The notes under the pieces are model-generated. The model worked only from the letters and a program-made list of their open reading frames with translations. It ran no database searches and was not told the DNA's origin. Made by a program: the position numbers and the translations under genes. This document shows positions 1 through 64,000 of a stretch of DNA of 64,000 nt, piece after piece. The stretch comes from Rhodococcus sp. IEGM 1379 (GTDB taxonomy: Bacteria > Actinomycetota > Actinomycetes > Mycobacteriales > Mycobacteriaceae). The stretch is from the NCBI RefSeq assembly GCF_030056815.1, contig NZ_JASHKR010000009.1, positions 1-64,000 on the forward strand, written 5' to 3'. The stretch's first letter is position 1; every line of letters begins with the position of its first letter.

Positions 1-42
1 TCCGCTACGAGGCACACCTCACGATACCTCATGTGTCACTAA

Positions 43-303
43 CTGAACGGTATTGCCATTAACCCGGCACGTGACTTCGGTCCCCGACTGGCGTCGTATC
101 TCACCGGCTACAGCAATGCCTGGCGGGATCAGTACGGGAGTTTGTACTTCTGGGTGCCCATCGTTGGCCCGCTGATCGGCGCTCCGATCGGGGTGTTCCT
201 CTACGACAAGCCGGTCGGCAGGTTCCTACCCGACGACGTGGCGACGGACGAGGCATCCGAGACGTCGGAAGCGTCCGGGAAATCGGCGACGATACCGGCG
301 TGA
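43..303 (+). pseudogene. glpF: 3' remnant of glycerol facilitator (aquaporin family)
   Basis: This reading frame encodes the C-terminal quarter of a glycerol uptake facilitator. It contains the second NPA signature followed by RDFGPRL (61-90), typical of aquaglyceroporins, and then a last membrane helix ([19 protein letters not shown]) and a Glu/Ser/Thr-rich tail ending at a TGA (301-303). An in-frame TAA lies at 40-42 and the 42 bases before it do not encode GlpF in any frame. The upstream part is therefore missing, replaced, or misassembled. It sits 61 bp before glpK, the usual glpFKD order for glycerol import, phosphorylation and oxidation. If the window edge is a contig end, the first 42 bases could be an artefact and the gene intact elsewhere. 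Confidence 0.7.
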
Positions 304-367
304 TCACGAATCATCATCTCTGACAGTAAATCTCTCCACTTTCTTCGATACCAAAAGGGGTAGCATG

Positions 368-1876
368 ATGGCGAAATTCGTAGCCGCGGTAGACCAGGGA
401 ACCACCTCCACTCGTTGCATGATCTTTGATCACAGTGGGCATGTGGTTGCCGTCGAACAGCATGAGCACGCGCAGATCTTTCCGCAGGCGGGTTGGGTCG
501 AGCACGATCCGATCGAGATCTGGGACAACGTCCGCAACGTCACAGCGGGCGCTCTGGCCAATGCAGACCTGACCGCAGATGACATCGCGGCCGTCGGAAT
601 CACCAATCAGCGTGAGACGGCAGTGGTCTGGGAGCGAGCCACGGGGAAGCCGATTTACAACGCGATCGTGTGGCAGGACACGCGTACCGACCGGATCTGC
701 ACGGCGCTCGCCGGCGCGGACGGCCCCCAGAAGTACACCAAGATCACCGGGTTGCCGCTGGCCACCCACTTCTCGGGTCCCAAGGTCAAGTGGATTCTCG
801 ACAACGTCGAGGGTGCTCGCGACAAGGCTGAAGCGGGCGAGTTGTGCTTCGGCACGATGGACACCTGGGTGTTGTGGAACATGACCGGCGGTGTCCAAGG
901 CGGAGTGCACGCCACCGACCCGACCAACGCCTCGCGCACGCTGTTGATGGATCTCGATACCCTCGCTTGGGATTCGGCGATCTGTGCAGATATCGGCATC
1001 CCGGTGTCCATGCTCCCCGAGATTCGCAGCTCGTCCGAGGTCTTCGGATTCGTTCGTGAGCGTGGCACGTTGTCCGGCGTGCCGATCGCCGGAATCCTCG
1101 GCGATCAGCAGGCGGCGACCTTCGGTCAGGCCTGCCTTTCGCCCGGAGAAGCGAAGAACACCTACGGAACCGGCAACTTCGTGCTCCTCAACACCGGCAC
1201 CGAAAAGGTGATGAGCAAGAACGGATTGTTGACGACGGTCTGTTACAAGCTCGGCGAGCAGGCCACGGTCTACGCACTGGAAGGATCGATCGCCGTGACC
1301 GGGTCACTGGTGCAGTGGCTTCGGGACAACCTCGGCATGATCGAGACCGCGGCCGATATCGAAGTGAACGCACGCACCGTGGAGGACAACGGTGGCGCGT
1401 ACTTCGTTCCCGCGTTCTCAGGCCTGTTCGCCCCTCACTGGCGTGCCGATGCGCGGGGTGCGATCGTCGGTCTGACCAGGTTCGTGAACAAGGGCCATCT
1501 CGCCCGCGCAGTCCTCGAGGCCACCGCGTATCAAAGTCGTGAGGTCATCGAAGCGATGAACCTCGACTCGGGTGTCGACCTGAAGGTTCTCAAGGTTGAT
1601 GGCGGAATGGTGGCGAACGAACTCCTCATGCAGTTCCAGGCCGATCTGCTCGACGTCGAGGTAGTCCGCCCTGTCGTGGCTGAGACAACCGCATTGGGCG
1701 CCGCCTATGCCGCTGGTCTCGCGGTCGGGTACTGGGAGAGCGAAGACGACATTCGCAGCAACTGGGCGAAGGACAAGAGTTGGACGCCGTCGATGGATTC
1801 GGCCGAGCGCGAGCGGTTGTACGCCGGCTGGCAGAAGGCTGTCACTCGGACACTCGACTGGGTCGACGCAGACTGA
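368..1876 (+). CDS. glpK: Glycerol kinase
   Basis: GlpK uses ATP to phosphorylate glycerol to sn-glycerol 3-phosphate in the cytoplasm, trapping glycerol entering through GlpF. The protein is about 502 residues, the normal length for the FGGY family. The N-terminal phosphate-binding motif DQGTTSTR is intact, as are the NQRET segment, the TYGTGNF motif and the C-terminal [16 protein letters not shown] segment. Two ATGs lie in tandem at 365 and 368. The second has the better distance (7 bases) from the AAAAGGGG ribosome site and matches the family start [11 protein letters not shown]. It lies between the glpF remnant and glpD, 48 bp upstream of the latter, so the pair is probably cotranscribed. 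Nothing abnormal is seen in the frame. Confidence 0.97.
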
Positions 1877-1924
1877 TCGCTGCGTTCGCATTTCTACCTA
1901 TTTTCAAGTGAAGGAACAGTTTTC

Positions 1925-3634
1925 ATGAGCACAGCACAAGCATTGAGTCCGTCCTCGCGGGCGGAATCGCTGAAGAAGTTGGAAGAAATCGAACTCGACG
2001 TACTGGTCATCGGCGGTGGTGTGGTCGGCGCGGGTAGCGCGCTCGACGCCGCAACTCGCGGCCTGAAAGTGGGATTGGTGGAGGCTCGCGACTTCGCGTC
2101 CGGAACCTCGAGCAGGTCCAGCAAGTTGTTCCACGGTGGTCTGCGTTACCTCGAGCAGTTCAATTTTGCGCTCGTGTTCGAGGCGCTGCGTGAGCGGTCC
2201 CTGGTACTGAACTCGCTGTGCCCGCATCTTGCGAAGCCGGTTCCGTTTATCTACCCGCTCGAGAAGCTGATCGACCGGCCGTATGTCGGTCTGGGCATCG
2301 GCGTCTACGACGTGATGGGCGCAGGCCGTGGGGTTCCCTCACACCACAAACATGTGGGCCGGAAGAAGACTCTCGAATCGTTTCCCTCCGGAAAGCGTTC
2401 TGCTATACGCGGTTCGGTCAAGTTCTACGAGGGTCAGGTAGACGATGCCCGCCACACGATGATGCTGGCGCGCACGGCAGCCGAATACGGCGCGCTGTGC
2501 GTCAACAGCACCCGCGTCGTCGGTTTTCTTCGCGAGGAGGACCGCGTTGTCGGTGTGGAGGCAGTGGATCTGGAAACGGGCCGCGCCTTCGAGATCCGTG
2601 CTCGCCAGGTCATCAACGCGGCCGGCGTGTGGACTGACGAAATTCAGGAAATGGTCGGTGGGCGAGGGCAATTCCAGGTCCGTGCCTCCAAAGGCGTGCA
2701 CCTGGTGGTTCCGCGCAACCGGATCAACTCGTCGACCGGGATCATCACGCGGACCGAGAAGAGCCTGCTGTTCGTGATCCCGTGGGGAAGCCACTGGATC
2801 ATCGGTACGACCGACACCGACTGGAACCTCGACCTCGCGCATCCGGCAGCGAGCCGAAGCGATATCGACTACATCCTCGGTCACGTCAACAATCTCCTCC
2901 AGGACGAGTTGACGTACGAGGACGTCGTCGGTGTGTATGCGGGACTGCGTCCGTTGCTGTTCGGCGAATCGGACTCGACCAGCACTCTCTCGCGTGAGCA
3001 CGCGGTGTCGAGTCCGGTTCGAGGCTTGACGGTGGTCGCCGGTGGCAAGTACACCACCTACCGCGTGATGGCCAAGGACGCAGTCGATTCCGCGGTGCAC
3101 GGATTGGAACAGAAGGTGCCGAAGTCGTGCACCGAGCGTATCCCGCTGGTGGGTGCCGACGGTTACTTTGCCGCCCACAACAATCGGCACCTCACCGCTG
3201 AGCGCACCGGGTTGCACGTTTCGACCATCGAGCATCTACTGGGTCGGTACGGCACTCTGGCCGACGAGTTGTTCGAACTTATCGAGGCGCGACCGGAACT
3301 GGGGCAACCGTTGGACTCCGCCCCCGAATACCTCAAGGCGGAGATTCACTACGCTGTGAGCCACGAGGGTGCGCAGCATCTCGATGACATTCTGACCCGT
3401 CGTACCCGCATCTCCATCGAGGTCACCGACCGCGGCGATGAGGCGGCTGCGGAAGTAGCAGAACTTGTTGCGCCGGTGCTGAGGTGGACTCCGGAGCACA
3501 TCGTCGAAGAGATCGAGCACTACCGGTTGCGTGTCGCGGCCGAGCGTGAATCGCAGGAGCAGCCTGATGACCTGACTGCCGATGCGGCGCGTCTGGGTGC
3601 GCCCGACGTTCGCGCCGGAATCAGTGTCGGATAG
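1925..3634 (+). CDS. glpD: Aerobic glycerol-3-phosphate dehydrogenase
   Basis: This FAD-dependent, membrane-associated enzyme oxidises sn-glycerol 3-phosphate to dihydroxyacetone phosphate and passes electrons to quinone. The 569-residue protein starts with a Rossmann dinucleotide motif (VLVIGGGVVGAGSALDAATRG, near residues 27-47), followed by the FAD-family segment SGTSSRSSKLFHGGLRYLE. The substrate-domain motif GGKYTTYR is present in the middle and a C-terminal DAO_C-type helical domain ends the protein. An AAGGAA ribosome site lies 9 bases before the ATG. It follows glpK directly and completes glycerol entry into glycolysis. Mycobacterial GlpD2 is the closest type I recognise. Confidence 0.97.
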   Translation: MSTAQALSPSSRAESLKKLEEIELDVLVIGGGVVGAGSALDAATRGLKVGLVEARDFASGTSSRSSKLFHGGLRYLEQFNFALVFEALRERSLVLNSLCPHLAKPVPFIYPLEKLIDRPYVGLGIGVYDVMGAGRGVPSHHKHVGRKKTLESFPSGKRSAIRGSVKFYEGQVDDARHTMMLARTAAEYGALCVNSTRVVGFLREEDRVVGVEAVDLETGRAFEIRARQVINAAGVWTDEIQEMVGGRGQFQVRASKGVHLVVPRNRINSSTGIITRTEKSLLFVIPWGSHWIIGTTDTDWNLDLAHPAASRSDIDYILGHVNNLLQDELTYEDVVGVYAGLRPLLFGESDSTSTLSREHAVSSPVRGLTVVAGGKYTTYRVMAKDAVDSAVHGLEQKVPKSCTERIPLVGADGYFAAHNNRHLTAERTGLHVSTIEHLLGRYGTLADELFELIEARPELGQPLDSAPEYLKAEIHYAVSHEGAQHLDDILTRRTRISIEVTDRGDEAAAEVAELVAPVLRWTPEHIVEEIEHYRLRVAAERESQEQPDDLTADAARLGAPDVRAGISVG

Positions 3635-3694
3635 TCCCGAACGGGTGATCGGGTGTGGACTACTTCGCGCCGCACATCATGCCGGTCGAGGGGT

Positions 3695-4906
3695 TTAACG
3701 GAGGTGCCCAGCAGCGCTGCGAGTGCGACGCACCTGCGAGTACTCGTAGCTGTTCTGCCAGGCGACGGTTGCGACCAGAACCCAGATGATCCATGTTGCG
3801 CTCATGTGCGCGCCGACCAGGCCCATGACGATGGGGATCGCGGTGCAGGGGAGTGCCCAGCCGAGCAGCCACCGCCGGTCTGATCGCGCAAAAAGTCCGG
3901 CCGTCGCACTGATGCCGAAATAGACTGCGACGCTTCCGCACAGCAACCAGCGAAGGCTTGTCGGTGTGTGCTCTGCGCCGTGTTCGGTGGCCGCACCCAA
4001 TCCGGCCACCAGCACGGCGATAGCGCCGGTAGTGAAGCAGTGCAGGGCCATGTCGATGCGAGCGGGGAACGCGCCGGAGCGAAGGTGTGGGACTCCCGCA
4101 TGGCCGTAGAGCAAGGACAATGACCACATGCCTGCCAATAGGACGAACGAGCCGATTGCCAGACTCACGATCGTCGAATCCCAGATCAGTTCCGATGCGG
4201 CGGAAATCACGAGGATGACGCCTTCGCCGAGCACGATGATGACGTAGAGACCGAGTCGTTCGGCGAGGTGCGCACGATCGGAATGCAGTGCCTCCAGTTC
4301 GGGAATCGGTCTGTCTCGATTCCCACGAATTCTGATGACTCGATCCAACTTCTCCTGCGCGTCCTCCATGACGGCAGAGCCGGATACAACGAACATGATG
4401 AGCAAATCGATCGTGACGCCGGCGGCCCACAGCCAGAGTCGGGCGTCGCCCTCCACCCAGAACGAGATGACCCAGGGGACAACACCGAGGGACATCTGCG
4501 CGATCGGCCAGTCCACGACGATCTGACCGTTGTGCCAGACGCGACTGGCAAGCAACCGCACCGCGACGTAGGCGATGGCAAAGGCCAGTGCGTGGTTCTC
4601 GTGGATTCCGGCGACCGCGGCCATCATCACAGCCAGTCCGAACATCGCGATCAGCATGCTCGGTATGCGGACCCGATCTCCGGCAACGTTGCCGTACATC
4701 GTGAAACATGCCCACGCCGTCCAGAACGCGAGGTACAGCAGCGCGTAGAGGCCGAAGTCCGACCAGGTTGGCGAGCCGTGCAGTAGGTGGGCGAGCTGTC
4801 CGATCCCGGCGACAACTACCAGATCGAAGAACAACTCGATCCACGACGCGTGCCGTTCGAGTACTGATTCCTGGCTTTGTCCCGGTGGTTCTTCCCGCTC
4901 CCGCAT
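3695..4906 (-). CDS. LtrA-family (low temperature requirement) membrane protein
   Basis: A polytopic membrane protein of 403 residues with about ten to twelve hydrophobic segments. The N-terminus SWIELFFDLVVVAGIGQLAHLL carries the ELFFDL signature of the LtrA (PF06772) family. The conserved EAL/RAHLAERLGLYVIIVLGE segment in the middle is also family-typical. LtrA was named from a Listeria growth defect in the cold, but the biochemical activity of the family is unknown. It is convergent with glpD (60 bp apart) and divergent from the LuxR-type regulator, with about 140 bp between the two starts. No defect is visible in the frame. Substrate and role cannot be told from sequence. Confidence 0.85.
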   Translation of the reverse strand: MREREEPPGQSQESVLERHASWIELFFDLVVVAGIGQLAHLLHGSPTWSDFGLYALLYLAFWTAWACFTMYGNVAGDRVRIPSMLIAMFGLAVMMAAVAGIHENHALAFAIAYVAVRLLASRVWHNGQIVVDWPIAQMSLGVVPWVISFWVEGDARLWLWAAGVTIDLLIMFVVSGSAVMEDAQEKLDRVIRIRGNRDRPIPELEALHSDRAHLAERLGLYVIIVLGEGVILVISAASELIWDSTIVSLAIGSFVLLAGMWSLSLLYGHAGVPHLRSGAFPARIDMALHCFTTGAIAVLVAGLGAATEHGAEHTPTSLRWLLCGSVAVYFGISATAGLFARSDRRWLLGWALPCTAIPIVMGLVGAHMSATWIIWVLVATVAWQNSYEYSQVRRTRSAAGHLR

Positions 4907-5046
4907 TCTGGCAAGTATCCGTCATCGGAGACGACGCTGCTGGTAGCGCCCGAACTTGTCCGTTTCGTTGACGCGATGCTTACACTCTTCGAAAGTGATC
5001 TGAGTCATATTCAGTTGAGGTGGTCGTGGTGCGAGGTGGTGACGGC

Positions 5047-5799
5047 ATGGCCCTGTCGGCGCAGGACTACGACCGAGTCTTTTCGATTCTCGACTACTGC
5101 AGCACTGCGAAGACGCTCGACGAACTCAAGCGCCTGCTTATGGTGGCGTTGTACGAGAACTATCGGTGCCCCAACACGACGTTTCTGGTCGGCCCCACCT
5201 TCACGACAGCATTCGCCGATCCGAATCCGGTGACGACGGGCCGAATCACGCCGATACTCGACGAGTACCAGGCTCGCTGGTACCTCGACGACGTATTTGC
5301 GACGGCGCAATCGCGTGCGACTCTATTGTCGTCTCCGGCCATCGCTCACACGCAGTTGGCCAATGTTCCGTCCCAGTCGGCAACGTATCTGCGCGACTTT
5401 CTCTACCGAAAGCGGTTGTACAGCGCGTCGGTCATGCACCTCGAATTGGCGCATGGTGTTCACGGACTGGTAGGAATCTTCGATTCGGAAGGTAAGGATC
5501 TATCCGCGAGTGACATTGCCGGGCTGGGGATATTGGGTCGGCAGTTGTCGTTGTTCTGTCAGACGTTGCCTGGTCAGCGCAGTCCGAGTTGGCGTGAGAA
5601 ATTGACCCCGCGGCAGATTGATCTGGCTGAGCTTTTGGCGGACGGTCACACCAATGACGAGATTGCCGTGATCTTGTCACTGAGTCCGGACACGGTGAAG
5701 AAGTACGTGAGCCGGATTCTTGCGCTGGTGCACGTGCGAAACCGAGCGGAATTCGTGAAGTTGGTCTACGAGCACAAGCTGGCCGACCAGCGCGCGTGA
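5047..5799 (+). CDS. LuxR-type HTH transcriptional regulator
   Basis: The C-terminal 65 residues form a LuxR/GerE DNA-binding domain (LTPRQIDLAELLADGHTNDEIAVILSLS, with the following VKKYVSRIL recognition helix). The N-terminal 180 residues look like a GAF-type sensory fold, with no receiver aspartate, so this is not a classical response regulator. ATG 5047 is preferred because GAGG lies 10 bases upstream. GTG 5020 would add nine residues. It is transcribed away from the LtrA gene and towards the flavin monooxygenase, whose start lies 95 bp after its stop. Control of that monooxygenase is a reasonable guess. The ligand is unknown. Confidence 0.85.
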   Translation: MALSAQDYDRVFSILDYCSTAKTLDELKRLLMVALYENYRCPNTTFLVGPTFTTAFADPNPVTTGRITPILDEYQARWYLDDVFATAQSRATLLSSPAIAHTQLANVPSQSATYLRDFLYRKRLYSASVMHLELAHGVHGLVGIFDSEGKDLSASDIAGLGILGRQLSLFCQTLPGQRSPSWREKLTPRQIDLAELLADGHTNDEIAVILSLSPDTVKKYVSRILALVHVRNRAEFVKLVYEHKLADQRA

Positions 5800-5894
5800 G
5801 TTTGTCTACTTTCGTGCACTGTGACAACGATCATGGTGTGGATAGCGTTTCGGTGCATGGCCAGGAATTGGCCCACAGCACTAGGAGGGAAATC

Positions 5895-7061
5895 ATGAGC
5901 AGACTTCGCTTCGGATATTTCATGGCACCTTTTCACGTTCCCGGACGCAATCCGACGGCAGCGTTGCAGCGTGATCTCGAACTGGTAGAACACCTCGATC
6001 GGCTGGGTTACGACGAGGCATGGTTCGGTGAACATCACTCCGCCGGAAGCGAAATCATCGCGTCGCCGGAAATCATGATCGCCGCGGCCTCTCAACGTGC
6101 ACCGCGAATTCGTTTCGGAACCGGAGTGACGTCCCTCTCGTACCACAACCCTCTGTGGGCGGCGGACCGAATCATGCAGTTGGACCACCTGACTCAGGGA
6201 CGAACTATCTTCGGAGTCGGGCCGGGATCGCTGCCCACCGACTCGGCGATGATCGGATTGAACCCGACGGATACACGAGAATTGTTGCAGGAGAACCTCG
6301 ATATCGTCGTTCGTCTTCTTCGTGGCGAGACGGTATCCGCGAAGACCCGCACTCACGAGCTGTACGACGCGAAGCTGCAACTCGCCCCGTATTCGGAGAA
6401 CGGTATCGAAATCACTGTTGCCGCAGTAGCTTCCCCGACGGGACCGCGATTGGCCGGCACCTACGGATTGGGTCTGTTGTCGATCGGCGCGACGCTGTCC
6501 GCTGACGGATTTGATGCGCTGGCGCACCACTGGAATGTCATGGAAGAGCGTGCCGAAGTGAACGGCACAACCGTGGATCGGCGTCGATGGTCTCTGGCCG
6601 GCCCCTTCCACATCGCCGAGACCGAAGCGGAAGCGCGCAAGCAGGTGGAATACGGGATCGAGGAGTGGTTCGACTACTTCCAGCATGTGGCGGCATTCCC
6701 TCAGATGGCAGTCTCGGGAGCGCGTTTGAACGAGATGATCGATTTCATCAACGAAGCGGGAATCGGTGTCATCGGCACTCCGGAGCAGGCGAGGCGTCAG
6801 GTGCAACGACTCTGGGATCAATCCGGAGGATTCGGTTGCATGCTGCAGATGGGGCACGACTGGGCGAATCCGCAGGACACACGTCGTTCGGCAGAGTTGT
6901 TCGCGCAGGAGGTCTTTCCGTACTTCCAGGGTCAGGCGCAGGCCACACTTGACGCGGCAGCTCATGCGCGGGCAGTCCGCGAAGGTCACGCGAAGGCTCA
7001 ACTGGACGCTGTCGATCATATGACGAAGAAGTACGCACAAGAGTTGGCAGACAAGGGTTGA
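5895..7061 (+). CDS. LLM-class flavin-dependent monooxygenase (LimB-like)
   Basis: A luciferase-like flavin monooxygenase of 388 residues. The frame is open further upstream, but AGGAGGG lies just before ATG 5895, and the product then begins MSRLRFGYFMAPFHVPGRNP, the normal family start. Signature segments are GYDEAWFGEHHS, RIRFGTGVTSLSYHNPL, GRTIFGVGPGSLPTDSAMIG and EWFDYFQ. The family uses reduced flavin supplied by a partner reductase and O2. The N-terminus strongly recalls the limonene 1,2-monooxygenase LimB of R. erythropolis, but no limonene epoxide hydrolase (LimA) is adjacent, so the substrate is left open. It is followed one base later by a small gene, probably translationally coupled. 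The LuxR-type gene upstream is the likely regulator. Confidence 0.88.
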   Translation: MSRLRFGYFMAPFHVPGRNPTAALQRDLELVEHLDRLGYDEAWFGEHHSAGSEIIASPEIMIAAASQRAPRIRFGTGVTSLSYHNPLWAADRIMQLDHLTQGRTIFGVGPGSLPTDSAMIGLNPTDTRELLQENLDIVVRLLRGETVSAKTRTHELYDAKLQLAPYSENGIEITVAAVASPTGPRLAGTYGLGLLSIGATLSADGFDALAHHWNVMEERAEVNGTTVDRRRWSLAGPFHIAETEAEARKQVEYGIEEWFDYFQHVAAFPQMAVSGARLNEMIDFINEAGIGVIGTPEQARRQVQRLWDQSGGFGCMLQMGHDWANPQDTRRSAELFAQEVFPYFQGQAQATLDAAAHARAVREGHAKAQLDAVDHMTKKYAQELADKG

Positions 7062-7062
7062 C

Positions 7063-7350
7063 GTGTACGTACTGGTGGAAAAGGGTGCGGTTGGTGTCCA
7101 CGACGTGGAGGATCTGAAGGCGTTTCACGTGGAAGTGGAGCCCGGTCTCACGGATCAGGAACTCGACGACCGATTGCGTGCCGGAGACTACGGCTACGTC
7201 CGGGACGGAAGAGCCTTCATTCTGGTTTCACGGATACGCGAGAGTGTGACGGATGTGGAAGGGATGGCCGACATGGTCGATTACGCGAAGAGCAAAGGCT
7301 GGGTCGACCAGGAGGGAGAAGCGCTGCAGGCCCACATTGTTCGTGCGTAG
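7063..7350 (+). CDS. Small acidic hypothetical protein coupled to the monooxygenase
   Basis: A 95-residue acidic protein starting at GTG, one base after the monooxygenase stop, so translation is probably coupled. It has no membrane segment, signal peptide or metal motif. It contains the pattern LTDQELDDRLRAGDYGYVRDGRAFI and ends with a predicted helix (ADMVDYAKSKGWVDQEGEALQAHI). I do not recognise a characterised family. Position suggests an accessory subunit or stabiliser of the flavin monooxygenase, but that is inference from linkage only. It is convergent with the large membrane protein gene that ends 7 bp away. Confidence 0.7.
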   Translation: MYVLVEKGAVGVHDVEDLKAFHVEVEPGLTDQELDDRLRAGDYGYVRDGRAFILVSRIRESVTDVEGMADMVDYAKSKGWVDQEGEALQAHIVRA

Positions 7351-7356
7351 TGGTTG

Positions 7357-9789
7357 TCAGACCATGTCGTTCTTCTGTAGCCAGCGCAAGGTCGGCCAAC
7401 CGCAGAAGACAGGCAGCCAGCAGGTGAGCACGCGATAGAGGAGGACCGACGGAACTGCAATGCTTGCCGGGAGTCCGAATGCCGTCAGGCCGCCGATGAG
7501 GGCGGCCTCGACGGCACCTACTCCGCCTGGTGTCGGAGCGGCAGACGCGAGAGTTCCACCGATCATGGTCACGATAGTGACGGTAATGAAAGTTGTTCCG
7601 CCGCCGAACGCTTCGACACTTGCCCACAATGCGAGGGCTGCGCCGAGAGTCGTTGCGGCACTTCCGCCGACGATGATGAGGAATCGAGTGGGGTTGCGCG
7701 CCAACAGGCTCAGTTCTCCGAGGACTTCGGTGACCTGGGGCCGGAGATCGTTGTTGAGCCATTGGCGGAGTTTGGGAATGAACATGAAGGCGCCCAGGAT
7801 TCCCAGGGCGATGCCGCCGATGAGGTAGAGCACCGTCGAACCCGGAATGAAGTGTGACAGATTGGTGTCTCGGCCGGCGACGATCGAGAAGAAGATGAGC
7901 AGACCGACGTGGGTGACTACCTGAACGGTTTGTTGCAGGGCAACGGCTGCGGTCGCTCGGACGGTGCCCAGTCCGCCCTTTTGCAGGAAGCGGACGCTGA
8001 GTGCCAAGCCGCCGACGCCGGCGGGTGTCGTCGTCGCTGCAAATGTGTTGGCTACCTGCATGATCAGGAGGTGTCGGTAGCTGACCATGGATGATGCGCA
8101 GGCCCAGAGGGCCGCTGCGGCGCCGACGTAGGTCAGTGCCGAGACGGCAAGTCCCAGGAGTGCCCACCACCAGTTTGCGGTGTTGAGTTCGGTGATGAAG
8201 GCCGGTACCTGGCTGAGGAATGGGTACGCGACGTAGACCAATCCGATGAGCAGCACCAACTGGATGATCTGATTGCGGCTGAATCGTGTGACCTGCGCGG
8301 GGGCGATTTTCTCGATGCCGTTCTTGGCGCCGACCTCGTCGCGGATCTCGGTCATCAGCGGGGTGGAGTCCGGGATTCCCCGCCGGATCCGGTTCGGCAT
8401 CGCCGCGGTGGTCAACCGGCCGCTGGCCCCGAGAATGGTTTCTGCGCCTTGAATTCGGATGGCTGTCTCCACTGCCTGATCGACACCGAACAGTGATGCA
8501 GTCGTCAGGAGAAGTTGTGCGTTGTCCGACTGCATCTGCACTTCGGTGGCGCCGAACTCGGAATACGCGTAACCGCCGAAAAGGACCGTTCCGCCGTCGA
8601 CGTGGATCTCGGATGCGCGAAGGTCTCCGTGGGCCATCTGATGGATGTGGGCGGTGTGCAGTGTCTGCCACAGCGCGTCGATAAGTTTCGAGGACTCACC
8701 TTCGGCGTCGAGGTCCTCGGACTTCTGTTCCTGGGCGGCGACGGAGAGGGGGATTCCGCGTGGCGAAGGACGCGCGTACATCTGCCAGCCGCGGTCGAGT
8801 ACCGAGATCGCGACGGCTTTGGAGCTGGCGAGCCCGATATCAGCGAAGGCGATTCCCATCAACGCGCGATGCTCGACGGCGCGGCGGAGTGATCCGTGGG
8901 GCGGGGGAGTTTCACGATTGCGGAACGAGATCCAGCGGAAGGTCTGGCGGATCGCACCGCTGCTTCTCTGATTCTGTCCGTACAGTTCGACGGTCAAGGC
9001 GTCGCACAGTTCGCCGTCCGGGGATTGATCGATCGCCGCGGACAGGACGAGAGGGCCGATGCCCGACGGGCTGACCACGAGGAAAGCCGTGACACGGAAG
9101 CCGCGTTTCGACAGCACCCGGACCGCGGAATCCAAGGGAACCTCGAGACCCGGAGTGCCGACGACGAGCACGATCACGGCACCGATGAGGTAACCGACGG
9201 ACAGGCCGAGCATCGACCTTGCCGGCACGATCGCGCTGACCACAAGGTGGATCGGGGCGAACAGCAGGAGCAGGGTCCACCAGGCGCGACGCCACTTCTT
9301 GGGCAGCCACGGACCGGACACGGTAAGAACAGCGGCCAGCATCGCGATCCAGCGGGGGTCGTCGAGGAACTGCGAGAGGAAGGTGGCGTCGAGGCGATCC
9401 GGCACGTCGAGGTGCCATTTGGGTGCCGAAATTCCGGTTCCGGTGATGGACAGCGCTACCAGCGCGATCAGTCCGGCGGCGGCGTATCCCGCGAGCAGTT
9501 TCCATCGTCGACCCACGATCAGTCCGATGAGAATCGCGAACGGCAGAGCCAGGATCGCGATGCCGTACAGAAGATAGACGGTGTCCGACAGACTGGGCGA
9601 GAGAACGCCGACGATGTTCGACACGGACGTTTCGAGAGCGTCCCACTGGCTGCGTGTGATCAACGAACCGGCGATCACACCGCCCATGAGTACAGCAGCG
9701 ACGGCCACACGCATGATGTCGCTGGTTCTGCGTTGCAGCGGCGGCAGAAGGCTTCCCGTTACCGGGATGTCCCGTCCGTCAACGCGCAT
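7357..9789 (-). CDS. LPG-synthase-type membrane protein with internal kinase-like region
   Basis: A large integral membrane protein of 810 residues in three parts. Residues about 25-210 hold five to six membrane helices. Residues about 215-450 form a soluble region with a kinase-like catalytic loop (HGDLRASEI, His387-Gly-Asp389). The C-terminal part from about 505 on is a flippase/synthase-like domain of the PF03706 (UPF0104) type, with motifs such as TTTPAGVGGLALSVRFLQKGG and SAAPTPGGVGAVEAALIGGL. The segment after the HGD loop reads TVLFGGYAYS, so no DFG metal site is visible and the kinase-like part may be inactive. The C-terminal family transfers or flips lipid substrates, and related mycobacterial proteins are uncharacterised. 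It is divergent from ppk2 across about 200 bp. Substrate unknown. Confidence 0.8.
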   Translation of the reverse strand: MRVDGRDIPVTGSLLPPLQRRTSDIMRVAVAAVLMGGVIAGSLITRSQWDALETSVSNIVGVLSPSLSDTVYLLYGIAILALPFAILIGLIVGRRWKLLAGYAAAGLIALVALSITGTGISAPKWHLDVPDRLDATFLSQFLDDPRWIAMLAAVLTVSGPWLPKKWRRAWWTLLLLFAPIHLVVSAIVPARSMLGLSVGYLIGAVIVLVVGTPGLEVPLDSAVRVLSKRGFRVTAFLVVSPSGIGPLVLSAAIDQSPDGELCDALTVELYGQNQRSSGAIRQTFRWISFRNRETPPPHGSLRRAVEHRALMGIAFADIGLASSKAVAISVLDRGWQMYARPSPRGIPLSVAAQEQKSEDLDAEGESSKLIDALWQTLHTAHIHQMAHGDLRASEIHVDGGTVLFGGYAYSEFGATEVQMQSDNAQLLLTTASLFGVDQAVETAIRIQGAETILGASGRLTTAAMPNRIRRGIPDSTPLMTEIRDEVGAKNGIEKIAPAQVTRFSRNQIIQLVLLIGLVYVAYPFLSQVPAFITELNTANWWWALLGLAVSALTYVGAAAALWACASSMVSYRHLLIMQVANTFAATTTPAGVGGLALSVRFLQKGGLGTVRATAAVALQQTVQVVTHVGLLIFFSIVAGRDTNLSHFIPGSTVLYLIGGIALGILGAFMFIPKLRQWLNNDLRPQVTEVLGELSLLARNPTRFLIIVGGSAATTLGAALALWASVEAFGGGTTFITVTIVTMIGGTLASAAPTPGGVGAVEAALIGGLTAFGLPASIAVPSVLLYRVLTCWLPVFCGWPTLRWLQKNDMV

Positions 9790-9990
9790 ATGTTTTCAGA
9801 ACTCTCTCGTGCTCGAGCGGCAGCCGTCGTGGCTACCTCGAATCAAAGTACCGTGCATGCATCGGTGCGCCGCGATGCAAGGACGTGTCGCTGCGAGCGC
9901 GATGGTAATTGCCGCAGAGATCGTACGTGTCCGGACAGGAGCGCGTAAAATTCAGTTTCCGGATGCTCGACGGTAAGGAGCGCACATTTT

Positions 9991-10956
9991 ATGAGTCCAG
10001 AGTCGAATGGTGTGGACGGACGGGTTCCTGACCTGCCACTTACCGCAACCAGGATTTCCGTGACCGAGGACTACGCGCCGGAGATCGACGAGATCGCGAG
10101 TCTGACGGCCAAACTTGGTGGGCTTGAACCTGCTGAATTTGCGGATGCCTGGAGACAGGGCTATCCCTACGAGAAGAAGATGTCGCGCCGTGAGTACGAG
10201 CGAAAGAAGCGTCGACTTCAGATCGAACTACTCAAGCTGCAACTGTGGGTCAAGGACACCGGTCAGAAAGTTCTGATCATCTTCGAAGGCCGCGATGCGG
10301 CTGGTAAGGGTGGCTCGATCAAACGCTTCACCGAGCATCTCAATCCTCGCGGGGCTCGCGTCGTCGCTCTCGAGAAGCCGACGGATATCGAGCGCACGCA
10401 GTGGTATTTCCAGCGGTATGTCGCGCACCTGCCCAGTGGCGGCGAGATCGTCCTGATGGACAGGTCTTGGTATAACCGCGCCGGCGTCGAACGTGTGATG
10501 GGATATTGCACCCCGACCCAGTATCTCGAATTCATGCGTGAGGCACCGGAATTCGAGCGCATGCTCGTCAACTCCGGGATTCACCTGCATAAATTGTGGT
10601 TCTCGGTCAGCCGAGAAGAGCAGTTGGCGCGATTTGCCGCCCGCCGAACCGATCCAGTGCGTCAGTGGAAGCTTTCACCCACAGACCTTGCCTCCCTGGA
10701 CAAGTGGGACGACTACACCCAGGCCAAGGAGGCGATGTTCTTCTACACGGATACGGGCGACGCTCCGTGGACGGTGATCAAGAGCAATGACAAGAAGCGG
10801 GCGCGACTCGAAGCGATGCGTCATGTGCTCGCCAGTTTCGAATACCCCAACAAAGATCACAAGCTTGTGGGAACCCCGGATCCTTTGATCGTCGGACCGG
10901 CCTCCGCAATCTTCGAAGAGGGTGAGCACGTCAACGTGATGTTGCCGAGTATTTAG
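9991..10956 (+). CDS. ppk2: Polyphosphate kinase 2
   Basis: A PPK2-family enzyme of 321 residues, which moves phosphate between polyphosphate and nucleoside phosphates in the cytoplasm. The Walker A loop (GRDAAGKGGSIKRFTEHLNP, from residue 100), the segment EKPTDIERTQWYFQRYV and the Walker B/lid motif MDRSWYNRAGVERVMG are all intact. The single-domain size fits class I or III rather than tandem-domain PPK2. AAGGAG lies 9 bases before the ATG, and a TAAAAT -10-like box lies at 9946-9951. The 200-bp gap to the divergent membrane gene contains nothing else I recognise. Its 3' end faces the YghZ-type reductase gene 22 bp away, with only a weak TCACA/TGTGA hairpin between. Confidence 0.93.
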   Translation: MSPESNGVDGRVPDLPLTATRISVTEDYAPEIDEIASLTAKLGGLEPAEFADAWRQGYPYEKKMSRREYERKKRRLQIELLKLQLWVKDTGQKVLIIFEGRDAAGKGGSIKRFTEHLNPRGARVVALEKPTDIERTQWYFQRYVAHLPSGGEIVLMDRSWYNRAGVERVMGYCTPTQYLEFMREAPEFERMLVNSGIHLHKLWFSVSREEQLARFAARRTDPVRQWKLSPTDLASLDKWDDYTQAKEAMFFYTDTGDAPWTVIKSNDKKRARLEAMRHVLASFEYPNKDHKLVGTPDPLIVGPASAIFEEGEHVNVMLPSI

Positions 10957-10978
10957 CAGTCTCACAGATTGTGATGCT

Positions 10979-12010
10979 TCAGATCGAACTGGCCTCCGCC
11001 CACAGATTGATGCCGCTGTCGCGAGCATGCTGATCGATGGAGGCCAGTTCGGCGGCACTGAACTCGAGATTGTCCAATGCCCCGACATTCGACTCGAGTT
11101 GCGCGACGCTGGACGCTCCGATCAATACTGATGTGACACGCGGATTGCGCAGCGCCCAACTCAACGCGAGCTGTGCCAACGATTGACCTCGGCTTTTCGC
11201 GATGCCGTCCAGGGCACGGATATGTGCGAGAGCGTCGTCGCTGAGCCACGACGGGTCCAGTGATTTTCCCTGTGCTGCACGAGAATTCTCGGGTATCCCG
11301 TTCAGATATCTGTCGGTGAGCATCCCCTGCGCCAAGGGGGAGAACGCAATCACGCCGACTCCGAGTTCGTCGACTGTACTCAGCAGATCCTGCTCGATCC
11401 ACCGGTTCAGCATCGAGTAACTCGGCTGGTGAATGAGCAGCGGAACGCCGGCCGCGTCGAGCAAGGCAGCGATGGCACGGGTGCGCTGTGGAGAATACGA
11501 GCTGATCCCGGCGTACAGCGCTTTGCCCTGCTGGACGGCGCTGATGAGGGCACCGGCCGTTTCTTCGATCGGCGTCTCGGCATCCGGGCGGTGGCTGTAG
11601 AAGATGTCGACGTAATCGACGCCCAGGCGGCCCAGTGACTGGTCGAGTGACGAGAGCAGATACTTGCGGGAGCCGCCGAAACCGTAAGGGCCCGGCCACA
11701 TGTCCCAGCCGGCCTTGGACGAAATGATCAACTCGTCACGATACGACGCGAAGTCCTCCCGCAGTACGCGTCCGAAGTTGGTTTCGGCACTGCCGTACGG
11801 CGGGCCGTAGTTGTTGGCCAAGTCGAAGTGCGTGATGCCGAGATCGAATGCGCGTCGGAGCACCGATCGCTGGCGGTCGAGGGCGACGTCGTCCCCGAAG
11901 TTATGCCACAGACCCAAAGAAATGGCGGGTAGTTTCAACCCGCTTCGACCGGTGTGACGGTAGGGCATGGTCTCGTATCGATCATGCTGCGCGACATAGG
12001 GTTCGGACAT
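10979..12010 (-). CDS. yghZ: Aldo/keto reductase, YghZ (L-glyceraldehyde 3-phosphate reductase) type
   Basis: A 343-residue NADPH-dependent aldo/keto reductase. ATG 12010 has AGGA upstream and gives the family N-terminus (RYETMPYRHTGRSGLKLPAI, then SLGLWHNFGDD), closely like E. coli YghZ/Gpr (also called mgrA), which reduces L-glyceraldehyde 3-phosphate and methylglyoxal. The AKR tetrad is Asp63, Tyr68, Lys99 and His140. NFGRVLREDF and FSPLAQGMLTDRYLNG are further family motifs. It starts 16 bp after prrB ends, on the same strand, so it is probably the third gene of the prrA-prrB operon. That would link carbonyl detoxification to this two-component system, an association I have not seen described. 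Confidence 0.9.
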   Translation of the reverse strand: MSEPYVAQHDRYETMPYRHTGRSGLKLPAISLGLWHNFGDDVALDRQRSVLRRAFDLGITHFDLANNYGPPYGSAETNFGRVLREDFASYRDELIISSKAGWDMWPGPYGFGGSRKYLLSSLDQSLGRLGVDYVDIFYSHRPDAETPIEETAGALISAVQQGKALYAGISSYSPQRTRAIAALLDAAGVPLLIHQPSYSMLNRWIEQDLLSTVDELGVGVIAFSPLAQGMLTDRYLNGIPENSRAAQGKSLDPSWLSDDALAHIRALDGIAKSRGQSLAQLALSWALRNPRVTSVLIGASSVAQLESNVGALDNLEFSAAELASIDQHARDSGINLWAEASSI

Positions 12011-12026
12011 GATTCCTGCCTTGGGT

Positions 12027-13370
12027 TCAGTTCTGCGTGGGCGTATCTCGGAGTTCGACAGACAGACGCGCTCCGCCCAGCGGGCTGTCGTGAAGCGAGG
12101 TGCTGCCGCCGTGGAGGAAGGCTTGCTGAGCGACCAGTGCCAGGCCCAACCCTGAGCCGGATTTACCCGCAGTAGAGCCGCGGGTGAACCGTTCGAAGAC
12201 TGCCTCGCGCTCGCTCTCGGGTATGCCGGACCCGTTGTCGTCGATGGTGATGGTGAACGTCGCGGGCGGGCCGGGCCGGCATCCCAGGGTGATCTGCACT
12301 TCGGTGGCGCCGCCGTGCCGCACGGCATTGGTGATGGCATTGTCGAGGATCAATCGAATGCCACCAGGTAGTGCGTGAATGCGGTAGGGCAGAGGTGAAT
12401 CGGTGGTTTCGACGCTCACCCGCAGATGCGGATGGAGGCGTTGTGCTTCATCGGCGGCGATATCGCATACTTCGATCAGATCCATGTCCTTGAAATCCTC
12501 GGCAGTGGACAACTCGCCCTTGGCTAACCGCTCGAGGTCGCGCAATGTCGATTCCACTCGTCCTTGGGCGCGCGCGAGATCGACCAGAATTTCGTGTCTT
12601 TGTGACTGATCCAGATCATGGATGGACAGCACTTCGATGTCAGTGCGCATGGCCGTCAACGGCGTTCGGAGTTCGTGTGCTGCGGCCGAGGCGAAATCTC
12701 GAGCCGTGGCCAAGGCCGACGTCGTGGCTGCCTGTGCGCTGGCAACGTCCTTGAGCATCGATTCTGCCGCTGCCGCAAGCTCATCCGCTTCTCGAATTCC
12801 GGAGACCTGGGTGGCGAGGTCAGGGTCGCGTCGAGCGATCCGGCGTGTCAATTCCACCAACGGACGCACTGCGGGTCCGCCGAACAGCCAGCCCAGTGCG
12901 GCCGCAGCACCGACCGCGCCCAGTCCGAAGAACGCCACCTGTCGCTGTTGATCGACAGTGATGTCTCGGGCCTCCGCATAGGGAACTGCCAGTGAGACAA
13001 GCGCATTGATTCCGTTGGCTTCAGCTGTGTAGGCGCGATACATCGTTCCGTCCACCTCGACGGTTTCCGAGCCTGCTGGCAGAGCTGGGAGCCTGGTGGG
13101 GGTGCTGGACATGACCTTGCCATCGGTGTCGGTACGGATGGTCACCGAGAACGCGCCGCCGTCACCGAAAGCGCCGAGGAACGGACCTGCGGTGGCGGCG
13201 TTGGCCACGACAACCGTCGACGCGGTCTCGAGTCGACGATCCAACTGTGCGAGGTTGTTTCGCGCGATCGCGAGCGCGACGACAACACCGAGTGCAAGGA
13301 CGATGAACGTTGCTCCCAGCGCCGCAGCAGCAGCGACGCGGATGCGCAGTGAGAAGCGTCGAGGCTTCAC
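12027..13370 (-). CDS. prrB: Two-component sensor histidine kinase PrrB
   Basis: A membrane sensor kinase of 447 residues. Residues 14-36 are a first membrane helix, about 145-165 a second, with an extracytoplasmic sensor between them and a HAMP-like linker after. The phosphorylated histidine is His232 in [19 protein letters not shown]. The C-terminal ATPase has the N box ([11 protein letters not shown]), G1 (DDNGSGIPE) and G2 ([15 protein letters not shown]). The sequence aligns from memory with M. tuberculosis PrrB (Rv0902c) throughout the catalytic part. The GTG start overlaps the prrA stop by the usual 4 bases, so the pair is coupled. The sensor domain itself is not recognisable and the signal is unknown. 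Confidence 0.93.
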
Positions 13371-14086
13371 GGGTTTTCCCGAAGAACAAATCCGACGCCT
13401 CGGACGGTGTGGAGGAGGCGAGGCGATCCGCCGGATTCGAATTTTCGGCGAAGGTACCCGATGAACACGTCGACGACGTTGGTGTCCGCCACGAAGTCGT
13501 ACCCCCACACGAGTTCGAGGAGTCGTTCGCGGGTGAGGACAATTCCCGAGTTGTGGGCCAGGACTTCGAGCAATTCGAATTCGCGTTTGGTCAGTGGCGC
13601 TTCGTTGCCGTCGACGCGAACCCGTCGACCGGAAAGGTCGATGTCGAGGTTTCCGATGCGCAGAGTGTTAGTGCCTCCGGAGTGGTCGCCGGCGGGGGCA
13701 TTGCTTCGCCTCAGCATCGCGCGGACGCGCGCTACCAACTCGGCGAGGACAAACGGTTTGACCATGTAATCGTCGGCACCGGATTCCAGTCCGGCGATCC
13801 TGTCGTCGACGGAGTTTCTGGCGCTGAGCACACAGATGGGTATCTCGTTGCCGGCCGCGCGCAACGCCGTCACCACGCCGGTGCCATCGAGGACGGGCAT
13901 ATTGATGTCGAGAACCACCGCGTCCGGGTGCTTGTTCGCGATCACTCGGAGGGCATCCGCGCCGTCGACAGCGGTCAGGACCGAGAACCCCGAAAGTCGC
14001 AGCCCACGTTCGAGTGAGGTGCGTACGTCGGCGTCGTCGTCGACCACGAGGATGAGCGGTGTCTCGGTCACCGTCCCATTGTGCAC
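13367..14086 (-). CDS. prrA: Two-component response regulator PrrA
   Basis: An OmpR/PhoB-type regulator of 239 residues. The receiver domain has the acidic pair DDD (16-18), the phosphorylation site Asp60 in VVLDINMP and the Lys in DYMVKPF. The C-terminal winged helix contains [17 protein letters not shown] and [17 protein letters not shown], almost identical to M. tuberculosis PrrA (Rv0903c). In mycobacteria PrrA controls respiration and adaptation to infection and is essential. The start is either GTG 14086 or GTG 14071, and neither has a strong ribosome site. It is the first gene of prrA-prrB-yghZ and is convergent with no gene; the TetR gene upstream is on the same strand, ending 24 bp before. 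Confidence 0.94.
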
Positions 14087-14110
14087 TGCGAGGTATGGCA
14101 GTTTCGTAGA

Positions 14111-14686
14111 TCAGACCGGCAAGTCGGTGCCATCGGGCCGTAGGCCTGCCACGAACACCGCGACCAGGCGTGGAACGAGGTTCGGCATGGCGTCGTCGGA
14201 CAATTCGATTTGTGGTCGGGTCAGTTTGGCCAGTGCTATGACGAACTCGAGGGGGAGTAGATCGGCGCGGACGAGTCCAGCGGCTTGCGCGGCACCGATC
14301 GCCGCGGACATCTGTGTCTTGGTCAGTTCTCGAGCTGCCAGAACCTCCAGGGGAAGTTCGGTGAAACTGTGGACTACCAGCGCGGGGATCAGCGCACCCA
14401 GCCTCAGTTCCACAAGGCGGTCCACCAGCCTGTGCCACGCTAGAGCGGGATCGGTCGGCATTCCCGCAAGTGCGGTTTCGGCGGCCTCTCGGGCGTCGGT
14501 GAGCGTCGCGATGGCAACGGCCGTCACCAGGTCCTCACGTGTCGGAAAGTTGCGGTAGAGCGTGGCAATGCCCACATTCGCGAGTTCGGCAACAGCGTCG
14601 AGAGGTGCGTCGTGCCCGCGTTGTGTGAACACCGCTCGCGCGGCTCCGACTATCGCATTCCTGCGTTCGAGCGCATCGGCTCTCAT
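14111..14686 (-). CDS. TetR-family repressor next to YhgE-like membrane protein
   Basis: A TetR-type regulator of 191 residues. The N-terminal helix-turn-helix (APLDAVAELANVGIATLYRNFPTREDLV) is canonical. The start at ATG 14686 is set by the GGAGGTGG ribosome site; the open frame extends further but without a site. The C-terminal ligand domain is Ala/Leu-rich and of the SbtR-like type. It is divergent from the 331-residue membrane protein, and two 15-bp pseudopalindromes lie in the 91-bp gap. The regulator most likely represses both itself and the membrane gene and releases on binding an unknown ligand. Confidence 0.9.
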   Translation of the reverse strand: MRADALERRNAIVGAARAVFTQRGHDAPLDAVAELANVGIATLYRNFPTREDLVTAVAIATLTDAREAAETALAGMPTDPALAWHRLVDRLVELRLGALIPALVVHSFTELPLEVLAARELTKTQMSAAIGAAQAAGLVRADLLPLEFVIALAKLTRPQIELSDDAMPNLVPRLVAVFVAGLRPDGTDLPV

Positions 14687-14720
14687 TTTCCACCTCCGAT
14701 ATTGACACTTCATCTTAACC

Positions 14721-14759
14721 GGAGGAATATCTTCCAGAATAGTCGGAGGAATATCCTCC
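14721..14759. promoter_or_regulatory. Twin palindromic operator for TetR repressor
   Basis: Two copies of a 15-bp element with centres 24 bp apart: GGAGGA-ATA-TCTTCC at 14721-14735 and GGAGGA-ATA-TCCTCC at 14745-14759. The second is a perfect 6+6 inverted repeat, and the first has one mismatch. They lie between the divergent starts of the TetR gene (14686) and the membrane gene (14778), where a repressor would cover both promoters. GGAGG also resembles a ribosome site, but the copies sit too far from either start to act as one. Confidence 0.7.
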
Positions 14760-14777
14760 ACTTAGGGAGGTTGGAAC

Positions 14778-15773
14778 ATGGACGCCGTGTCCGAAAAGAA
14801 GGACAACATGAAGCTTGTCGCCGTGGTGCTGGGACTGTCGGCGGTGATCGGACTCATGTTGCTCGCCTTCGTTCTTCCCTCCGTCAACAGTGGTGCGCAC
14901 GAATTGAAGTTGGGAATCGCCGGTCCCGCTCAGGCGACGACGCAGATCGCGGCATCGCTCGACGAGAACAAGCCGGGTGCATTCGCCTTCGATGAATTTG
15001 CTGACGCTGACGCTATTCGCGACGCAATCCGGAACCGAGACGTGGTCGGCGGAATTGTCGTGGATGCGGCGGGTCCGCGAATGCTGATCGCTACAGCGGG
15101 AGGTACGCCGATCGCTCAAACACTGACAGGTGTGGCAAGTGCATTGTCCGAAGCTTCCGGAACAAAGGTGGTTGTCGAAGACGTAGTTCCTCTGCCGAAG
15201 GACGACCCCGCCGGTGCTGGGCTCACTGCCCTCGCCTTGCCGTTGGTTTTCGGTGGCATGATGCCCGCTATCGTTCTGGTGCAACTGTTTCCGCGCAGTA
15301 TCGCCAAGCGTGTGTCCGGCGCAGCCGGTATCGCGGTGGTCGCGGGCTTTGCCTTGACTGCCATCCTGCAGTTCGGTACGCACAGCCTGGATGGCAACTA
15401 CGCCCTCACCTCGCTGGCCCTCGCAATGGGAATTTCCGCGATTTCCCTGACCATTCTGGGTCTCGAATCTTTGCTGGGGATGAAGGGCTTCGGGCTCGGG
15501 GCCGTTCTGATGATGTTCGTGGCCAACCCGCTTTCCGGGATGGCAACTACGGGCGTGTGGCTGCCGGCAGGCTGGGGCGCCTTCGGGCAGTTGCTGCCAC
15601 CAGGTGCGGCTGGTGCTGCGGTCCGTTCGTTGGCGTTCTTCGACGGGCATGGTGCGGAGAAGTCAATTCTGGTGCTGACGTGCTGGATTGCTGTCGGAAT
15701 TGCACTGTGTTTGGTTGCGGGAATGAAGAAATCCCTGTCGCCGGTGCTGGAGCCTGAGCCCGTCATGGCCTAG
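14778..15773 (+). CDS. YhgE/Pip-like multi-pass membrane protein
   Basis: A 331-residue membrane protein. One helix at residues 12-33 is followed by an extracytoplasmic domain (about 35-150) and then five or six helices (about 155-315), the layout of ABC-2-type permease or YhgE-like proteins. No ATPase is encoded nearby. A GGGAGG ribosome site precedes the ATG. It is divergent from a TetR gene with twin operators between, the arrangement of inducible efflux systems. Transport or export of a hydrophobic compound is a guess. I cannot name the substrate. Confidence 0.75.
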   Translation: MDAVSEKKDNMKLVAVVLGLSAVIGLMLLAFVLPSVNSGAHELKLGIAGPAQATTQIAASLDENKPGAFAFDEFADADAIRDAIRNRDVVGGIVVDAAGPRMLIATAGGTPIAQTLTGVASALSEASGTKVVVEDVVPLPKDDPAGAGLTALALPLVFGGMMPAIVLVQLFPRSIAKRVSGAAGIAVVAGFALTAILQFGTHSLDGNYALTSLALAMGISAISLTILGLESLLGMKGFGLGAVLMMFVANPLSGMATTGVWLPAGWGAFGQLLPPGAAGAAVRSLAFFDGHGAEKSILVLTCWIAVGIALCLVAGMKKSLSPVLEPEPVMA

Positions 15774-15804
15774 ATTCCCGGGTGCAGTCGGTAGGCTCGG
15801 TGGA

Positions 15805-17151
15805 GTGGACAACTCTGTCGTCTGGTTTCGGCGTGACCTCCGGGTGCGCGATCTTCCTTCGCTCACCGCTGCAGCAGATGCAGGGGGAGAAGTATTGGGG
15901 TTATTCGTTCTCGACGAGAAGTTGCTCGGGCCGTCGGGGTCGCCCCGCCAGGATCAGCTGTTCGCCAATCTGACGGCGCTCGACCAGCAACTCGGCGGAC
16001 GGCTGACGGTGGTTCGCGGTGATCCGGTGGACGTGGTCCCGCGGATCGCGGAATCCGTTGGTACCACGGAAGTTCACATCAGTGCCGACTACGGACCCTA
16101 TGGGCGTCGGCGAGATGCAGCAGTTGCGGCCCAGGTAGAACTGATCGCCACTGGTTCCCCGTATGCGATTGCGCCGGGGCGCGTGACCAAATCGGATGGC
16201 GATCCGTACAAGGTTTTCACGCCGTATTTTCGGCGGTGGATGGAACACGGCTGGCGCGGACCGGCAGCAACAGATGCGCAGACGGTGCGATGGCTCGATC
16301 CCGGTGATCGTGACGGTGGCCCTCAGCGTGCGGGAATTCCGGCGGCGAACGGAAAAATTCTCTACCCGGCCGGCGAGATCGGCGCCCTGGAACAGTGGAA
16401 AGACTACTGCGAGAACAGTCTTGACCGGTACGACGACGAACGCAACCGGCCCGACCTCGATACGACGAGTCGGATGTCGATTCCATTGAAGTACGGCACC
16501 ATCCATCCGCGAACCATGTTGGCAGATTTATCGAGGCGAACCGGCGACGGCCCACAGGCCTACCGTCGTCAGCTCGCCTGGCGAGACTTCTACGCGGACA
16601 TCCTGTTTCAGCGTCCAGATAGTGCACGAGGAAACTACGACGCGAAGTTCGACCGTTTGCGCCACGACCGCGGCACCGATTCGGACGTGGCATTTCAGGC
16701 GTGGTGCGAGGGTAAGACCGGCTTTCCGATCGTCGACGCGGGGATGCGTCAACTGGCGGCCGAGCATTGGATGCACAATCGCGTCCGGATGATCGTTGCG
16801 TCATTTCTGGTGAAGGACTTGCATATTCCCTGGTGGCGCGGTGCTCGCTACTTCATGGACCACCTGGTGGACGGTGATCTGGCATCCAATCAGCATGGCT
16901 GGCAGTGGACCGCCGGTTCGGGAACCGACGCGTCACCGTTCTTTCGGGTGTTCAATCCGACCACGCAGGGCGAGAAGTTCGATCCCGAAGGCAACTACGT
17001 TCGGCGGTGGGTTCCCGAACTGCGGGGGATTCCGGGAAAGTCTGTGCACTCACCGAAAGCGATGCGTCCAGCCAACTATCCGGATCCGATTGTCGACCAC
17101 GCTCACGAGCGTGAGGAAGCTCTGCGGCGATACGGTGAGATCAAGGGCTGA
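15805..17151 (+). CDS. phrB: Deoxyribodipyrimidine photolyase
   Basis: A CPD photolyase of 448 residues that repairs UV-induced pyrimidine dimers using blue light. The N-terminal antenna domain begins VVWFRRDLRVRDLPSL. The C-terminal FAD-binding helical domain has LAWRDFYADILF, the GFPIVDAGMRQL segment, WMHNRVRMIVASFLVKDL and NQHGWQWTAGSGTD with the PFFRVFNP motif, all typical of class I photolyases. Length is normal. The GTG start has only a weak GGTGGA upstream, and its translation follows the YhgE-like gene by 31 bp. The gene is complete. Confidence 0.95.
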   Translation: MDNSVVWFRRDLRVRDLPSLTAAADAGGEVLGLFVLDEKLLGPSGSPRQDQLFANLTALDQQLGGRLTVVRGDPVDVVPRIAESVGTTEVHISADYGPYGRRRDAAVAAQVELIATGSPYAIAPGRVTKSDGDPYKVFTPYFRRWMEHGWRGPAATDAQTVRWLDPGDRDGGPQRAGIPAANGKILYPAGEIGALEQWKDYCENSLDRYDDERNRPDLDTTSRMSIPLKYGTIHPRTMLADLSRRTGDGPQAYRRQLAWRDFYADILFQRPDSARGNYDAKFDRLRHDRGTDSDVAFQAWCEGKTGFPIVDAGMRQLAAEHWMHNRVRMIVASFLVKDLHIPWWRGARYFMDHLVDGDLASNQHGWQWTAGSGTDASPFFRVFNPTTQGEKFDPEGNYVRRWVPELRGIPGKSVHSPKAMRPANYPDPIVDHAHEREEALRRYGEIKG

Positions 17152-17155
17152 CCGT

Positions 17156-17710
17156 TCAGAACGTTGGCTCTGCGACGGAGGGCGCCGAGTCTTTCCGTCT
17201 GCCGGTGATCAAGAGTCCGATCCGTGCCACCGCTGCCAATGCCATGACAAGCGCGCCGTAGCTTCTTGTGGTGTCGACTAATCCGATCTTGCCGACGAGG
17301 TAACCCGCGAGCAGCGCAGGGAGACTGTTGGCGAGATAGGCGATAACGTAGACGGTGGATGCCCGCTGGTGATTGTCTGCGAGTGGTATGACGGTGAGAA
17401 TCGTGCATTGGAAACCGGCCCCGAATCCGATACCGGCAATGGCTGTTCCGGTAAAGATCGCTACGGTGGAAGAGATTTCGGCGCCCAATAGTGTGATTCC
17501 GACGCCGAGAATCAAGGTAGTGGTGCCGATCAGCATGACGGTGTGGCCAGAGAGATTGCGGAACGTGAGGACTGAGGCGGCGCCGAATCCGGTCAGTGTT
17601 GCGACCATGATCGCTCCGATCAACGAACTGTGCACATCAAGTGCGTTGCGTGCCAAGGCTGGTCCGAGTGAGAGGTAGAAACCGCCCAGGGCCCAGACGG
17701 CAGTCAAGCA
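17156..17710 (-). pseudogene. C-terminal half of an MFS transporter
   Basis: This frame encodes about 183 residues equal to helices 7-12 of a major facilitator transporter. It begins at what should be helix 7 (AVWALGGFYLSLGPALA), continues through typical loops (GFGAGFQCTILTVIPLADNHQRAS), and ends with a normal C-terminus. No start codon with a ribosome site is present and the first six helices are absent. Its 5' end meets, within about 30 bases, the C-terminal remnant of a TetR gene facing the other way. The protein cannot form a whole MFS fold and is almost certainly non-functional. Confidence 0.8.
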
Positions 17711-17716
17711 CGGCGC

Positions 17717-17856
17717 GGTCAGACAGTGCTGATTCGGTGGTAGACGATGTTATCGCACCGGTCGTCTACCGCATATTGTTCGACCTCGAGCCGCTGTCGG
17801 CAGAACGCGTCGCGGAACTGGTGGATCAGGTTCTTGCGCCGAAGGTTTCGGTTTAG
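17717..17856 (+). pseudogene. C-terminal remnant of a TetR-family regulator
   Basis: About 45 codons ending at TAG 17854-17856 encode DSVVDDVIAPVVYRILFDLE and a following short helix, the characteristic last helices of TetR_C regulators (compare the intact regulator at 29577, whose tail reads ALAAPIYYRALF). The DNA-binding part is missing. It abuts the 5'-truncated MFS gene on the opposite strand, so one deletion removed both N-termini and the shared promoter. Its stop overlaps the stop of the next TetR gene. Confidence 0.65.
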
Positions 17857-18437
17857 CTCTGCCACTCGGTGGTTGTTCGGCGCGCAGTATCGAGAATTGC
17901 GATTGCCTGCAGTGTGTCCACTCGGGCGAGGACCAGTGCGCTTACTGTGCAGGACAACAGAATTCGAGTTCGATCATCGAGTGCGGGATCCGGTGCATCG
18001 GGGAATATCGCGATCAATCCGGACCGGAGTGCGTCGGAGAGTTCTCGGCGATAATTACGGACCACTTCGGCGAGTGCGTCGTCATGTGCGCCCATGCCGG
18101 TGGCGGTGTTCAGGAGCAGGCATCCGCGACGTGGTGATTCCGGCGTCATGGCGGCGATGGCAACGCTCAGTGAGTAGAGGTATTTGTCCACGGCGTCCGC
18201 GGTCGGGTTTTCGGTGAGTCCTCGCAGGCGCGGACGAATGACGTAATCGAGGTACATCGCGACGGCGGCATCGAAGAGACCCCGTTTGTTGCCGAAAGAG
18301 TTGTAGAGGCTGGACCGACTCAGGCCGGTTGCTGTTTCGAGGTCGGTAAGTGACACGCCCTCGTATCCGTGGGACCAGAACACGTCGAGAACTGCGGCAA
18401 CGACGGTCTGGGTATCGAATTCCTGTGATCGGCCCAT
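17853..18437 (-). CDS. TetR-family repressor of the DUF1304 gene
   Basis: A 194-residue TetR-type regulator. The open frame extends to 18494, but ATG 18437 has AAAGGA 9 bases upstream and gives the family start MGRSQEFDTQTVVAAVLDVFW. The helix-turn-helix is VSLTDLETATGLSRSSLYNSFGNKRGLF, and the C-terminal part (SPRRGCLLLNTATGMG) is of the TetR_C_16/YxaF type, which often carries a conserved Cys. It is divergent from the DUF1304 membrane gene with a TGTATCG/CGATACA inverted repeat between them. Auto-repression and control of that gene are likely. Confidence 0.9.
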   Translation of the reverse strand: MGRSQEFDTQTVVAAVLDVFWSHGYEGVSLTDLETATGLSRSSLYNSFGNKRGLFDAAVAMYLDYVIRPRLRGLTENPTADAVDKYLYSLSVAIAAMTPESPRRGCLLLNTATGMGAHDDALAEVVRNYRRELSDALRSGLIAIFPDAPDPALDDRTRILLSCTVSALVLARVDTLQAIAILDTARRTTTEWQS

Positions 18438-18453
18438 CGAACTCAATCCTTTC

Positions 18454-18493
18454 TGTATCGCCCGATCCAGTATATATTGAACTGACCGATACA
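18454..18493. promoter_or_regulatory. Inverted repeat between TetR and DUF1304 genes
   Basis: TGTATCG at 18454-18460 is mirrored by CGATACA at 18487-18493, enclosing an AT-rich centre (TATATATT) that probably contains the -10 boxes of both divergent promoters. The placement between the two starts fits a TetR operator region. The long distance between the arms suggests two separate half-sites or two dimers. Confidence 0.5.
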
Positions 18494-18522
18494 AAATTCA
18501 TCCGCAACTGAGGAGTCCACCG

Positions 18523-18909
18523 ATGAACGTTGCCGGCTACATCTTCGCGGCGCTTGCCGCCGTTGTACATGTGTACATTTTTGTCCTCGAATCGATCCTC
18601 TGGACGGCGCCGAAGACTCGGGCGACGTTCGGCGTGAAGTCGGAGGAAGAAGCGCTCACCACAAAGCCGCTGGCCTTCAACCAGGGCTTTTACAACCTCT
18701 TCCTGGCTATCGTCACGGTGATCGGAATCGTGATCGCGGCCACGGGTTCTGCATCAGTCGGAATCGCACTTGTACTGGCCGGCGCAGGTTCGATGGTTGC
18801 GGCCGGCCTCGTCCTGATCCTGTCGTCGCCGGACAAGGCTCGCGCTGCCGTCGTGCAGATGTTGTTCCCGGTAATCGCGGTGATCCTCCTGGTGATTCAC
18901 CTGTTGTGA
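18523..18909 (+). CDS. DUF1304 family membrane protein
   Basis: A 128-residue protein with four membrane helices, matching DUF1304 (PF06993): an N-terminal helix with VVHVYIFVLESILW, the segment NQGFYNLFLA, and two further hydrophobic stretches ending at the C-terminus. The family is small, widespread and uncharacterised. GAGGAG lies upstream of the ATG. It is divergent from a TetR repressor, which implies induction by a small molecule. Function unknown. Confidence 0.88.
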   Translation: MNVAGYIFAALAAVVHVYIFVLESILWTAPKTRATFGVKSEEEALTTKPLAFNQGFYNLFLAIVTVIGIVIAATGSASVGIALVLAGAGSMVAAGLVLILSSPDKARAAVVQMLFPVIAVILLVIHLL

Positions 18910-19049
18910 GCGCTCGTCTCTAGCTTCCGCCGTGGACGAATGACTCGATCAAGCGGTGGCGCGGGGTACCCCGTCCGGGAGGGCGGGGGTGAGCGCTTGT
19001 TCGTGTGACTGTGTCCGCAGTGTCGGTGGTGTGTGAATGAATAGGTTTC

Positions 19050-19328
19050 ATGCTCACCGGTCGCAGGTATCAGGTCAGGTTCACCCCTGCCCAACACCTG
19101 TATGCCGACGAGGTGGCGGGGATCTGCCGCACGGTGTGGAACACCGGGTTGGATCAGCGTCGCCATTACCGGCAGCGTCAGGCGTGGATCAACTACCACC
19201 AACAAGCCAAAGAACTGACCGAGGCGAAACGCGACCCTGAATTGGTGTGGCTCGCAGACGCTCCCGGGCATTGCCTGCAGCAGACCTTGATGGATCTGGA
19301 CAAGGCCTGCCGCGCTCACGGGGTGTGG
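19050..19328 (+). pseudogene. N-terminal fragment of a TnpB/OrfB (IS200/IS605) protein
   Basis: The first 90 or so codons encode the start of a TnpB-type protein: MLTGRRYQVRFTPAQ, RTVWNTGLDQRRHY and WLADAPGHCLQQTLMDLDKA, typical of the OrfB helix-turn-helix N-terminus. After about residue 93 the frame stays open but no longer resembles TnpB: the RuvC acidic residues and zinc finger are absent. Just upstream, 18962-18973 is a perfect 12-bp palindrome (CGGGGTACCCCG) in a GC-rich stretch, of the sort found at IS200/IS605 ends. No tnpA is seen. This is a dead element. Confidence 0.7.
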
Positions 19329-19806
19329 AAGATCAAGTCGACCGGCACGAAGGTCAGTGTTGATCTATCGATCACAGCCGACGCGGTGTACGAACGGCGG
19401 GACAGAAACCCTTTGGCAAGATTCAAGTCGATTTCGTTGCCGTTGAGCGTAAGAAGCAAGTCTGCCGGCGCACGGGTGCCGATCGGAGTGCCTTCACGGC
19501 GAGGCGCGTCGACTCTTCGTGTCAGGGTCGTGCGGGAACCTCCGTTACGGACGTCTACGACGCCCATTTCGGGGTCGAACCGGACCATGGGTCGGATCGG
19601 ACACGGTGTAACTGACGGACATAACGCGTTCCCCCTGCATTGAGCGATTTCTGTTGATCGTAGGTGATGAGAGGCTTGCCGCGATTGTCTGAATCTGAAA
19701 ATATACTGCCGTTTGACGCGCGGTTTGGCGAAAATGGTTCTATTGTTGGTCTTGGGTTTGTTGCGCATCCCACACATGAGTTTCCTACTTCAGACGAGGA
19801 GCGCCT
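19329..19806. other. Intergenic stretch without recognisable gene
   Basis: About 480 bp between the tnpB remnant and the leader ORF. The base composition becomes less GC-rich after about 19625 and none of the six frames gives a protein I recognise. A short open frame near 19530-19600 looks protein-like but is too short to assign. The segment is probably debris from insertion and deletion of mobile DNA. Confidence 0.5.
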
Positions 19807-19848
19807 ATGAGGTTGCCGACTACTTGTTCTGTTGCTACGAAGGCTTGA
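19807..19848 (+). CDS. Possible 13-residue leader peptide
   Basis: A tiny ORF (MRLPTTCSVATKA) with a good ribosome site, GAGGAG at 19796-19801, five bases before the ATG. It ends 20 bases before a strong intrinsic terminator, which is the layout of an attenuator leader. No gene on this strand follows, since the next gene is on the opposite strand. The peptide has no run of one amino acid, so ribosome-stalling control is not obvious. It may be a relic of a lost operon or a chance ORF. Confidence 0.3.
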   Translation: MRLPTTCSVATKA

Positions 19849-19868
19849 TCAAGCCGAGAATTGCTTCT

Positions 19869-19911
19869 GCCGGATGGTGCTCGAGACCCATCCGGCAGCG
19901 GCAATTTTTTT
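19869..19911 (+). terminator. Strong intrinsic terminator
   Basis: GCCGGATGG (19869-19877) pairs with CCATCCGGC (19888-19896) around a 10-base loop, followed after eight bases by seven T residues (19905-19911). This is a classical rho-independent terminator for plus-strand transcription. There is no recognisable plus-strand gene just upstream other than the tiny leader ORF. Confidence 0.8.
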
Positions 19912-19932
19912 CTGTCCCGAACCCTCCCGCGT

Positions 19933-20778
19933 TTATCCGCCGGCGAACTTCTCGGAGGTCCCCAGATCGACTGGCAGTGCGATGCCGGTGATTCCCCGCC
20001 CCGCCGGCCCCACTAGATAGAACACCGCATCGGCGATCACGTCGGGTTCCACCCACGGGTGCGGCAGCAAATTCAGCTTCGACATGATGGGCGCAGTGTC
20101 CTCCAGAACCGGATTTTCCAGGTCCGGTCGGAATCCTCGGACCATCGGTTCGTTGTCGATCATCGTGGTGCGTACGTTGCCGGGGTGAACGGAGTTGACG
20201 CGGATGTCGGCCCAGCCAAGTTCGTTGGCCAGTGACTTTGCCAATCCGCGGACGGCATGTTTGGAAGCCGAGTAATGAACGATGCCCGGAACGCCGCGTA
20301 ACCCTGCCATCGAGCTGATCAGTACGATCGATCCGCCGCGGTTGCCGTTCATGATGTGGGGGATGGATACCTTGGTGGTCAACCAGACCCCGGTGACGTT
20401 GATGTCCATCAGTTCACGAAACTCTTCGGGACTGAGATCCCAGGACAGTTTCGCCGACGCGGCGATGCCGGCATTGGCGATGACGATGTCGAGACGCCCG
20501 AACTTCTCGACCCCGGCGTCGACTGCCGCCTGCAGAGCGTCAAGATCGCGGGTATCGGCGACGGAGGCAGAAATGCGTCGGCCCTGTGCCTCCACCAGCT
20601 TCACAGTCTGGGCCAGATCCGATTCGGTAGCCATGTCGTATCCGGCTGTGGCAACAGGCGCACAGAGATCCACCGCGATGATGTCGGCGCCTTCCGAAGC
20701 AAGCTTGACTGCATGCGCGCGGCCTTGACCGCGTGCTGCTCCGGTGATGAACGCTACCTGTCCGTCCAAAATGCCCAT
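19933..20778 (-). CDS. Mycofactocin-type SDR oxidoreductase (carveol dehydrogenase-like)
   Basis: A short-chain dehydrogenase of 281 residues. The NAD motif TGAARGQGRAHA (12-23) with the GQGR form, the NAG motif (102-104), Ser156, and the YSASK catalytic pair Tyr169/Lys173 are intact. The segment GWADIRVNSVHPGNVRTTMI and the C-terminal GITGIALPVDLGT are typical of the mycofactocin-coupled SDR subfamily that includes Rhodococcus carveol dehydrogenase (LimC). Such enzymes often carry non-exchangeable NAD and pass electrons through mycofactocin. No mycofactocin genes are in the window. The substrate is probably a secondary alcohol, not identified. Confidence 0.88.
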   Translation of the reverse strand: MGILDGQVAFITGAARGQGRAHAVKLASEGADIIAVDLCAPVATAGYDMATESDLAQTVKLVEAQGRRISASVADTRDLDALQAAVDAGVEKFGRLDIVIANAGIAASAKLSWDLSPEEFRELMDINVTGVWLTTKVSIPHIMNGNRGGSIVLISSMAGLRGVPGIVHYSASKHAVRGLAKSLANELGWADIRVNSVHPGNVRTTMIDNEPMVRGFRPDLENPVLEDTAPIMSKLNLLPHPWVEPDVIADAVFYLVGPAGRGITGIALPVDLGTSEKFAGG

Positions 20779-20872
20779 GAAACTTCCCCTACCCGATTGA
20801 AGTACTGAAATCGCAGAACATGTTCATACTGCGTGCTCGTACTGGATCGGGCAGGGGGAATCGTGAAAATTG

Positions 20873-22789
20873 CTATCCGCGAAGAAGTTTCGTCAGATCA
20901 TCCAGAACAGACATGTCTTCGATGGTCGACGGCACGGTGTACTCCTCGTTGTCCGCGATCTGGCGCATCGTCTTGCGCAGGATCTTGCCGGATCGAGTTT
21001 TCGGAAGCGCCTGCACGACGGTCACATCGCGGAAGGTGGCAACGGCGCCGATCTGATCGCGAACCCGGGCAACCAGCTCCTTCCGGAGCGTTTCGGGATC
21101 GATGTCGATGCCGGACTTGAGGACCACATAGCCGCTGGGCCGCTGTCCCTTGAGTTCGTCGTGGATGCCGATGACGGCGCACTCCGCGACGGCCGGGTGG
21201 CCGGCAACGACTGCTTCCATGCTTCCGGTTGAAAGGCGGTGTCCGGCAACGTTGATCACGTCGTCGCTGCGGCCGAGGACAAACACGTAGTTGTCTTCGT
21301 CGATGTAGCCGGAGTCGCCGGTGAGGTAGTAGCCGTCGAAGGTGGAGAGGTAAGACTTGACGTATCGATCGTCGTCGCGCCACAGTCCGGCGAGGGTTCC
21401 GGGAGGTAGCGGCAGGCCGATCACTATGTTGCCTTCGGTGTCCGGTCCGACGAGTTGTCCTCTGCCGTCGACGATTTCGACGCGATAGCCGGGGCAGGCG
21501 ACTGTGGGGGAGCCGGCCTTGATCTCCATGGGTTCGAGACCGCGGAGGTTGGCGCAGATCGCCCAACCGGTTTCGGTCTGCCACCAGTGGTCGACGACGG
21601 GACGATCCAGGACACGCGTTGCCCACTCGTAGGTGTCGGGATCGAGGCGCTCTCCGGCGGCGAACAACGTGTCCAGCGACGAGATGTCGTACTTCGCAAG
21701 TTCTTCCGCATTGGGATCCATCTTGCGGACAGCGCGAATTGCCGTCGGGGCAGTGAACAAAGCCGATACTTTGTATTCGGAAATGATGCGCCAGAAGGCG
21801 CCGGCATCCGGGGTTCCGACGGGCTTGCCCTCGTACATGACTGTTGTTGCGCCTGCGAACAAGGGGCCGTAGACGATGTAGGAGTGGCCGACCACCCAGC
21901 CGACATCCGACGCGGTCCACCAGACTTGACCCGGTTCGATGTTGTACAGATTCTTCATTGTCCACGTGAGCGCCACGGCATGTCCGCCGTTGTCACGAAC
22001 AACGCCCTTGGGCTTACCGGTAGTGCCCGAGGTATAGAGGATGTACAGCGGATCCGTCGCGGCAACGGAGACTGGAGCAGCAGGAGTGGCGTCGGCGATC
22101 AACTCGTCCCAGTCGAACCAGGCCGCGCCACTGGACTTGTAGTCGGCAGCGGAGCCGGGAATCTGGTCACGATTCTTGACGATCACCGTGTGCGCCGGAG
22201 TGGCGGAAAGCTGCAGAGCCTTCTCGACCATCGGCAGGTATTCGATGGCGCGCCCCGGTTCGAGGCCGCCCGACGCCGTCACCAGCACCACCGGGCCGGC
22301 GTCGTCGATCCGTGTTGCGAGTTCTTTGGCCGCAAAACCGCCGAACACCACGGAGTGCACCGCGCCGATGCGCGCACAGGCCAGCATGGCAATCGCAGCC
22401 TCGGGGATCATCGGCATGTAGATGATGACGCGGTCTCCGGCGACGACGCCCTGATCGCGCAGGACACCAGCGAACAGCGAAACTTGCTCGAGCAGTTCGG
22501 AGTACGTGTACGAAGTTTTGGTCGGAACCATCGCCGAATCGAAAATGAGCGCCGTTTGGTCGCCGCGGCCGTCGCGTACGTGGCGATCAAGGGCATTGAA
22601 GCTGGTGTTCAGCGAAGCATCTGGGAACCAGCGGTAGACGGGTGCTGCGGAGGCGTCGAGAGCTCTGGTGGGGTCAACATCCCAATCCACAGCGCGAGCC
22701 GCATCGAGCCAGAACTGCTCCGGCTGCTCCATGCTCTCGCGATACGCGTCGGCATAGGTGGTGTGGGCCGTCTGCTCGCGCTCGCTCAT
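20873..22789 (-). CDS. prpE: Propionyl-CoA synthetase (acyl-CoA ligase)
   Basis: An AMP-forming acyl-CoA synthetase of 638 residues that activates a short-chain acid with ATP and CoA. Motifs: YTSGTTGKPKGVVRDNGGHA (P-loop), the HWWQTETGW motif characteristic of propionyl- rather than acetyl-CoA synthetases, YLTGDSGYIDEDNYVFVLGR, and the C-terminal TRSGKILRKTMR containing the Lys that is acetylated in this family. ATG 22789 is preferred, with AGAGGA 10 bases upstream; ATG 22807 would add six residues. It lies 94 bp from the SDR start on the same strand. The propionate assignment rests on the active-site motif, and acetate cannot be excluded. Confidence 0.88.
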   Translation of the reverse strand: MSEREQTAHTTYADAYRESMEQPEQFWLDAARAVDWDVDPTRALDASAAPVYRWFPDASLNTSFNALDRHVRDGRGDQTALIFDSAMVPTKTSYTYSELLEQVSLFAGVLRDQGVVAGDRVIIYMPMIPEAAIAMLACARIGAVHSVVFGGFAAKELATRIDDAGPVVLVTASGGLEPGRAIEYLPMVEKALQLSATPAHTVIVKNRDQIPGSAADYKSSGAAWFDWDELIADATPAAPVSVAATDPLYILYTSGTTGKPKGVVRDNGGHAVALTWTMKNLYNIEPGQVWWTASDVGWVVGHSYIVYGPLFAGATTVMYEGKPVGTPDAGAFWRIISEYKVSALFTAPTAIRAVRKMDPNAEELAKYDISSLDTLFAAGERLDPDTYEWATRVLDRPVVDHWWQTETGWAICANLRGLEPMEIKAGSPTVACPGYRVEIVDGRGQLVGPDTEGNIVIGLPLPPGTLAGLWRDDDRYVKSYLSTFDGYYLTGDSGYIDEDNYVFVLGRSDDVINVAGHRLSTGSMEAVVAGHPAVAECAVIGIHDELKGQRPSGYVVLKSGIDIDPETLRKELVARVRDQIGAVATFRDVTVVQALPKTRSGKILRKTMRQIADNEEYTVPSTIEDMSVLDDLTKLLRG

Positions 22790-22914
22790 CGACGTGGGTC
22801 CTCTCATGACCTTCTTGTACCGCTGACTTGTTGCACTTTACTCGAGGACCGCGAATGTAGGACGCCAGAAGCCGACAGCACACTCTTGTGCGCTGGGCGG
22901 ACGTGTTCTGTCGG

Positions 22915-24009
22915 TCAGCGGTGAGACTCGACACTGCGATCAGGGGCAGCTTCCGCTGCTGATTCCTCGGTTCGGATGGTAACGCGCAGAACCCCCAGCA
23001 TGAAGAGCGAGATTCCGAACCCGATGAGTGCTCCGAACTGATTTTCCGTGAACAGATACACCTGAGTCACGAGGAGGCTGATGACGATTGATGCACGGAG
23101 CAGTCGGAGTGCTCGCAGGTAGCGGTCACGGAGGAGGAACCACACACCCAGAATTACCAGGATCGTCGAAGTTGCGCTCGACAGAATAACAACAAGATCT
23201 GAGACGTCCTCGGCTACGATCTCCACTTTCGTGAACACCGAGACTGCCGCGGTGGCTACCGCACCCAATGCTTCTACGATGAACAGCGCCAACACGATTC
23301 GACGGACGATGCGATGCCCGAGGAAGGCGTCGAGGCTAGTGGAAACGGAATTGCGCCAGTTAGTGAGCCGCGATTCGATGCCGTCACCTGTCGGGGTGTG
23401 CGAGTGCAGTCCGGTCTTGATGGAACCGGCAAGGTCCGCTAGTTCCGGATCTTGCACGCCGTCGAGAACGCGTAGTGCATGGCGGTAACGGATCGCGTCC
23501 AATTGTCCGAGGGCGAGATCCGAGAGTGCGCGGGCGCCGATGGCTAGTCGATGGCGGTCTTTCATTCCGCGGCGAATCACGACTTCACGCGTCGCCAGGT
23601 AGAACAGAACAAAGACGACGTACATGATTGCGATTGCGGGTTGGTAGAAGTAGTTGACGTCGGAGGTGACAAACTTTCCGACCTCGTCGATGAACAAGCC
23701 GAATCCGATGCCGCCGATCAGTGATGCACGATCACGGATGCGACTGCCTTCCGTGATGGCAGTCATGACAATCGCGACAGCCATCAGCAGTCCACCCCAG
23801 AGAACATGCGCGACATGTAGTCCACCGCCGCCGATTTGGGGGTATCCCATCGCAGCGAGATATCCGCGGGTGACGAGTACCGTTGCTACCGAAGCAAAAA
23901 GAAACAGTTCGAATCGTGCGAGTGCTGCGCGGTCGTAGTTGTGCGTCAGCGTCTTCACGGTGGTCGTCTTCTGGTCCGTTGTCTGCGGTGTCGTCGGCCT
24001 CGGCGTCAT
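22915..24009 (-). CDS. Hypothetical membrane protein coupled to accD3
   Basis: A 364-residue protein with about eight membrane helices in two groups (residues 30-145 and 235-345) separated by a charged cytoplasmic segment (about 150-230) with ARALSDLALGQLDAIRYRHAL. The N-terminus is Thr/Pro-rich, and an acidic GKFVTSDVNYFYQP loop lies in the first group. I recognise no characterised family. The ATG overlaps the accD3 stop by 4 bases, so it is translated together with it. A role linked to lipid precursor supply or membrane stress is possible but unsupported. Confidence 0.72.
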   Translation of the reverse strand: MTPRPTTPQTTDQKTTTVKTLTHNYDRAALARFELFLFASVATVLVTRGYLAAMGYPQIGGGGLHVAHVLWGGLLMAVAIVMTAITEGSRIRDRASLIGGIGFGLFIDEVGKFVTSDVNYFYQPAIAIMYVVFVLFYLATREVVIRRGMKDRHRLAIGARALSDLALGQLDAIRYRHALRVLDGVQDPELADLAGSIKTGLHSHTPTGDGIESRLTNWRNSVSTSLDAFLGHRIVRRIVLALFIVEALGAVATAAVSVFTKVEIVAEDVSDLVVILSSATSTILVILGVWFLLRDRYLRALRLLRASIVISLLVTQVYLFTENQFGALIGFGISLFMLGVLRVTIRTEESAAEAAPDRSVESHR

Positions 24010-25493
24010 CGGGGTACTCCCAAATTTCGATAGCGGGCGATCCGCGTAGTGGTCCTGTCGACGGTGGTCTCTTCGGTCAGGCGGGCGAGTTCGTGCGCGA
24101 TAGCTGCTCCGACGCGTTTGGAGAACTCGACAGGCTCATCGGCTGCATCGGGCATTTCGGGAATAATCCCGTCGACGATGCCGTCGCGGAGAAGATCTGA
24201 CGATCGAATTCCTTGCGCTGCGGCCATCTGGGGTGCGTGTGTGATGTCGCGGTGCACGATGGCGCTGGCACCTTCGGGAGGGAGCGGTGCGAGCCAACCG
24301 TTCTGCGCGGCGAGAACGCGATCGGCCGGCAGCAGAGCCAGAGCGCCGCCGCCGGTGCCTTGGCCGAGAATTACCGACACGGTCGAGGTTTTCAACATCA
24401 CGAGATCCGCGATGCAGCGTGCGATTTCAGGGGCCAACCCGCGCTCTTCGGCTTCCTTGGACAGCGAAGCCCCGAGGGTGTCGATGACAAGAACAAGCGG
24501 AAGTTGAAGTTCTTCCGCCAGTTTCATCCCGCGCCTGGCTTCGCGCAGAGCTGCCGGGCCCATGGTGTTGAGCGCGGATTGACCGCTTCGATCCTGCCCG
24601 AGCAGGATGCAGGGGTAACCGCGAAAACGTGCGAGCGAGAGCAGGATCGTCTTGTCGGTCTCGCCTTGTCCGGTGCCACTGAGCGGTACCTGTTCGGTGG
24701 CAGCGTGACGCAGCAGTTGCCGGATTCCGGGACGATCCGAACGCCGCGAGAGCATCACCGATTGCCAGGCCGGTACGTCCGGGATCTCGGGGACTACTGC
24801 AGGATCGGGGAGGTGCGGCGATGGGGGATCGGCGAGTACGCACAGTGCTCGATTGACCAGCAGGCGTAAGCGGTCGACGGGAACGACACCGTCGATGACA
24901 CCGTTGCGATACAAGTTCTCGGATGTCTGGATGCCGTCGGGAAACTTCTCGCCGTAAAGAGCCGCGTAGACGCGTGGCCCGAGAAAGCCCACCAGCGCGC
25001 CGGGTTCCGCAATGGTGATGTGGCCCAATGAACCCCAGGACGCAAAGACTCCGCCGGTCGTGGGGTTGCGCAAGTACACGAGATAGGGGAGATGAGCGCC
25101 CTTGTGGACGGCGACTGCCGCCGCGATCTTGACCATCTGCACGAAGGCGACTGTGCCTTCCTGCATTCGGGTTCCACCGGAAGTAGGGGAAGCGAGGAGC
25201 GGAAGTTGCTGCGCCGTGGCACGTTCGACTGCCGAGACGATTCGTTCTGCCGCCGCGACACCGATGGAACCGGCGAGAAAGCTGAAATCGCAGGCGATTA
25301 CCGCCACCCGACGCCCACGAACGGTGCCGACGCCGGTCATGACCGACTCGTCGGCACCGCTCTTCGCTCGGGCGTTGGCGAGGTCTACTGCATATTCGGG
25401 CCCCGGATGGACGTCGAGCGGCTCGACATCCCAGGAGTCGAAGCTCCCGGGATCAAGCACGTGAGTCAGTAGTTCCTGGGCAGAGATACGCAC
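24006..25493 (-). CDS. accD3: Acetyl/acyl-CoA carboxylase carboxyltransferase AccD3
   Basis: A carboxyltransferase of 495 residues in which the beta-like (N-terminal) and alpha-like (C-terminal) halves are fused, matching M. tuberculosis AccD3 (Rv0904c) in length and sequence. Landmarks are SPTSGGTRMQEGTVAFVQMV and FASWGSLGHITIAEPGALVGF in the first half, and MGPAALREARRGMKLAEELQ and LGQGTGGGALALLPADRVLA in the second. GTG 25493 is chosen because GGAGG lies 5-6 bases upstream and the product then aligns with the AccD3 start; ATG 25505 is the alternative. The biotin carboxylase partner is not in the window. A membrane protein gene overlaps its end by 4 bases. Confidence 0.92.
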   Translation of the reverse strand: MRISAQELLTHVLDPGSFDSWDVEPLDVHPGPEYAVDLANARAKSGADESVMTGVGTVRGRRVAVIACDFSFLAGSIGVAAAERIVSAVERATAQQLPLLASPTSGGTRMQEGTVAFVQMVKIAAAVAVHKGAHLPYLVYLRNPTTGGVFASWGSLGHITIAEPGALVGFLGPRVYAALYGEKFPDGIQTSENLYRNGVIDGVVPVDRLRLLVNRALCVLADPPSPHLPDPAVVPEIPDVPAWQSVMLSRRSDRPGIRQLLRHAATEQVPLSGTGQGETDKTILLSLARFRGYPCILLGQDRSGQSALNTMGPAALREARRGMKLAEELQLPLVLVIDTLGASLSKEAEERGLAPEIARCIADLVMLKTSTVSVILGQGTGGGALALLPADRVLAAQNGWLAPLPPEGASAIVHRDITHAPQMAAAQGIRSSDLLRDGIVDGIIPEMPDAADEPVEFSKRVGAAIAHELARLTEETTVDRTTTRIARYRNLGVPR

Positions 25494-25559
25494 AGCACCC
25501 TCCATTTTCGGCGATTACTCCATCCCGGACGAACCTACCGTCCCAGGCTGGAGGTGGGA

Positions 25560-26753
25560 TCAGCGCCCGAAGGCCTCCCTCCAGGAGACCACCTTGCCGA
25601 TACGAAGGATGGAGCGCTGGTAGATCTTTGCGGCGATGATCGAGAACAAAACGGTGACCGTGAGCATGAGGACAATCGTTCCGACGATCTGGAACGGCGT
25701 CGCAACTCCGGCGGCGATACGCAACGGCATGAGGATGGCCGAGAACGGGGGAATCCAACTCAGCACATTGCTCAGTGTGCCCTCAGGGTTCCCGACGGTG
25801 GAAAATGCGATACCGAACATTGCCACGATGAGGATGACCAGCGGCGCGGCTGTCGCGTTGACGTCCTCCTGCCGCGAAACCATGGAACCTGCTGCGGCAT
25901 AAAGGACAGCGAAGAATGCGAATCCCAGGATGAACCAGCCGACTGTGCCGATCAGAACACCGATCGCGGTACCGGTCACGGTCAACATCCCGGTGGCCAG
26001 GCCCGTGCCCACTCCGGCGATGGCATAGGCGGCGAGCTGCAGCAATCCGACTGCGCCGATTCCGATGACCTTGCCCCACAACAGCTGCAGTGGTCGAAGC
26101 GTCGAAAGCAAGAGTTCGACGACGCGGCTGGACTTCTCCTCGACGACACCCATCGCAACGTACGTTCCGAACAACATGATCTGCATGTACAGCAGGGCGA
26201 CAGCAGCGATCGAGAGCGCAATGCGCTGTCCCTGTTCGGGATCCGGCGGATCCAGGGTTTCCAGGGTGACCTTCGCGCCTGCAGTGGACGCGGCGAGCTG
26301 CGCGGGGTCGACGCCGGCTTCGGTCAGTGCCTCCGACTGCGCTTGCCCGGCCACGGAACCCTCGATGATTGCGCGGAGGTTTGTGGTGATCTCCTTGTTG
26401 GTGATGACGGTGGCGCCGCCGTTTGCGGCCGGGATGACCGCAACATCGAGGTCGCCGTCCTGCACACGGGTGCGGGCGGTCGCTTCGTCGCTGACTTCCG
26501 TGACCTCGACGCCGGTGCCGACGGCTTCTCCGGAAGCAATGAGGGCAGCAGAAAGTGACTGGCTGCCAACCAGACCGATCTTCGATTTATCTTCTTCGCC
26601 CCCCGAGAACAAGGAGAAGGCGATGATGCCGCCGACAATGGCGATCAGAATGATGATGTTGCTGATCAGGAAGCTCTTCTTGGCAATCTGTGTGGTGAAT
26701 TCGCGCTTGGCGACCAAACCTATGGCGCGGGTACCGCTCAACGGAGTGCTCAC
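25560..26753 (-). CDS. ABC-2 type permease (NatB-like)
   Basis: A 397-residue membrane protein: one N-terminal helix (about 29-48), a large extracytoplasmic domain (about 50-180), then six helices. This is the NatB/ABC-2_membrane_3 layout. The segment VAMGVVEEKSSRVVELLLST just after the first helix of the bundle is the family signature for sodium-export-type permeases. It begins with GTG, overlapping the stop of the ATPase gene by 4 bases. It probably exports Na+ or a small molecule together with the upstream ATPase. No regulator is adjacent. Confidence 0.9.
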   Translation of the reverse strand: MSTPLSGTRAIGLVAKREFTTQIAKKSFLISNIIILIAIVGGIIAFSLFSGGEEDKSKIGLVGSQSLSAALIASGEAVGTGVEVTEVSDEATARTRVQDGDLDVAVIPAANGGATVITNKEITTNLRAIIEGSVAGQAQSEALTEAGVDPAQLAASTAGAKVTLETLDPPDPEQGQRIALSIAAVALLYMQIMLFGTYVAMGVVEEKSSRVVELLLSTLRPLQLLWGKVIGIGAVGLLQLAAYAIAGVGTGLATGMLTVTGTAIGVLIGTVGWFILGFAFFAVLYAAAGSMVSRQEDVNATAAPLVILIVAMFGIAFSTVGNPEGTLSNVLSWIPPFSAILMPLRIAAGVATPFQIVGTIVLMLTVTVLFSIIAAKIYQRSILRIGKVVSWREAFGR

Positions 26754-27646
26754 GCTGAAACCACCTCTCGGAACAAGTCGGTCAGGGAGGGACGATGACG
26801 GGTGAATTCATGCACCGGACCGGTCTTCAGGGCGGCGTGCAGAATCTGCTGGTCGTCGGCGGCATTGTCGACACTGAGAAGGGTGCGTCCGTCGTGGTGG
26901 CTGACGGTGCTGACACCGATGAGATGATCAGCCCAACCGGGTGGGGCGTCAGGTGCAAGGATCTCGAGTTGCGTGTTGCCTTTGCCTCGGAGTTCGTCGA
27001 CGGTTCCGACCTCGCGCATACTGCCACGGCTGATAATGCCTACGCGGTCGCTGAGGCGCTCCACGAGTTCGAGTTGGTGACTCGAGAAGATGACCGGTAC
27101 ACCGGTGCGGGCCTTCTCCACGAGCACGTCGCTCATGACATCGACGGCTACCGGGTCCAGACCCGAGAACGGTTCGTCGAGAACAAGTACCGCTGGATCG
27201 TGGACCAGAGCAGCGGCGAGCTGAACTCGCTGCTGGTTGCCCAGCGAGAGTGAGTCGACGGTGTCCTTGGCCCTGTCGGCGATTCCGAGGCGCTCGGTCC
27301 AGAAAGTGGTTGCCGTTCGGGCATCTGCCTTCGAAAGTCCGTGCAGCTCGGCAAGATACGCGAGTTGTGCGCCTACCTTCATCTTCGGATAGAGGCCACG
27401 CTCCTCCGGCATGTATCCGATAGTGCGTCGTACGTCGAGGTCCACGGGATTGCCGCCGAGACGTACTTCCCCCGAATCTGCTGCGAGCACACCGAGGGCG
27501 ATGCGCATCGTCGTAGTCTTGCCGGCGCCGTTACTGCCGACAAACCCGAATATCTCGCCGGGGCGCACTTCGAAGCTGAGGTTGTCGAGCGCTACAACAT
27601 CGCCGTAGCGCTTCGAGATTCCGTCGATTGTCAGGGTTGAGGCCAT
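26750..27646 (-). CDS. ABC transporter ATP-binding protein (NatA-like)
   Basis: A 298-residue ATPase partner of the NatB-like permease. Walker A is GSNGAGKTT, Walker B VLVLDEPFSGLDP, and the signature motif is the variant SLGNQQRVQLA, in which GNQQ replaces SGGQ as in many NatA proteins. The H-loop SSHQLELVERL follows. The C-terminal 80 residues form the DUF4162-like extension. It is first in a two-gene operon. The ATG overlaps nothing upstream, and 54 bp separate it from the membrane gene on the same strand. Confidence 0.92.
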   Translation of the reverse strand: MASTLTIDGISKRYGDVVALDNLSFEVRPGEIFGFVGSNGAGKTTTMRIALGVLAADSGEVRLGGNPVDLDVRRTIGYMPEERGLYPKMKVGAQLAYLAELHGLSKADARTATTFWTERLGIADRAKDTVDSLSLGNQQRVQLAAALVHDPAVLVLDEPFSGLDPVAVDVMSDVLVEKARTGVPVIFSSHQLELVERLSDRVGIISRGSMREVGTVDELRGKGNTQLEILAPDAPPGWADHLIGVSTVSHHDGRTLLSVDNAADDQQILHAALKTGPVHEFTRHRPSLTDLFREVVSA

Positions 27647-27700
27647 GATTCCTTCTCATCGTTCGGGTGTTGCTCTTACGTGGTGCAGGCGTGGGTTCGG

Positions 27701-28234
27701 CTAGTCGGTGTCGCCAGGTTCCGGATCCGGCTGGTTCCACGCGAGAATCATTGCCGGTGTACATGCGCCGATCAGCATCGCGGTGATTGCAAGTAGTCCT
27801 CCTGTGTACGGGAGTTTCTCTACATTCCAACCCACCGACGAGGTAAAAATCAGGAATATCGCGACAATGAACACCAACGATTGGGTCACGGTCAATGCAA
27901 TGGAGCGAGCATTGTTGCGTTGCTGGATTTCCCATTCGTCGAGAGCGTGACTCGGTGCATCGCCCTGGCGCCCCGACACGATCTGCAGTGCCGTCCACAG
28001 CGGCAGGAACATGACAGTGACCACGGGCCATGCCACCGCGACCATGGTGTTGAACAGGCATGCGACGGCCACTGCGATCATCACGATGAACACGAGGCTG
28101 AGCGCCCGCACCAGAACGCGTCGGCGCCGACGCGTTCGCCACGTGGGCAACCAGTGTTTGAACACTTCCTCGTTCTGCAGGAAGCGTCGAGTGCGGTGGG
28201 CTTGGTATCGATCGATCAGATTTGTTTCAGACAC
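27701..28234 (-). CDS. Small membrane protein paired with XRE regulator
   Basis: A 177-residue protein with four membrane helices in two hairpins, a basic N-terminus (TRRRRRVLVRA) and an acidic tail. The GTG start at 28234 overlaps the 3' end of the XRE gene by 8 bases, so translation is coupled. Such XRE-plus-membrane pairs are common in actinobacteria; the membrane partner has no assigned function. The open frame extends further upstream through the regulator gene, but those codons are antisense-frame noise. Confidence 0.7.
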   Translation of the reverse strand: MSETNLIDRYQAHRTRRFLQNEEVFKHWLPTWRTRRRRRVLVRALSLVFIVMIAVAVACLFNTMVAVAWPVVTVMFLPLWTALQIVSGRQGDAPSHALDEWEIQQRNNARSIALTVTQSLVFIVAIFLIFTSSVGWNVEKLPYTGGLLAITAMLIGACTPAMILAWNQPDPEPGDTD

Positions 28235-28523
28235 TTGGCTTTTCGCTCCCCTCGGGATATCGGTCGGATCGGTAGACCTCCGTGGACAGAGGACTGAAAT
28301 CCGTGCGGGAGAACACAGCTTCCACCGGCAGATCGAATACTGCGCAGATCCGAAACGCGAGGTCCAGGCTGGGGTAGTGATCGCCGCGTTCGAGTACACC
28401 GACTGTCTGTGGATTGACGTCGACAAGCTGTGCGAGCTGAATCCGACTCATCTTCCGCTCGGCGCGAAGCATCGCGATTCGATTGAAGATGGGGAGTGAG
28501 TCTCCCCGGCGGACTGGGCTCAT
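28227..28523 (-). CDS. XRE-family HTH regulator
   Basis: A 98-residue DNA-binding protein. Residues about 12-70 form a Cro/C1 helix-turn-helix (RIAMLRAERKMSRIQLAQLV, then NPQTVGVLERGDHYPSLDLAF). The short tail has no further domain. It is followed by the membrane gene with an 8-base overlap. A TGTTGT/ACAACA inverted repeat lies 10 bases upstream of its ATG, probably an autoregulatory site. The ATG 28523 has no clear ribosome site. Confidence 0.85.
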   Translation of the reverse strand: MSPVRRGDSLPIFNRIAMLRAERKMSRIQLAQLVDVNPQTVGVLERGDHYPSLDLAFRICAVFDLPVEAVFSRTDFSPLSTEVYRSDRYPEGSEKPSV

Positions 28524-28532
28524 CCATCAGAG

Positions 28533-28550
28533 TGTTGTAAAAACACAACA
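28533..28550. promoter_or_regulatory. Inverted repeat upstream of XRE gene
   Basis: TGTTGT (28533-28538) and ACAACA (28545-28550) form a perfect 6-bp inverted repeat around AAAAAC, immediately upstream of the XRE gene start. Size and spacing fit a dimeric XRE operator that would repress the two-gene unit. Confidence 0.5.
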
Positions 28551-28643
28551 GTTTGTCAATGTTCGCCAATATGCAGCGTGTCCGGTTCCCATCCTGGATG
28601 GGTCGACCGCGTCAGGCTTGGCGAAACCGAAAGGGGCGAGTCG

Positions 28644-29078
28644 GTGGTTGCCGAAAAGGTGGTTGTCGAGGAGTTGGTGCTCGAGAAGTCCCGTGTTGCC
28701 GTATCCGTTCGCGGCGACGGTAGTTACAGTGTGGCGCGTGCCTCGCGCGAGAGAATCTGGCACGACCGGCTGGAAAAGGGCGCCGTCATCGGCATCGGTG
28801 AACACACTCCCGGTGACGTCGAGGGCGAATCCTGGTGGGTTGTCTGCGGACAGTCCGACGTCGGAGCCGATGTGACGGTTCGACTCGAAGATGGTTCGCA
28901 TGTTCCGGTCCGGCGGATCGGAGACATCTTTGTCAGTGAATGGGTGAGCCTGCCGCAACAGGCGTTGCTGTATCGATCGGACTGGCCGGTGGAATCTCAG
29001 CCGGCCAATCTGTCGGTACTGTTTGCGTGTCCGCGATTTATGCCCAAGGCGCCGTTTCCGGAGAATGATCGTTTGTAG
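28644..29078 (+). CDS. Hypothetical protein
   Basis: A 144-residue soluble protein, acidic and Val/Glu-rich, with no membrane segment. GTG 28644 is preferred because GGGG in AAGGGGCG lies 7 bases upstream; the frame is open to 28578. The middle (RIWHDRLEKGAVIGIGEHTP, then ESWWVVCGQSDVGADVTVRL) suggests a small beta-rich fold. I recognise no family. It stands alone between the divergent XRE unit and the VOC/TetR operon. Confidence 0.6.
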   Translation: MVAEKVVVEELVLEKSRVAVSVRGDGSYSVARASRERIWHDRLEKGAVIGIGEHTPGDVEGESWWVVCGQSDVGADVTVRLEDGSHVPVRRIGDIFVSEWVSLPQQALLYRSDWPVESQPANLSVLFACPRFMPKAPFPENDRL

Positions 29079-29137
29079 ACGGCATTTGGCGTGGTCGTCC
29101 GATTTTTTTGGGCGGCCAAGTCCGACCTGGATTTGTT

Positions 29138-29156
29138 ACGGTTCGTACTGTACCGT
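29138..29156. promoter_or_regulatory. Probable operator of the VOC/TetR operon
   Basis: ACGGT (29138-29142) and ACCGT (29152-29156) form an inverted repeat with GTAC in the centre, ending 6 bases before the VOC start codon. It would overlap the promoter or the very start of the transcript, so a TetR dimer bound here would block transcription of its own operon. Confidence 0.45.
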
Positions 29157-29162
29157 TTTGGT

Positions 29163-29576
29163 ATGACAACGTGGCCTGGCAATCTGGCGGTCGTACAAGT
29201 ACGAGTCGCCCGCCCCACCGACAAGCTGGGAGAAGTGATTGCGTTCTATCGCGATTGCCTCGGACTTCGCGAGCTGTATCGATTTTCCGGGCACGCCGGC
29301 TTCGACGGCATCATGCTCGGGCTACCCGACGCGAACTACCATCTCGAGTTCACTACTCACGTCGACGGAAGTCCGTGCCCAGCGCCCAGCGCCGACAATC
29401 TCCTGGTTCTGTACTTCGCCGGCGAAGCTGCGATGTACGAGGTTGTGCAGCGGCTTGGCGAGGCTGGACACGAACCCGTCGAATCCGAGAATCCGTACTG
29501 GGCGGAGAATGCGGGAATGACTTTCGAAGATCCCGACGGATGGCGACTGGTGCTCATGCCGAGGCCGGTGCTGTAA
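29163..29576 (+). CDS. VOC (glyoxalase/dioxygenase superfamily) protein
   Basis: A 137-residue vicinal-oxygen-chelate protein with two beta-alpha-beta-beta-beta units: VQVRVARPTDKLGEVIAFYRD with CLGLRELYRF in the first, and YEVVQRLGEAGHEP with GMTFEDPDGWRLVLMPR in the second. The frame is open from 29091 but ATG 29163 gives the family start and lies just after the putative operator; there is no clear ribosome site, so the transcript may be leaderless or nearly so. The TetR gene begins immediately after the TAA. A lyase, isomerase or resistance role is possible. Confidence 0.88.
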   Translation: MTTWPGNLAVVQVRVARPTDKLGEVIAFYRDCLGLRELYRFSGHAGFDGIMLGLPDANYHLEFTTHVDGSPCPAPSADNLLVLYFAGEAAMYEVVQRLGEAGHEPVESENPYWAENAGMTFEDPDGWRLVLMPRPVL

Positions 29577-30149
29577 ATGGTTCGTAGTCGCGACGAGCGA
29601 ATCGACGACGCCGTTCTTTCTGCGACGCTGGAGTTGTTGGGGGAGAAGGGGTATGGCGAGCTTTCCATCGGATCGGTAGCAACGAGGGCCGGGGTGCATC
29701 GCCCGGCGATCTACCGACGTTGGCCGTCGAAGCGGCATCTGGTCGTGGATGTGGTCCAGGCGCAGATCGGGACCCATCCGACGCCCGATACCGGCGATCT
29801 CAGAGCGGATCTGGTCGCCGGTATCTCGACGTTGGTTGTCGGCCTGCGCGATACCGTCGTGGGTGCCGTTCTGCCTGCGTTAGTTGCAGACCTGGCGGCA
29901 GATCCGGAATTGGCACGCGATTTCCAGGCGAACTTTTTTCAGCCGCGACGCAATTCGACTGCAGCAGTGCTGGAATCGGCTTGCGCTCGCGGTGAGATCC
30001 GTGACGACTTCGACCTGGATTTTGTTCTCGACGCGTTGGCTGCGCCCATCTACTACCGGGCCCTGTTCCGCCATCTGCCGTTGGACGAACTGCTCGCCGA
30101 GCAATCAGTCGACTCGGTACTCCTTGCGCTGGCTCGCCCGTTCAGTTGA
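29577..30149 (+). CDS. TetR-family regulator of the VOC operon
   Basis: A 190-residue TetR regulator starting directly after the VOC stop. The helix-turn-helix is LSIGSVATRAGVHRPAIYRRWPSKRHLV, and the C-terminal domain is of TetR_C_11/TetR_C type (DFVLDALAAPIYYRALFRHLP). Being second in the operon with an inverted repeat at the promoter, it probably autoregulates with the VOC gene. Its 3' end overlaps the end of the convergent aldo/keto reductase gene by 8 bases. Confidence 0.92.
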   Translation: MVRSRDERIDDAVLSATLELLGEKGYGELSIGSVATRAGVHRPAIYRRWPSKRHLVVDVVQAQIGTHPTPDTGDLRADLVAGISTLVVGLRDTVVGAVLPALVADLAADPELARDFQANFFQPRRNSTAAVLESACARGEIRDDFDLDFVLDALAAPIYYRALFRHLPLDELLAEQSVDSVLLALARPFS

Positions 30150-30981
30150 GTTCGAGCGGGTTCGGGCCGACGCGAGTGTCCGTGTTGAGACCGGCGATCG
30201 CGGCCGAATCGTCTGCGGTGAGCGCGAAGTCGAAGATGTCGGCGTTGTCGCGCATGCGCGCCGGGGTCACTGACTTCGACAGTACGGTGTGGCCCTGCTC
30301 GATGTGCCAGCGGAGGATGATCTGAGCCACGGACTTGCCCTGTGCCTCAGCGATCTTGGTGATCGTCGGATCGTCGAGGATGGTTCCCTGGCCCAGCGGA
30401 CTCCAGGCTTCGATCTCGATGCCGCGAGACTGGGCGTATTCCCGTGACGTGTGCTGCTGGAGCCTCGGGTGGAGTTCGATCTGATTGACGGCGGGTGTGA
30501 TCGAACTGTGCTGGGCCAGCAGATCGAGGTGTTCCGGCAGGAAATTGGAGACACCGATCGCACGGGCACGGCCGGAGGCGAGGATCTTTTCGAATGCCGC
30601 CCAGGTCTCGACAAAGAGGCCCTTTTCCGGGGCGGGCCAATGGATCAGGTAGAGGTCCACGTAGTCCAGGCCGAGCTTGCCCAGGCTGGTGTCGAAGGCT
30701 GCGAGTGCGCTGTCATGGCCCTGGTCGTCGTTCCACAATTTGGTGGTGACAAACAGTTCCTGCCGGGGAATGCTCGAAGCCGCGATGGCGCGGCCGACGC
30801 CGGATTCGTTTCCGTAGATTGCGGCGGTGTCGATGTGGCGGTAGCCGATGTCGAGGGCTTCGCCGGTTACGTCCTCGGTCTGTGAGTCCGGAACCTGGAA
30901 TACGCCGTACCCGAGTTGGGGGATGGTGATCGGCTCGCCGGTTGTTCCGTGCGTGAGCGTGGTTTCGGGGATCGACAACAT
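30142..30981 (-). CDS. Aldo/keto reductase (2,5-diketo-D-gluconate reductase-like)
   Basis: A 279-residue NADPH-dependent reductase. Catalytic tetrad Asp51, Tyr56 (AAIYGNE), Lys81 (TTKLW) and His114 (LIHWP). The cofactor motif SKSVTPARMRDNADIFDF is present. ATG 30981 has AAAGG about 10 bases upstream; the open frame goes to 31050. It resembles AKR5-type reductases and the second reductase at 33499, which is probably a paralogue. The upstream region carries an AATAGTTGCA inverted repeat. Physiological substrate unknown. Confidence 0.92.
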   Translation of the reverse strand: MLSIPETTLTHGTTGEPITIPQLGYGVFQVPDSQTEDVTGEALDIGYRHIDTAAIYGNESGVGRAIAASSIPRQELFVTTKLWNDDQGHDSALAAFDTSLGKLGLDYVDLYLIHWPAPEKGLFVETWAAFEKILASGRARAIGVSNFLPEHLDLLAQHSSITPAVNQIELHPRLQQHTSREYAQSRGIEIEAWSPLGQGTILDDPTITKIAEAQGKSVAQIILRWHIEQGHTVLSKSVTPARMRDNADIFDFALTADDSAAIAGLNTDTRVGPNPLELN

Positions 30982-31049
30982 TTCTGGGGTGCCTTTCTCG
31001 GAGAGGCGAGCCGACGGCTTTGTGTGCATCCGGCTATCTATAGTGCGCA

Positions 31050-31083
31050 TGCAACTATTGCGTGCGCCTCATAAATAGTTGCA
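31050..31083. promoter_or_regulatory. Inverted repeat upstream of the reductase gene
   Basis: TGCAACTATT at 31050-31059 and AATAGTTGCA at 31074-31083 are a perfect 10-bp inverted repeat with a 14-base spacer, about 70-100 bp before the reductase start. The element also faces the end of the ABC-F gene. It resembles a MarR-type operator, and the core AATAGTT is shared with the ctaD and OhrR-like gene sites at 35696-35710 and 37747-37761. Confidence 0.55.
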
Positions 31084-31129
31084 CACGCATGATGTCTGCG
31101 CAAGCGCGCGAATTATTCGACCCGGTTGG

Positions 31130-32761
31130 TCACTCCTCGAACAGTTGCCCGCCATCCATTCGCCAACGACGGGTGCTGCGCGTGGAACTGAGCATGCGGC
31201 GATCGTGGGTGACAAGCAGAAGGGTGCCCTCGAACGATTCCATCGCCTGCTCGAGTTGTTCGATTGCCGGCAGATCCAGGTGGTTGGTGGGCTCGTCGAG
31301 AACCAGAAGGTTCACGCCGCGCGCCTGAAGCAAAGCCAGTGCTGCTCTGGTTCTTTCGCCGGGAGACAAAGACTGCGCCGACCGCAGTACGTGGTGCCCC
31401 CGCAGGCCGAATTTCGCGAGTAGTGTCCGGACATCAGCATCGGGCCACTCCGGAACCTGAGCGCCGAAAGCCTCGACCACCGGCTGATCGCCCTCGAAAA
31501 GACCACGGGCCTGGTCGATTTCGCCGATCGCCACACCGGATCCGAGGGATGCGATGCCCTCGTCCGGAACGAGCTTGCCCAGAAGTACATTCAGCAGTGT
31601 CGTCTTGCCGGCGCCGTTTGCGCCGGTAATCAGGATGCGATCGCCCCAATCGATCTGCGTGGTGACTGGCCCGAAGGTGAAGGATCCGCGGGTTACCTTG
31701 GCGCCGTTGGTAGTTGCCACCACAGATCCGGAACGTGGGGCCGCCGCGATCTCCATCCGCAGATCCCATTCCTTGCGGGGCTCTTCCACGACTTCGAGCC
31801 GCTCGATACGACGCTGCGTCTGACGGGCCTTGGCCGCTTGCTTTTCCGTCGATTCGGTACGCAATCCGCGGCCGATCTTGTCGTTGTCCTTCGCTTTACG
31901 ACGCGCATTGCGGACGCCGTGTTCCATCCAGTTGCGCTGCATCTGTGCGCGATCTTCGAGATCGGACCGGGTGCCCGCGTACTCCTCGAACGCTTCACGG
32001 GCGTGCTGGCGAGCAATCTCACGCTCGGCGAGGTATGACTCGTAGCCGCCGTCGTACACCGCGATGTTCTGTTGCGCCAGATCGAGTTCCACGATTCCGG
32101 TGACGGTGCGCGAGAGGAATTCACGGTCGTGACTGACCACCACGAGTGCGGCACGGGTTTCGTCGACAAAGCGCTCGAGTTGTTCGAGGCCCCGCAGATC
32201 GAGATCGTTGGTGGGCTCGTCGAGCAGCAGGATGTCGTAGCGCGAGAGCAACAGAGAGGCGAGTCCGGCGCGCGCAGCCTGTCCGCCGGAGAGCGCGGTC
32301 ATCTGGGCGTCGAGGGGAACGCCCAGGCCCAGTTCGTCGACAACCTTTTCGGCGCGCTCGAGCAGATCGGCGCCGCCGAGCGTCAGCCATCGCTCGAGTG
32401 CGGGAGAGTACAGATCTTCTTCGGACTCGGCCAGGGTTTCGGCAGCCGCATTCATGACCTCTTCGGCGTGCGCGACTCCGGTGCGTCGGCCCAGGAACTC
32501 GAGGACGGTTTCGCCTTCGATGCGGTCCGGTTCCTGGGCGAGGTAGCCGACTGCAGCGTCGGGTGGGCTCAGGGTGATCGAACCCTCGACATCCGCAGTC
32601 CCGGTTCCGGCGAGCGCGGTCAAGAGCGTCGACTTGCCCGCGCCGTTGGCGCCGACGAGGCCGATGACGTCGCCGGGAGCGACGGTGAGATCAAGATCGG
32701 AGAACAGGGTGCGTTCTCCCCGGGAAGCTGAGAGTCCGCTGATGCGCAGTGTTGCAGTCAC
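31130..32761 (-). CDS. ABC-F family ATPase
   Basis: A 543-residue cytoplasmic protein with two ABC domains and no membrane part. First domain: Walker A GANGAGKSTLL, signature LSGGQAARAGLA, Walker B LLLDEPTNDLD. Second domain: GANGAGKTTLL, LSPGERTRAALAL and LLVLDEPTNHLD. The linker between (about 230-330) is highly charged, with RNWMEHGVRNARRKAKDNDK. ABC-F proteins act on ribosomes in translation control or antibiotic resistance. It starts at GTG. Its specific target is unknown. Confidence 0.93.
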   Translation of the reverse strand: MTATLRISGLSASRGERTLFSDLDLTVAPGDVIGLVGANGAGKSTLLTALAGTGTADVEGSITLSPPDAAVGYLAQEPDRIEGETVLEFLGRRTGVAHAEEVMNAAAETLAESEEDLYSPALERWLTLGGADLLERAEKVVDELGLGVPLDAQMTALSGGQAARAGLASLLLSRYDILLLDEPTNDLDLRGLEQLERFVDETRAALVVVSHDREFLSRTVTGIVELDLAQQNIAVYDGGYESYLAEREIARQHAREAFEEYAGTRSDLEDRAQMQRNWMEHGVRNARRKAKDNDKIGRGLRTESTEKQAAKARQTQRRIERLEVVEEPRKEWDLRMEIAAAPRSGSVVATTNGAKVTRGSFTFGPVTTQIDWGDRILITGANGAGKTTLLNVLLGKLVPDEGIASLGSGVAIGEIDQARGLFEGDQPVVEAFGAQVPEWPDADVRTLLAKFGLRGHHVLRSAQSLSPGERTRAALALLQARGVNLLVLDEPTNHLDLPAIEQLEQAMESFEGTLLLVTHDRRMLSSTRSTRRWRMDGGQLFEE

Positions 32762-32784
32762 CCGTCAAGTATCTCAGCAGATGG

Positions 32785-33381
32785 TCAGTGTCGAATCAGG
32801 TGGTACCAGCAGGGATGCGCCGCGCGAACCGGAAGCCCGGCGTCACTCACGTCGGCCGGATCACTGGACTCCATGGTCCAACCGTCGAAGTGGCGCACGA
32901 CGTCGTCACGCGAAACGCCATGTGGCATCGGCCAGCGATGCCCGTGGCTGAAGGCGAACATGATCATCGACGCACCGGGCGCCGTGACGGCATTCACCGA
33001 CTGCACGTAGGCGTGACGCTCGTGTTCGTTGAGCCCGTGAAAACAACCGATGTCCAGGACCAACCTGTTGCCCGGGTCGACGGCGATGTGCAGATCGGCG
33101 GCATCTTCATGGAGAAATCGGATGGTGGTGCCGGCTTCGCGGGCATGGATACGTGCTTTGTCCAGCGGTTCCTGCTCGGAGTCGACGCCGGTGACGTGCC
33201 AAGCGCGCTCGGCCATTTCGATGGAATGTCTGCCGGTTCCGCAGCCGATATCGAGCGCACGTCCGTTTTCGGGGACGGGAACTTTGTCGAGGAGTGCTGA
33301 TAGTTGTGCGTCGAAACCGTGGCCCGTGTGCTCCCACGGAGTGACTCCGACTTTGTAGGCGAGATGGTACGGAACATTCAT
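32785..33381 (-). CDS. Class I SAM-dependent methyltransferase
   Basis: A 198-residue methyltransferase. The SAM-binding motif is GRALDIGCGTGRHSIEMAER, followed by the acidic end of beta 2 (VTGVDSEQ) and motif LVLDIGCFHGLNEHER. The start ATG 33381 gives MNVPYHLAYKVGVTPWEH, a familiar start for small-molecule methyltransferases. It lies 23 bp upstream of the ABC-F gene on the same strand, so both may be expressed together. The substrate is unknown; thiopurine- or tellurite-type methyltransferases have a similar size. Confidence 0.85.
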   Translation of the reverse strand: MNVPYHLAYKVGVTPWEHTGHGFDAQLSALLDKVPVPENGRALDIGCGTGRHSIEMAERAWHVTGVDSEQEPLDKARIHAREAGTTIRFLHEDAADLHIAVDPGNRLVLDIGCFHGLNEHERHAYVQSVNAVTAPGASMIMFAFSHGHRWPMPHGVSRDDVVRHFDGWTMESSDPADVSDAGLPVRAAHPCWYHLIRH

Positions 33382-33498
33382 CGCCGTCTCTTTTCTCGAG
33401 GCGATTCTAAGGCTTGTCTTCCAAGGTAGACGGCCATTTCGGGCAGGACAAGGGGGCAGGTGCGGGAACACTCCAGCGGAGTGCCGCGTTGCCTAGGT

Positions 33499-34347
33499 AT
33501 GACCGAATCACAAGACGTGACCTCTGTTCCGAGCATTGTGCTGGCCGACGGCAAGACGATTCCTGCGTTGGGATTCGGTGTTTTCCAGGTTCCGGACGAC
33601 GAAACTCAGGAAGCCGTCTCGACCGCACTGAAGGCCGGATACCGCAGCATCGATACCGCCAAGATCTACGGCAACGAGGTAGGAGTCGGCCGTGCGATAG
33701 CCGAATCCGGCATCAACCGCGGCGACCTCTACATCACCACGAAGTTGTGGAATAGCGATCAGGGCTACGACTCGACGCTCGCGGCCTTCGACGCCAGCCT
33801 CGACAAATTGGGCCTCGACTACCTCGATCTGTACCTGATCCACTGGCCCGTCCCGTCACAGGACCTGTACGTCGAGACGTTCAAGGCATTTCAAAAGCTC
33901 AAGGCCGACGGCCGGGTTCGCTCCATCGGCGTCTCCAACTTCACCATCGAGAATCTCGAACGCGTCATCGGTGAGAGCGGTGAGGTGCCGGTCCTCAACC
34001 AGATCGAGCTTCACCCCAAGTTCAATCAGTCGGAACTGCGCGCCTTCCATACGGGCAAGGGAATCGCTACGGAGGCGTGGAGTCCACTCGGACAGGGCAC
34101 GGTGCTGACGGATCCCGTTCTGAAGAAGATTGCCGACGCCCACGGCGTCACCACAGCCCAGGTGATCATTCGCTGGCATCTGCAGATCGGGAACGTCGTC
34201 ATCCCCAAGTCAGTGACGCCTGCGCGGATCGAGGCGAACTTCGACGTCTTCGGATTTGCATTGACACCGGACGAGATCAACGCCATCGGCGCGCTCAATG
34301 ACCCGTCCGGTCGCATCGGTCCGGATCCGGCGGTGTTCGGAGGCTGA
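33499..34347 (+). CDS. Aldo/keto reductase (2,5-diketo-D-gluconate reductase-like)
   Basis: A 282-residue NADPH-dependent reductase with tetrad Asp52, Tyr57, Lys82 and His115 and the cofactor segment IPKSVTPARIEANFDVFGFA. It is clearly related to the reductase at 30142-30981 (same YGNE, TTKLW and LIHWP contexts), so the two are likely paralogues. The ATG 33499 lacks a strong ribosome site; the frame extends to 33460. It is divergent from the methyltransferase and ends before a strong terminator shared with the Old Yellow Enzyme gene. Confidence 0.92.
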   Translation: MTESQDVTSVPSIVLADGKTIPALGFGVFQVPDDETQEAVSTALKAGYRSIDTAKIYGNEVGVGRAIAESGINRGDLYITTKLWNSDQGYDSTLAAFDASLDKLGLDYLDLYLIHWPVPSQDLYVETFKAFQKLKADGRVRSIGVSNFTIENLERVIGESGEVPVLNQIELHPKFNQSELRAFHTGKGIATEAWSPLGQGTVLTDPVLKKIADAHGVTTAQVIIRWHLQIGNVVIPKSVTPARIEANFDVFGFALTPDEINAIGALNDPSGRIGPDPAVFGG

Positions 34348-34365
34348 GAACTACGTATTCCAACA

Positions 34366-34403
34366 CCGACGGCGCTCCCACATCAGTGTGGGAGCGCCGT
34401 CGG
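34366..34403. terminator. Bidirectional terminator hairpin
   Basis: A perfect 17-bp stem (34366-34382 with 34387-34403) with a TCAG loop, GC-rich, followed by TTTC on the plus strand. It lies between two convergent genes (reductase and Old Yellow Enzyme) and would stop transcription from both sides. Confidence 0.8.
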
Positions 34404-34416
34404 TTTCAGCTACGAA

Positions 34417-35565
34417 CTAGTTCAGTTGCGAGCGATGCGCTGCCGTGAAGGCGATGTGCTCATCAGTGCGTCCGGTACGGAGCTTCTCCACCCACTCGGG
34501 ATCGGCGAGGAGTGCACGACCGACGGCAACCATGTCGAATTCGCCGTCCTCGTACTGAGATTCGAGACGTTCCAGTCCGGTGACCGATGATGCCGCGTCG
34601 GCGGTGAAAGCTGTGGTGAACACCGAATCGAGTCCGACCGATCCGACGGTGATGGTTGGCAGGCCCGTCAGCTTCTTCGTCCAGCCGGCCAGTCCGAGTT
34701 TGCCGTCTTCGCCGTCGAGTTCCGCAAACGCCGGTTCCCAGTGACGCCGCGTCGACGGATGCAACACATCGACTCCCGCGTCGACGAGCGGAGCGAGGAT
34801 GCGGCCGAGTTCATTGGGGCTCTGGGCGATTCGAGCGTCGTACTGGCCCGACTTCCACTGTGAGAATCGGTAGACGATCGCAAACTCGTTTCCGACGGCC
34901 TCGCGAATGGCGGCAACAACTTCAGCGGGGAAGCGGGTACGCGCTTCGAGTGATCCGCCGTAGGAATCGGTGCGGACATTGCTTCCGGCCCAAAGGAACT
35001 CGTCGAGCAGGTAGCCGTGCGCTCCGTGCAGTTCCAGTCCGTCGAAGCCGGTGTTCTTCGCGTTGAGTGCAGCGTCGACCCAGGCCTGCTTCAAGTTTTC
35101 GAGATCCGCGGAGGTGAACTCCCGTCCCAACGGAGTGCCGTCCAATGCCAGGCCAGAAGGACTGACGGTCTGGACGTCCGGATTGAGCTGAGGCTTGTCG
35201 CCACGTTCGACACCCAGGTGCCAGAGCTGCGGAATGATCGATCCGCCCTCGGCGTGGACGGCGTCGACAACTGACTTCCAGCCGTCGAGGCTCTCGTCGC
35301 CGTAGATGCGCGGTACTCGAGTGTGGGGTCCGGCGGCCGGGTCCGGGATATACGTACCTTCGGTGATGATCAGGCCGACGCCACCGGCTGCGCGACGCCG
35401 GTAGTACTCGGCAACGTCGGCGCCGGGGATTCCGTCCGGCGAGAATGCGCGGGTCATCGGGGCCATGGCGAAGCGGTTACGCAACGAGAGCGATTTCACC
35501 TCGAACGGCTCGAAGAGGCCGCGCAGGGCTGAGGATGTGGTCGAAGCGTGGGAAAGAGTCACGGA
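34417..35565 (-). CDS. NADH:flavin oxidoreductase (Old Yellow Enzyme family)
   Basis: A TIM-barrel FMN enzyme of about 382 residues that reduces activated alkenes with NAD(P)H. Motifs: LRNRFAMAPMTRAF at the N-terminus, GLIITEGTY, the GFDGLELHGAHGYLLDEFL segment with substrate-binding His, NVRTDSYGGSLEARTRF, and the C-terminal FDMVAVGRALLADPEWV phosphate-binding part. GTG 35565 is preferred over TTG 35583, though neither has a strong ribosome site. The typical Tyr/His active-site context is kept. Substrate unknown, and no regulator is adjacent. Confidence 0.9.
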   Translation of the reverse strand, partial: SVTLSHASTTSSALRGLFEPFEVKSLSLRNRFAMAPMTRAFSPDGIPGADVAEYYRRRAAGGVGLIITEGTYIPDPAAGPHTRVPRIYGDESLDGWKSVVDAVHAEGGSIIPQLWHLGVERGDKPQLNPDVQTVSPSGLALDGTPLGREFTSADLENLKQAWVDAALNAKNTGFDGLELHGAHGYLLDEFLWAGSNVRTDSYGGSLEARTRFPAEVVAAIREAVGNEFAIVYRFSQWKSGQYDARIAQSPNELGRILAPLVDAGVDVLHPSTRRHWEPAFAELDGEDGKLGLAGWTKKLTGLPTITVGSVGLDSVFTTAFTADAASSVTGLERLESQYEDGEFDMVAVGRALLADPEWVEKLRTGRTDEHIAFTAAHRSQLN

Positions 35566-35695
35566 GCTCTTCAACGCGAACAATGCGCTGCCTATTCCGC
35601 GGCCCCGCCACCTGCGTCGGTGAGCCGGTGAGCGGGTGCAACCAGCTGTCTTGCAGGAATTTTCGACCGTTCGGATTGTCGGTACATTTTAGTTT

Positions 35696-35710
35696 GTGCA
35701 TTAACTATTA
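35696..35710. promoter_or_regulatory. OhrR-like operator motif upstream of ctaD
   Basis: The minus strand of this 15-bp site reads TAATAGTTAATGCAC, matching TAATAGTTACTGCAC (37747-37761) in the palindrome in front of the OhrR-like gene at 14 of 15 positions, with further similarity downstream. It lies about 65-80 bp before the ctaD start codon, the expected place for a promoter. The mirrored half is poorly kept here, so a binding protein might contact it with lower affinity. Confidence 0.55.
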
Positions 35711-35775
35711 ACATGCGATATGGTCGTGCAAAAAGTTCTTGAGAGCGGTATCGAGCACGAAAGAGGACGACGAGC

Positions 35776-37521
35776 ATGACAACCACGGTGCCGAATGATC
35801 GGGCTGGCGAGCTGGAACCGATTCCGGAGCGGCCCTACCCGAAGCGACGTGATCCCAAGGGGTCGTGGATGCTCGAGATGTTCACGACCACCGATCACAA
35901 GAAGATCGGGATCATGTACCTGATCACCGCATTCGGGTTCTTTCTGATCGGCGGTTTGATGGCGCTGTTCATGCGCGCGGAACTGGCAGTGCCAGGTATG
36001 CAGTTTCTCTCGAACGAGCAGTTCAATCAGCTGTTCACCATGCATGGCACTGTCATGCTGCTGCTGTATGCGACGCCTGTGGTTTTCGGTTTCGCCAACT
36101 ACATCTTGCCGTTGCATATCGGTGCCCCTGATGTGGCGTTCCCGCGTCTGAATGCATTCGGGTTCTGGCTCTTCACTTTTGGCGGTTTGATCGTTCTCGG
36201 CGGGTTCATCACGCCCGGCGGTGCCGCCGACTTCGGCTGGACCGCGTACACCCCGCTCTCTGGGGCGGTACATAGTCCGGGCGTTGGCGCTGACCTTTGG
36301 GTCTTCGGTCTGACAGTCGGTGGTCTCGGGACTATCCTCGGCGCGGTCAACATGATCACTACAGTGATCTGCCTGCGTGCCCCCGGTATGACCATGTTCC
36401 GCATGTCCATCTTCACCTGGAACATCTTCATCACCAGCATCCTGATCCTGATCGCTTTTCCGTTGCTGACCGCCGCGTTCATGGGTCTGTTCGTCGATCG
36501 GCATCTCGGTGGTCATATCTTCGACCCGGCAACGGGCGGAGTTCTGTTGTGGCAGCACCTGTTCTGGTTCTTCGGTCACCCCGAGGTGTACATCATCGCG
36601 CTGCCGTTCTTCGGCATCGTCTCGGAGATCTTCCCGGTCTTCAGCCGTAAGCCGATCTTCGGCTACAGCGGCCTGGTGTACGCAACGCTGGCCATCGCAG
36701 CCCTGTCGATCGCAGTGTGGGCTCACCACATGTACGCAACCGGTGCTGTTCTGCTGCCGTACTTCTCGTTCATGACGTTCTTGATCGCGGTGCCGACAGG
36801 CGTGAAGATATTCAACTGGATCGGAACTATGTGGAAGGGGCAGTTGACCTTCGAGTCGCCGATGCTCTTCTCGATCGGCTTCCTGATCACCTTCCTCTTC
36901 GGTGGACTGTCGGGCGTCATCCTCGCAAGCCCGCCGCTCGACTTCCACGTCACGGACACGTATTTTGTTGTCGCCCACTTCCACTACGTGGTGTTCGGCA
37001 CCGTCGTGTTCGCCACCTACGCCGGTATCTACTTCTGGTTTCCGAAGATGACCGGCCGCATGATGGACGAGCGCCTCGGCAAGTGGCACTTCTGGACCAC
37101 GTTCGTCGGTTTCCACGGCACGTTCCTCGTGCAGCACTGGTTGGGTGCCGAAGGTATGCCGCGTCGTTACGCCGACTACCTGCCCAGCGACGGTTTCACC
37201 GTGCTGAACTCGGTATCGACAATCTTCGCCTTCGTTCTCGGCGCCTCCACGCTGCCGTTCCTCTGGAACGTCTTCAAGAGCTACCGATACGGCGAAGTTG
37301 TCACGGTCGACGATCCGTGGGGTTACGGAAACTCGCTCGAATGGGCAACCAGTTGCCCGCCGCCGCGCCACAACTTCACCGAGTTGCCGCGCATCCGCAG
37401 CGAGCGTCCGGCATTCGAACTGCACTACCCGCACATGGTTGAGCGGATGCGCGCAGAAGCGCACGTCGGTCTCACCGGACAGCCGACGTCGACCGAACCG
37501 AACGCGTCGATCGCGCCATGA
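35776..37521 (+). CDS. ctaD: Cytochrome c oxidase subunit I
   Basis: The catalytic subunit of the aa3-type terminal oxidase: 581 residues, twelve membrane helices, reducing O2 with electrons from cytochrome c and pumping protons. Heme and CuB motifs are intact: FTMHGTVML (heme a ligand), [16 protein letters not shown] with the cross-linked His/Tyr pair, [12 protein letters not shown] (two CuB His) and [11 protein letters not shown] (heme a3/a ligands). AGAGGA lies upstream of the ATG. Other subunits are not adjacent, as is common in actinobacteria. Two features stand out: a motif in its promoter shared with the downstream OhrR-like gene, and a coupled 59-residue membrane protein. Confidence 0.97.
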
Positions 37522-37697
37522 GTGCCACCACAATCGCGCTCTGCGGTGTCCTCACCGCACTCACCCTCATTGTCGGTGGAATCCTCGCGGCCGCGAACAC
37601 AACTACCAGGCCGACCGTCACTCACACTGTAGTGCGGACATCCACCGTCCTCGCGGCGGCTTCGACCCTCGTCGCATTCATTCACCTCACAGCCTGA
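37518..37697 (+). CDS. 59-residue membrane protein translationally coupled to ctaD
   Basis: ATG 37518 overlaps the ctaD stop in the classical ATGA form, and the frame runs to TGA 37695-37697. The product ([20 protein letters not shown] at the start) has two hydrophobic segments (about residues 5-26 and 42-58) separated by a Thr-rich loop, [16 protein letters not shown]. It is below common annotation cut-offs. Codon use is like that of its neighbours, with third positions mostly C or G. I do not recognise a family. By position it could be a small accessory subunit or assembly factor of cytochrome oxidase, but this is inference. Confidence 0.65.
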
Positions 37698-37730
37698 GAG
37701 CCGGACCTCCGAAAGGTGACGATCGTCGCG

Positions 37731-37771
37731 AGATTAATTAGTGCGGTAATAGTTACTGCACTAATTAATCT
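37731..37771. promoter_or_regulatory. 41-bp near-perfect palindrome in front of the OhrR-like gene
   Basis: AGATTAATTAGTGC (37731-37744) is mirrored by GCACTAATTAATCT (37758-37771), and inside these GTAA and TTAC pair around TAG. In all, 18 of 19 positions per arm pair. It ends 15 bases before ATG 37787 (6 before GTG 37778), so a bound dimer (or two) would cover the promoter. This is the expected autoregulatory operator of a MarR/OhrR protein. Confidence 0.75.
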
Positions 37772-37786
37772 GATATCGTGGGATTC

Positions 37787-38260
37787 ATGACCACGAAAGC
37801 TCCGCAGGTGCAGTTGGATGATCCGCTGGCTCTCGACCGGCAGGTGTGTTTTGCGCTTGCCATCGCGAACCGGGCAGTGTTGTCCGTGTATCGCCCTCTG
37901 CTCGAGCCGATGGGTCTGACACATCCCCAGTATCTGGTGATGCTGGCACTGTGGGGCAAGGCTCCGATGGCGGTCAAGGAAATCGGGCAGGCTCTGCAGC
38001 TTGATTCGCCGACGCTGTCTCCGCTTCTCAAGCGACTCGAAGCGTCCGGGTTGATCACGCGAACCCGGAGTCGGGCAGACGAACGTCAACTCGACGTCGA
38101 TCTCACAGAAGCGGGTGTGGCGTTGCGCAGCGAGGCGGAGAAAATTCCACCGGCGGTTGTCGCGAAACTCGGTGTGAGCCTTGGGGAACTCGAGGAACTT
38201 CACAATGTGCTGACGCGAGTCAACGAAGCTGCGTTGCGTGCAGGAGCTTTGGGTGAATGA
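37787..38260 (+). CDS. OhrR-type MarR-family redox regulator
   Basis: A 157-residue MarR-family repressor with OhrR features: the N-terminal LDRQVCFALAIANRAV with a single redox cysteine (Cys21), and the tyrosines of SVYRPLLEPMGLTHPQYLVM that hydrogen-bond that Cys in OhrR. The winged helix has LDSPTLSPLLKRLEASGLI and RSRADERQ. OhrR senses organic hydroperoxides and normally represses ohr. No ohr gene is in the window. ATG 37787 is chosen; GTG 37778 is possible. There is no clear ribosome site, so the mRNA may be nearly leaderless. The upstream palindrome is its likely operator. Confidence 0.85.
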   Translation: MTTKAPQVQLDDPLALDRQVCFALAIANRAVLSVYRPLLEPMGLTHPQYLVMLALWGKAPMAVKEIGQALQLDSPTLSPLLKRLEASGLITRTRSRADERQLDVDLTEAGVALRSEAEKIPPAVVAKLGVSLGELEELHNVLTRVNEAALRAGALGE

Positions 38261-38312
38261 GAAAAATGTAATGACAATTTCAACGTCGATGCATACCGAA
38301 CAGGTGAGTTCA

Positions 38313-38708
38313 GTGACTACCAGGAAACAACGATTGAGCCCGAATCCTATTCAGTGGATAGGCTATTCGTTTGGTCGCAAGTTGCCCGACTCCATGCAGG
38401 AGTGGGTACGCAAGGACTTGATCGGCGATTGGGCTGTGCCGAGGCACCTTCTCCGCAGTATGGTTCCCTTCCTGCCGGTTTTTGTGGTCTTCATGATGTT
38501 CCCCGGTCCCTGGGCGCTGCGCGCGTCGATGGTTCTTCTCGGTGTGCTTCTGGCTCTGTTCTACTCGGTCGCGTACATGGCGCAGAACCGGTCTCGTCGT
38601 CTCGAACGTCACGGATTGCCGGCAGATCTCGAGAACCCGAAGAAGATTTCACGCCAGGACGCCGAGAAAGCTGCCTACGAAAAGCTACACGGCCCGATCT
38701 CCTCCTGA
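38313..38708 (+). CDS. DUF5313 family membrane protein
   Basis: A 131-residue protein with a central pair of membrane helices (about residues 47-85) and charged ends. The N-terminal segment SPNPIQWIGYSFGRKLPDSM and the following QEWVRKDLIGDWAVPRHLLR match the actinobacterial DUF5313 family, of unknown function. GTG 38313 has AGGTGAG upstream; earlier in-frame ATGs at 38271 and 38289 are possible. It follows the OhrR-like gene, probably in the same transcript, and its stop directly abuts the stop of the convergent MHYT gene. Confidence 0.75.
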   Translation: MTTRKQRLSPNPIQWIGYSFGRKLPDSMQEWVRKDLIGDWAVPRHLLRSMVPFLPVFVVFMMFPGPWALRASMVLLGVLLALFYSVAYMAQNRSRRLERHGLPADLENPKKISRQDAEKAAYEKLHGPISS

Positions 38709-39500
38709 TTACCGGTCGGCGAACTCTTGTGCTTCGAAGGCGAGATCATCGGCGGCAGATTCCATTTGGGCGGTTGCCCGGTCGGGAGCAGTAAGAACCC
38801 CGACGATCGGCACGGCCAATGCCAGGAGTCCGAGCACGAAGACGGGAAACAGGAACGCGAACACTTCGAGGCCTTGGGGCGCCGGCGCTGACGGATCGTG
38901 AGTAATTTCGACGGCCGCCATTCCCGTGTAATGCATTCCGACGACGGCGATTCCCATGATGACACCGGCAAAGAAACGCAGCACCGTGGATTCCAGAACC
39001 ATCGTGAACCACAACGCGGCCGTGCCGGCAACCACTGCGATCAAGACCGACAGTGCGACAAAGTACATGTTGTAGTGAATCTCGCCTTGAAAATGCAAGG
39101 CGCGCATGCCCAGATAGTGCATGATGTTGACCGCGACACCCACAACGAGACCGCCGGTGAGAAGCCTGCTCAAGCGGAACGTGGTTCCGAGGATCAAGAG
39201 ACCGACAAATACGGCGGTCACGGAAATTACGGCAGAAACGATCGTCCATGTCAGGCCGTAGCGAATCGGGCTCCCGGGCACCGCAAATCCGAGCATCGCA
39301 ATGAAGTGCATCAGCCAGATTGCTACACCGCCGATAGACAGAGCCCCCATGAACAACCAGCGCATCCGCGCCGCGGTGTGGGTTGCAGCTGCCGAATGAC
39401 GCGTACACGCCAAGCCGACAACCGATCCGGTGACGGAAACGACGAAGGCGAGTCCGAGCAGCCAGAGTCCCATCGAGAAATGATGCATTTCATCTGACAT
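38709..39500 (-). CDS. Stand-alone MHYT-domain sensor protein
   Basis: A 263-residue protein with seven membrane helices and three repeated MHYT-type motifs (LMHFIAMLGF, IMHYLGMRALHF, GMHYTGMAAVEI), a proposed copper- or gas-binding (CO, NO, O2) sensor fold. GAAAGGA lies upstream of ATG 39500. In many bacteria MHYT is fused to GGDEF/EAL output domains; here nothing follows but a short acidic tail (SAADDLAFEAQEFADR). It lies 44 bp after the conservon GTPase on the same strand, so it is likely the last gene of that operon and may provide its input signal. Confidence 0.88.
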   Translation of the reverse strand: MSDEMHHFSMGLWLLGLAFVVSVTGSVVGLACTRHSAAATHTAARMRWLFMGALSIGGVAIWLMHFIAMLGFAVPGSPIRYGLTWTIVSAVISVTAVFVGLLILGTTFRLSRLLTGGLVVGVAVNIMHYLGMRALHFQGEIHYNMYFVALSVLIAVVAGTAALWFTMVLESTVLRFFAGVIMGIAVVGMHYTGMAAVEITHDPSAPAPQGLEVFAFLFPVFVLGLLALAVPIVGVLTAPDRATAQMESAADDLAFEAQEFADR

Positions 39501-39544
39501 GCCAGTTCCTTTCAGTGTCAATGGTATTGATTGGTCAAGCTGGG

Positions 39545-40132
39545 TCAAGCGAGAGCTGCGGCCGCAAGAAATTCGAGTGAGTATTCGGTAACCGCGATCA
39601 GTGCCTGTTTGGCGGACTCGCGGTTTCGCGCATCGATCTCGATCATCGGAATTCGATTGGGTAGTGCCAGCGCCTGACGGAGATCGCTGGCCGAGTGGAT
39701 GGGCGCACCGTCAAAGCGGTTGACTGCCACGATGAACGGTAGGCCGCGGGCCTCGAAGAAGTCGACGGCAGCAAAACTGTCTTCGAGTCGACGCGTGTCG
39801 ACGAGGATGACAGCCCCGATGGCGCCGGTGATGAGGTCGTCCCACATGAACCAGAAGCGCCGCTGACCAGGAGTGCCGAACAGGTAGAGAACCAGGTCGT
39901 CGGCCAGGGTGATACGGCCGAAATCCATTGCCACCGTTGTGGTGTTCTTGTTCGGAGTAGCGCCGAGGTGATCGATACCGTCACTGGCATCGGTGACCAT
40001 TGCTTCGGTCCGCAGGGGGACGATCTCGGAGACCGTTCCCACCAGAGTCGTCTTTCCGACGCCGAATCCTCCGGCGATCACGATTTTTGTCGATTTGACG
40101 CGAGACGGTGCGTCAGAGTGCCCGAAGTCCAC
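39545..40132 (-). CDS. cvnD: Conservon GTP-binding protein CvnD
   Basis: A 195-residue small Ras-like GTPase. P-loop GGFGVGKTTLVGTVSE, G3 motif FGTPGQRRFWFMWD (TPGQ in place of DxxG), and G4 as NRFDG in place of NKxD, the usual conservon pattern. The start GTG 40132 lies 20 bases inside the end of the CvnC gene. In Streptomyces conservons the GTPase is the last member of CvnA-B-C-D, a membrane complex thought to act like an eukaryotic GPCR/G-protein unit. Here an MHYT sensor gene follows. Confidence 0.93.
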   Translation of the reverse strand: MDFGHSDAPSRVKSTKIVIAGGFGVGKTTLVGTVSEIVPLRTEAMVTDASDGIDHLGATPNKNTTTVAMDFGRITLADDLVLYLFGTPGQRRFWFMWDDLITGAIGAVILVDTRRLEDSFAAVDFFEARGLPFIVAVNRFDGAPIHSASDLRQALALPNRIPMIEIDARNRESAKQALIAVTEYSLEFLAAAALA

Positions 40133-40487
40133 TGAGGGTCCTTTCGATCAATTCGCGGCGCTCGACGCTGGTCGCATCGCTTCGCAGAGTGGCTTGTACT
40201 TCCAATGCCCCGGTGACGACGAGATCCGCCACCAGAACCCGTGCCACGCCGATCGGAACAGCAAGGTGCGCAGCGATTTCCGCGATGGAGATTCGCTGTT
40301 CACACAGGGTGACAATCGACGCACGGATGTCCTCAGGTGCAAGGCGTTTCGTGAGGGCGTCTTCGACCGTCGCAACTATTGCTTCGAGCGGAAGATCGAT
40401 GGACGGTATTGTCCGACCTTCGGTGAGCGCGTAGGGGCGAACCAGATTCGGTTCGATGTCAACGTGCCCGGATCGATGATGAGGCAT
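40113..40487 (-). CDS. cvnC: Conservon protein CvnC (DUF742)
   Basis: A 124-residue DUF742 protein: the typical LVRPYALTEGRTIP near the N-terminus and the helix-turn-helix-like region EQRISIAEIAAHLAVPIGVARVLVADL. The ATG 40487 comes 5 bases after the CvnB stop. The DNA-binding-like fold has been proposed to take part in CvnA-D complexes. It overlaps CvnD by 20 bp, which supports coupled translation. Confidence 0.92.
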   Translation of the reverse strand: MPHHRSGHVDIEPNLVRPYALTEGRTIPSIDLPLEAIVATVEDALTKRLAPEDIRASIVTLCEQRISIAEIAAHLAVPIGVARVLVADLVVTGALEVQATLRSDATSVERRELIERTLSGLRAL

Positions 40488-40492
40488 CGAGA

Positions 40493-40909
40493 TCAGAAAT
40501 CCCGACCTGATCGGGGAGCGATGTCCATGGTGGTTCCGACCCGGTCCACGAGAGTTGCCATCTCGTAACCTATCTGGCCGATATCGCAACCCGCGACGGC
40601 GAGCGCCGCTAGGTACGCGCCGCTGCCGACACCCATGAGCAGTAGGTAACCGTTCTCCATTTCGACTACCGATTGCATGACGGCACCGCCGTCGAACAAA
40701 CGTGATGCACCCGCCGACAAGCTGGCGAGTCCGGATGTCACGGCAGCCAATTGGTCTGCACGGTCGAGCGGAAGGTGGGTGCTCGCAGCCGTCAACAGTC
40801 CGTCGGCCGAGACGATGATCGCGTGGCTCACGCCCGGAACGTCACGTGCGAAGCCAGACACCAACCAATCGAGTGAGCGAGGAGTCTCTTGGGCTCCGAC
40901 AGAATTCAC
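40493..40909 (-). CDS. cvnB: Conservon protein CvnB (roadblock/LC7)
   Basis: A 138-residue roadblock/LC7-type protein, the family that works as a partner of small GTPases (GAP-like or scaffold). Residues 12-110 form the domain: [35 protein letters not shown] and [18 protein letters not shown]. The GTG start overlaps the CvnA stop by 4 bases. In the conservon it likely modulates CvnD. Confidence 0.93.
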
Positions 40910-43770
40910 TGTTCTCCTTCATCGTTCTGCCCGGTCGTGGCCGAGTGCGGGTGGGTGGCGCCATGGCGCACGGTGGACAAATCGGCAGGGTTCTCGCCGA
41001 CATGGCGTCGTCCGCGGCTGACGCCGGACTGATAGTCGCTCCATCCCCGTCGGACGTTTTCCGGATCGGTGGTCTGGCGGTGAGCGCCGGACCGCAGCGG
41101 GGTGATGGTGGTTCCGGCGGTGCCGGGAACCAACCGGGCACCGCGGTCGCGGATCGGGAGACCGGAATCTGAGACCTTGGCGACCGGTAGTTCGAACGAT
41201 GCGCGGGCAGCGACCCACCCCTGATCGGCATCAGTTGTCCAGGCGGTTCCGCTTGTGGCAGTGGAGGTTTGTTCCGTCGGATCGACCAGCCATTCGGAGA
41301 CCATCCTGGCAAAGATCGGCGATGCTATCGGTGTAGTGCCTGGGGCTGGGTCCGGAAGTTCGGTGGTGCGAACAGCCGCGCGGGGCGGGAACCCGTCACT
41401 AGCTCGGGAGGAGAAGAAGGCCGCGGTATTGGTCGGGGTCGGGGAGCTCAGCCGGTGCCGGGGTTCCGGTTCCCCGTTCTTCGGTTCCCCGCTGTTCACT
41501 TCATTGCTCTTCGTCTGAGGAGCAACGCTTTCGGTAGCGGGAGCCACAGACGTCGGGACCTCCGCGATAGTGTCACCGATGCCCGGCGCTCCACTTGTCC
41601 CGGGGGTGCGACGCGGAAGTGCAGCTTCTTCGGGGAGCGCAACAACTGCCAGCGTGGGTGCGCCGGCAACTGGAGGCGGCAGTGTGACCCGGATGGTGTT
41701 ACCCGGTTGTCGCTGCGGAAGTCCGGTCGCGGACAGTGGCGTTGCTTCGGTTTTCAGGGGATTGCTGTTCAGTGGCGCCGAAACCTGAACCGGCGTGACC
41801 TGCGCAGTCACAGCGGGGACTACAGCCCGGGCTGGGGTTGCTGCCGGAGCACCGGTGCGAGCCGGGGCGATGAACGGCGCAGACGGCGTCCGAGCTGAGT
41901 CTTGCCCCGGCGCTTCGAGCAGCCCTGCCGGAAGGAGAACCGAGGCAGTGATTCCGTTTCGGTCCTGCGCAACTCCGGTGGGGCGTAGGCGAACCGAAAT
42001 GTTGTATCGGCGGCTGATGCGGCTGATGACGAACAAGCCCATGTGGCGTGCGGTGTCGGGACTCATCTCGCCGCCTGAAGCCAAACGGCCGTTGGCGTCG
42101 AGTAGATCTGTCGTGGACATTCCGATGCCGAGGTCAGCGACCTCCACCAGCATGGAACCTTCGGACGTAGGGCCAGCGTTGATGGTCACGGTTGTTTCCG
42201 GCGGTGAGTATCGCAGCGCATTGTCGAGAAGTTCGGCGATGAGATGCACGACGTCGGCACTGGACTGTCCGGTGAGGACGCCTGCCGGAATCTGTCCGAG
42301 TTCGACGCGCAGGTAGTCCTCGACGCCGGATACGGAGGCGCGTAGAGCGTCCGCGAGTGACATCGGTGCGGATCGTCCGCGGCGACCTTCGGTGCCGGAG
42401 AGGATGAGGAGGTTGTCGCTGTTGCGTCGCATCCGGGCAGCGATGTGGTCGATGCGGAAGAGGTTCTCGAGTCGCCGCGGATCACCTTCGTCCTGCTCGA
42501 GTTGTTCGATCAGGCCGAGTTGCTGCTCGACGAGGGACTTGTTGCGGCGCGACAGCGTCTCGAACATGTCGTTGACCTGGCGCCGCAGTGTTGCCTGCTC
42601 GCCGGCGAGCATAATGGCCTGCGCGTGCATGTCGTCGACGGCACGTGCGAGCTGACCGATTTCCTCGTGGGTGCGTATGGGTACGCGGGTGAATTCCAGA
42701 TCGGTTGTCTTCTCGCCGGCCCGGATGCGTTCGATGGCCTCGGGTAGTCCACGGCGGGCAGCCTGGAGGGCGGCGAAGCGCAGGCGTCGGATGGGATCGA
42801 CGAGCGATCGGCTGATGATCAGCGCGATGACAAGTGCAGCGAGGACGGCGCCGAGGACGAGTGCGGTGTCTCGAAGTGCTGCCGATCGAGCGATGTTGGC
42901 CTCAGTGGTTACCGTGCTGCCGAACTGGCCCACGGCGGCGTCGGTCAGGGCGTTGTACTGGTCGCTGCTGGTCTGAAGGCCGATGTCGATCTGACTGCTC
43001 AGCGGCGATGTGGAGGCCGTCGCACCGATCTCGTCGACGCGATTCTGCGCTGACGCTGTCAGAGCCTTGACGGCGTTGACGGCTGTGGGATTGCTGTCTG
43101 CTTCGTTAGTGGGAAGCACGCCGCCCAGGGCAGCAAGTTCTGCTCCGGCCGTGGTAGCCAACGCGGTCCGGGCTTGTTGATCGAGGCGGCCGGAACCGAA
43201 CAGGATTCGCTGGTCGGCCAGCGCGCGTCGCGCTGCCCACAGCGTTGCGAATTCCCCGCCGTGCTCGCGCAGAATCGGTCGCTGGGAGGCCTTGATGATG
43301 TCGGTGAATGCGCTCGAGATATCGGTCGAGACTTCGTTGACCCGGGCGACGAGTCGGGCCGGCGCGACTGCGCCGGAGGCAACCTCTTCGACGATCGATC
43401 GACTATTTTGCAGGGCACGGGTGACCTGCCCGTTGAGTGCGTCGTCAGTCTGGAAGGTTCGACCGGCGGTGACAAGTTCTTGCATCGAATTCGTTACTGC
43501 CGCAGTGGCAGTCGTGGTTTCGGTGCCGGAGGACGACGCGACGGCGAGTTCGTAGAGTGCGTCTTCCAGATGAAGGGCCGCGGGGACTGCGAGGGCGCGT
43601 TCGGAAGACGAGCTGAGTTTTGCGGCCTCGGCGAGTTCAGCCTGGATCCGAAATGCACCGAGCATGACGGCGATGAGCATCGGAACGGTGAGGACTGCGA
43701 CAACCTTCCATCCGAGTCGCCATTCGCTGATCGACCACCACGCGGTTTTTGTGTGTGCATCGTTTTTCAT
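40906..43770 (-). CDS. cvnA: Conservon sensor kinase CvnA
   Basis: A large membrane sensor kinase of about 954 residues. Two membrane helices (about 22-40 and 303-320) enclose a 260-residue helical sensor of nitrate/sulphonate type, followed by a HAMP linker. The dimerisation region has His442 in [20 protein letters not shown], and the ATPase has [12 protein letters not shown] and VADLGIGMS with [13 protein letters not shown]. The last 250-300 residues are Pro/Ala/Thr-rich and low complexity, common in CvnA proteins. ATG 43770 is chosen; GTG 43803 is possible and has its own GGGGG stretch. It leads cvnA-B-C-D-MHYT. Confidence 0.9.
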
Positions 43771-44000
43771 GCGGACCGCTGCCCCTTCATGACTGCCCCT
43801 CACGTCAACCCCCCCGATTGGGTCATTGCCCGAGTTCCTCCGATTGTGTGTGATCGGAAGAAGTTAGCTGAACGGTAACAGAAGGTCCTTTGTCTGGCCA
43901 CACGCGTGCCCGGTTTCGGGGCGAGAGCTCTGCATTTCCTGTTTGTACTGGTGGGGGTCCAATCGGACAACCGTAACCAAATGGTCGCTAGAGGCTGCGC

Positions 44001-44044
44001 CTGTGTGCCTTTTTGGTAGCGTGCACTACCAAAAAGGCGCACAG
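44001..44044. terminator. Recurrent TGTGCGCCTTTTTGGTAG hairpin
   Basis: CTGTGTGCCTTTTTGGTAG (44001-44019) pairs with CTACCAAAAAGGCGCACAG (44026-44044), a 19-bp stem with a 6-base loop and one G/T mismatch. It stands directly after the stop of the FAD oxidoreductase gene (minus strand) and upstream of cvnA. The internal poly-T tract allows it to terminate in both directions. A second copy with nearly the same stem is at 60601-60646. Confidence 0.65.
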
Positions 44045-44050
44045 GGGGCG

Positions 44051-45139
44051 TTAGCGCCCCAACAGTTCCGCTACCGCAGCCTGGCCGGCCCGGTTCGCGC
44101 CGATCGTCGAGGATGACGGGCCGTAGCCGACCAGATGTACTCGCGGGTCGGACGTAACTTGGGTGGCGAGGCGTCCGGTCATCTCAATTCCGCCACCGGG
44201 ACCCCGTAGATGAAGCGGTGCAAGGTGATCGAGGGAGCTCCGAAAACCGGTGCACCACAGGATGACATCGGCATCGATCGACGTTCCGTCTTCCCATCTG
44301 ACGCCATGCGGAAGGATCTCCGAGAACATCGGCAGCCTTGTCAGCACACCGCGTTCGAGGGCCGCACGGATCGCGGGTGTCACCGGCAGGCCCGTGACCG
44401 AAACTACCGACCCGGGTGGGAGTCCGCGTCGTACTCGATCTTCGACCATTGCGACGGCTTCTCGCCCGATGTCCGGGGTGAAGGGCTCGTCGCGGAACTG
44501 CGGTTCGCGTCGGGTCACCCAGGTCGTGGTCGTGACCTGGGAGATCTCGTCGAGTAACTGGACCGCGGAGATGCCCCCGCCGACGACCACGACGTGCTTG
44601 CCTTCGAACTCGAGGGCGGAGCGGTAGTCCCGGGTGTGTAGCTGGCGTCCGCGAAAAGCCTCGGCGCCGCGGTAATGCGGAATGAACGGGCGCTCCCACG
44701 TTCCCGTCGCATTGATCAACCCGCGTGCGTTGAATACGCCGTGGTCGGTCTCGATGCGCAGACGCTCTTCACGGGGGCACACGACGCGAGTGTGTACCGG
44801 TCGGTGGACGGGAAGCTCGAACTTCTTCTCGTACAACTCGAAATAGTGGGGGACTGCGACTGATGCCGGTACGTGTTCGGCATCGGTGCCGGTCGTTTCC
44901 GCGAAAGACATGCCCGGCAGGTCGTGCACGCCATTGACGGTACTCAAAGTCAGGCTCGGCCAACGGAATTGCCACGCTCCGCCGGGACCGGCGGCGTGAT
45001 CGAGTACGACGAAGCCGGACTCCGGCGGTACGCCGAACTTACGGAGGTAGTACGCGGCCGAGAGGCCGGCCTGGCCGGCTCCGATCACCACCACATCGAC
45101 GTCGTGGGCTTGTCCGTCGGCACGGTCGTTCGTACTCAT
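44051..45139 (-). CDS. FAD/NAD(P)-dependent oxidoreductase
   Basis: A flavoprotein monooxygenase-like enzyme of 362 residues with two Rossmann folds: VVVIGAGQAGLSAAYYLRKF near residue 17 (FAD) and HVVVVGGGISAVQLLDEIS near the middle (NADPH). GLINATGTWERP and CTGFRSSLDHLAPL are further family segments of the CzcO/flavin-containing type. ATG 45139 has AGGAGG 11 bases upstream. It is divergent from echA6 across 113 bp. The oxidised substrate is unknown. Family proteins include sulphide, ketone and sugar-linked oxygenases. Confidence 0.85.
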   Translation of the reverse strand: MSTNDRADGQAHDVDVVVIGAGQAGLSAAYYLRKFGVPPESGFVVLDHAAGPGGAWQFRWPSLTLSTVNGVHDLPGMSFAETTGTDAEHVPASVAVPHYFELYEKKFELPVHRPVHTRVVCPREERLRIETDHGVFNARGLINATGTWERPFIPHYRGAEAFRGRQLHTRDYRSALEFEGKHVVVVGGGISAVQLLDEISQVTTTTWVTRREPQFRDEPFTPDIGREAVAMVEDRVRRGLPPGSVVSVTGLPVTPAIRAALERGVLTRLPMFSEILPHGVRWEDGTSIDADVILWCTGFRSSLDHLAPLHLRGPGGGIEMTGRLATQVTSDPRVHLVGYGPSSSTIGANRAGQAAVAELLGR

Positions 45140-45252
45140 CGGTAATCTAACCTCCTGATGCACAGAACTCTGCTGCAGAGAACTATTAGCGGCGGTAACG
45201 GCATTCGGAACATCCCGTGTGCCGAGCCTTCCAGAAATGAAAGCGAGCGGAC

Positions 45253-45984
45253 ATGATCGGGACTTCCCGTGACGGCAATGTCGTGACCATCGAGTTGCAG
45301 CGTCATGAGCGTCGTAACGCCCTCAGCGCGGAACTCTGCATCGCAATCAAGGACGCGGTGAACGCTGCCGTCGCAGATCGCGCTCACGTCATCGTGATCA
45401 CGGGACAGGGATCGGCATTCTGCGCCGGCGCCGACCTCTCCGGCGACGTGTACATGGAAGGCTTCACCGACCATCTCTTCGAAATGCTCCGCTCCATCGA
45501 TACCGCGCCCATCCCGGTGATCGCAGCCGTCAACGGTCCGGCCATCGGCGCCGGTACGCAACTCGCCATCGCTTCCGATCTGCGCGTCGTAGCTCCTGCC
45601 GCCCGGTTTGGTATTCCGGCTGCGACTCTCGGTGTTTCGGTGGACAAGTGGACGATGCATCGACTGGCATCTCTCGTCGGCGGCGGCCCGGCCCGCACGA
45701 TTCTGCTCGGCATCGAACAGATTGGCGCAGAGGAAGCATTCAACCGCGGCCTGGCCAACAAGATCGGCACACTCGAAGACGCGCAGGAATGGGCGCACCG
45801 CATCGCCAACCTCGCACCGCTGTCGCTGCGTCACATGAAGATGGTTCTCAACGACGACGGAACGATGGACGAGCAGTCACCCGAGCAACTCGACGCACTT
45901 CACGCGGCGTGGCTCAGCGAGGACGTCCAAGAGGCCCGCGCTGCCCGCATCGAGAATCGCCCACCCGTCTTCAAGGGGAAATAG
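45253..45984 (+). CDS. echA6: Crotonase-family protein EchA6-like, lacking catalytic glutamates
   Basis: A 243-residue crotonase-fold protein that aligns from memory with M. tuberculosis EchA6 (Rv0905), also 243 residues. The oxyanion-hole segments AFCAGADLSGD and NGPAIGAG are kept, but the two hydratase glutamates are missing: GAGTQLA has Gln103 where GGCEL has Glu, and GIPAATLG has Ala123 in place of the PE glutamate. Mycobacterial EchA6 is likewise not a hydratase; it has been described as an acyl-CoA carrier to the FAS-II/mycolic acid system. A similar role is likely here. A weak GC hairpin (45990-46005) follows the stop. Confidence 0.85.
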   Translation: MIGTSRDGNVVTIELQRHERRNALSAELCIAIKDAVNAAVADRAHVIVITGQGSAFCAGADLSGDVYMEGFTDHLFEMLRSIDTAPIPVIAAVNGPAIGAGTQLAIASDLRVVAPAARFGIPAATLGVSVDKWTMHRLASLVGGGPARTILLGIEQIGAEEAFNRGLANKIGTLEDAQEWAHRIANLAPLSLRHMKMVLNDDGTMDEQSPEQLDALHAAWLSEDVQEARAARIENRPPVFKGK

Positions 45985-46027
45985 TCGCGTCCCGCTCCGG
46001 CGGGAAATAGTAGCTACGCTGGTCTGA

Positions 46028-47170
46028 ATGAAGAAGACGACGCTTCTCGGCCTTGCCGCGGTAACTGCGGCAACAGGATGGGTGGCGCGAGCCGCCTGGG
46101 GAATCCCGACGCAGATCGGGGCATCGCGTAGTGCGGTGCAACCCTATGCGGCGGCATCACCGCGATATCGAGACCGCCAGTTTCATAATTCGGAACCCAG
46201 CAGCGCTCTGGTTCCGGGTACCGATGCCGGGATGGCGAAGTCGATGCTCACCCGCGGGTCGATGGGACGGCCACGCGCCCCCATCCCGTTGGCCACTCCG
46301 CTGGCGCCGGCGCAGGCAGGCGCTGCGGCAGTTACCTGGTACGGCCATTCGAGCGTGTTGGTCGAGGTCGACGGATACCGCGTGCTCGCCGATCCCGTGT
46401 GGAGTGAGCGCGTATCGCCTTCTACTGCAGTCGGTCCCGCACGTATGCATGCGGTGCCCGTATCTCTGGAAGATCTGCCCGCGGTGGATGCGATAGTCAT
46501 CTCCCACGATCACTACGACCATCTCGACATGGCGACCGTCAAAATTCTGACGCATTCGCAGAAGGCGCCGTTCGTGGTGCCGGTGGGTATCGGTGCGCAC
46601 CTCCGTCACTGGAAGGTGCCGGAGAATCGCATTATCGAGCTGGACTGGGACGAGTCGACGACGATCCAGCGGACGGATCGCGACAACACTGTCAACGATT
46701 TGGTTCTCACGTGCACCGAGGCCCGCCATTTCTCGGGGCGTGGCCTCGTCCGCAATACGACGCAGTGGGCGTCGTGGGTCTTTGCCGGTCCGAACCATCG
46801 GGTGTTCTTCGGCGGCGACAGCGGATACACGCCGCGGTTTGTCGAACTCGGAAAGAAGTACGGACCTTTCGACTTGACCCTTCTCCCGGTCGGCGCTTAC
46901 GACGTGCGGTGGCCCGATATCCACATGAACCCCGAAGAAGCAGTTCAGACGCACGCCGATCTGAACCTCGGGGACGCGGAACGCGGAGTATTCGTGCCGA
47001 TTCACTGGGCGACCTTCAATCTTGCGTTCCATTCGTGGTCCGAGCCGATCGTGCGGTTGACCGAGACTGCCGCGGGAGTCGGCACCACCGTGGCGGTGCC
47101 GATGCCGGGTGGCAGGATCGACGCACTGTCCAGCGCGCCGCCGACGAAGTGGTGGATCGCGCTGGGATAG
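46028..47170 (+). CDS. MBL-fold hydrolase (NAPE-PLD-like, Rv0906 orthologue)
   Basis: A 380-residue metallo-beta-lactamase-fold protein. The zinc motif HDHYDH lies at 160-165, the AVTWYGHSSVLVEVDG start of the fold at about 101-116, with GGDSGYTPRF and PIHWATFNLAFHSWSEP later. The N-terminus (KKTTLLGLAAVTAATGWVARAAW) is a signal or anchor sequence. The layout fits N-acyl-phosphatidylethanolamine-phospholipase D-like lipases and the mycobacterial Rv0906 protein. It is 43 bp downstream of echA6, in the same order as in M. tuberculosis. The lipid substrate is inferred, not shown. Confidence 0.85.
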   Translation: MKKTTLLGLAAVTAATGWVARAAWGIPTQIGASRSAVQPYAAASPRYRDRQFHNSEPSSALVPGTDAGMAKSMLTRGSMGRPRAPIPLATPLAPAQAGAAAVTWYGHSSVLVEVDGYRVLADPVWSERVSPSTAVGPARMHAVPVSLEDLPAVDAIVISHDHYDHLDMATVKILTHSQKAPFVVPVGIGAHLRHWKVPENRIIELDWDESTTIQRTDRDNTVNDLVLTCTEARHFSGRGLVRNTTQWASWVFAGPNHRVFFGGDSGYTPRFVELGKKYGPFDLTLLPVGAYDVRWPDIHMNPEEAVQTHADLNLGDAERGVFVPIHWATFNLAFHSWSEPIVRLTETAAGVGTTVAVPMPGGRIDALSSAPPTKWWIALG

Positions 47171-47225
47171 CCGCCCGATTCGGGTCGGACCGGGAAATAC
47201 GGCGTCGGGTGCGTAATCTTTGACC

Positions 47226-49715
47226 ATGGCTCACGAGCACACGGGTTCAAAAGAAACAGCAGTGGCGACCGCGGATTCCCCCGACGACATCGACGTCTCA
47301 CGTGGGTTGACGGCCGAGCAAGTTGCGGCTCGCATAGCGTCGGGTCAGACCAACGACGTTCCGGATCGGGCTTCGCGGTCGGTCAAGGACATCATTCGCG
47401 GCAATATTTTCACCCGCATCAACGCGATTCTGACGGTGTTGTTGGTGATCGTGTTGTCGACGGGTTCCGTGATCGACGGCATGTTCGGATTCCTGATCGT
47501 CGCGAACAGCGGTATCGGCATCATCCAGGAGATTCGCGCCAAGCGAACTCTGGATGCGTTGGCCATCGTCTCTCAGGCCAAACCGATGGTCCGCCGCGAT
47601 GGTGTCGCAGTGGCGCTCGCACCCAAAGATGTTGTTCTCGACGACATCATCGAATTGGGTTCCGGTGACCAGATCGTGGTCGACGGTGAAGTAGTCAGTT
47701 CTGCGGCACTCGAGATCGACGAGTCGCTGCTCACGGGTGAAGCGGACCCGGTGCACAAGATGGCTGGGGCGCCGGTACTTTCGGGAAGTTTTGTGGCGGC
47801 CGGCAGCGGCGCATACCGGGCCACGAAGGTCGGCGGCGACGCGTACGCAGCAAAGTTGGCCGAAGAAGCCAGCAAGTTCACCTTGGTGCATTCGGAACTT
47901 CGCAGCGGTATCGACAGCATCCTCAAGTTCATCACGTACTTGATGATCCCGGCGGGCGCGCTGATCATCTACAACCAGTTGTTCTCGAGCGGGCAGTCGC
48001 TTGGCCCGGCACTCAACGGCATGGTCGCGGCTCTGGTTCCTATGGTCCCGGAGGGCCTGGTTTTGATGACGTCCATCGCGTTTGCCGTCGGCGTCATCCG
48101 ACTAGGCAAGCGGCAGTGCCTCGTTCAGGAATTGCCGGCGATCGAGGGCTTGGCCCGCGTCGACGTCGTGTGCGCGGACAAGACGGGAACGCTCACCGAG
48201 AACGGTATGCGACTGTCGGAGTTGAAGCTTGCCGAAGGCTCCGCCGACGAGTCGGTGATCAAGGCCGCGCTGAGCGCCATGGCCGCCTCGGATCCGCGGC
48301 CGAACGCGAGTGTTCTTGCCATCCGGGAGTCGATGCCCGCGGACGCCGGTTGGGGCGAAGCTACTGCGGTGGCGCCGTTCTCGTCCGCGAAGAAGTGGAG
48401 CGGGCAGTCCTACGGCGCCCACGGCAACTGGGTGCTGGGCGCTCCGGACATGCTCCTCGACCCGGCCTCCGACATGGCTCGGGAAGCAGAGTCGGTGGGG
48501 TCCAACGGACTGCGCGTACTCATGTTGGGCAGTAGCAATCTTTCGGTCGACGACGCCGATGCTCCCGGGATCGTGACACCGGCAGCGCTGGTCGTTCTCG
48601 AGCAGAAGGTTCGCCCCGACGCGCAGGAAACGTTGGAGTACTTCGCAAGTCAGAAGGTCGCGGTCAAGGTCATCTCGGGTGACAATGCCGTGTCAGTCGG
48701 TGCCGTTGCTGGTTCTCTCGGTCTCGAGGGCGGCGATCGCCCGATCGATGCGCGGGAACTGCCCAGCGATCAGGAAAAACTCGCCGATGTTCTCGAGGGT
48801 GCTACCACTTTCGGTCGGGTACGCCCGGATCAGAAGCGGGAAATGGTCGCTGCCTTGCAGTCTCGCGGCCACACCGTTGCGATGACCGGCGACGGTGTCA
48901 ACGACGTGCTGGCACTCAAGGATGCCGACATCGGAGTCTCGATGGGCTCGGGAAGCCCGGCCACGCGTGCGGTTGCTCAGATCGTGCTGTTGGACAACAA
49001 GTTTGCGACTCTGCCGTACGTGGTGGCAGAAGGCCGGCGCGTCATCGGCAACATCGAGCGCGTCTCCAATCTATTCCTCACCAAGACCGTCTACTCGGTG
49101 GTGCTCGCGTTCCTGATCGGAATTACCGGCGTCTTGTCCCAGATTTTCCACTTCGAAGCGTTGTCGTACCCGTTCCTCCCTCGGCACGTCACGATTGCCG
49201 CTTGGTTCACGATCGGTATTCCGGCGTTCGTTCTTTCGCTGGCACCCAACAACGAACGGGCTCGTTCCGGTTTTGTGGCCCGCGTGATGCGGTTGGCCTT
49301 GCCGTCGGGAATCATCATCGGCGTCACCACATTCGTCACGTACGTAATCGTTCACACTAGCTACGATGTGACACGCGAGCAGGAAAGCACCACTGCGTTG
49401 ATCACGCTGATCATGATCGCTCTGTGGGTATTGGCGGTCGTTGCCCGACCGTACACGTGGTGGAAGCTCGTCCTGATCGGCGGCTCGGTGGCGGGTTACC
49501 TCATCTTGTTCGCCTTGCCGTTCACTCGTACGTTCTTCGAGCTGGATCCGAGCAATATTGCAGCCACGACGCTCGCGATCACCGCCGGAGCGGTCGGAGT
49601 TTTCTTGGTCGAGGTGTCATGGTGGGTCAGCGCCAGGTTGCACGGTGAGAAGCGAAAGTTGTTCACCACACCGGAAGATCTCCCGGGCGAGCATCATCAC
49701 GCACACACGTCGTAG
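47226..49715 (+). CDS. ctpE: P-type cation ATPase, CtpE-like
   Basis: A P-type ATPase of about 829 residues. Motifs: LLTGEAD (actuator TGE), PMVPEGL in the ion-binding membrane helix, the phosphorylated Asp318 in [12 protein letters not shown], and [18 protein letters not shown]. Ten hydrophobic segments are visible. The sequence fits M. tuberculosis CtpE (Rv0908), reported as a calcium-uptake ATPase that matters for cell-surface integrity. ATG 47226 is preferred to TTG 47220. A His-rich tail (EHHHAHTS) could bind metal. It follows the Rv0906 homologue as in mycobacteria. Confidence 0.9.
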
Positions 49716-49729
49716 CTGGTTCGGCACGT

Positions 49730-50878
49730 TCAGTGTTGTGACATGTGGGCCCAGGCAATGCGGTTGCCGCCCCGCTTCTTCGCGCGGTACATCGCATTGT
49801 CGGCATGCTCGATCAGCATGTTGACCGCACTACCGGGTAGGTCTGCTGCCGTCGTGAGATACACGCTGACGCCGGTGCTGGCGGATACCGGAAAAAGATC
49901 GGACGTGGAGCTGATCGCGGAGTGAATCTGTGCGGCAACAGTTTCGATGTCGGTAGCGTCGACGCTGCGGAGGACAACAAATTCGTCGCCGCCGATGCGT
50001 GCCACCACACCTTCGGGGCCCGCCGCACGGACCAGCCGTTCGGCGATGGCAGTCAATGCGTCGTCGCCGGCTCCGTGCCCGTGTGTGTCGTTGAGCCGCT
50101 TGAACGAGTCGACGTCGATCAGCATGGCGACCAGGGCTTTCGAATGCGAGGGGTCTCCGCGAAGTAGCTGCCGCGCCTCGTCTTGCAGGCCGCGGCGATT
50201 GAGCGTGGCGGTGAGGTAGTCGCGACCTGCGCGGCGGGCGTCGTCGGTCAGTCGCAGCCAGACGACTTGCAATGCCCAGGCGGTGGTGATGATGACTCCG
50301 CAGATGATCACATACATGTCGAATACGATCCAGTCGTCGTTCGACGGGTCGGTGAGGGCACTGCGCGCGAGCAGAGAGCAGATGACGAGAGCCCCGCCGA
50401 TGTGAGCGACAGCGACGCGTGGGCTGTGAACTACGGCGACGTAGAAGCCGATCATGATGAAGAGAATGCAGCCGATGGTTCCGACGAATGCGGACCGGAC
50501 GCCGATCAGTAGGGCGAGTGCCAGCCACACATCACTCCAGACGACAAAAGTCATGGACTGTGCCCAGTTGGGCCAGGTGGCGTGGCGACTCCAACTCACC
50601 CCGCCGTAGAGGCCGCTGAGGGCTGACACTGTCAGTACCGATCTGGCTAATCCGCTGTCGGCTCCCAGATTGCTCAGTTGCATGGTCGCGGCCATCAAGG
50701 CGAAGACAAAACACCAGGAGGCGATGATCACGCGCCCGGGTCTGGTTAGTCCGCGGGTATCGAGAAAACGGGGTAGCCAGGTGTAATCGGTGGTGGCGAG
50801 CCAGGTTCGCGACAGCAGGCCACGGCCGGGCCGCGGAATGATTCCCGGCCCTCGCGAATCTGCATTCAATCTGGTCAC
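49730..50878 (-). CDS. Membrane diguanylate cyclase (GGDEF)
   Basis: A 382-residue protein: six membrane helices in the first 210 residues and one GGDEF domain after. DRDYLT-type start (RDYLTATLNRRGLQDEA), IDVDSFKRLNDTHGHGAGDD and the active site ARIGGDEFVVL are intact, so synthesis of cyclic di-GMP is likely. No allosteric RxxD site is seen just before the GGDEF motif and no EAL domain is present. It interrupts the ctpE/antitoxin gene order on the opposite strand and is divergent from the antitoxin gene across 195 bp. Confidence 0.9.
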   Translation of the reverse strand: MTRLNADSRGPGIIPRPGRGLLSRTWLATTDYTWLPRFLDTRGLTRPGRVIIASWCFVFALMAATMQLSNLGADSGLARSVLTVSALSGLYGGVSWSRHATWPNWAQSMTFVVWSDVWLALALLIGVRSAFVGTIGCILFIMIGFYVAVVHSPRVAVAHIGGALVICSLLARSALTDPSNDDWIVFDMYVIICGVIITTAWALQVVWLRLTDDARRAGRDYLTATLNRRGLQDEARQLLRGDPSHSKALVAMLIDVDSFKRLNDTHGHGAGDDALTAIAERLVRAAGPEGVVARIGGDEFVVLRSVDATDIETVAAQIHSAISSTSDLFPVSASTGVSVYLTTAADLPGSAVNMLIEHADNAMYRAKKRGGNRIAWAHMSQH

Positions 50879-51073
50879 CTGTCGAAATCACTTGCGATGA
50901 ACTTCGGTCTGCCATTCAGTTAATAGTCGGTTAACGGTACCTTGGATTGGAAGCAGTGACAATCAGGTGGCAGTCATTCTTGGCATACTTCGTCTGTACC
51001 TGTGAGAATCAAGGTTGCGCGGAGGTTCGCATTCCGCGATAGATGTGCGTCAGCACTGGGAGAGGACACGGAC

Positions 51074-51265
51074 ATGGGTTTCCTGGACAACGTCAAGGGT
51101 CTCGTCGAAAAGGGGCAGGAACTTGCATCGGAGAATTCCGACAAGGTTCACGACGCGATCGACAAAGTAGCTGACATCGCCGACGACAAGACCGGCGGAA
51201 AGTACGGCGACCAGATCGACAAGGCAGCTGAGGCTGCCAAGAAGGCTGTTCCCGAAAAGGAGTAG
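51074..51265 (+). CDS. MT0933-type antitoxin (Rv0909 homologue)
   Basis: A 63-residue charged helical protein beginning MGFLDNVKGLVEKGQELASE and containing DKTGGKYGDQIDKA, the pattern of the MT0933_antitox family. GAGAGGA lies upstream of ATG 51074. M. tuberculosis Rv0909 is the antitoxin of a pair with Rv0910, a SRPBCC-type toxin. Here the Rv0910-like gene is 9.4 kb away (60661), not next door. It has a strong 15-bp hairpin after it. Confidence 0.85.
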   Translation: MGFLDNVKGLVEKGQELASENSDKVHDAIDKVADIADDKTGGKYGDQIDKAAEAAKKAVPEKE

Positions 51266-51278
51266 TCACCTGAAAGCT

Positions 51279-51314
51279 CAGGAGCCCGCAACCCGTCGAG
51301 GTTGCGGGCTCCTG
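51279..51314 (+). terminator. Hairpin after the antitoxin gene
   Basis: CAGGAGCCCGCAACC (51279-51293) and GGTTGCGGGCTCCTG (51300-51314) form a perfect 15-bp stem with a CGTCGA loop, 13 bp after the stop. There is no long T run, as is common for actinobacterial terminators. Confidence 0.7.
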
Positions 51315-51360
51315 CGCGTCCTCTAGGTGAACTCCCAGGGTGGGCAGGCACAATAGGGGG

Positions 51361-53022
51361 GTGAACTTCACCTGGATTCTGCTGGTCGTCATCGCCGCCA
51401 TCGCAGTCACAGGGCTGGCGAATCGCCGAAACCTACAGGCCCCCCTCGTCCTGGTTGCGGTCGGTTCGGCTGCGTCGTTCATTCCGGGAATGCCTCGGCC
51501 AGAACTGGATCCACACGTCATTCTCGGTGTGGTGCTACCGCCACTACTGTATTCGGCCGCTCTCAAATTCTCAGTGGCGACATTCAAACGCAACCTTGCG
51601 CCGATCCTGCGTCTGGGCGTAGGCATGGTTCTGGTCACGGCCGGCGTAGTCGCCTTTTTCGCCGAATGGCTGGTACCGGAACTCACGATCGGTGCAGCGT
51701 TGGTTCTCGGTGCGGTAGTCGCGCCCACCGACGCGGTCAGTGCCGTAGCGGTAGGCCAGAAACTGGGACTTCCGAAGCGTGTCATAGCAATTCTCACGGG
51801 TGAAGGCCTGGTTAACGACGCCACCGCGTTGACACTGTTCACCGTCGCCGTAGCTGCGGTGACGGGCACTCGGATCGCGACGGACTCACCGCTGTTGTTC
51901 TTCGCCTACGAAGTTGTGGGCGGCATCGTGATCGGGTTGGTACTCGCGTTCATCGTGAAGTTCGTGCGCGCGCGGATGTACGATTCACCGCTCGAAACGG
52001 GCCTGGGATTGGTTCTTCCGTTTGCCGCGTATCTGGCTGCCGAAGAGCTTCACGCGTCGGGCGTTCTGGCAGTTGTGGTCGCTGGCTTGGTAATCGGGCA
52101 CTATTCGACGGATGCGTCGATCATGACGAGGTTGCAGGAGCGATCAGTCTGGTCGAGCCTGGAGACACTGCTCGAGATGTTCGTGTTCGCGTACATGGGT
52201 CTGCAGTTGAGTTTCGTGATCGACGATGTTGTGGCGGACGGGCTTCCGGTGGTCCACGTGTTCTTCTACGGGCTTGCGGTGTTGGCCGTGGTGATCGTGA
52301 TCCGGCCGGTGTGGTTGTTCTCGAGTTACTCACGGGTGCGTTTCGGTGTGACATTCCGCCGAGGGCTTCGACAGAAACAGCTGTCGTGGAAACAGAATCT
52401 TGTAGTGTCCTGGGCCGGAATGCGCGGAGTGGTCACACTCGCAGCGGCCGGCGGTATTCCCTTTGCGCTTTCGACCGGCGAGCCGTTTCCCGGTCGCGGT
52501 GTCATCCAGGCCATCGCCTTCATTGTCGCCGTCGGGACTCTGCTGTTGCAGGGGTCAACGCTGCCGTTCCTGATTCGACGACTGGATGTAGCCGATCCGT
52601 ACGAGACGTTGCGCACTCAGGAACAGATGGAGTTGGCGCGCAACATCTCTCGCCGGGCCGGCGAGAAGGCGCTGGCGGATGTAGCCGCTCATCCGCCGCC
52701 TGAAATCGACAGCAAGGAATTGCAGGCGATCGTCGAGCGGGTGCGAAGGTCGATGCAGGCCCGTCTTCAAGTTCAGGAGACTGACGAGGACAACGACCGC
52801 GAGGCGGCGATATGGCATGCGGGAGCGTTGTTCGACAAGTTCCGGCACCAGTCGTTGCGCTCGCAGCGTGTGGCATTGATTGCTGCGCGGGACAGCGGCG
52901 ATCTGGACGACGACGTCTTGCGTACCGTGTTGGAAGGTCTTGATCTCGAGGAGGCTGCTGCCGAGGAGCGGGTACGACGCCGTCGTGCGCGAGTGGCGGC
53001 AAAAGGAGAAGGTACGTCATGA
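51361..53022 (+). CDS. CPA1-family Na+/H+ antiporter
   Basis: A cation/proton antiporter of 553 residues with about twelve membrane helices and a 150-residue charged cytoplasmic tail. Motifs: the acidic GAVVAPTDAVSAVAV, LTGEGLVNDATALTLF (ND and E residues in the transport site) and SWAGMRGVVTLAAAGGIPF, typical of the CPA1/NhaP-like family. GTG 51361 is the likely start. Its stop overlaps the start of the lipase gene by 4 bases, so the two are coupled. Confidence 0.92.
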   Translation: MNFTWILLVVIAAIAVTGLANRRNLQAPLVLVAVGSAASFIPGMPRPELDPHVILGVVLPPLLYSAALKFSVATFKRNLAPILRLGVGMVLVTAGVVAFFAEWLVPELTIGAALVLGAVVAPTDAVSAVAVGQKLGLPKRVIAILTGEGLVNDATALTLFTVAVAAVTGTRIATDSPLLFFAYEVVGGIVIGLVLAFIVKFVRARMYDSPLETGLGLVLPFAAYLAAEELHASGVLAVVVAGLVIGHYSTDASIMTRLQERSVWSSLETLLEMFVFAYMGLQLSFVIDDVVADGLPVVHVFFYGLAVLAVVIVIRPVWLFSSYSRVRFGVTFRRGLRQKQLSWKQNLVVSWAGMRGVVTLAAAGGIPFALSTGEPFPGRGVIQAIAFIVAVGTLLLQGSTLPFLIRRLDVADPYETLRTQEQMELARNISRRAGEKALADVAAHPPPEIDSKELQAIVERVRRSMQARLQVQETDEDNDREAAIWHAGALFDKFRHQSLRSQRVALIAARDSGDLDDDVLRTVLEGLDLEEAAAEERVRRRRARVAAKGEGTS

Positions 53023-54233
53023 GCGTAGGTAGTTCGAGGGTTCGGCGGTCGGTCTGGGGCGCGCTCGCAGCAGCCGCCTTGGTGGTGAGTGCGGCGTGCG
53101 GATCGACGGGTGCGGAGGCGCCGGCCACTCCGTCTACCTCGGCAGCAACTCCGGAGCAGTCGAGTGCTCAGCGCGGCGTCGTGTTCGAGAACGAACCGTT
53201 CACGACAACAGCAGAAGTGATTGGCACCGGTGCAACCGCCCGGAAGATTCTCTACGGTTCGACCTCCGGCATCGACGGCCGCGAAACCCGAGTCTCGGGA
53301 ACGGTATTCACCCCGCCGGGAACTCCTCCCGAAGGGGGCTGGCCCATCGTCTCCGTGGGGCACGGCACCACTGGCATTTCCGATGACTGCGCTCCGTCTG
53401 CCTCACCGACGCTCTTCGGCGCAATCGGTTTGGTGGCGCCGCTCTTGAAGTCCGGATACGTTGTTGCCGCGACGGATTTCGAAGGTCTCGGTACCGAGGG
53501 TCCGCACCCGTACCTGCAACCGGATGCCGCCGCCTACAACGTTATCGACGCCGTTCGTGCTGCCCGCAACGTAGTCTCGGATACCTCGACTCGGTGGGCG
53601 ACCTTGGGGCTTTCACAAGGTGGGCAGGCATCGTGGGCGGCAGCAGAGAAGGCCGGTGTCTACGGCGACGGACTCGAATTCGTCGGTGCGGCAAACCTTT
53701 CACCCGCAGCCGATATATCTCCGATCATCACCAGCGGAGCAGACGTGAATCTATCTCTGCCCCAGCAACTGTTGCTTCCCTACGTTCTTGAAGGGTTGTC
53801 TCAGACGCACCCCGAACTCGATCGGGGCGATTACGTCCACGGTGCGTTCGCGGAGAATTACGAACTACTGTCGTCATGCCTCACCGCCCGCGCGAGCGAG
53901 AAGTTCGGGCTGGCCGGCAAGGTCACTGCGGCGGACACCCGGCCGAGTACAGATGCCGACGCCGATCGAATTCACGGCTGGCTGAGCGACATTGCACTGC
54001 CGCGGCAGCGGGCGAGCGGTCCGCTGTACGTGGTGGTCGGTGGAAACGACAATCTCATTCGGCCCGAGTGGACCGAAGCCGCTGTGGGCCGTGCCTGCGC
54101 CGACGGCGACGTGATCGAATTCGTGTCCCGGCCAGGGGAGGGGCATGCAGATGGCAAGGCGGTTCCCGGCGCCGTCGCCTGGATTCAAGATCGCTTTGCC
54201 GGAGTTGCTGCCCCGAACAACTGCGACGCGTAG
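53019..54233 (+). CDS. Secreted lipoprotein esterase/lipase
   Basis: A 404-residue alpha/beta-hydrolase. The N-terminal signal peptide ends in a lipobox (VVSAAC, Cys27), so the mature enzyme is a surface lipoprotein; a Ser/Thr/Pro linker follows. Catalytic residues: Ser in LGLSQGGQASW, His in GEGHADGK and an Asp in VVGGNDNLIRP. The fold resembles secretory lipases (LIP family). It is coupled to the antiporter by a 4-base overlap and followed immediately by the sensor kinase gene. Confidence 0.88.
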   Translation: MSVGSSRVRRSVWGALAAAALVVSAACGSTGAEAPATPSTSAATPEQSSAQRGVVFENEPFTTTAEVIGTGATARKILYGSTSGIDGRETRVSGTVFTPPGTPPEGGWPIVSVGHGTTGISDDCAPSASPTLFGAIGLVAPLLKSGYVVAATDFEGLGTEGPHPYLQPDAAAYNVIDAVRAARNVVSDTSTRWATLGLSQGGQASWAAAEKAGVYGDGLEFVGAANLSPAADISPIITSGADVNLSLPQQLLLPYVLEGLSQTHPELDRGDYVHGAFAENYELLSSCLTARASEKFGLAGKVTAADTRPSTDADADRIHGWLSDIALPRQRASGPLYVVVGGNDNLIRPEWTEAAVGRACADGDVIEFVSRPGEGHADGKAVPGAVAWIQDRFAGVAAPNNCDA

Positions 54234-55451
54234 ATGAGCCCGACGGTAGCCGCGCTGTTCATCGGGATAGTCGTCGTTCTGGTGGTGGGATTGACGGCGG
54301 TCTGGATGCGTACCAGACGCGAAGTCACCTCGCCGACGGAACGTGCCGTTCATGCGGCCTTGCACACGGCTTCACTTGCAGCGCGTCCACTTCGGCGCGG
54401 TCTCGACACTGAATCGGCGGCCGAAGCCGCACCACACCTGCGTGCGTTGACCGGCGCTCGAGGTTTGGGAATCGCCGATGCTACCGGAGCAGTGCTCGCG
54501 TGGAACGGCCCGCACGGATCGTTGGCCGATCAGTTTCGCGATGCCGCGATACGCGCTATCGAGGGGGAGCGCCGAGTCCTGGTGACCTACGCAGACCTCG
54601 TGCGGGGCAACGGGGATCACGGAGTTCGCGCATTGATCGTGCAGCCGATGATCATCGAGGACATCGGCGTCGTCGGGGTACTGGGAGTTGTCACCACCGA
54701 GGATCCGTGGCCGGGAATGCTGGGCGCCATCACCGATGTAGCTCGATATGCTTGTAGCCAAATCGAATTGGCAGACCTGGACGCTTCGCGTGCACGACTC
54801 GACCGCGCGGAGGTTCGCGCACTGCGGGCGCAGATCAGTCCACACTTCATCTACAACGCACTCAATACTGTCGCGTCGTTTGTGCGCACCGATCCGAACC
54901 GCGCGCGTGAGCTCATTCTCGAGTTCGCCGATTTCACTCGCTACTCGTTCCGCTCGGCGGGTGAGTTCACGCTGCTGGCAGACGAATTGCGCAACATCGA
55001 CCGATACCTGACGCTCGAGCGCGCCAGGTTCGGTGATGCGCTCGGAGTGAAACTGCAGGTGGCGCCGGAAGTGCTCAATGTGGTCCTCCCGTTTCTGGCT
55101 CTTCAACCTCTGGTCGAGAACGCCGTCCGCCACGGTATTTCCGGCAAGGCGGACGGCGGCACCATCAGCATCGTGGCGGCGGACGAAGGCCCCGATTGCG
55201 TCATCAGCGTCGAGGACGACGGCGTCGGAATGGACCCGGATCTGTTGCGGTTCGGGTCCCTCGATGCCATCGAATCCGGTCCCGGTCGGCCCAGTGCACG
55301 GGAAGCCGCGCATGTCGGCTTGGCCAATGTGGACGACCGTTTGCGTGCGGCATTCGGCAACGATTACGGCCTGGTGGTGGAAACCGCACCGGGCGCCGGA
55401 ACGAAGGTCAGCATGCGCGTACCCAAGTTTAAGCAGGGCATACATGTGTGA
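54234..55451 (+). CDS. LytS-type sensor histidine kinase
   Basis: A 405-residue kinase with one N-terminal membrane helix (6-25), a GAF-like sensor (about 50-175) and a His_kinase/ATPase pair of the LytS type. The phosphorylated histidine is His204 in AQISPHFIYNALN. The N box QPLVENAVRHG and G box DDGVGMD are present. ATG follows the esterase stop with no gap. It pairs with the LytTR regulator and likely senses a metabolite handled by the transporters downstream, as BtsS/YpdA do for pyruvate in E. coli. That analogy is inference. Confidence 0.88.
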   Translation: MSPTVAALFIGIVVVLVVGLTAVWMRTRREVTSPTERAVHAALHTASLAARPLRRGLDTESAAEAAPHLRALTGARGLGIADATGAVLAWNGPHGSLADQFRDAAIRAIEGERRVLVTYADLVRGNGDHGVRALIVQPMIIEDIGVVGVLGVVTTEDPWPGMLGAITDVARYACSQIELADLDASRARLDRAEVRALRAQISPHFIYNALNTVASFVRTDPNRARELILEFADFTRYSFRSAGEFTLLADELRNIDRYLTLERARFGDALGVKLQVAPEVLNVVLPFLALQPLVENAVRHGISGKADGGTISIVAADEGPDCVISVEDDGVGMDPDLLRFGSLDAIESGPGRPSAREAAHVGLANVDDRLRAAFGNDYGLVVETAPGAGTKVSMRVPKFKQGIHV

Positions 55452-55480
55452 GCAGGGCCTTCGTGTGTGAATAGGGCCTT
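55445..55480 (+). promoter_or_regulatory. Direct repeat between LytS and LytTR genes
   Basis: TGTGTGAGCAGGGCCTT (55445-55461) is repeated as TGTGTGAATAGGGCCTT (55464-55480), 15 of 17 identical with a 19-bp period, overlapping the kinase stop codon and ending 41 bp before the LytTR gene. LytTR proteins bind direct repeats spaced about two helical turns apart, so this may be an autoregulatory site. Confidence 0.45.
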
Positions 55481-55521
55481 TATCGGCCAGAGGTGAAGCT
55501 TCGTGGGAGCATAGGTTTGCT

Positions 55522-56313
55522 GTGAATGAGACTGACATGGGTGCCCAATTGACCGTCCTGGCCGTCGACGACGAAAAGCCAGCGCTCGACGAGCTGGCTT
55601 TTCTGCTGCGCGCACAAGTGCCGGTAGCGCACGTCCATACGGCATCCGATGCGACGACGGCACTGCGGATCCTTCGCGACGGCGGCATCGACGCGGTCTT
55701 TCTCGACATCAACATGCCAGGCCTCGACGGTCTGGAACTGGCCGGGATCCTCTCCAATTTTGCGACTCCACCGCCCGTCGTGTTTGTTACCGCGCACGAT
55801 GACCGCGCGGTGGCGGCATTTGATCTGGGCGCGGTCGACTACCTCCTCAAACCGCTCCGCGAAGAGAGGCTGGCGCAGGCAGTGCTTCGCATCGTCGGTT
55901 TGGCGGGGCGTAGTCAGGGTGCGGTCAAGCCTGATCCGGCGCCCGGAGACGAGGTGATTCCGGTAGAACTCGGCGGGGTCACCACGCTGGTACAGCGCTC
56001 GTCGGTGGAGTGGGTGGAAGCCGACGGTGACTATGCGCGGTTGCATACCGCCGGCAAGTCGCATCTCGTGCGGATACCCATCTCGACCCTCGAATCCCGC
56101 TGGGCCGAAGCGGGTTTCCTGCGTGTGCACCGTTCCTATCTGGTGTCGCTGGCGCTGGTCACCGGAATTCGTACCGTCGGTAGTGGTTTGGTGGTGACGC
56201 TCCGTCCGCACGCCGGGAAGCCCTCCGTGGAGTTGCCGGTGAGCCGTCGGCATACCCGCGAACTGAAGGATCGTTTGGTCCGCGCGCCCAAACAGAGTTG
56301 GTTGTCGCGGTGA
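55522..56313 (+). CDS. LytTR-type response regulator
   Basis: A 263-residue regulator. Receiver domain: acidic pair DDE (16-18), phosphorylated Asp62 in VFLDINMPGLDG, and Lys in YLLKPL. The C-terminal LytTR domain includes SSVEWVEADGDYARLHTAGK, RVHRSYLVSL and VELPVSRRHTRELK. It starts at GTG and follows the LytS kinase by 70 bp. Its stop overlaps the start of the next small membrane gene by 4 bases, so the regulator, small protein and symporter are coexpressed. Confidence 0.92.
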   Translation: MNETDMGAQLTVLAVDDEKPALDELAFLLRAQVPVAHVHTASDATTALRILRDGGIDAVFLDINMPGLDGLELAGILSNFATPPPVVFVTAHDDRAVAAFDLGAVDYLLKPLREERLAQAVLRIVGLAGRSQGAVKPDPAPGDEVIPVELGGVTTLVQRSSVEWVEADGDYARLHTAGKSHLVRIPISTLESRWAEAGFLRVHRSYLVSLALVTGIRTVGSGLVVTLRPHAGKPSVELPVSRRHTRELKDRLVRAPKQSWLSR

Positions 56314-56681
56314 CCGCGCAGTCGGATCCGTCTGCGCGTCAACGAGTGGTTTTGGCGCATCGTCACGGCGCTCGCATAGTCCGTACCCGGGTGGAGGTGC
56401 AGGAACAGACCGAGGTCGGTGACGCCATGATTCGCGGTCTGGTGCGTGCGCAGTTGGGTCTGGCGATTCGGTTGGCAGTGGTTGCAGCCGGGTTGTTGTG
56501 TGCCATACCGCTGTTGACCACGCTTTTTCCCGCGTTGTCGGCCTACTCGGTGTGGGGGATCAGGCTTCCGTGGTTGGTGATGGGCGGCGCCGTCTATCCG
56601 TTGCTGTTGATCACAGGCTGGGTGTTCGTGCGTCGGGCCGAGCGCAACGAGCATGATTTCACCGATCTCGTGGACGACTGA
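56310..56681 (+). CDS. Small membrane partner of the first symporter
   Basis: A 123-residue protein with two membrane helices (about 48-68 and 79-100) and a charged start (VLAHRHGARIVRTRVEVQEQ). GTG 56310 overlaps the LytTR stop, and its 3' end overlaps the start of the symporter gene by 29 bp. It corresponds by position to the DUF485 protein that precedes the second symporter and to small partners of MctC/ActP systems, though the sequence is not clearly DUF485. Confidence 0.8.
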   Translation: MTAQSDPSARQRVVLAHRHGARIVRTRVEVQEQTEVGDAMIRGLVRAQLGLAIRLAVVAAGLLCAIPLLTTLFPALSAYSVWGIRLPWLVMGGAVYPLLLITGWVFVRRAERNEHDFTDLVDD

Positions 56682-58443
56682 GCGCGTCGCTGTGGGTGGG
56701 CATTCGATTCCGGTGTTAACCGTGTTGGGCATCGTCGCTGCGGCAGTGGCGACGGTGGCGATCGGTATTTACGGGGTGCGGCTCTCCCGCACCACCTCGG
56801 ATTTTCTGGTCGCCTCGCGCAGCGTCGGTCCGCGGTGGAACGCCACGGCAATTTCGGGTGAGTACCTCTCGGCAGCTTCGTTTCTCGGTGTTGCCGGGTT
56901 GGTGGCAAAGTACGGGGCGGACGGCCTGTGGTATCCGATCGGATTCACTGCCGGGTACGTGGCCTTGCTTCTTTTTGTTGCCGCGCCGCTGCGCAGATCC
57001 GGTGCCTACACGGTTCCTGACTTTGCAGAATTCCGTTTGGGCTCACCGCATTTGCGCAAACTGGCGATGCTGGTGGTCGCGATGATCTGCATCCTGTATC
57101 TGATCCCGCAGTTTCAAGGTGCCGGACTCACGCTCAATATCCTTCTGGGCGTTCCCAGCTGGATCGGCGGAGTTGTCGTCGGACTGATCGTCATCGCCAA
57201 TGTCGTCGGCGGTGGGATGCGCTCCATCACGTTTGTCCAGGCATTTCAGTATTGGCTCAAGCTGACGGCGGTGGCGATTCCCGCCGTCGCCCTGACCTTT
57301 TATTTCTTTGCCGACGAGCATGACGTGGGTGCGCCGTCGCCGCCGACGGTCAGCGAACAGACCACCGTCGACATCACTACCGATGTCGTGGTGCAGGTTT
57401 CGGAACCGGTGACCGTGCGCGGCGGAGACGTCGACGGCAGTCCGATTTCGGGGACCGTCGTCCTCCAGTCCGGTGAGCACACGCTCGGCGAGGGTATGTC
57501 GATGGTTCTCGACGCCGGCGCTGCCGTTCCGGTCGTAGCAGGTGCTCCCGCCCAGAATTCGGATTGGATTTCGCCCGGATGGGGATTCGGTGGCCCCCAT
57601 CCGATGTATCAGGTGTACTCACTGATGCTCGCGACGTTCCTCGGAACTCTCGGTTTGCCGCACGTACTCGTGCGTTTCTACACCAACCCGGATGGGCGGA
57701 CCGCACGCTTGACGTCGTTGGCGGTGGTGGGGTTGGTCAGTGTGTTCTATCTGTTTCCGATGCTGCTCGGAGTATTTGCGCGGTTGTACGTACCGCAGTT
57801 GCTGATTACCGGAACGTCGGATGCTGCGGTGCTGCTGCTCCCCGGTTCGGTGTTTTCCGGGTGGGGTGGGCAGTTGTTGGCCGCGCTGGTAGCGTCGGGC
57901 GCGATCGCGGCGTTCCTGTCGACCTCCTCAGGTCTGCTGGTGAGTATCGCCGGGGTGATCAGTACGGATGTCCTGCGTGGGCGGGTACGTGATTTCCGGA
58001 TCGCTGCACTGCTGGCTGGTGTGATTCCGCTCGTCATGTCCCTTGCGGTGGTGTCAGTCGACCTCTCGCGCACTGTCGGATTGGTGTTTGCCGTCGCCGC
58101 GTCGACGCTCTGCCCTCTGCTGCTCCTGGGTGTCTGGTGGCGCGGATTGACCGCGGTGGGTGCCGGCGCCGGAATGGTGGTGGGTGGATTCGTGGCCGGG
58201 TCGGCCGCGACCATCGCCATCCTCGGCGGATTGTCGGAGACGGTGCTCAGTGGTTGGCCGGCCGCGATCTTCGCGTTTCCGGCTGCAGTCAGTGTGCCTC
58301 TCGCGTTCGTGACGATGATCGTGGTGAGCAAGGCGTCGAGTAAGCAAGTACCTGCGGATATCGCACGGATCTTTACGCGAATGCATGCACCCGAGCGTCT
58401 GGGCATGGGGTCCGATCGCGAAGAAGATCTACGTCAGCCCTAG
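56653..58443 (+). CDS. Sodium:solute symporter (monocarboxylate type) with long loop insert
   Basis: A 596-residue SSS-family transporter, about thirteen membrane helices. Family segments: VASRSVGPRWNATAISGEYL, SAASFLGVAGLVAKYGADGL, LGLPHVLVRFYTNPDGRTAR and SSGLLVSIAGVISTDVLRG. Compared with the paralogue at 58953 it carries an extra hydrophilic insert of roughly 80-100 residues (about 218-310, rich in Val/Thr/Gly, VSEQTTVDITTDVVVQVSEP). The start ATG 56653 overlaps the preceding gene. It probably transports acetate, propionate or pyruvate with Na+. Confidence 0.87.
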   Translation: MISPISWTTERVAVGGHSIPVLTVLGIVAAAVATVAIGIYGVRLSRTTSDFLVASRSVGPRWNATAISGEYLSAASFLGVAGLVAKYGADGLWYPIGFTAGYVALLLFVAAPLRRSGAYTVPDFAEFRLGSPHLRKLAMLVVAMICILYLIPQFQGAGLTLNILLGVPSWIGGVVVGLIVIANVVGGGMRSITFVQAFQYWLKLTAVAIPAVALTFYFFADEHDVGAPSPPTVSEQTTVDITTDVVVQVSEPVTVRGGDVDGSPISGTVVLQSGEHTLGEGMSMVLDAGAAVPVVAGAPAQNSDWISPGWGFGGPHPMYQVYSLMLATFLGTLGLPHVLVRFYTNPDGRTARLTSLAVVGLVSVFYLFPMLLGVFARLYVPQLLITGTSDAAVLLLPGSVFSGWGGQLLAALVASGAIAAFLSTSSGLLVSIAGVISTDVLRGRVRDFRIAALLAGVIPLVMSLAVVSVDLSRTVGLVFAVAASTLCPLLLLGVWWRGLTAVGAGAGMVVGGFVAGSAATIAILGGLSETVLSGWPAAIFAFPAAVSVPLAFVTMIVVSKASSKQVPADIARIFTRMHAPERLGMGSDREEDLRQP

Positions 58444-58593
58444 GTTTTCGGTGCCGTTTGTCGCGCTGCGGCGACCGTTTGGCGCACCGCCCGACAGCTC
58501 ACCGTGTGAGTGTCGCCATATCCACTTTATGTGACTCCGATCTCACTAACGTCTGCACGTAGTTCACTTCACACGCGAGGCGAGGAGCCGGCA

Positions 58594-58956
58594 GTGTCCA
58601 CAGCGGAAATCAGTGAGGGAGCGTCGCAAGAGCGACCCACCCCGGATGCCCAGGCATTCATAGACATGCAAGCGAGCCCTGAGTTTCAGGAACTGCGGAC
58701 TCGACTGCGCAAGTTCGTTTTTCCCATCACTGCATTCTTCCTGCTCTGGTATGCGGTGTACGTCTTGCTCGCGACCTACGCCCATGACTTCATGGCCACC
58801 AAGGTCTTCGGCAATGTCAATCTCGGCATCATCCTCGGACTCGGTCAGTTCGTGACCACATTCGCGATCACCGCCTGGTACGTGAAATTTGCCGCCCGTG
58901 AGCTCGATCCGCGCTCCGCTGCTATCCGTGAAGAACTGGAAGGTCCCGCATCGTGA
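58594..58956 (+). CDS. DUF485 small membrane protein
   Basis: A 120-residue protein with two membrane helices (FPITAFFLLWYAVYVLLATY and LGIILGLGQFVTTFAITAWY) and the segment PEFQELRTRLRKFVFP, which identifies DUF485. GCGAGGAG precedes GTG 58594. Family members are encoded with ActP/MctC acetate symporters and probably help their assembly. Its stop overlaps the next gene by 4 bases. Confidence 0.92.
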   Translation: MSTAEISEGASQERPTPDAQAFIDMQASPEFQELRTRLRKFVFPITAFFLLWYAVYVLLATYAHDFMATKVFGNVNLGIILGLGQFVTTFAITAWYVKFAARELDPRSAAIREELEGPAS

Positions 58957-60590
58957 TCACCACTCTCGCCGCGTCCGGGACGGACGTAGGTAACCCCGCT
59001 TTCAATATCGCGATCTTTGCGGCGTTTGTTGTAGTCACCATGACCATCGTGATCCGCGCCAGTCGCACCACCAAGAAGGCTTCCGACTTCTACACCGGCG
59101 GTGGACAATTCACCGGGCCGCAGAACGGTTTCGCTATCGCCGGCGACTACCTTTCGGCCGCGTCGTTCCTCGGAATCGCCGGCGCAATTGCCGTTTACGG
59201 CTACGACGGCTTCCTGTACTCCATCGGCTTCCTCGTCGCCTGGTTGGTGGCTTTGCTCCTGGTGGCCGAATTGCTCAGGAACACCGGCAGATTCACGATG
59301 GCCGACGTGTTAAGTTTCCGCCTCAAGCAGCGCCCGGTGCGCATGGCTGCGGCAATCTCGACCCTCACAGTCTCGCTCTTCTACCTGTTGGCCCAAATGG
59401 CTGGTGCCGGTGGACTTGTCGCGCTCCTGCTCAACATCGACGGCAAGTTCGGTCAGGGCGTTGTCGTCGCGATCGTCGGCGTGCTGATGATCGTGTACGT
59501 CTTGGTCGGCGGTATGAAGGGCACCACGTACGTGCAGATGGTCAAGGCAGTCCTGCTGGTTGCCGGCGCCGGCATCATGTTCGTGCTGGTGCTCTGGGCA
59601 GTGCGCGGAAACTTCTCGCAGCTTCTTGCCAATGCTCAGGACATGGTCAACGGTTCCGAGACCAAGGGCGTCGCGGGACGCGATGTCCTCGGACCCGGTG
59701 CCAAGTACGGTCTCACCTCGATGAGCAAGCTCGACTTCATCTCTCTCGGAATCGCTTTGGTGCTCGGTACCGCTGGTCTGCCGCACGTCCTCATGCGCTT
59801 CTACACGGTCCCCACCGCTAAGGAAGCCCGTCGCTCCGTGACGTGGGCGATCTCCCTGATCGGCGCTTTCTACCTGTTCACACTGGTTCTGGGCTACGGC
59901 GCCGCCAGCATGGTCGGCCCGGACAAGATCCTGGCTGCACCCGGCAAGGAGAACTCGGCGGCTCCGCTGTTGGCCTTCGAGTTGGGCGGCACCATCTTCC
60001 TCGGCATCATCTCGGCAATCGCCTTCGCAACGATTCTCGCGGTTGTCGCCGGACTCGCGATCACAGCATCGGCGTCCTTCGCTCACGATATCTACGCCAG
60101 TGTCATCAAGCGAGGCAACGCAACCGAAGAGCAGCAGGTCCGGGTTTCACGCATCACTGTCGTGGTGATCGGGCTCATCTCCATCGTGCTCGGTATCGGT
60201 GCCATGGGCCAGAACATCGCCTTCCTGGTCGCACTTGCCTTCGCTGTCGCAGCCTCGGCGAACCTGCCGACCCTGCTGTACTCGTTGTTCTGGAAGAAGT
60301 TCAACACCACCGGCGCACTGTTCAGTATCTACGGTGGTCTGATCAGTTGCCTGACGCTGATCGTGTTCTCACCGGCTGTTTCCGGCAAGCCGTCGTCGAT
60401 GCTCCCGAACTCCGACTTCGCGTGGTTCCCGCTCTCCAACCCCGGCATCGTCTCGATCCCGCTGGCTTTCGCGCTCGGCATCATCGGTACGTACGTCGGG
60501 CGCAACAAGCTCGAAGATCCGGCCAAGCAGGCTGAGATGGAAGTTCGTTCCCTCACGGGCGTCGGCGTTGAAAAGGCCGTCGACCACTAG
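58953..60590 (+). CDS. Cation/acetate symporter (ActP/MctC type)
   Basis: A 545-residue SSS transporter for short monocarboxylates. Family landmarks: ASDFYTGGGQFTGPQNGFAI, AGDYLSAASFLGIAGAIAVYG, GTAGLPHVLMRFYTVPTAKE and ASASFAHDIYASVIKRGNAT. It starts with GTG overlapping the DUF485 gene and forms with it a two-gene unit like cg0952-mctC of Corynebacterium. The first symporter upstream is a paralogue. A recurrent hairpin follows. Confidence 0.93.
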   Translation: MITTLAASGTDVGNPAFNIAIFAAFVVVTMTIVIRASRTTKKASDFYTGGGQFTGPQNGFAIAGDYLSAASFLGIAGAIAVYGYDGFLYSIGFLVAWLVALLLVAELLRNTGRFTMADVLSFRLKQRPVRMAAAISTLTVSLFYLLAQMAGAGGLVALLLNIDGKFGQGVVVAIVGVLMIVYVLVGGMKGTTYVQMVKAVLLVAGAGIMFVLVLWAVRGNFSQLLANAQDMVNGSETKGVAGRDVLGPGAKYGLTSMSKLDFISLGIALVLGTAGLPHVLMRFYTVPTAKEARRSVTWAISLIGAFYLFTLVLGYGAASMVGPDKILAAPGKENSAAPLLAFELGGTIFLGIISAIAFATILAVVAGLAITASASFAHDIYASVIKRGNATEEQQVRVSRITVVVIGLISIVLGIGAMGQNIAFLVALAFAVAASANLPTLLYSLFWKKFNTTGALFSIYGGLISCLTLIVFSPAVSGKPSSMLPNSDFAWFPLSNPGIVSIPLAFALGIIGTYVGRNKLEDPAKQAEMEVRSLTGVGVEKAVDH

Positions 60591-60600
60591 GGGTTCCGCC

Positions 60601-60646
60601 CCTGTGCGCCTTTTTGGTAGCCCCAACTACCAGAAAGGCGCACAGG
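60601..60646. terminator. Second copy of the recurrent hairpin
   Basis: CCTGTGCGCCTTTTTGGTAG (60601-60620) pairs with CTACCAGAAAGGCGCACAGG (60627-60646), loop CCCCAA, one mismatch. The stem is nearly the same as at 44001-44044. It stands 10 bp after the symporter stop and ends 14 bp before the SRPBCC gene, where it can terminate the first and insulate the second. Confidence 0.7.
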
Positions 60647-60660
60647 GCTATTGTCGCCCC

Positions 60661-61092
60661 ATGGCAAAGCTCACGGTGAAAATCGACGTTCCGCTCCCGA
60701 CTCAGGAAGTGTGGGACAAGGCCTCCGACCTCAGTGGTTACGAGAACTGGCTGGTAGTCCACGACGGGTGGCGCAGTGATCTGCCCGAGAATTTGGGTGT
60801 CGGCACTGAAATCAGCTCCGTCGTGACAGTGAAAGGCCTGCGCAATCGCGTGCGCTGGACCATCAAGAAGTACGACGTCCCCAAAGCTCTCTCGCTCAAG
60901 GGCGACGGCAAGGGTGGCGTCAAACTGGGTCTCGAGTTGGACGTCAAGCCTAAGGGGGCAGGTTCCGAGTTGGCGTTGACCATCGAACTCGGTGGCGCAC
61001 CACTGTTCGGACCTATCGGGTCCGGAGTTGCCCGGGCACTCAAAGGTGACATCGAAAAGTCGTTGGCACAGTTCGTGCAAATTTACGCCTGA
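60661..61092 (+). CDS. SRPBCC family protein (Rv0910 toxin homologue)
   Basis: A 143-residue START/SRPBCC-fold protein starting MAKLTVKIDVPLPTQEVWDK, with SDLSGYENWLVVHDGWRSDL, VVTVKGLRNRVRWTIKKYDV and GGAPLFGPIGSGVARALKGD. This matches M. tuberculosis Rv0910, described as the toxin partner of Rv0909. In this window its antitoxin-like partner is at 51074, 9.4 kb upstream, so it is not a compact toxin-antitoxin operon. The frame runs open upstream through the hairpin, but ATG 60661 gives the family start. Confidence 0.87.
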   Translation: MAKLTVKIDVPLPTQEVWDKASDLSGYENWLVVHDGWRSDLPENLGVGTEISSVVTVKGLRNRVRWTIKKYDVPKALSLKGDGKGGVKLGLELDVKPKGAGSELALTIELGGAPLFGPIGSGVARALKGDIEKSLAQFVQIYA

Positions 61093-61205
61093 AATTCGAA
61101 CAAGAGCTACTTTTTGGCAAACATGAGTTAGGATTCTTTCCGGCGGAATAAACAGGGCAATAGTTTGTTATTGGTCGGTTGCTCCTGCCGGAGAGGATTC
61201 CGTCA

Positions 61206-62864
61206 ATGTCTGGTCGTCACGGACCGTCCGGGGTGCCCGCAGCGTCGATGCCGCGATCGGTAAAAGTGCTGGTCGGGGTGCTCGCGGTGGTTGCTGTCGC
61301 TGGTGCTGCTGCATTCGTAGTCACCTTCAGTAGTGTGGAGGCGCGCGTTCCGGCGGTAGCTTCCGCCCCACCTGAACCTGGTTGTGGGGAGAAGTCCAAG
61401 CTCGTCATCGCGGTCGATCCGTCTATTGCGACCGGCGTCGAAGCTGTTGTCGCTACCATCGCTCCGGAAAAGCTCGGCTGCGCGTCGTTCACTGTGGTTT
61501 CCCAGGATTCTGCCCGTACATTCGGCGATCTCGCCGGTGGCGGCACCGGTCCGGCACTGTGGATCCCCGACTCGTCGGAATGGCTGGACAAGGTCACCGG
61601 GGTCGGGCGCAGTAGTTTCCGCAAGGTCAGTGCCTCGGTAGCCTCCACTCCGGTCGTCACGGTCACGAGAACCGGCGAAGGGACGCGGCCAGGAAATTGG
61701 CTCGACGTTCTTGCGGTACCCGGGTTGCACATCGGCGATCCGCTGTCGAGTGCTGTTTCCAGCGCCCCCATCGTGGCGGCTTTCGCCGAAACACAGGCGC
61801 AGAACGGCAATCCGGCATCCATCTCGGCCGCATTGGTTCCCGTCGCGCAGGTGCAGTTGGGCAACGTGAAGGAAGCGGGTTCAACCGGACGCATCGAAAA
61901 GGTTGCGGAAGCCGGCGGAACAGCGGTCACTACAGAACAGACCTTTACCACCTACCGCGCCGCTCACGCCGATGCTCAATTGACCGCAGTGGTGCCGGCA
62001 ACAGGCACGGTCTTCATGAACTACCCCGTAGCGCTCACCGGAGCCGGCACGGTCGACGCGAGCGCTCAGGCACAGGTCCTCATCGACGCGCTCTCATCCG
62101 AGACTGGCCGAACGGTCTTGTCCGGACTAGGTTTCCGTGGTCCGGGCAACGAACCGCTCGGAAGCGGCGGCATCGGCGTCAGCACGGCCCTGGTACCGAG
62201 TGATCCGTCGGTGGTGGCAAAAGCACTGGCACGCTACGACGTTCTTTCTCGGCCCTCCCGTGCTCTGGCGGTTGTCGACGTCTCAGGTTCGATGGATTAC
62301 GTGCAGGACGGTGTGACCCGGATGGCTGCGACGGCCCAGGCCGGCGACATCGCGATCCGAATGTTCCCGGGCAACGCACAATTGGGCTTGTGGGCGTTCT
62401 CGATCACACTCGGAGGGGATACCGACTACCGAGAACTCGAACCGGTTCGACGTATGGACGCGGCCGAGGGCAATGCCGATCATCGCACCCAACTTCTCTC
62501 ACAAGTCGACACGCTGCCTTCGCTCGTCGGCGGCGGGACAGGACTGTACGACAGCATCCTCGCCGCATTCCGTCAGATTCAAAGCACCTATGATCCTGCC
62601 TCGATCAATTCGGTGATTTTGGTGACGGACGGGGCTAATGACGATCCGTCGGGAATCTCGCTGAAGGACTTGCTCGATACCCTTGCGCGTGAACAGGATT
62701 CCGCGCGGCCGGTTCCCATCATCACCATCGGTGTCACCGACGACGCGGATACCGAAGTGCTGAAACAGATTTCCGCTGTCACCGGCGGCAACAGTCACTT
62801 CGCACCCACGCCCGCGGATATTCCCAAGGTGTTCGTCGGAGCGATCAGCGGCCGTGCCGGATGA
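61206..62864 (+). CDS. Membrane-anchored solute-binding/VWA fusion protein
   Basis: A 552-residue protein with an N-terminal membrane anchor or signal helix (18-42), a region of about 300 residues like a periplasmic solute-binding protein (KLVIAVDPSIATGVEAVVAT onwards), and a C-terminal VWA domain. The metal site is DVSGSM (Asp358, Ser360, Ser362), with VTDGAND further on. GGAGAGGA lies upstream of ATG 61206. It faces the outside of the cell. Such SBP-VWA fusions are common in mycolata but their ligand is unknown. It is convergent with the broken solute-binding gene. Confidence 0.85.
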   Translation: MSGRHGPSGVPAASMPRSVKVLVGVLAVVAVAGAAAFVVTFSSVEARVPAVASAPPEPGCGEKSKLVIAVDPSIATGVEAVVATIAPEKLGCASFTVVSQDSARTFGDLAGGGTGPALWIPDSSEWLDKVTGVGRSSFRKVSASVASTPVVTVTRTGEGTRPGNWLDVLAVPGLHIGDPLSSAVSSAPIVAAFAETQAQNGNPASISAALVPVAQVQLGNVKEAGSTGRIEKVAEAGGTAVTTEQTFTTYRAAHADAQLTAVVPATGTVFMNYPVALTGAGTVDASAQAQVLIDALSSETGRTVLSGLGFRGPGNEPLGSGGIGVSTALVPSDPSVVAKALARYDVLSRPSRALAVVDVSGSMDYVQDGVTRMAATAQAGDIAIRMFPGNAQLGLWAFSITLGGDTDYRELEPVRRMDAAEGNADHRTQLLSQVDTLPSLVGGGTGLYDSILAAFRQIQSTYDPASINSVILVTDGANDDPSGISLKDLLDTLAREQDSARPVPIITIGVTDDADTEVLKQISAVTGGNSHFAPTPADIPKVFVGAISGRAG

Positions 62865-62870
62865 TCGGAG

Positions 62871-63416
62871 TTATTCGAGGATCGGTGCGTCCGCAGTGTC
62901 GGTGATCCACTCGGTGGCCAGCGCCTCGAGAGTTCCGTCGGCGTAGAGCGAGTCGACGGCCGCAGAAACACAAGCAGTGAGCGGGCTGTTTTTCTCGAGA
63001 ACCAAGCTGAAGAATTCCGTGACAGCGTTTGGCCTGGGGAACTGTCCGACGATCACCGACTGGGGTAGCTCGGTTTCGGTGATGTGGAAACCGGTGGGAA
63101 TGTCGACAACCAGTGGGTCGATTTCGCCGGCCACCAGCGCAGCCTTCGCGTCGTTGGTGTTTGCGTAAGTCCGTGGCGGTGTCTTCGGGGTGATGGTGTC
63201 GGTGATGGCAAGCAAGCTGGTCGAACCAGCCTGCGCGCCCAGTCGATACGTTGCGAGCGACGTGAGATCAGCGGCCTGCGACGCGCTGTTGCTCTGCAAC
63301 GCAATGACAGACTGCGCCACCGCGTAATACGGCGAGCTGAAATCGACGGCGTCGCGGCGGTCCCCGGAAATCGTGAACTGGTCGAGCGCGAAGTCGAAGT
63401 CTTTGCTGCCGGGCTG
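62871..63416 (-). pseudogene. C-terminal fragment of a glutamate-type ABC solute-binding protein
   Basis: The last 180 or so codons of a type-3 solute-binding protein: FDFALDQFTISGDRRDAVDF, SSPYYAVAQSVIALQS and then a normal second lobe to the stop (TAA at 62871-62873). The N-terminal signal peptide and first lobe are absent: the frame meets a stop just upstream of the first conserved residues (about 63417-63430), where the ligD promoter region begins. A GTG at 63320 could start a 149-residue product without a signal peptide. No permease or ATPase is nearby. It is decayed. Confidence 0.75.
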
Positions 63417-63460
63417 CGAATTTTACGACCAGGTGCCGCTTTTTCGCGCACAATGAGGAC

Positions 63461-64000
63461 ATGGCGACGACCGATCGGGGTCAGATCACACTCGACGGCA
63501 TAATCGTGCCCGTGACCAACCTCGGGAAGGTCCTCTATCCGGAGAGCGGGACAACCAAAGCTGAAGTGATCGACTACTACACCCGGATTTCGTCCGTGAT
63601 GATCCCGCACGTCGTTGCCTGTCCGGGTACGCGCAAGCGGTGGCCGAACGGGGTGGACGGTCAATCGTTCTTCGAGAAAAATCTCGCATCATCTGCTCCG
63701 GCATGGTTGACCCGCGCGTCGCTGCAACACTCCGATCGGGTGGTCACCTATCCCATTTTTGATTCGGTGGCATCGCTCGCCTGGCTCGGCCAGCAAGCCG
63801 CGCTCGAATTACATGTTCCGCAATGGCGATTCGACGGTTCGGGCCGGGGACCGGCAACCCGGTTGGTGTTCGATCTGGACCCGGGAGAGGGCGTCGGGTT
63901 AGCAGAATGTGCCGAAGTAGCTCGCTGGATCCGTGATTTGGTCGGAACTTTGGGGTGGACGGCCTACCCGGTTACCAGTGGCAGCAAGGGCATTCACCTG
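63461..64000 (+). CDS. ligD: LigD, NHEJ ligase/primase-polymerase (5' part, runs off the window)
   Basis: The first 180 codons of LigD, starting MATTDRGQITLDGIIVPVTN. The polymerase domain comes first, as in M. tuberculosis LigD: KVLYPESGTTKAEVIDYYTR, TRKRWPNGVDGQSFFEKNLA, the metal-binding DLDPGEGVG and PVTSGSKGIHL at the edge. Later nuclease and ligase domains lie outside the window. LigD joins broken DNA ends together with Ku. No ku gene is within the window. TGAGGA precedes the ATG. It is divergent from the broken solute-binding gene. Confidence 0.95.
   Translation, partial: MATTDRGQITLDGIIVPVTNLGKVLYPESGTTKAEVIDYYTRISSVMIPHVVACPGTRKRWPNGVDGQSFFEKNLASSAPAWLTRASLQHSDRVVTYPIFDSVASLAWLGQQAALELHVPQWRFDGSGRGPATRLVFDLDPGEGVGLAECAEVARWIRDLVGTLGWTAYPVTSGSKGIHL

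Follow-up and report, generated by a model that had tools for sequence, protein, structure and literature searches.

A regulator related to the peroxide sensor OhrR and ctaD3, an orphan paralogue of the gene for subunit I of aa3 cytochrome c oxidase, appear to carry the same operator in their promoters, and this arrangement is predicted with good support to be a regulatory circuit of two promoters, conserved within one Rhodococcus group. The locus lies in a 64,000-nucleotide stretch of DNA (the window) on contig C230 of a 6.1-Mb genome. Judged by the regulator, among the best 80 of 482 loci, the nearest named relatives are Rhodococcus. We refer to the regulator as OhrR2, a label introduced here for the conserved OhrR-like subfamily to which it belongs. 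Reasoning from the DNA and protein sequences, we consider it likely that OhrR2 represses itself and ctaD3, and that a cysteine-switched release would allow CtaD3 to be made as the core of an alternative aa3 oxidase that uses shared subunits.

The genes are arranged in the order aldo-keto reductase, Old Yellow Enzyme-type oxidoreductase (OYE), ctaD3, a 59-aa ORF, the OhrR-like gene, a gene for a DUF5313 protein and, on the minus strand, a gene for an MHYT protein (Table 1). In a separate minus-strand group at 39545-43803, two ORFs lie between a gene for a GTPase-like protein (ATP_bind_1) and one for a HATPase protein; profiles were run for the two outer genes, and we take the group to resemble a conservon cluster.

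Table 1. Features of the ctaD3-OhrR2 region in window coordinates.
Feature	Position	Strand	Basis or remark
Aldo-keto reductase	33460-34347		
Old Yellow Enzyme-type oxidoreductase (OYE), divergent to ctaD3 and perhaps also served by the operator before ctaD3	34417-35583	-	PF00724; faces OhrR2 over the operator in 4 ctaD3-less relatives
Operator core for OhrR2 before ctaD3, TAGTTTGTGCATTAACTA	35690-35707		2 mismatches to consensus; rank 1 in window; in 6/6 ctaD3 species
Probable ctaD3 -10, TATGGT	35719-35724	+	read from the sequence; within conserved block
ctaD3, orphan paralogue for subunit I of aa3 cytochrome c oxidase	35776-37521	+	NF050116, COX1
59-aa ORF overlapping the ctaD3 stop	37518-37697	+	no family match; two hydrophobic stretches by eye
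41-bp palindrome before OhrR2, two overlapping operator cores	37731-37771		
Possible OhrR2 -10, TATCGT, 7 bp before ATG	37774-37779	+	inferred from sequence
OhrR2, OhrR-like MarR regulator with sensing Cys	37787-38260	+	best PDB match 2pfb; subfamily alignments
DUF5313 protein, usual OhrR2 partner	38271-38708	+	PF17240

The first-pass annotation of this DNA had proposed that an operator core in front of the OhrR-like gene is repeated before ctaD, and both copies are indeed present. The 15-mer TAATAGTTAATGCAC occupies 35696-35710 on the minus strand, 66-80 bp before the ctaD3 ATG (35776). Its counterpart TAATAGTTACTGCAC, identical at 14 of 15 positions, lies on the plus strand at 37747-37761, inside the 41-bp palindrome. 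When the window was shuffled with its dinucleotides preserved (n = 100, up to 3 mismatches), the 15-mer occurred 0.32 times on average, and at least two copies appeared in 4 of the 100 shuffles. The likeness extends beyond the 15-mer to an 18-bp near-palindromic core (35690-35707 and 37750-37767), with two mismatches at each place to the operator consensus of relatives. Within the palindrome, the left core (37735-37752) is weak and the right core strong, with scores of 14.7 and 25.4 in the 76-locus matrix described below. The ctaD3 promoter lacks the second palindrome arm and contains a single core, which is followed after 11 bp by TATGGT. A scan with the sigma-70 consensus called no promoter at ctaD3. 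A -35 element placed at 17-bp spacing from TATGGT would fall inside the core, so that a bound repressor would be expected to block the polymerase. The candidate -10 of OhrR2 is so close to the ATG that it would imply a leaderless start.

A search of the whole genome for the operator consensus TAGTTAGTGCACTAACTA (up to 3 mismatches) returned exactly two sites, namely those in the ctaD3 and OhrR2 promoters, and none for the reversed control word. The same search in 28 genomes of the genus gave 24 operator sites, with 15 at OhrR2, 6 at ctaD3 and 3 elsewhere (one genome each: G024, G019 and G008). Since the reversed word matched 26 times in these genomes, the number of sites is not special by itself; their location is.

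The element is a recurrent feature in front of OhrR2 genes from Rhodococcus, Nocardia, Tsukamurella and Hoyosella. As a safeguard against circularity, we ran an unseeded motif search on 28 non-redundant OhrR2 upstream regions (from 38) of genera other than Rhodococcus. The best word was present in 27 of the 28 regions, as compared to at most 7 in one shuffled set. Applied to the 64-kb window, the resulting matrix gave its highest score to the ctaD3 site (32.4), followed by the OhrR2 site (27.5). All of the six best matches printed fell at these two places, the sixth with a score of 12.1. We also seeded a symmetric matrix of 18 bp by eye and trained it on 76 ctaD3-less loci; it scored the ctaD3 site at 28.4, the OhrR2 site at 25.4 and the best unrelated place in the window at 11.6. 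The corresponding values were 29.9, 25.5 and 14.5 for a matrix built from the 38 non-Rhodococcus loci alone. Sites scoring at least 20 were found in 68 of the 76 training regions and in none of the remaining 8. Under an independent-base model, a score of at least 28.3 is expected about 0.0015 times per genome.

Is this operator a property of ctaD genes in general? A census of the 28 genus genomes yielded 77 ctaD matches, 75 of which were scored over the full 700 bp upstream (the partial matches G027:C505 and G026:C191 were left out). The operator is present in all six ctaD3 upstream regions, at -86 or -87 and with scores of 27.7 to 28.4, and in none of the 69 other ctaD upstream regions, where the best score is 7.1. 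On the latter result we rejected a wider link between OhrR2 and ctaD across the genus. Among the named relatives that carry ctaD3 are R. erythropolis NBRC 15567, R. qingshengii IEGM 1359 and the strains P-2 and IEGM 1409. In the six-species alignment, 17 of 18 core columns are invariant, compared to 10 of 40 directly upstream. The only change within the core is C to T in IEGM 1409, and T accounts for 36 of 152 counts at this position of the matrix. The -10 region (22/24 columns) and the leader (34/40) are conserved as well, at about 93% to the window. Conservation is thus not specific to the operator but as expected of a promoter. With the ctaD3 site kept in all six ctaD3 species and the OhrR2 sites recurring across relatives, the anticipated conservation of both sites is borne out.

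A divergent gene on the other side of the site offers a different explanation. The ctaD3-side operator could serve OYE, with ctaD3 merely adjacent and any effect on it incidental. In the window, the site precedes the OYE ORF by 107 bp, and OYE faces OhrR2 directly across the operator in the ctaD3-less relatives G003, G007, G010 and G021; OYE may therefore be the older target. Nevertheless, we consider this explanation unlikely, because the operator forms the left edge of a conserved block that extends towards ctaD3, while on the OYE side only 30 of 104 columns are invariant. In addition, 73 of the best 80 of 482 OhrR2 loci contain no OYE match. The other seven comprise five close copies within the species group and two distant ones (31-32% identity).

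Alternatively, the ctaD3 site could be a relic of an operator duplication that occurred when ctaD3 was inserted, and would no longer be bound. The gene is indeed flanked by two operator copies. In the five other ctaD3 loci (L111, L112, L113, L115, at 3953-3955, and also L053) ctaD3 runs on and terminates at a TAG within the OhrR2 operator, which means that gene and operator overlap. This geometry suggests insertion at an operator. Loss of function after such an insertion appears quite improbable in view of the fact that the site has been kept at a dS of about 0.6 (window versus R. erythropolis), a distance at which the 40 bp directly upstream are only 40% identical, and that it outscores the site of OhrR2 itself. 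In the window, about 210 bp (37522-37730), including most of the 59-aa ORF, separate the ctaD3 stop from the palindrome. This ORF had been counted by the first-pass annotation as a coupled small protein within the regulon. Profile searches found no family for it, and no homologue exists in any other locus compared, so we dropped it from the regulon. What stands of the proposed regulon is one regulator subfamily with one operator and two predicted target promoters, its own and that of ctaD3, conserved in six species.

We then characterized the regulator. OhrR2, a protein of 157 residues encoded at 37787-38257 (stop codon excluded), contains a MarR domain, and its best PDB match is OhrR from X. 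campestris (2pfb, E = 3.7e-38). It scores below the equivalog cut-off of the NCBIfam OhrR model NF052638 (144.6 bits versus 200), which is a weak test since the model name suggests Vibrio. A second OhrR-like gene, 54% identical to OhrR2, is located directly before ohr elsewhere in the same genome (locus L002). Among 61 genomes searched, 45 match either OhrR branch at E = 1e-30 or better. In the relatives, the canonical copies adjoin ohr in 20 of 20 cases (fetched from 32 such rows), while the OhrR2 branch is not linked to ohr. OhrR2 is therefore not the canonical OhrR; the genome has an ohrR-ohr pair elsewhere with another operator. As a separate observation, two genomes contain two OhrR2-type copies each, G012 (L067 and L071) and G020 (L068 and L078).

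Could the canonical OhrR rather than OhrR2 bind the ctaD3 site? Both operators contain the word TTGTGCA, and a matrix built from canonical ohrR promoters finds its best window position at the ctaD3 site. However, the score there, 9.8, hardly differs from that of the next position (9.2) and is far from the 19.3-32.8 of the 21 training promoters, which makes this assignment very improbable. In the opposite direction, the OhrR2 matrix scores the canonical ohrR promoter at 14.1, comparable to the weak left core of the OhrR2 palindrome, so some cross-talk between the two regulators is possible.

Two sets of loci describe the surroundings of OhrR2. The first comprises 40 loci fetched from the 41 OhrR2-like rows found in relatives, the exception being G023, which lies at the edge of a contig; the second comprises named loci, the best 80 of 482, and shares genomes with the first. 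DUF5313 is encoded in the same locus as OhrR2 in 34/40 and 78/80 loci, respectively, sometimes divergently across the operator; ctaD matches occur in 5/40 and 4/80. The only mention of DUF5313 that we found in the literature is apparently in a study on Sinorhizobium.

The alignment of 121 OhrR2 sequences, which counts some genomes twice, points to an altered sensory pocket. The equivalents of Cys22 and Tyr36 are each kept in 120 of 121 sequences, with one gap, and 114 sequences contain a single cysteine. All 121 have His at the position of Tyr47. At that of Tyr26, 112 have Ala, 5 have Ser and 3 have Val, and one has a gap. Canonical OhrR proteins keep all three tyrosines (21/21). Tyr36 and Tyr47 of X. 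campestris OhrR are reported to matter both for sensing of the oxidized cysteine and for the network of hydrogen bonds to Cys22 (PMC5201249). A changed signal is thus likely, and in its lack of Tyr47 OhrR2 departs from a defining feature of OhrR. With the cysteine kept and the pocket altered, the inducer of OhrR2 may not be a peroxide.

This consideration leads to a reading in which the regulation is as proposed but OhrR2 senses electrophiles (quinones, enones, aldehydes) or some other ligand, with ctaD3 as part of the response. We give it close to an even chance. In addition to the exchanged tyrosines, OYE and two aldo-keto reductase genes are nearby, and the genome already possesses a canonical ohrR-ohr pair. 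On the other hand, the Cys and Tyr36 equivalents are retained, and OYE is seldom found near OhrR2 outside the species group; the neighbouring OYE and aldo-keto reductase genes render electrophiles a reasonable conjecture, limited to this species group. Repression of ctaD3 by OhrR2, our preferred reading, is common to both views of the inducer.

The predicted target has the profile and the motifs of an oxidase subunit. CtaD3 scores 1007.5 bits against the curated actinobacterial aa3 model NF050116 (cut-off 880). Residues 11-571 of its 581 residues align with chain F of 6adq, which we take to be the M. smegmatis structure, and the HPEVY and HHMY stretches, presumably the catalytic motifs of CtaD, are present. 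A protein tree rooted at its midpoint, for which no support values were printed, places CtaD3 as sister to the canonical Rhodococcus CtaD. The gene is under strong purifying selection, with dN/dS values of 0.038-0.046 to three relatives (0.046 to R. erythropolis); the value for OhrR2 is about 0.05. No other oxidase subunit genes lie beside ctaD3. The genome encodes three ctaD but only one COX2 (ctaC) and one COX3 (ctaE) match, both on contig C96. CtaD3, if functional, must therefore share these partners. Comparison of six CtaD3 with 23 CtaD1 sequences revealed 17 fixed differences, eight of which are located at or before residue 52 and six at residues 129-142. They include S129G, a position that we presume to correspond to Ser134 of P. 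denitrificans and that makes this exchange a candidate D-channel change.

Multiple ctaD copies are found elsewhere in Rhodococcus, with five matches each in G012, G014 and G024 and four each in G005, G009 and G021, and these copies fall into several subtrees of the protein tree. Furthermore, 61 Rhodococcus plasmid records match window positions 35600-38300. All 20 of the matches listed (from 136 records) bear a ctaD annotation, with 82-84% identity over about 60% of the query. In R. qingshengii PM1, selenite raises a ctaD product, the copy being unspecified in the available part of the report (PMC13414329).

The history of the locus was examined in allele trees from a 10-genome comparison. Window positions 35600-38550 form a mosaic. 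The flanks are like those of G003 and G021, two genomes without ctaD3 at this place, with 91-94% identity, and the segment from ctaD3 to OhrR2 is like that of the R. erythropolis group. OhrR2 of the window is about 78% identical to the alleles of G003 and G021 and 80-90% to those of R. erythropolis. The window groups with G003 and G021 in the OYE tree (support 1.0). The OhrR2 tree unites G003, G021, R. globerulus and G010, none of which has ctaD3 at this place, and excludes the window (0.995); the DUF5313 tree gives the same grouping (0.974). The ctaD3-bearing OhrR2 alleles are not a clade, as the window allele branches with the ctaD3-less clade (0.694). From the window to R. erythropolis, dS is 0.60 for ctaD3, 0.67 for OhrR2 and 0.64 for OYE, while the values between the window and G003 are 1.19 for OhrR2 and 0.19 for OYE. 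A recent transfer of a ctaD3 cassette into the species of the window is not needed, since the ctaD3 and OhrR2 distances to R. erythropolis equal that of OYE. Replacement of the allele, perhaps in G003 and G021, fits better. It appears that, on one occasion or more, ctaD3 was retained or replaced along with its OhrR2 allele.

From these observations we infer binding, repression, cysteine switching and subunit exchange in the following sequence. OhrR2 would bind TAGTTAGTGCACTAACTA-like sites as a MarR-type dimer. At its own promoter, it would cover the two overlapping cores and repress itself and DUF5313. At the ctaD3 promoter, it would sit on one strong core over the presumed -35 and spacer and block transcription. 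An oxidant or electrophile would modify the single conserved cysteine, whereupon the DNA would be released. CtaD3 would then be made and could join the products of the single ctaC and ctaE genes to form an alternative aa3 oxidase. Exchange of the aa3 subunit is the most likely purpose of this circuit, and the operator before the spare ctaD gene suggests that the cells may swap in an alternative oxidase core under chemical stress. More tentatively, and with somewhat less than even confidence, we propose for the R. erythropolis group that the catalytic subunit of the aa3 oxidase is swapped in response to stress through a thiol-based MarR switch whose OhrR pocket has been rewired (Tyr to His), and that regulator, both operators and spare subunit act as one exchangeable cassette.

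If this circuit is true, it joins two themes that have so far been known separately, orphan catalytic subunits and the control of terminal oxidases by MarR-type regulators, and an actinobacterial aa3 oxidase would be retunable by a dedicated redox or electrophile sensor. The analysis also delimits the OhrR-like subfamily across Nocardiaceae and related families, giving its operator and the DUF5313 protein as its usual partner, which opens its ligand and regulon to direct tests. Our literature search, with most subscription journals outside its coverage, found nothing on this regulator, on ctaD3 or on OhrR-type control of aa3 subunit I. The first-pass annotation knew of no link between such a regulator and a terminal oxidase; this view needs to be narrowed. 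MarR-type oxidase repressors exist, as CioR and OsbR are reported to repress cioRAB in Chromobacterium violaceum (PMC11837568, PMC8567585), but they act on cytochrome bd and not on an aa3 subunit.

The predicted role of OhrR2 resembles that of CioR and OsbR in that a MarR-type repressor acts on a terminal oxidase. In contrast, CioR is described as a GbsR-type regulator of a whole cytochrome bd operon, while OhrR2 would control an orphan aa3 subunit. By its profiled neighbours (ctaD3, DUF5313, OYE, MHYT and aldo-keto reductase) and its best solved relatives, which are OhrR proteins, OhrR2 also does not appear to be of the CioR type. A parallel for the target is MpaR of Pseudomonas aeruginosa, which is reported to control the orphan ccoN4 under respiratory stress through a palindromic motif (PMC10790758). 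Both cases combine an orphan catalytic subunit, a dedicated neighbouring regulator and a palindromic motif. They differ in that MpaR is reported to be needed for expression, is predicted to bind PLP, serves a cbb3 oxidase and responds to a cyanide signal. In Streptomyces avermitilis, OhrR is reported to act directly on ctaB (PMC6034001). Like OhrR2 by prediction, this is an actinobacterial OhrR acting directly on a gene for terminal oxidase biogenesis; unlike OhrR2, it is described there as a canonical protein with a ACAATTNAATTGT-type box, and ctaB makes a heme precursor and not subunit I. Finally, EstR is reported to be an OhrR paralogue with a target other than ohr (PMC5201249). OhrR2 shares with OhrR and EstR the MarR fold, the sensing cysteine, the Tyr36 equivalent and a palindrome before its own gene. 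It differs from both by the His in place of Tyr47, the mostly Ala residue in place of Tyr26, the mostly single cysteine, its location away from ohr, a different operator and, as its predicted target, an oxidase subunit.
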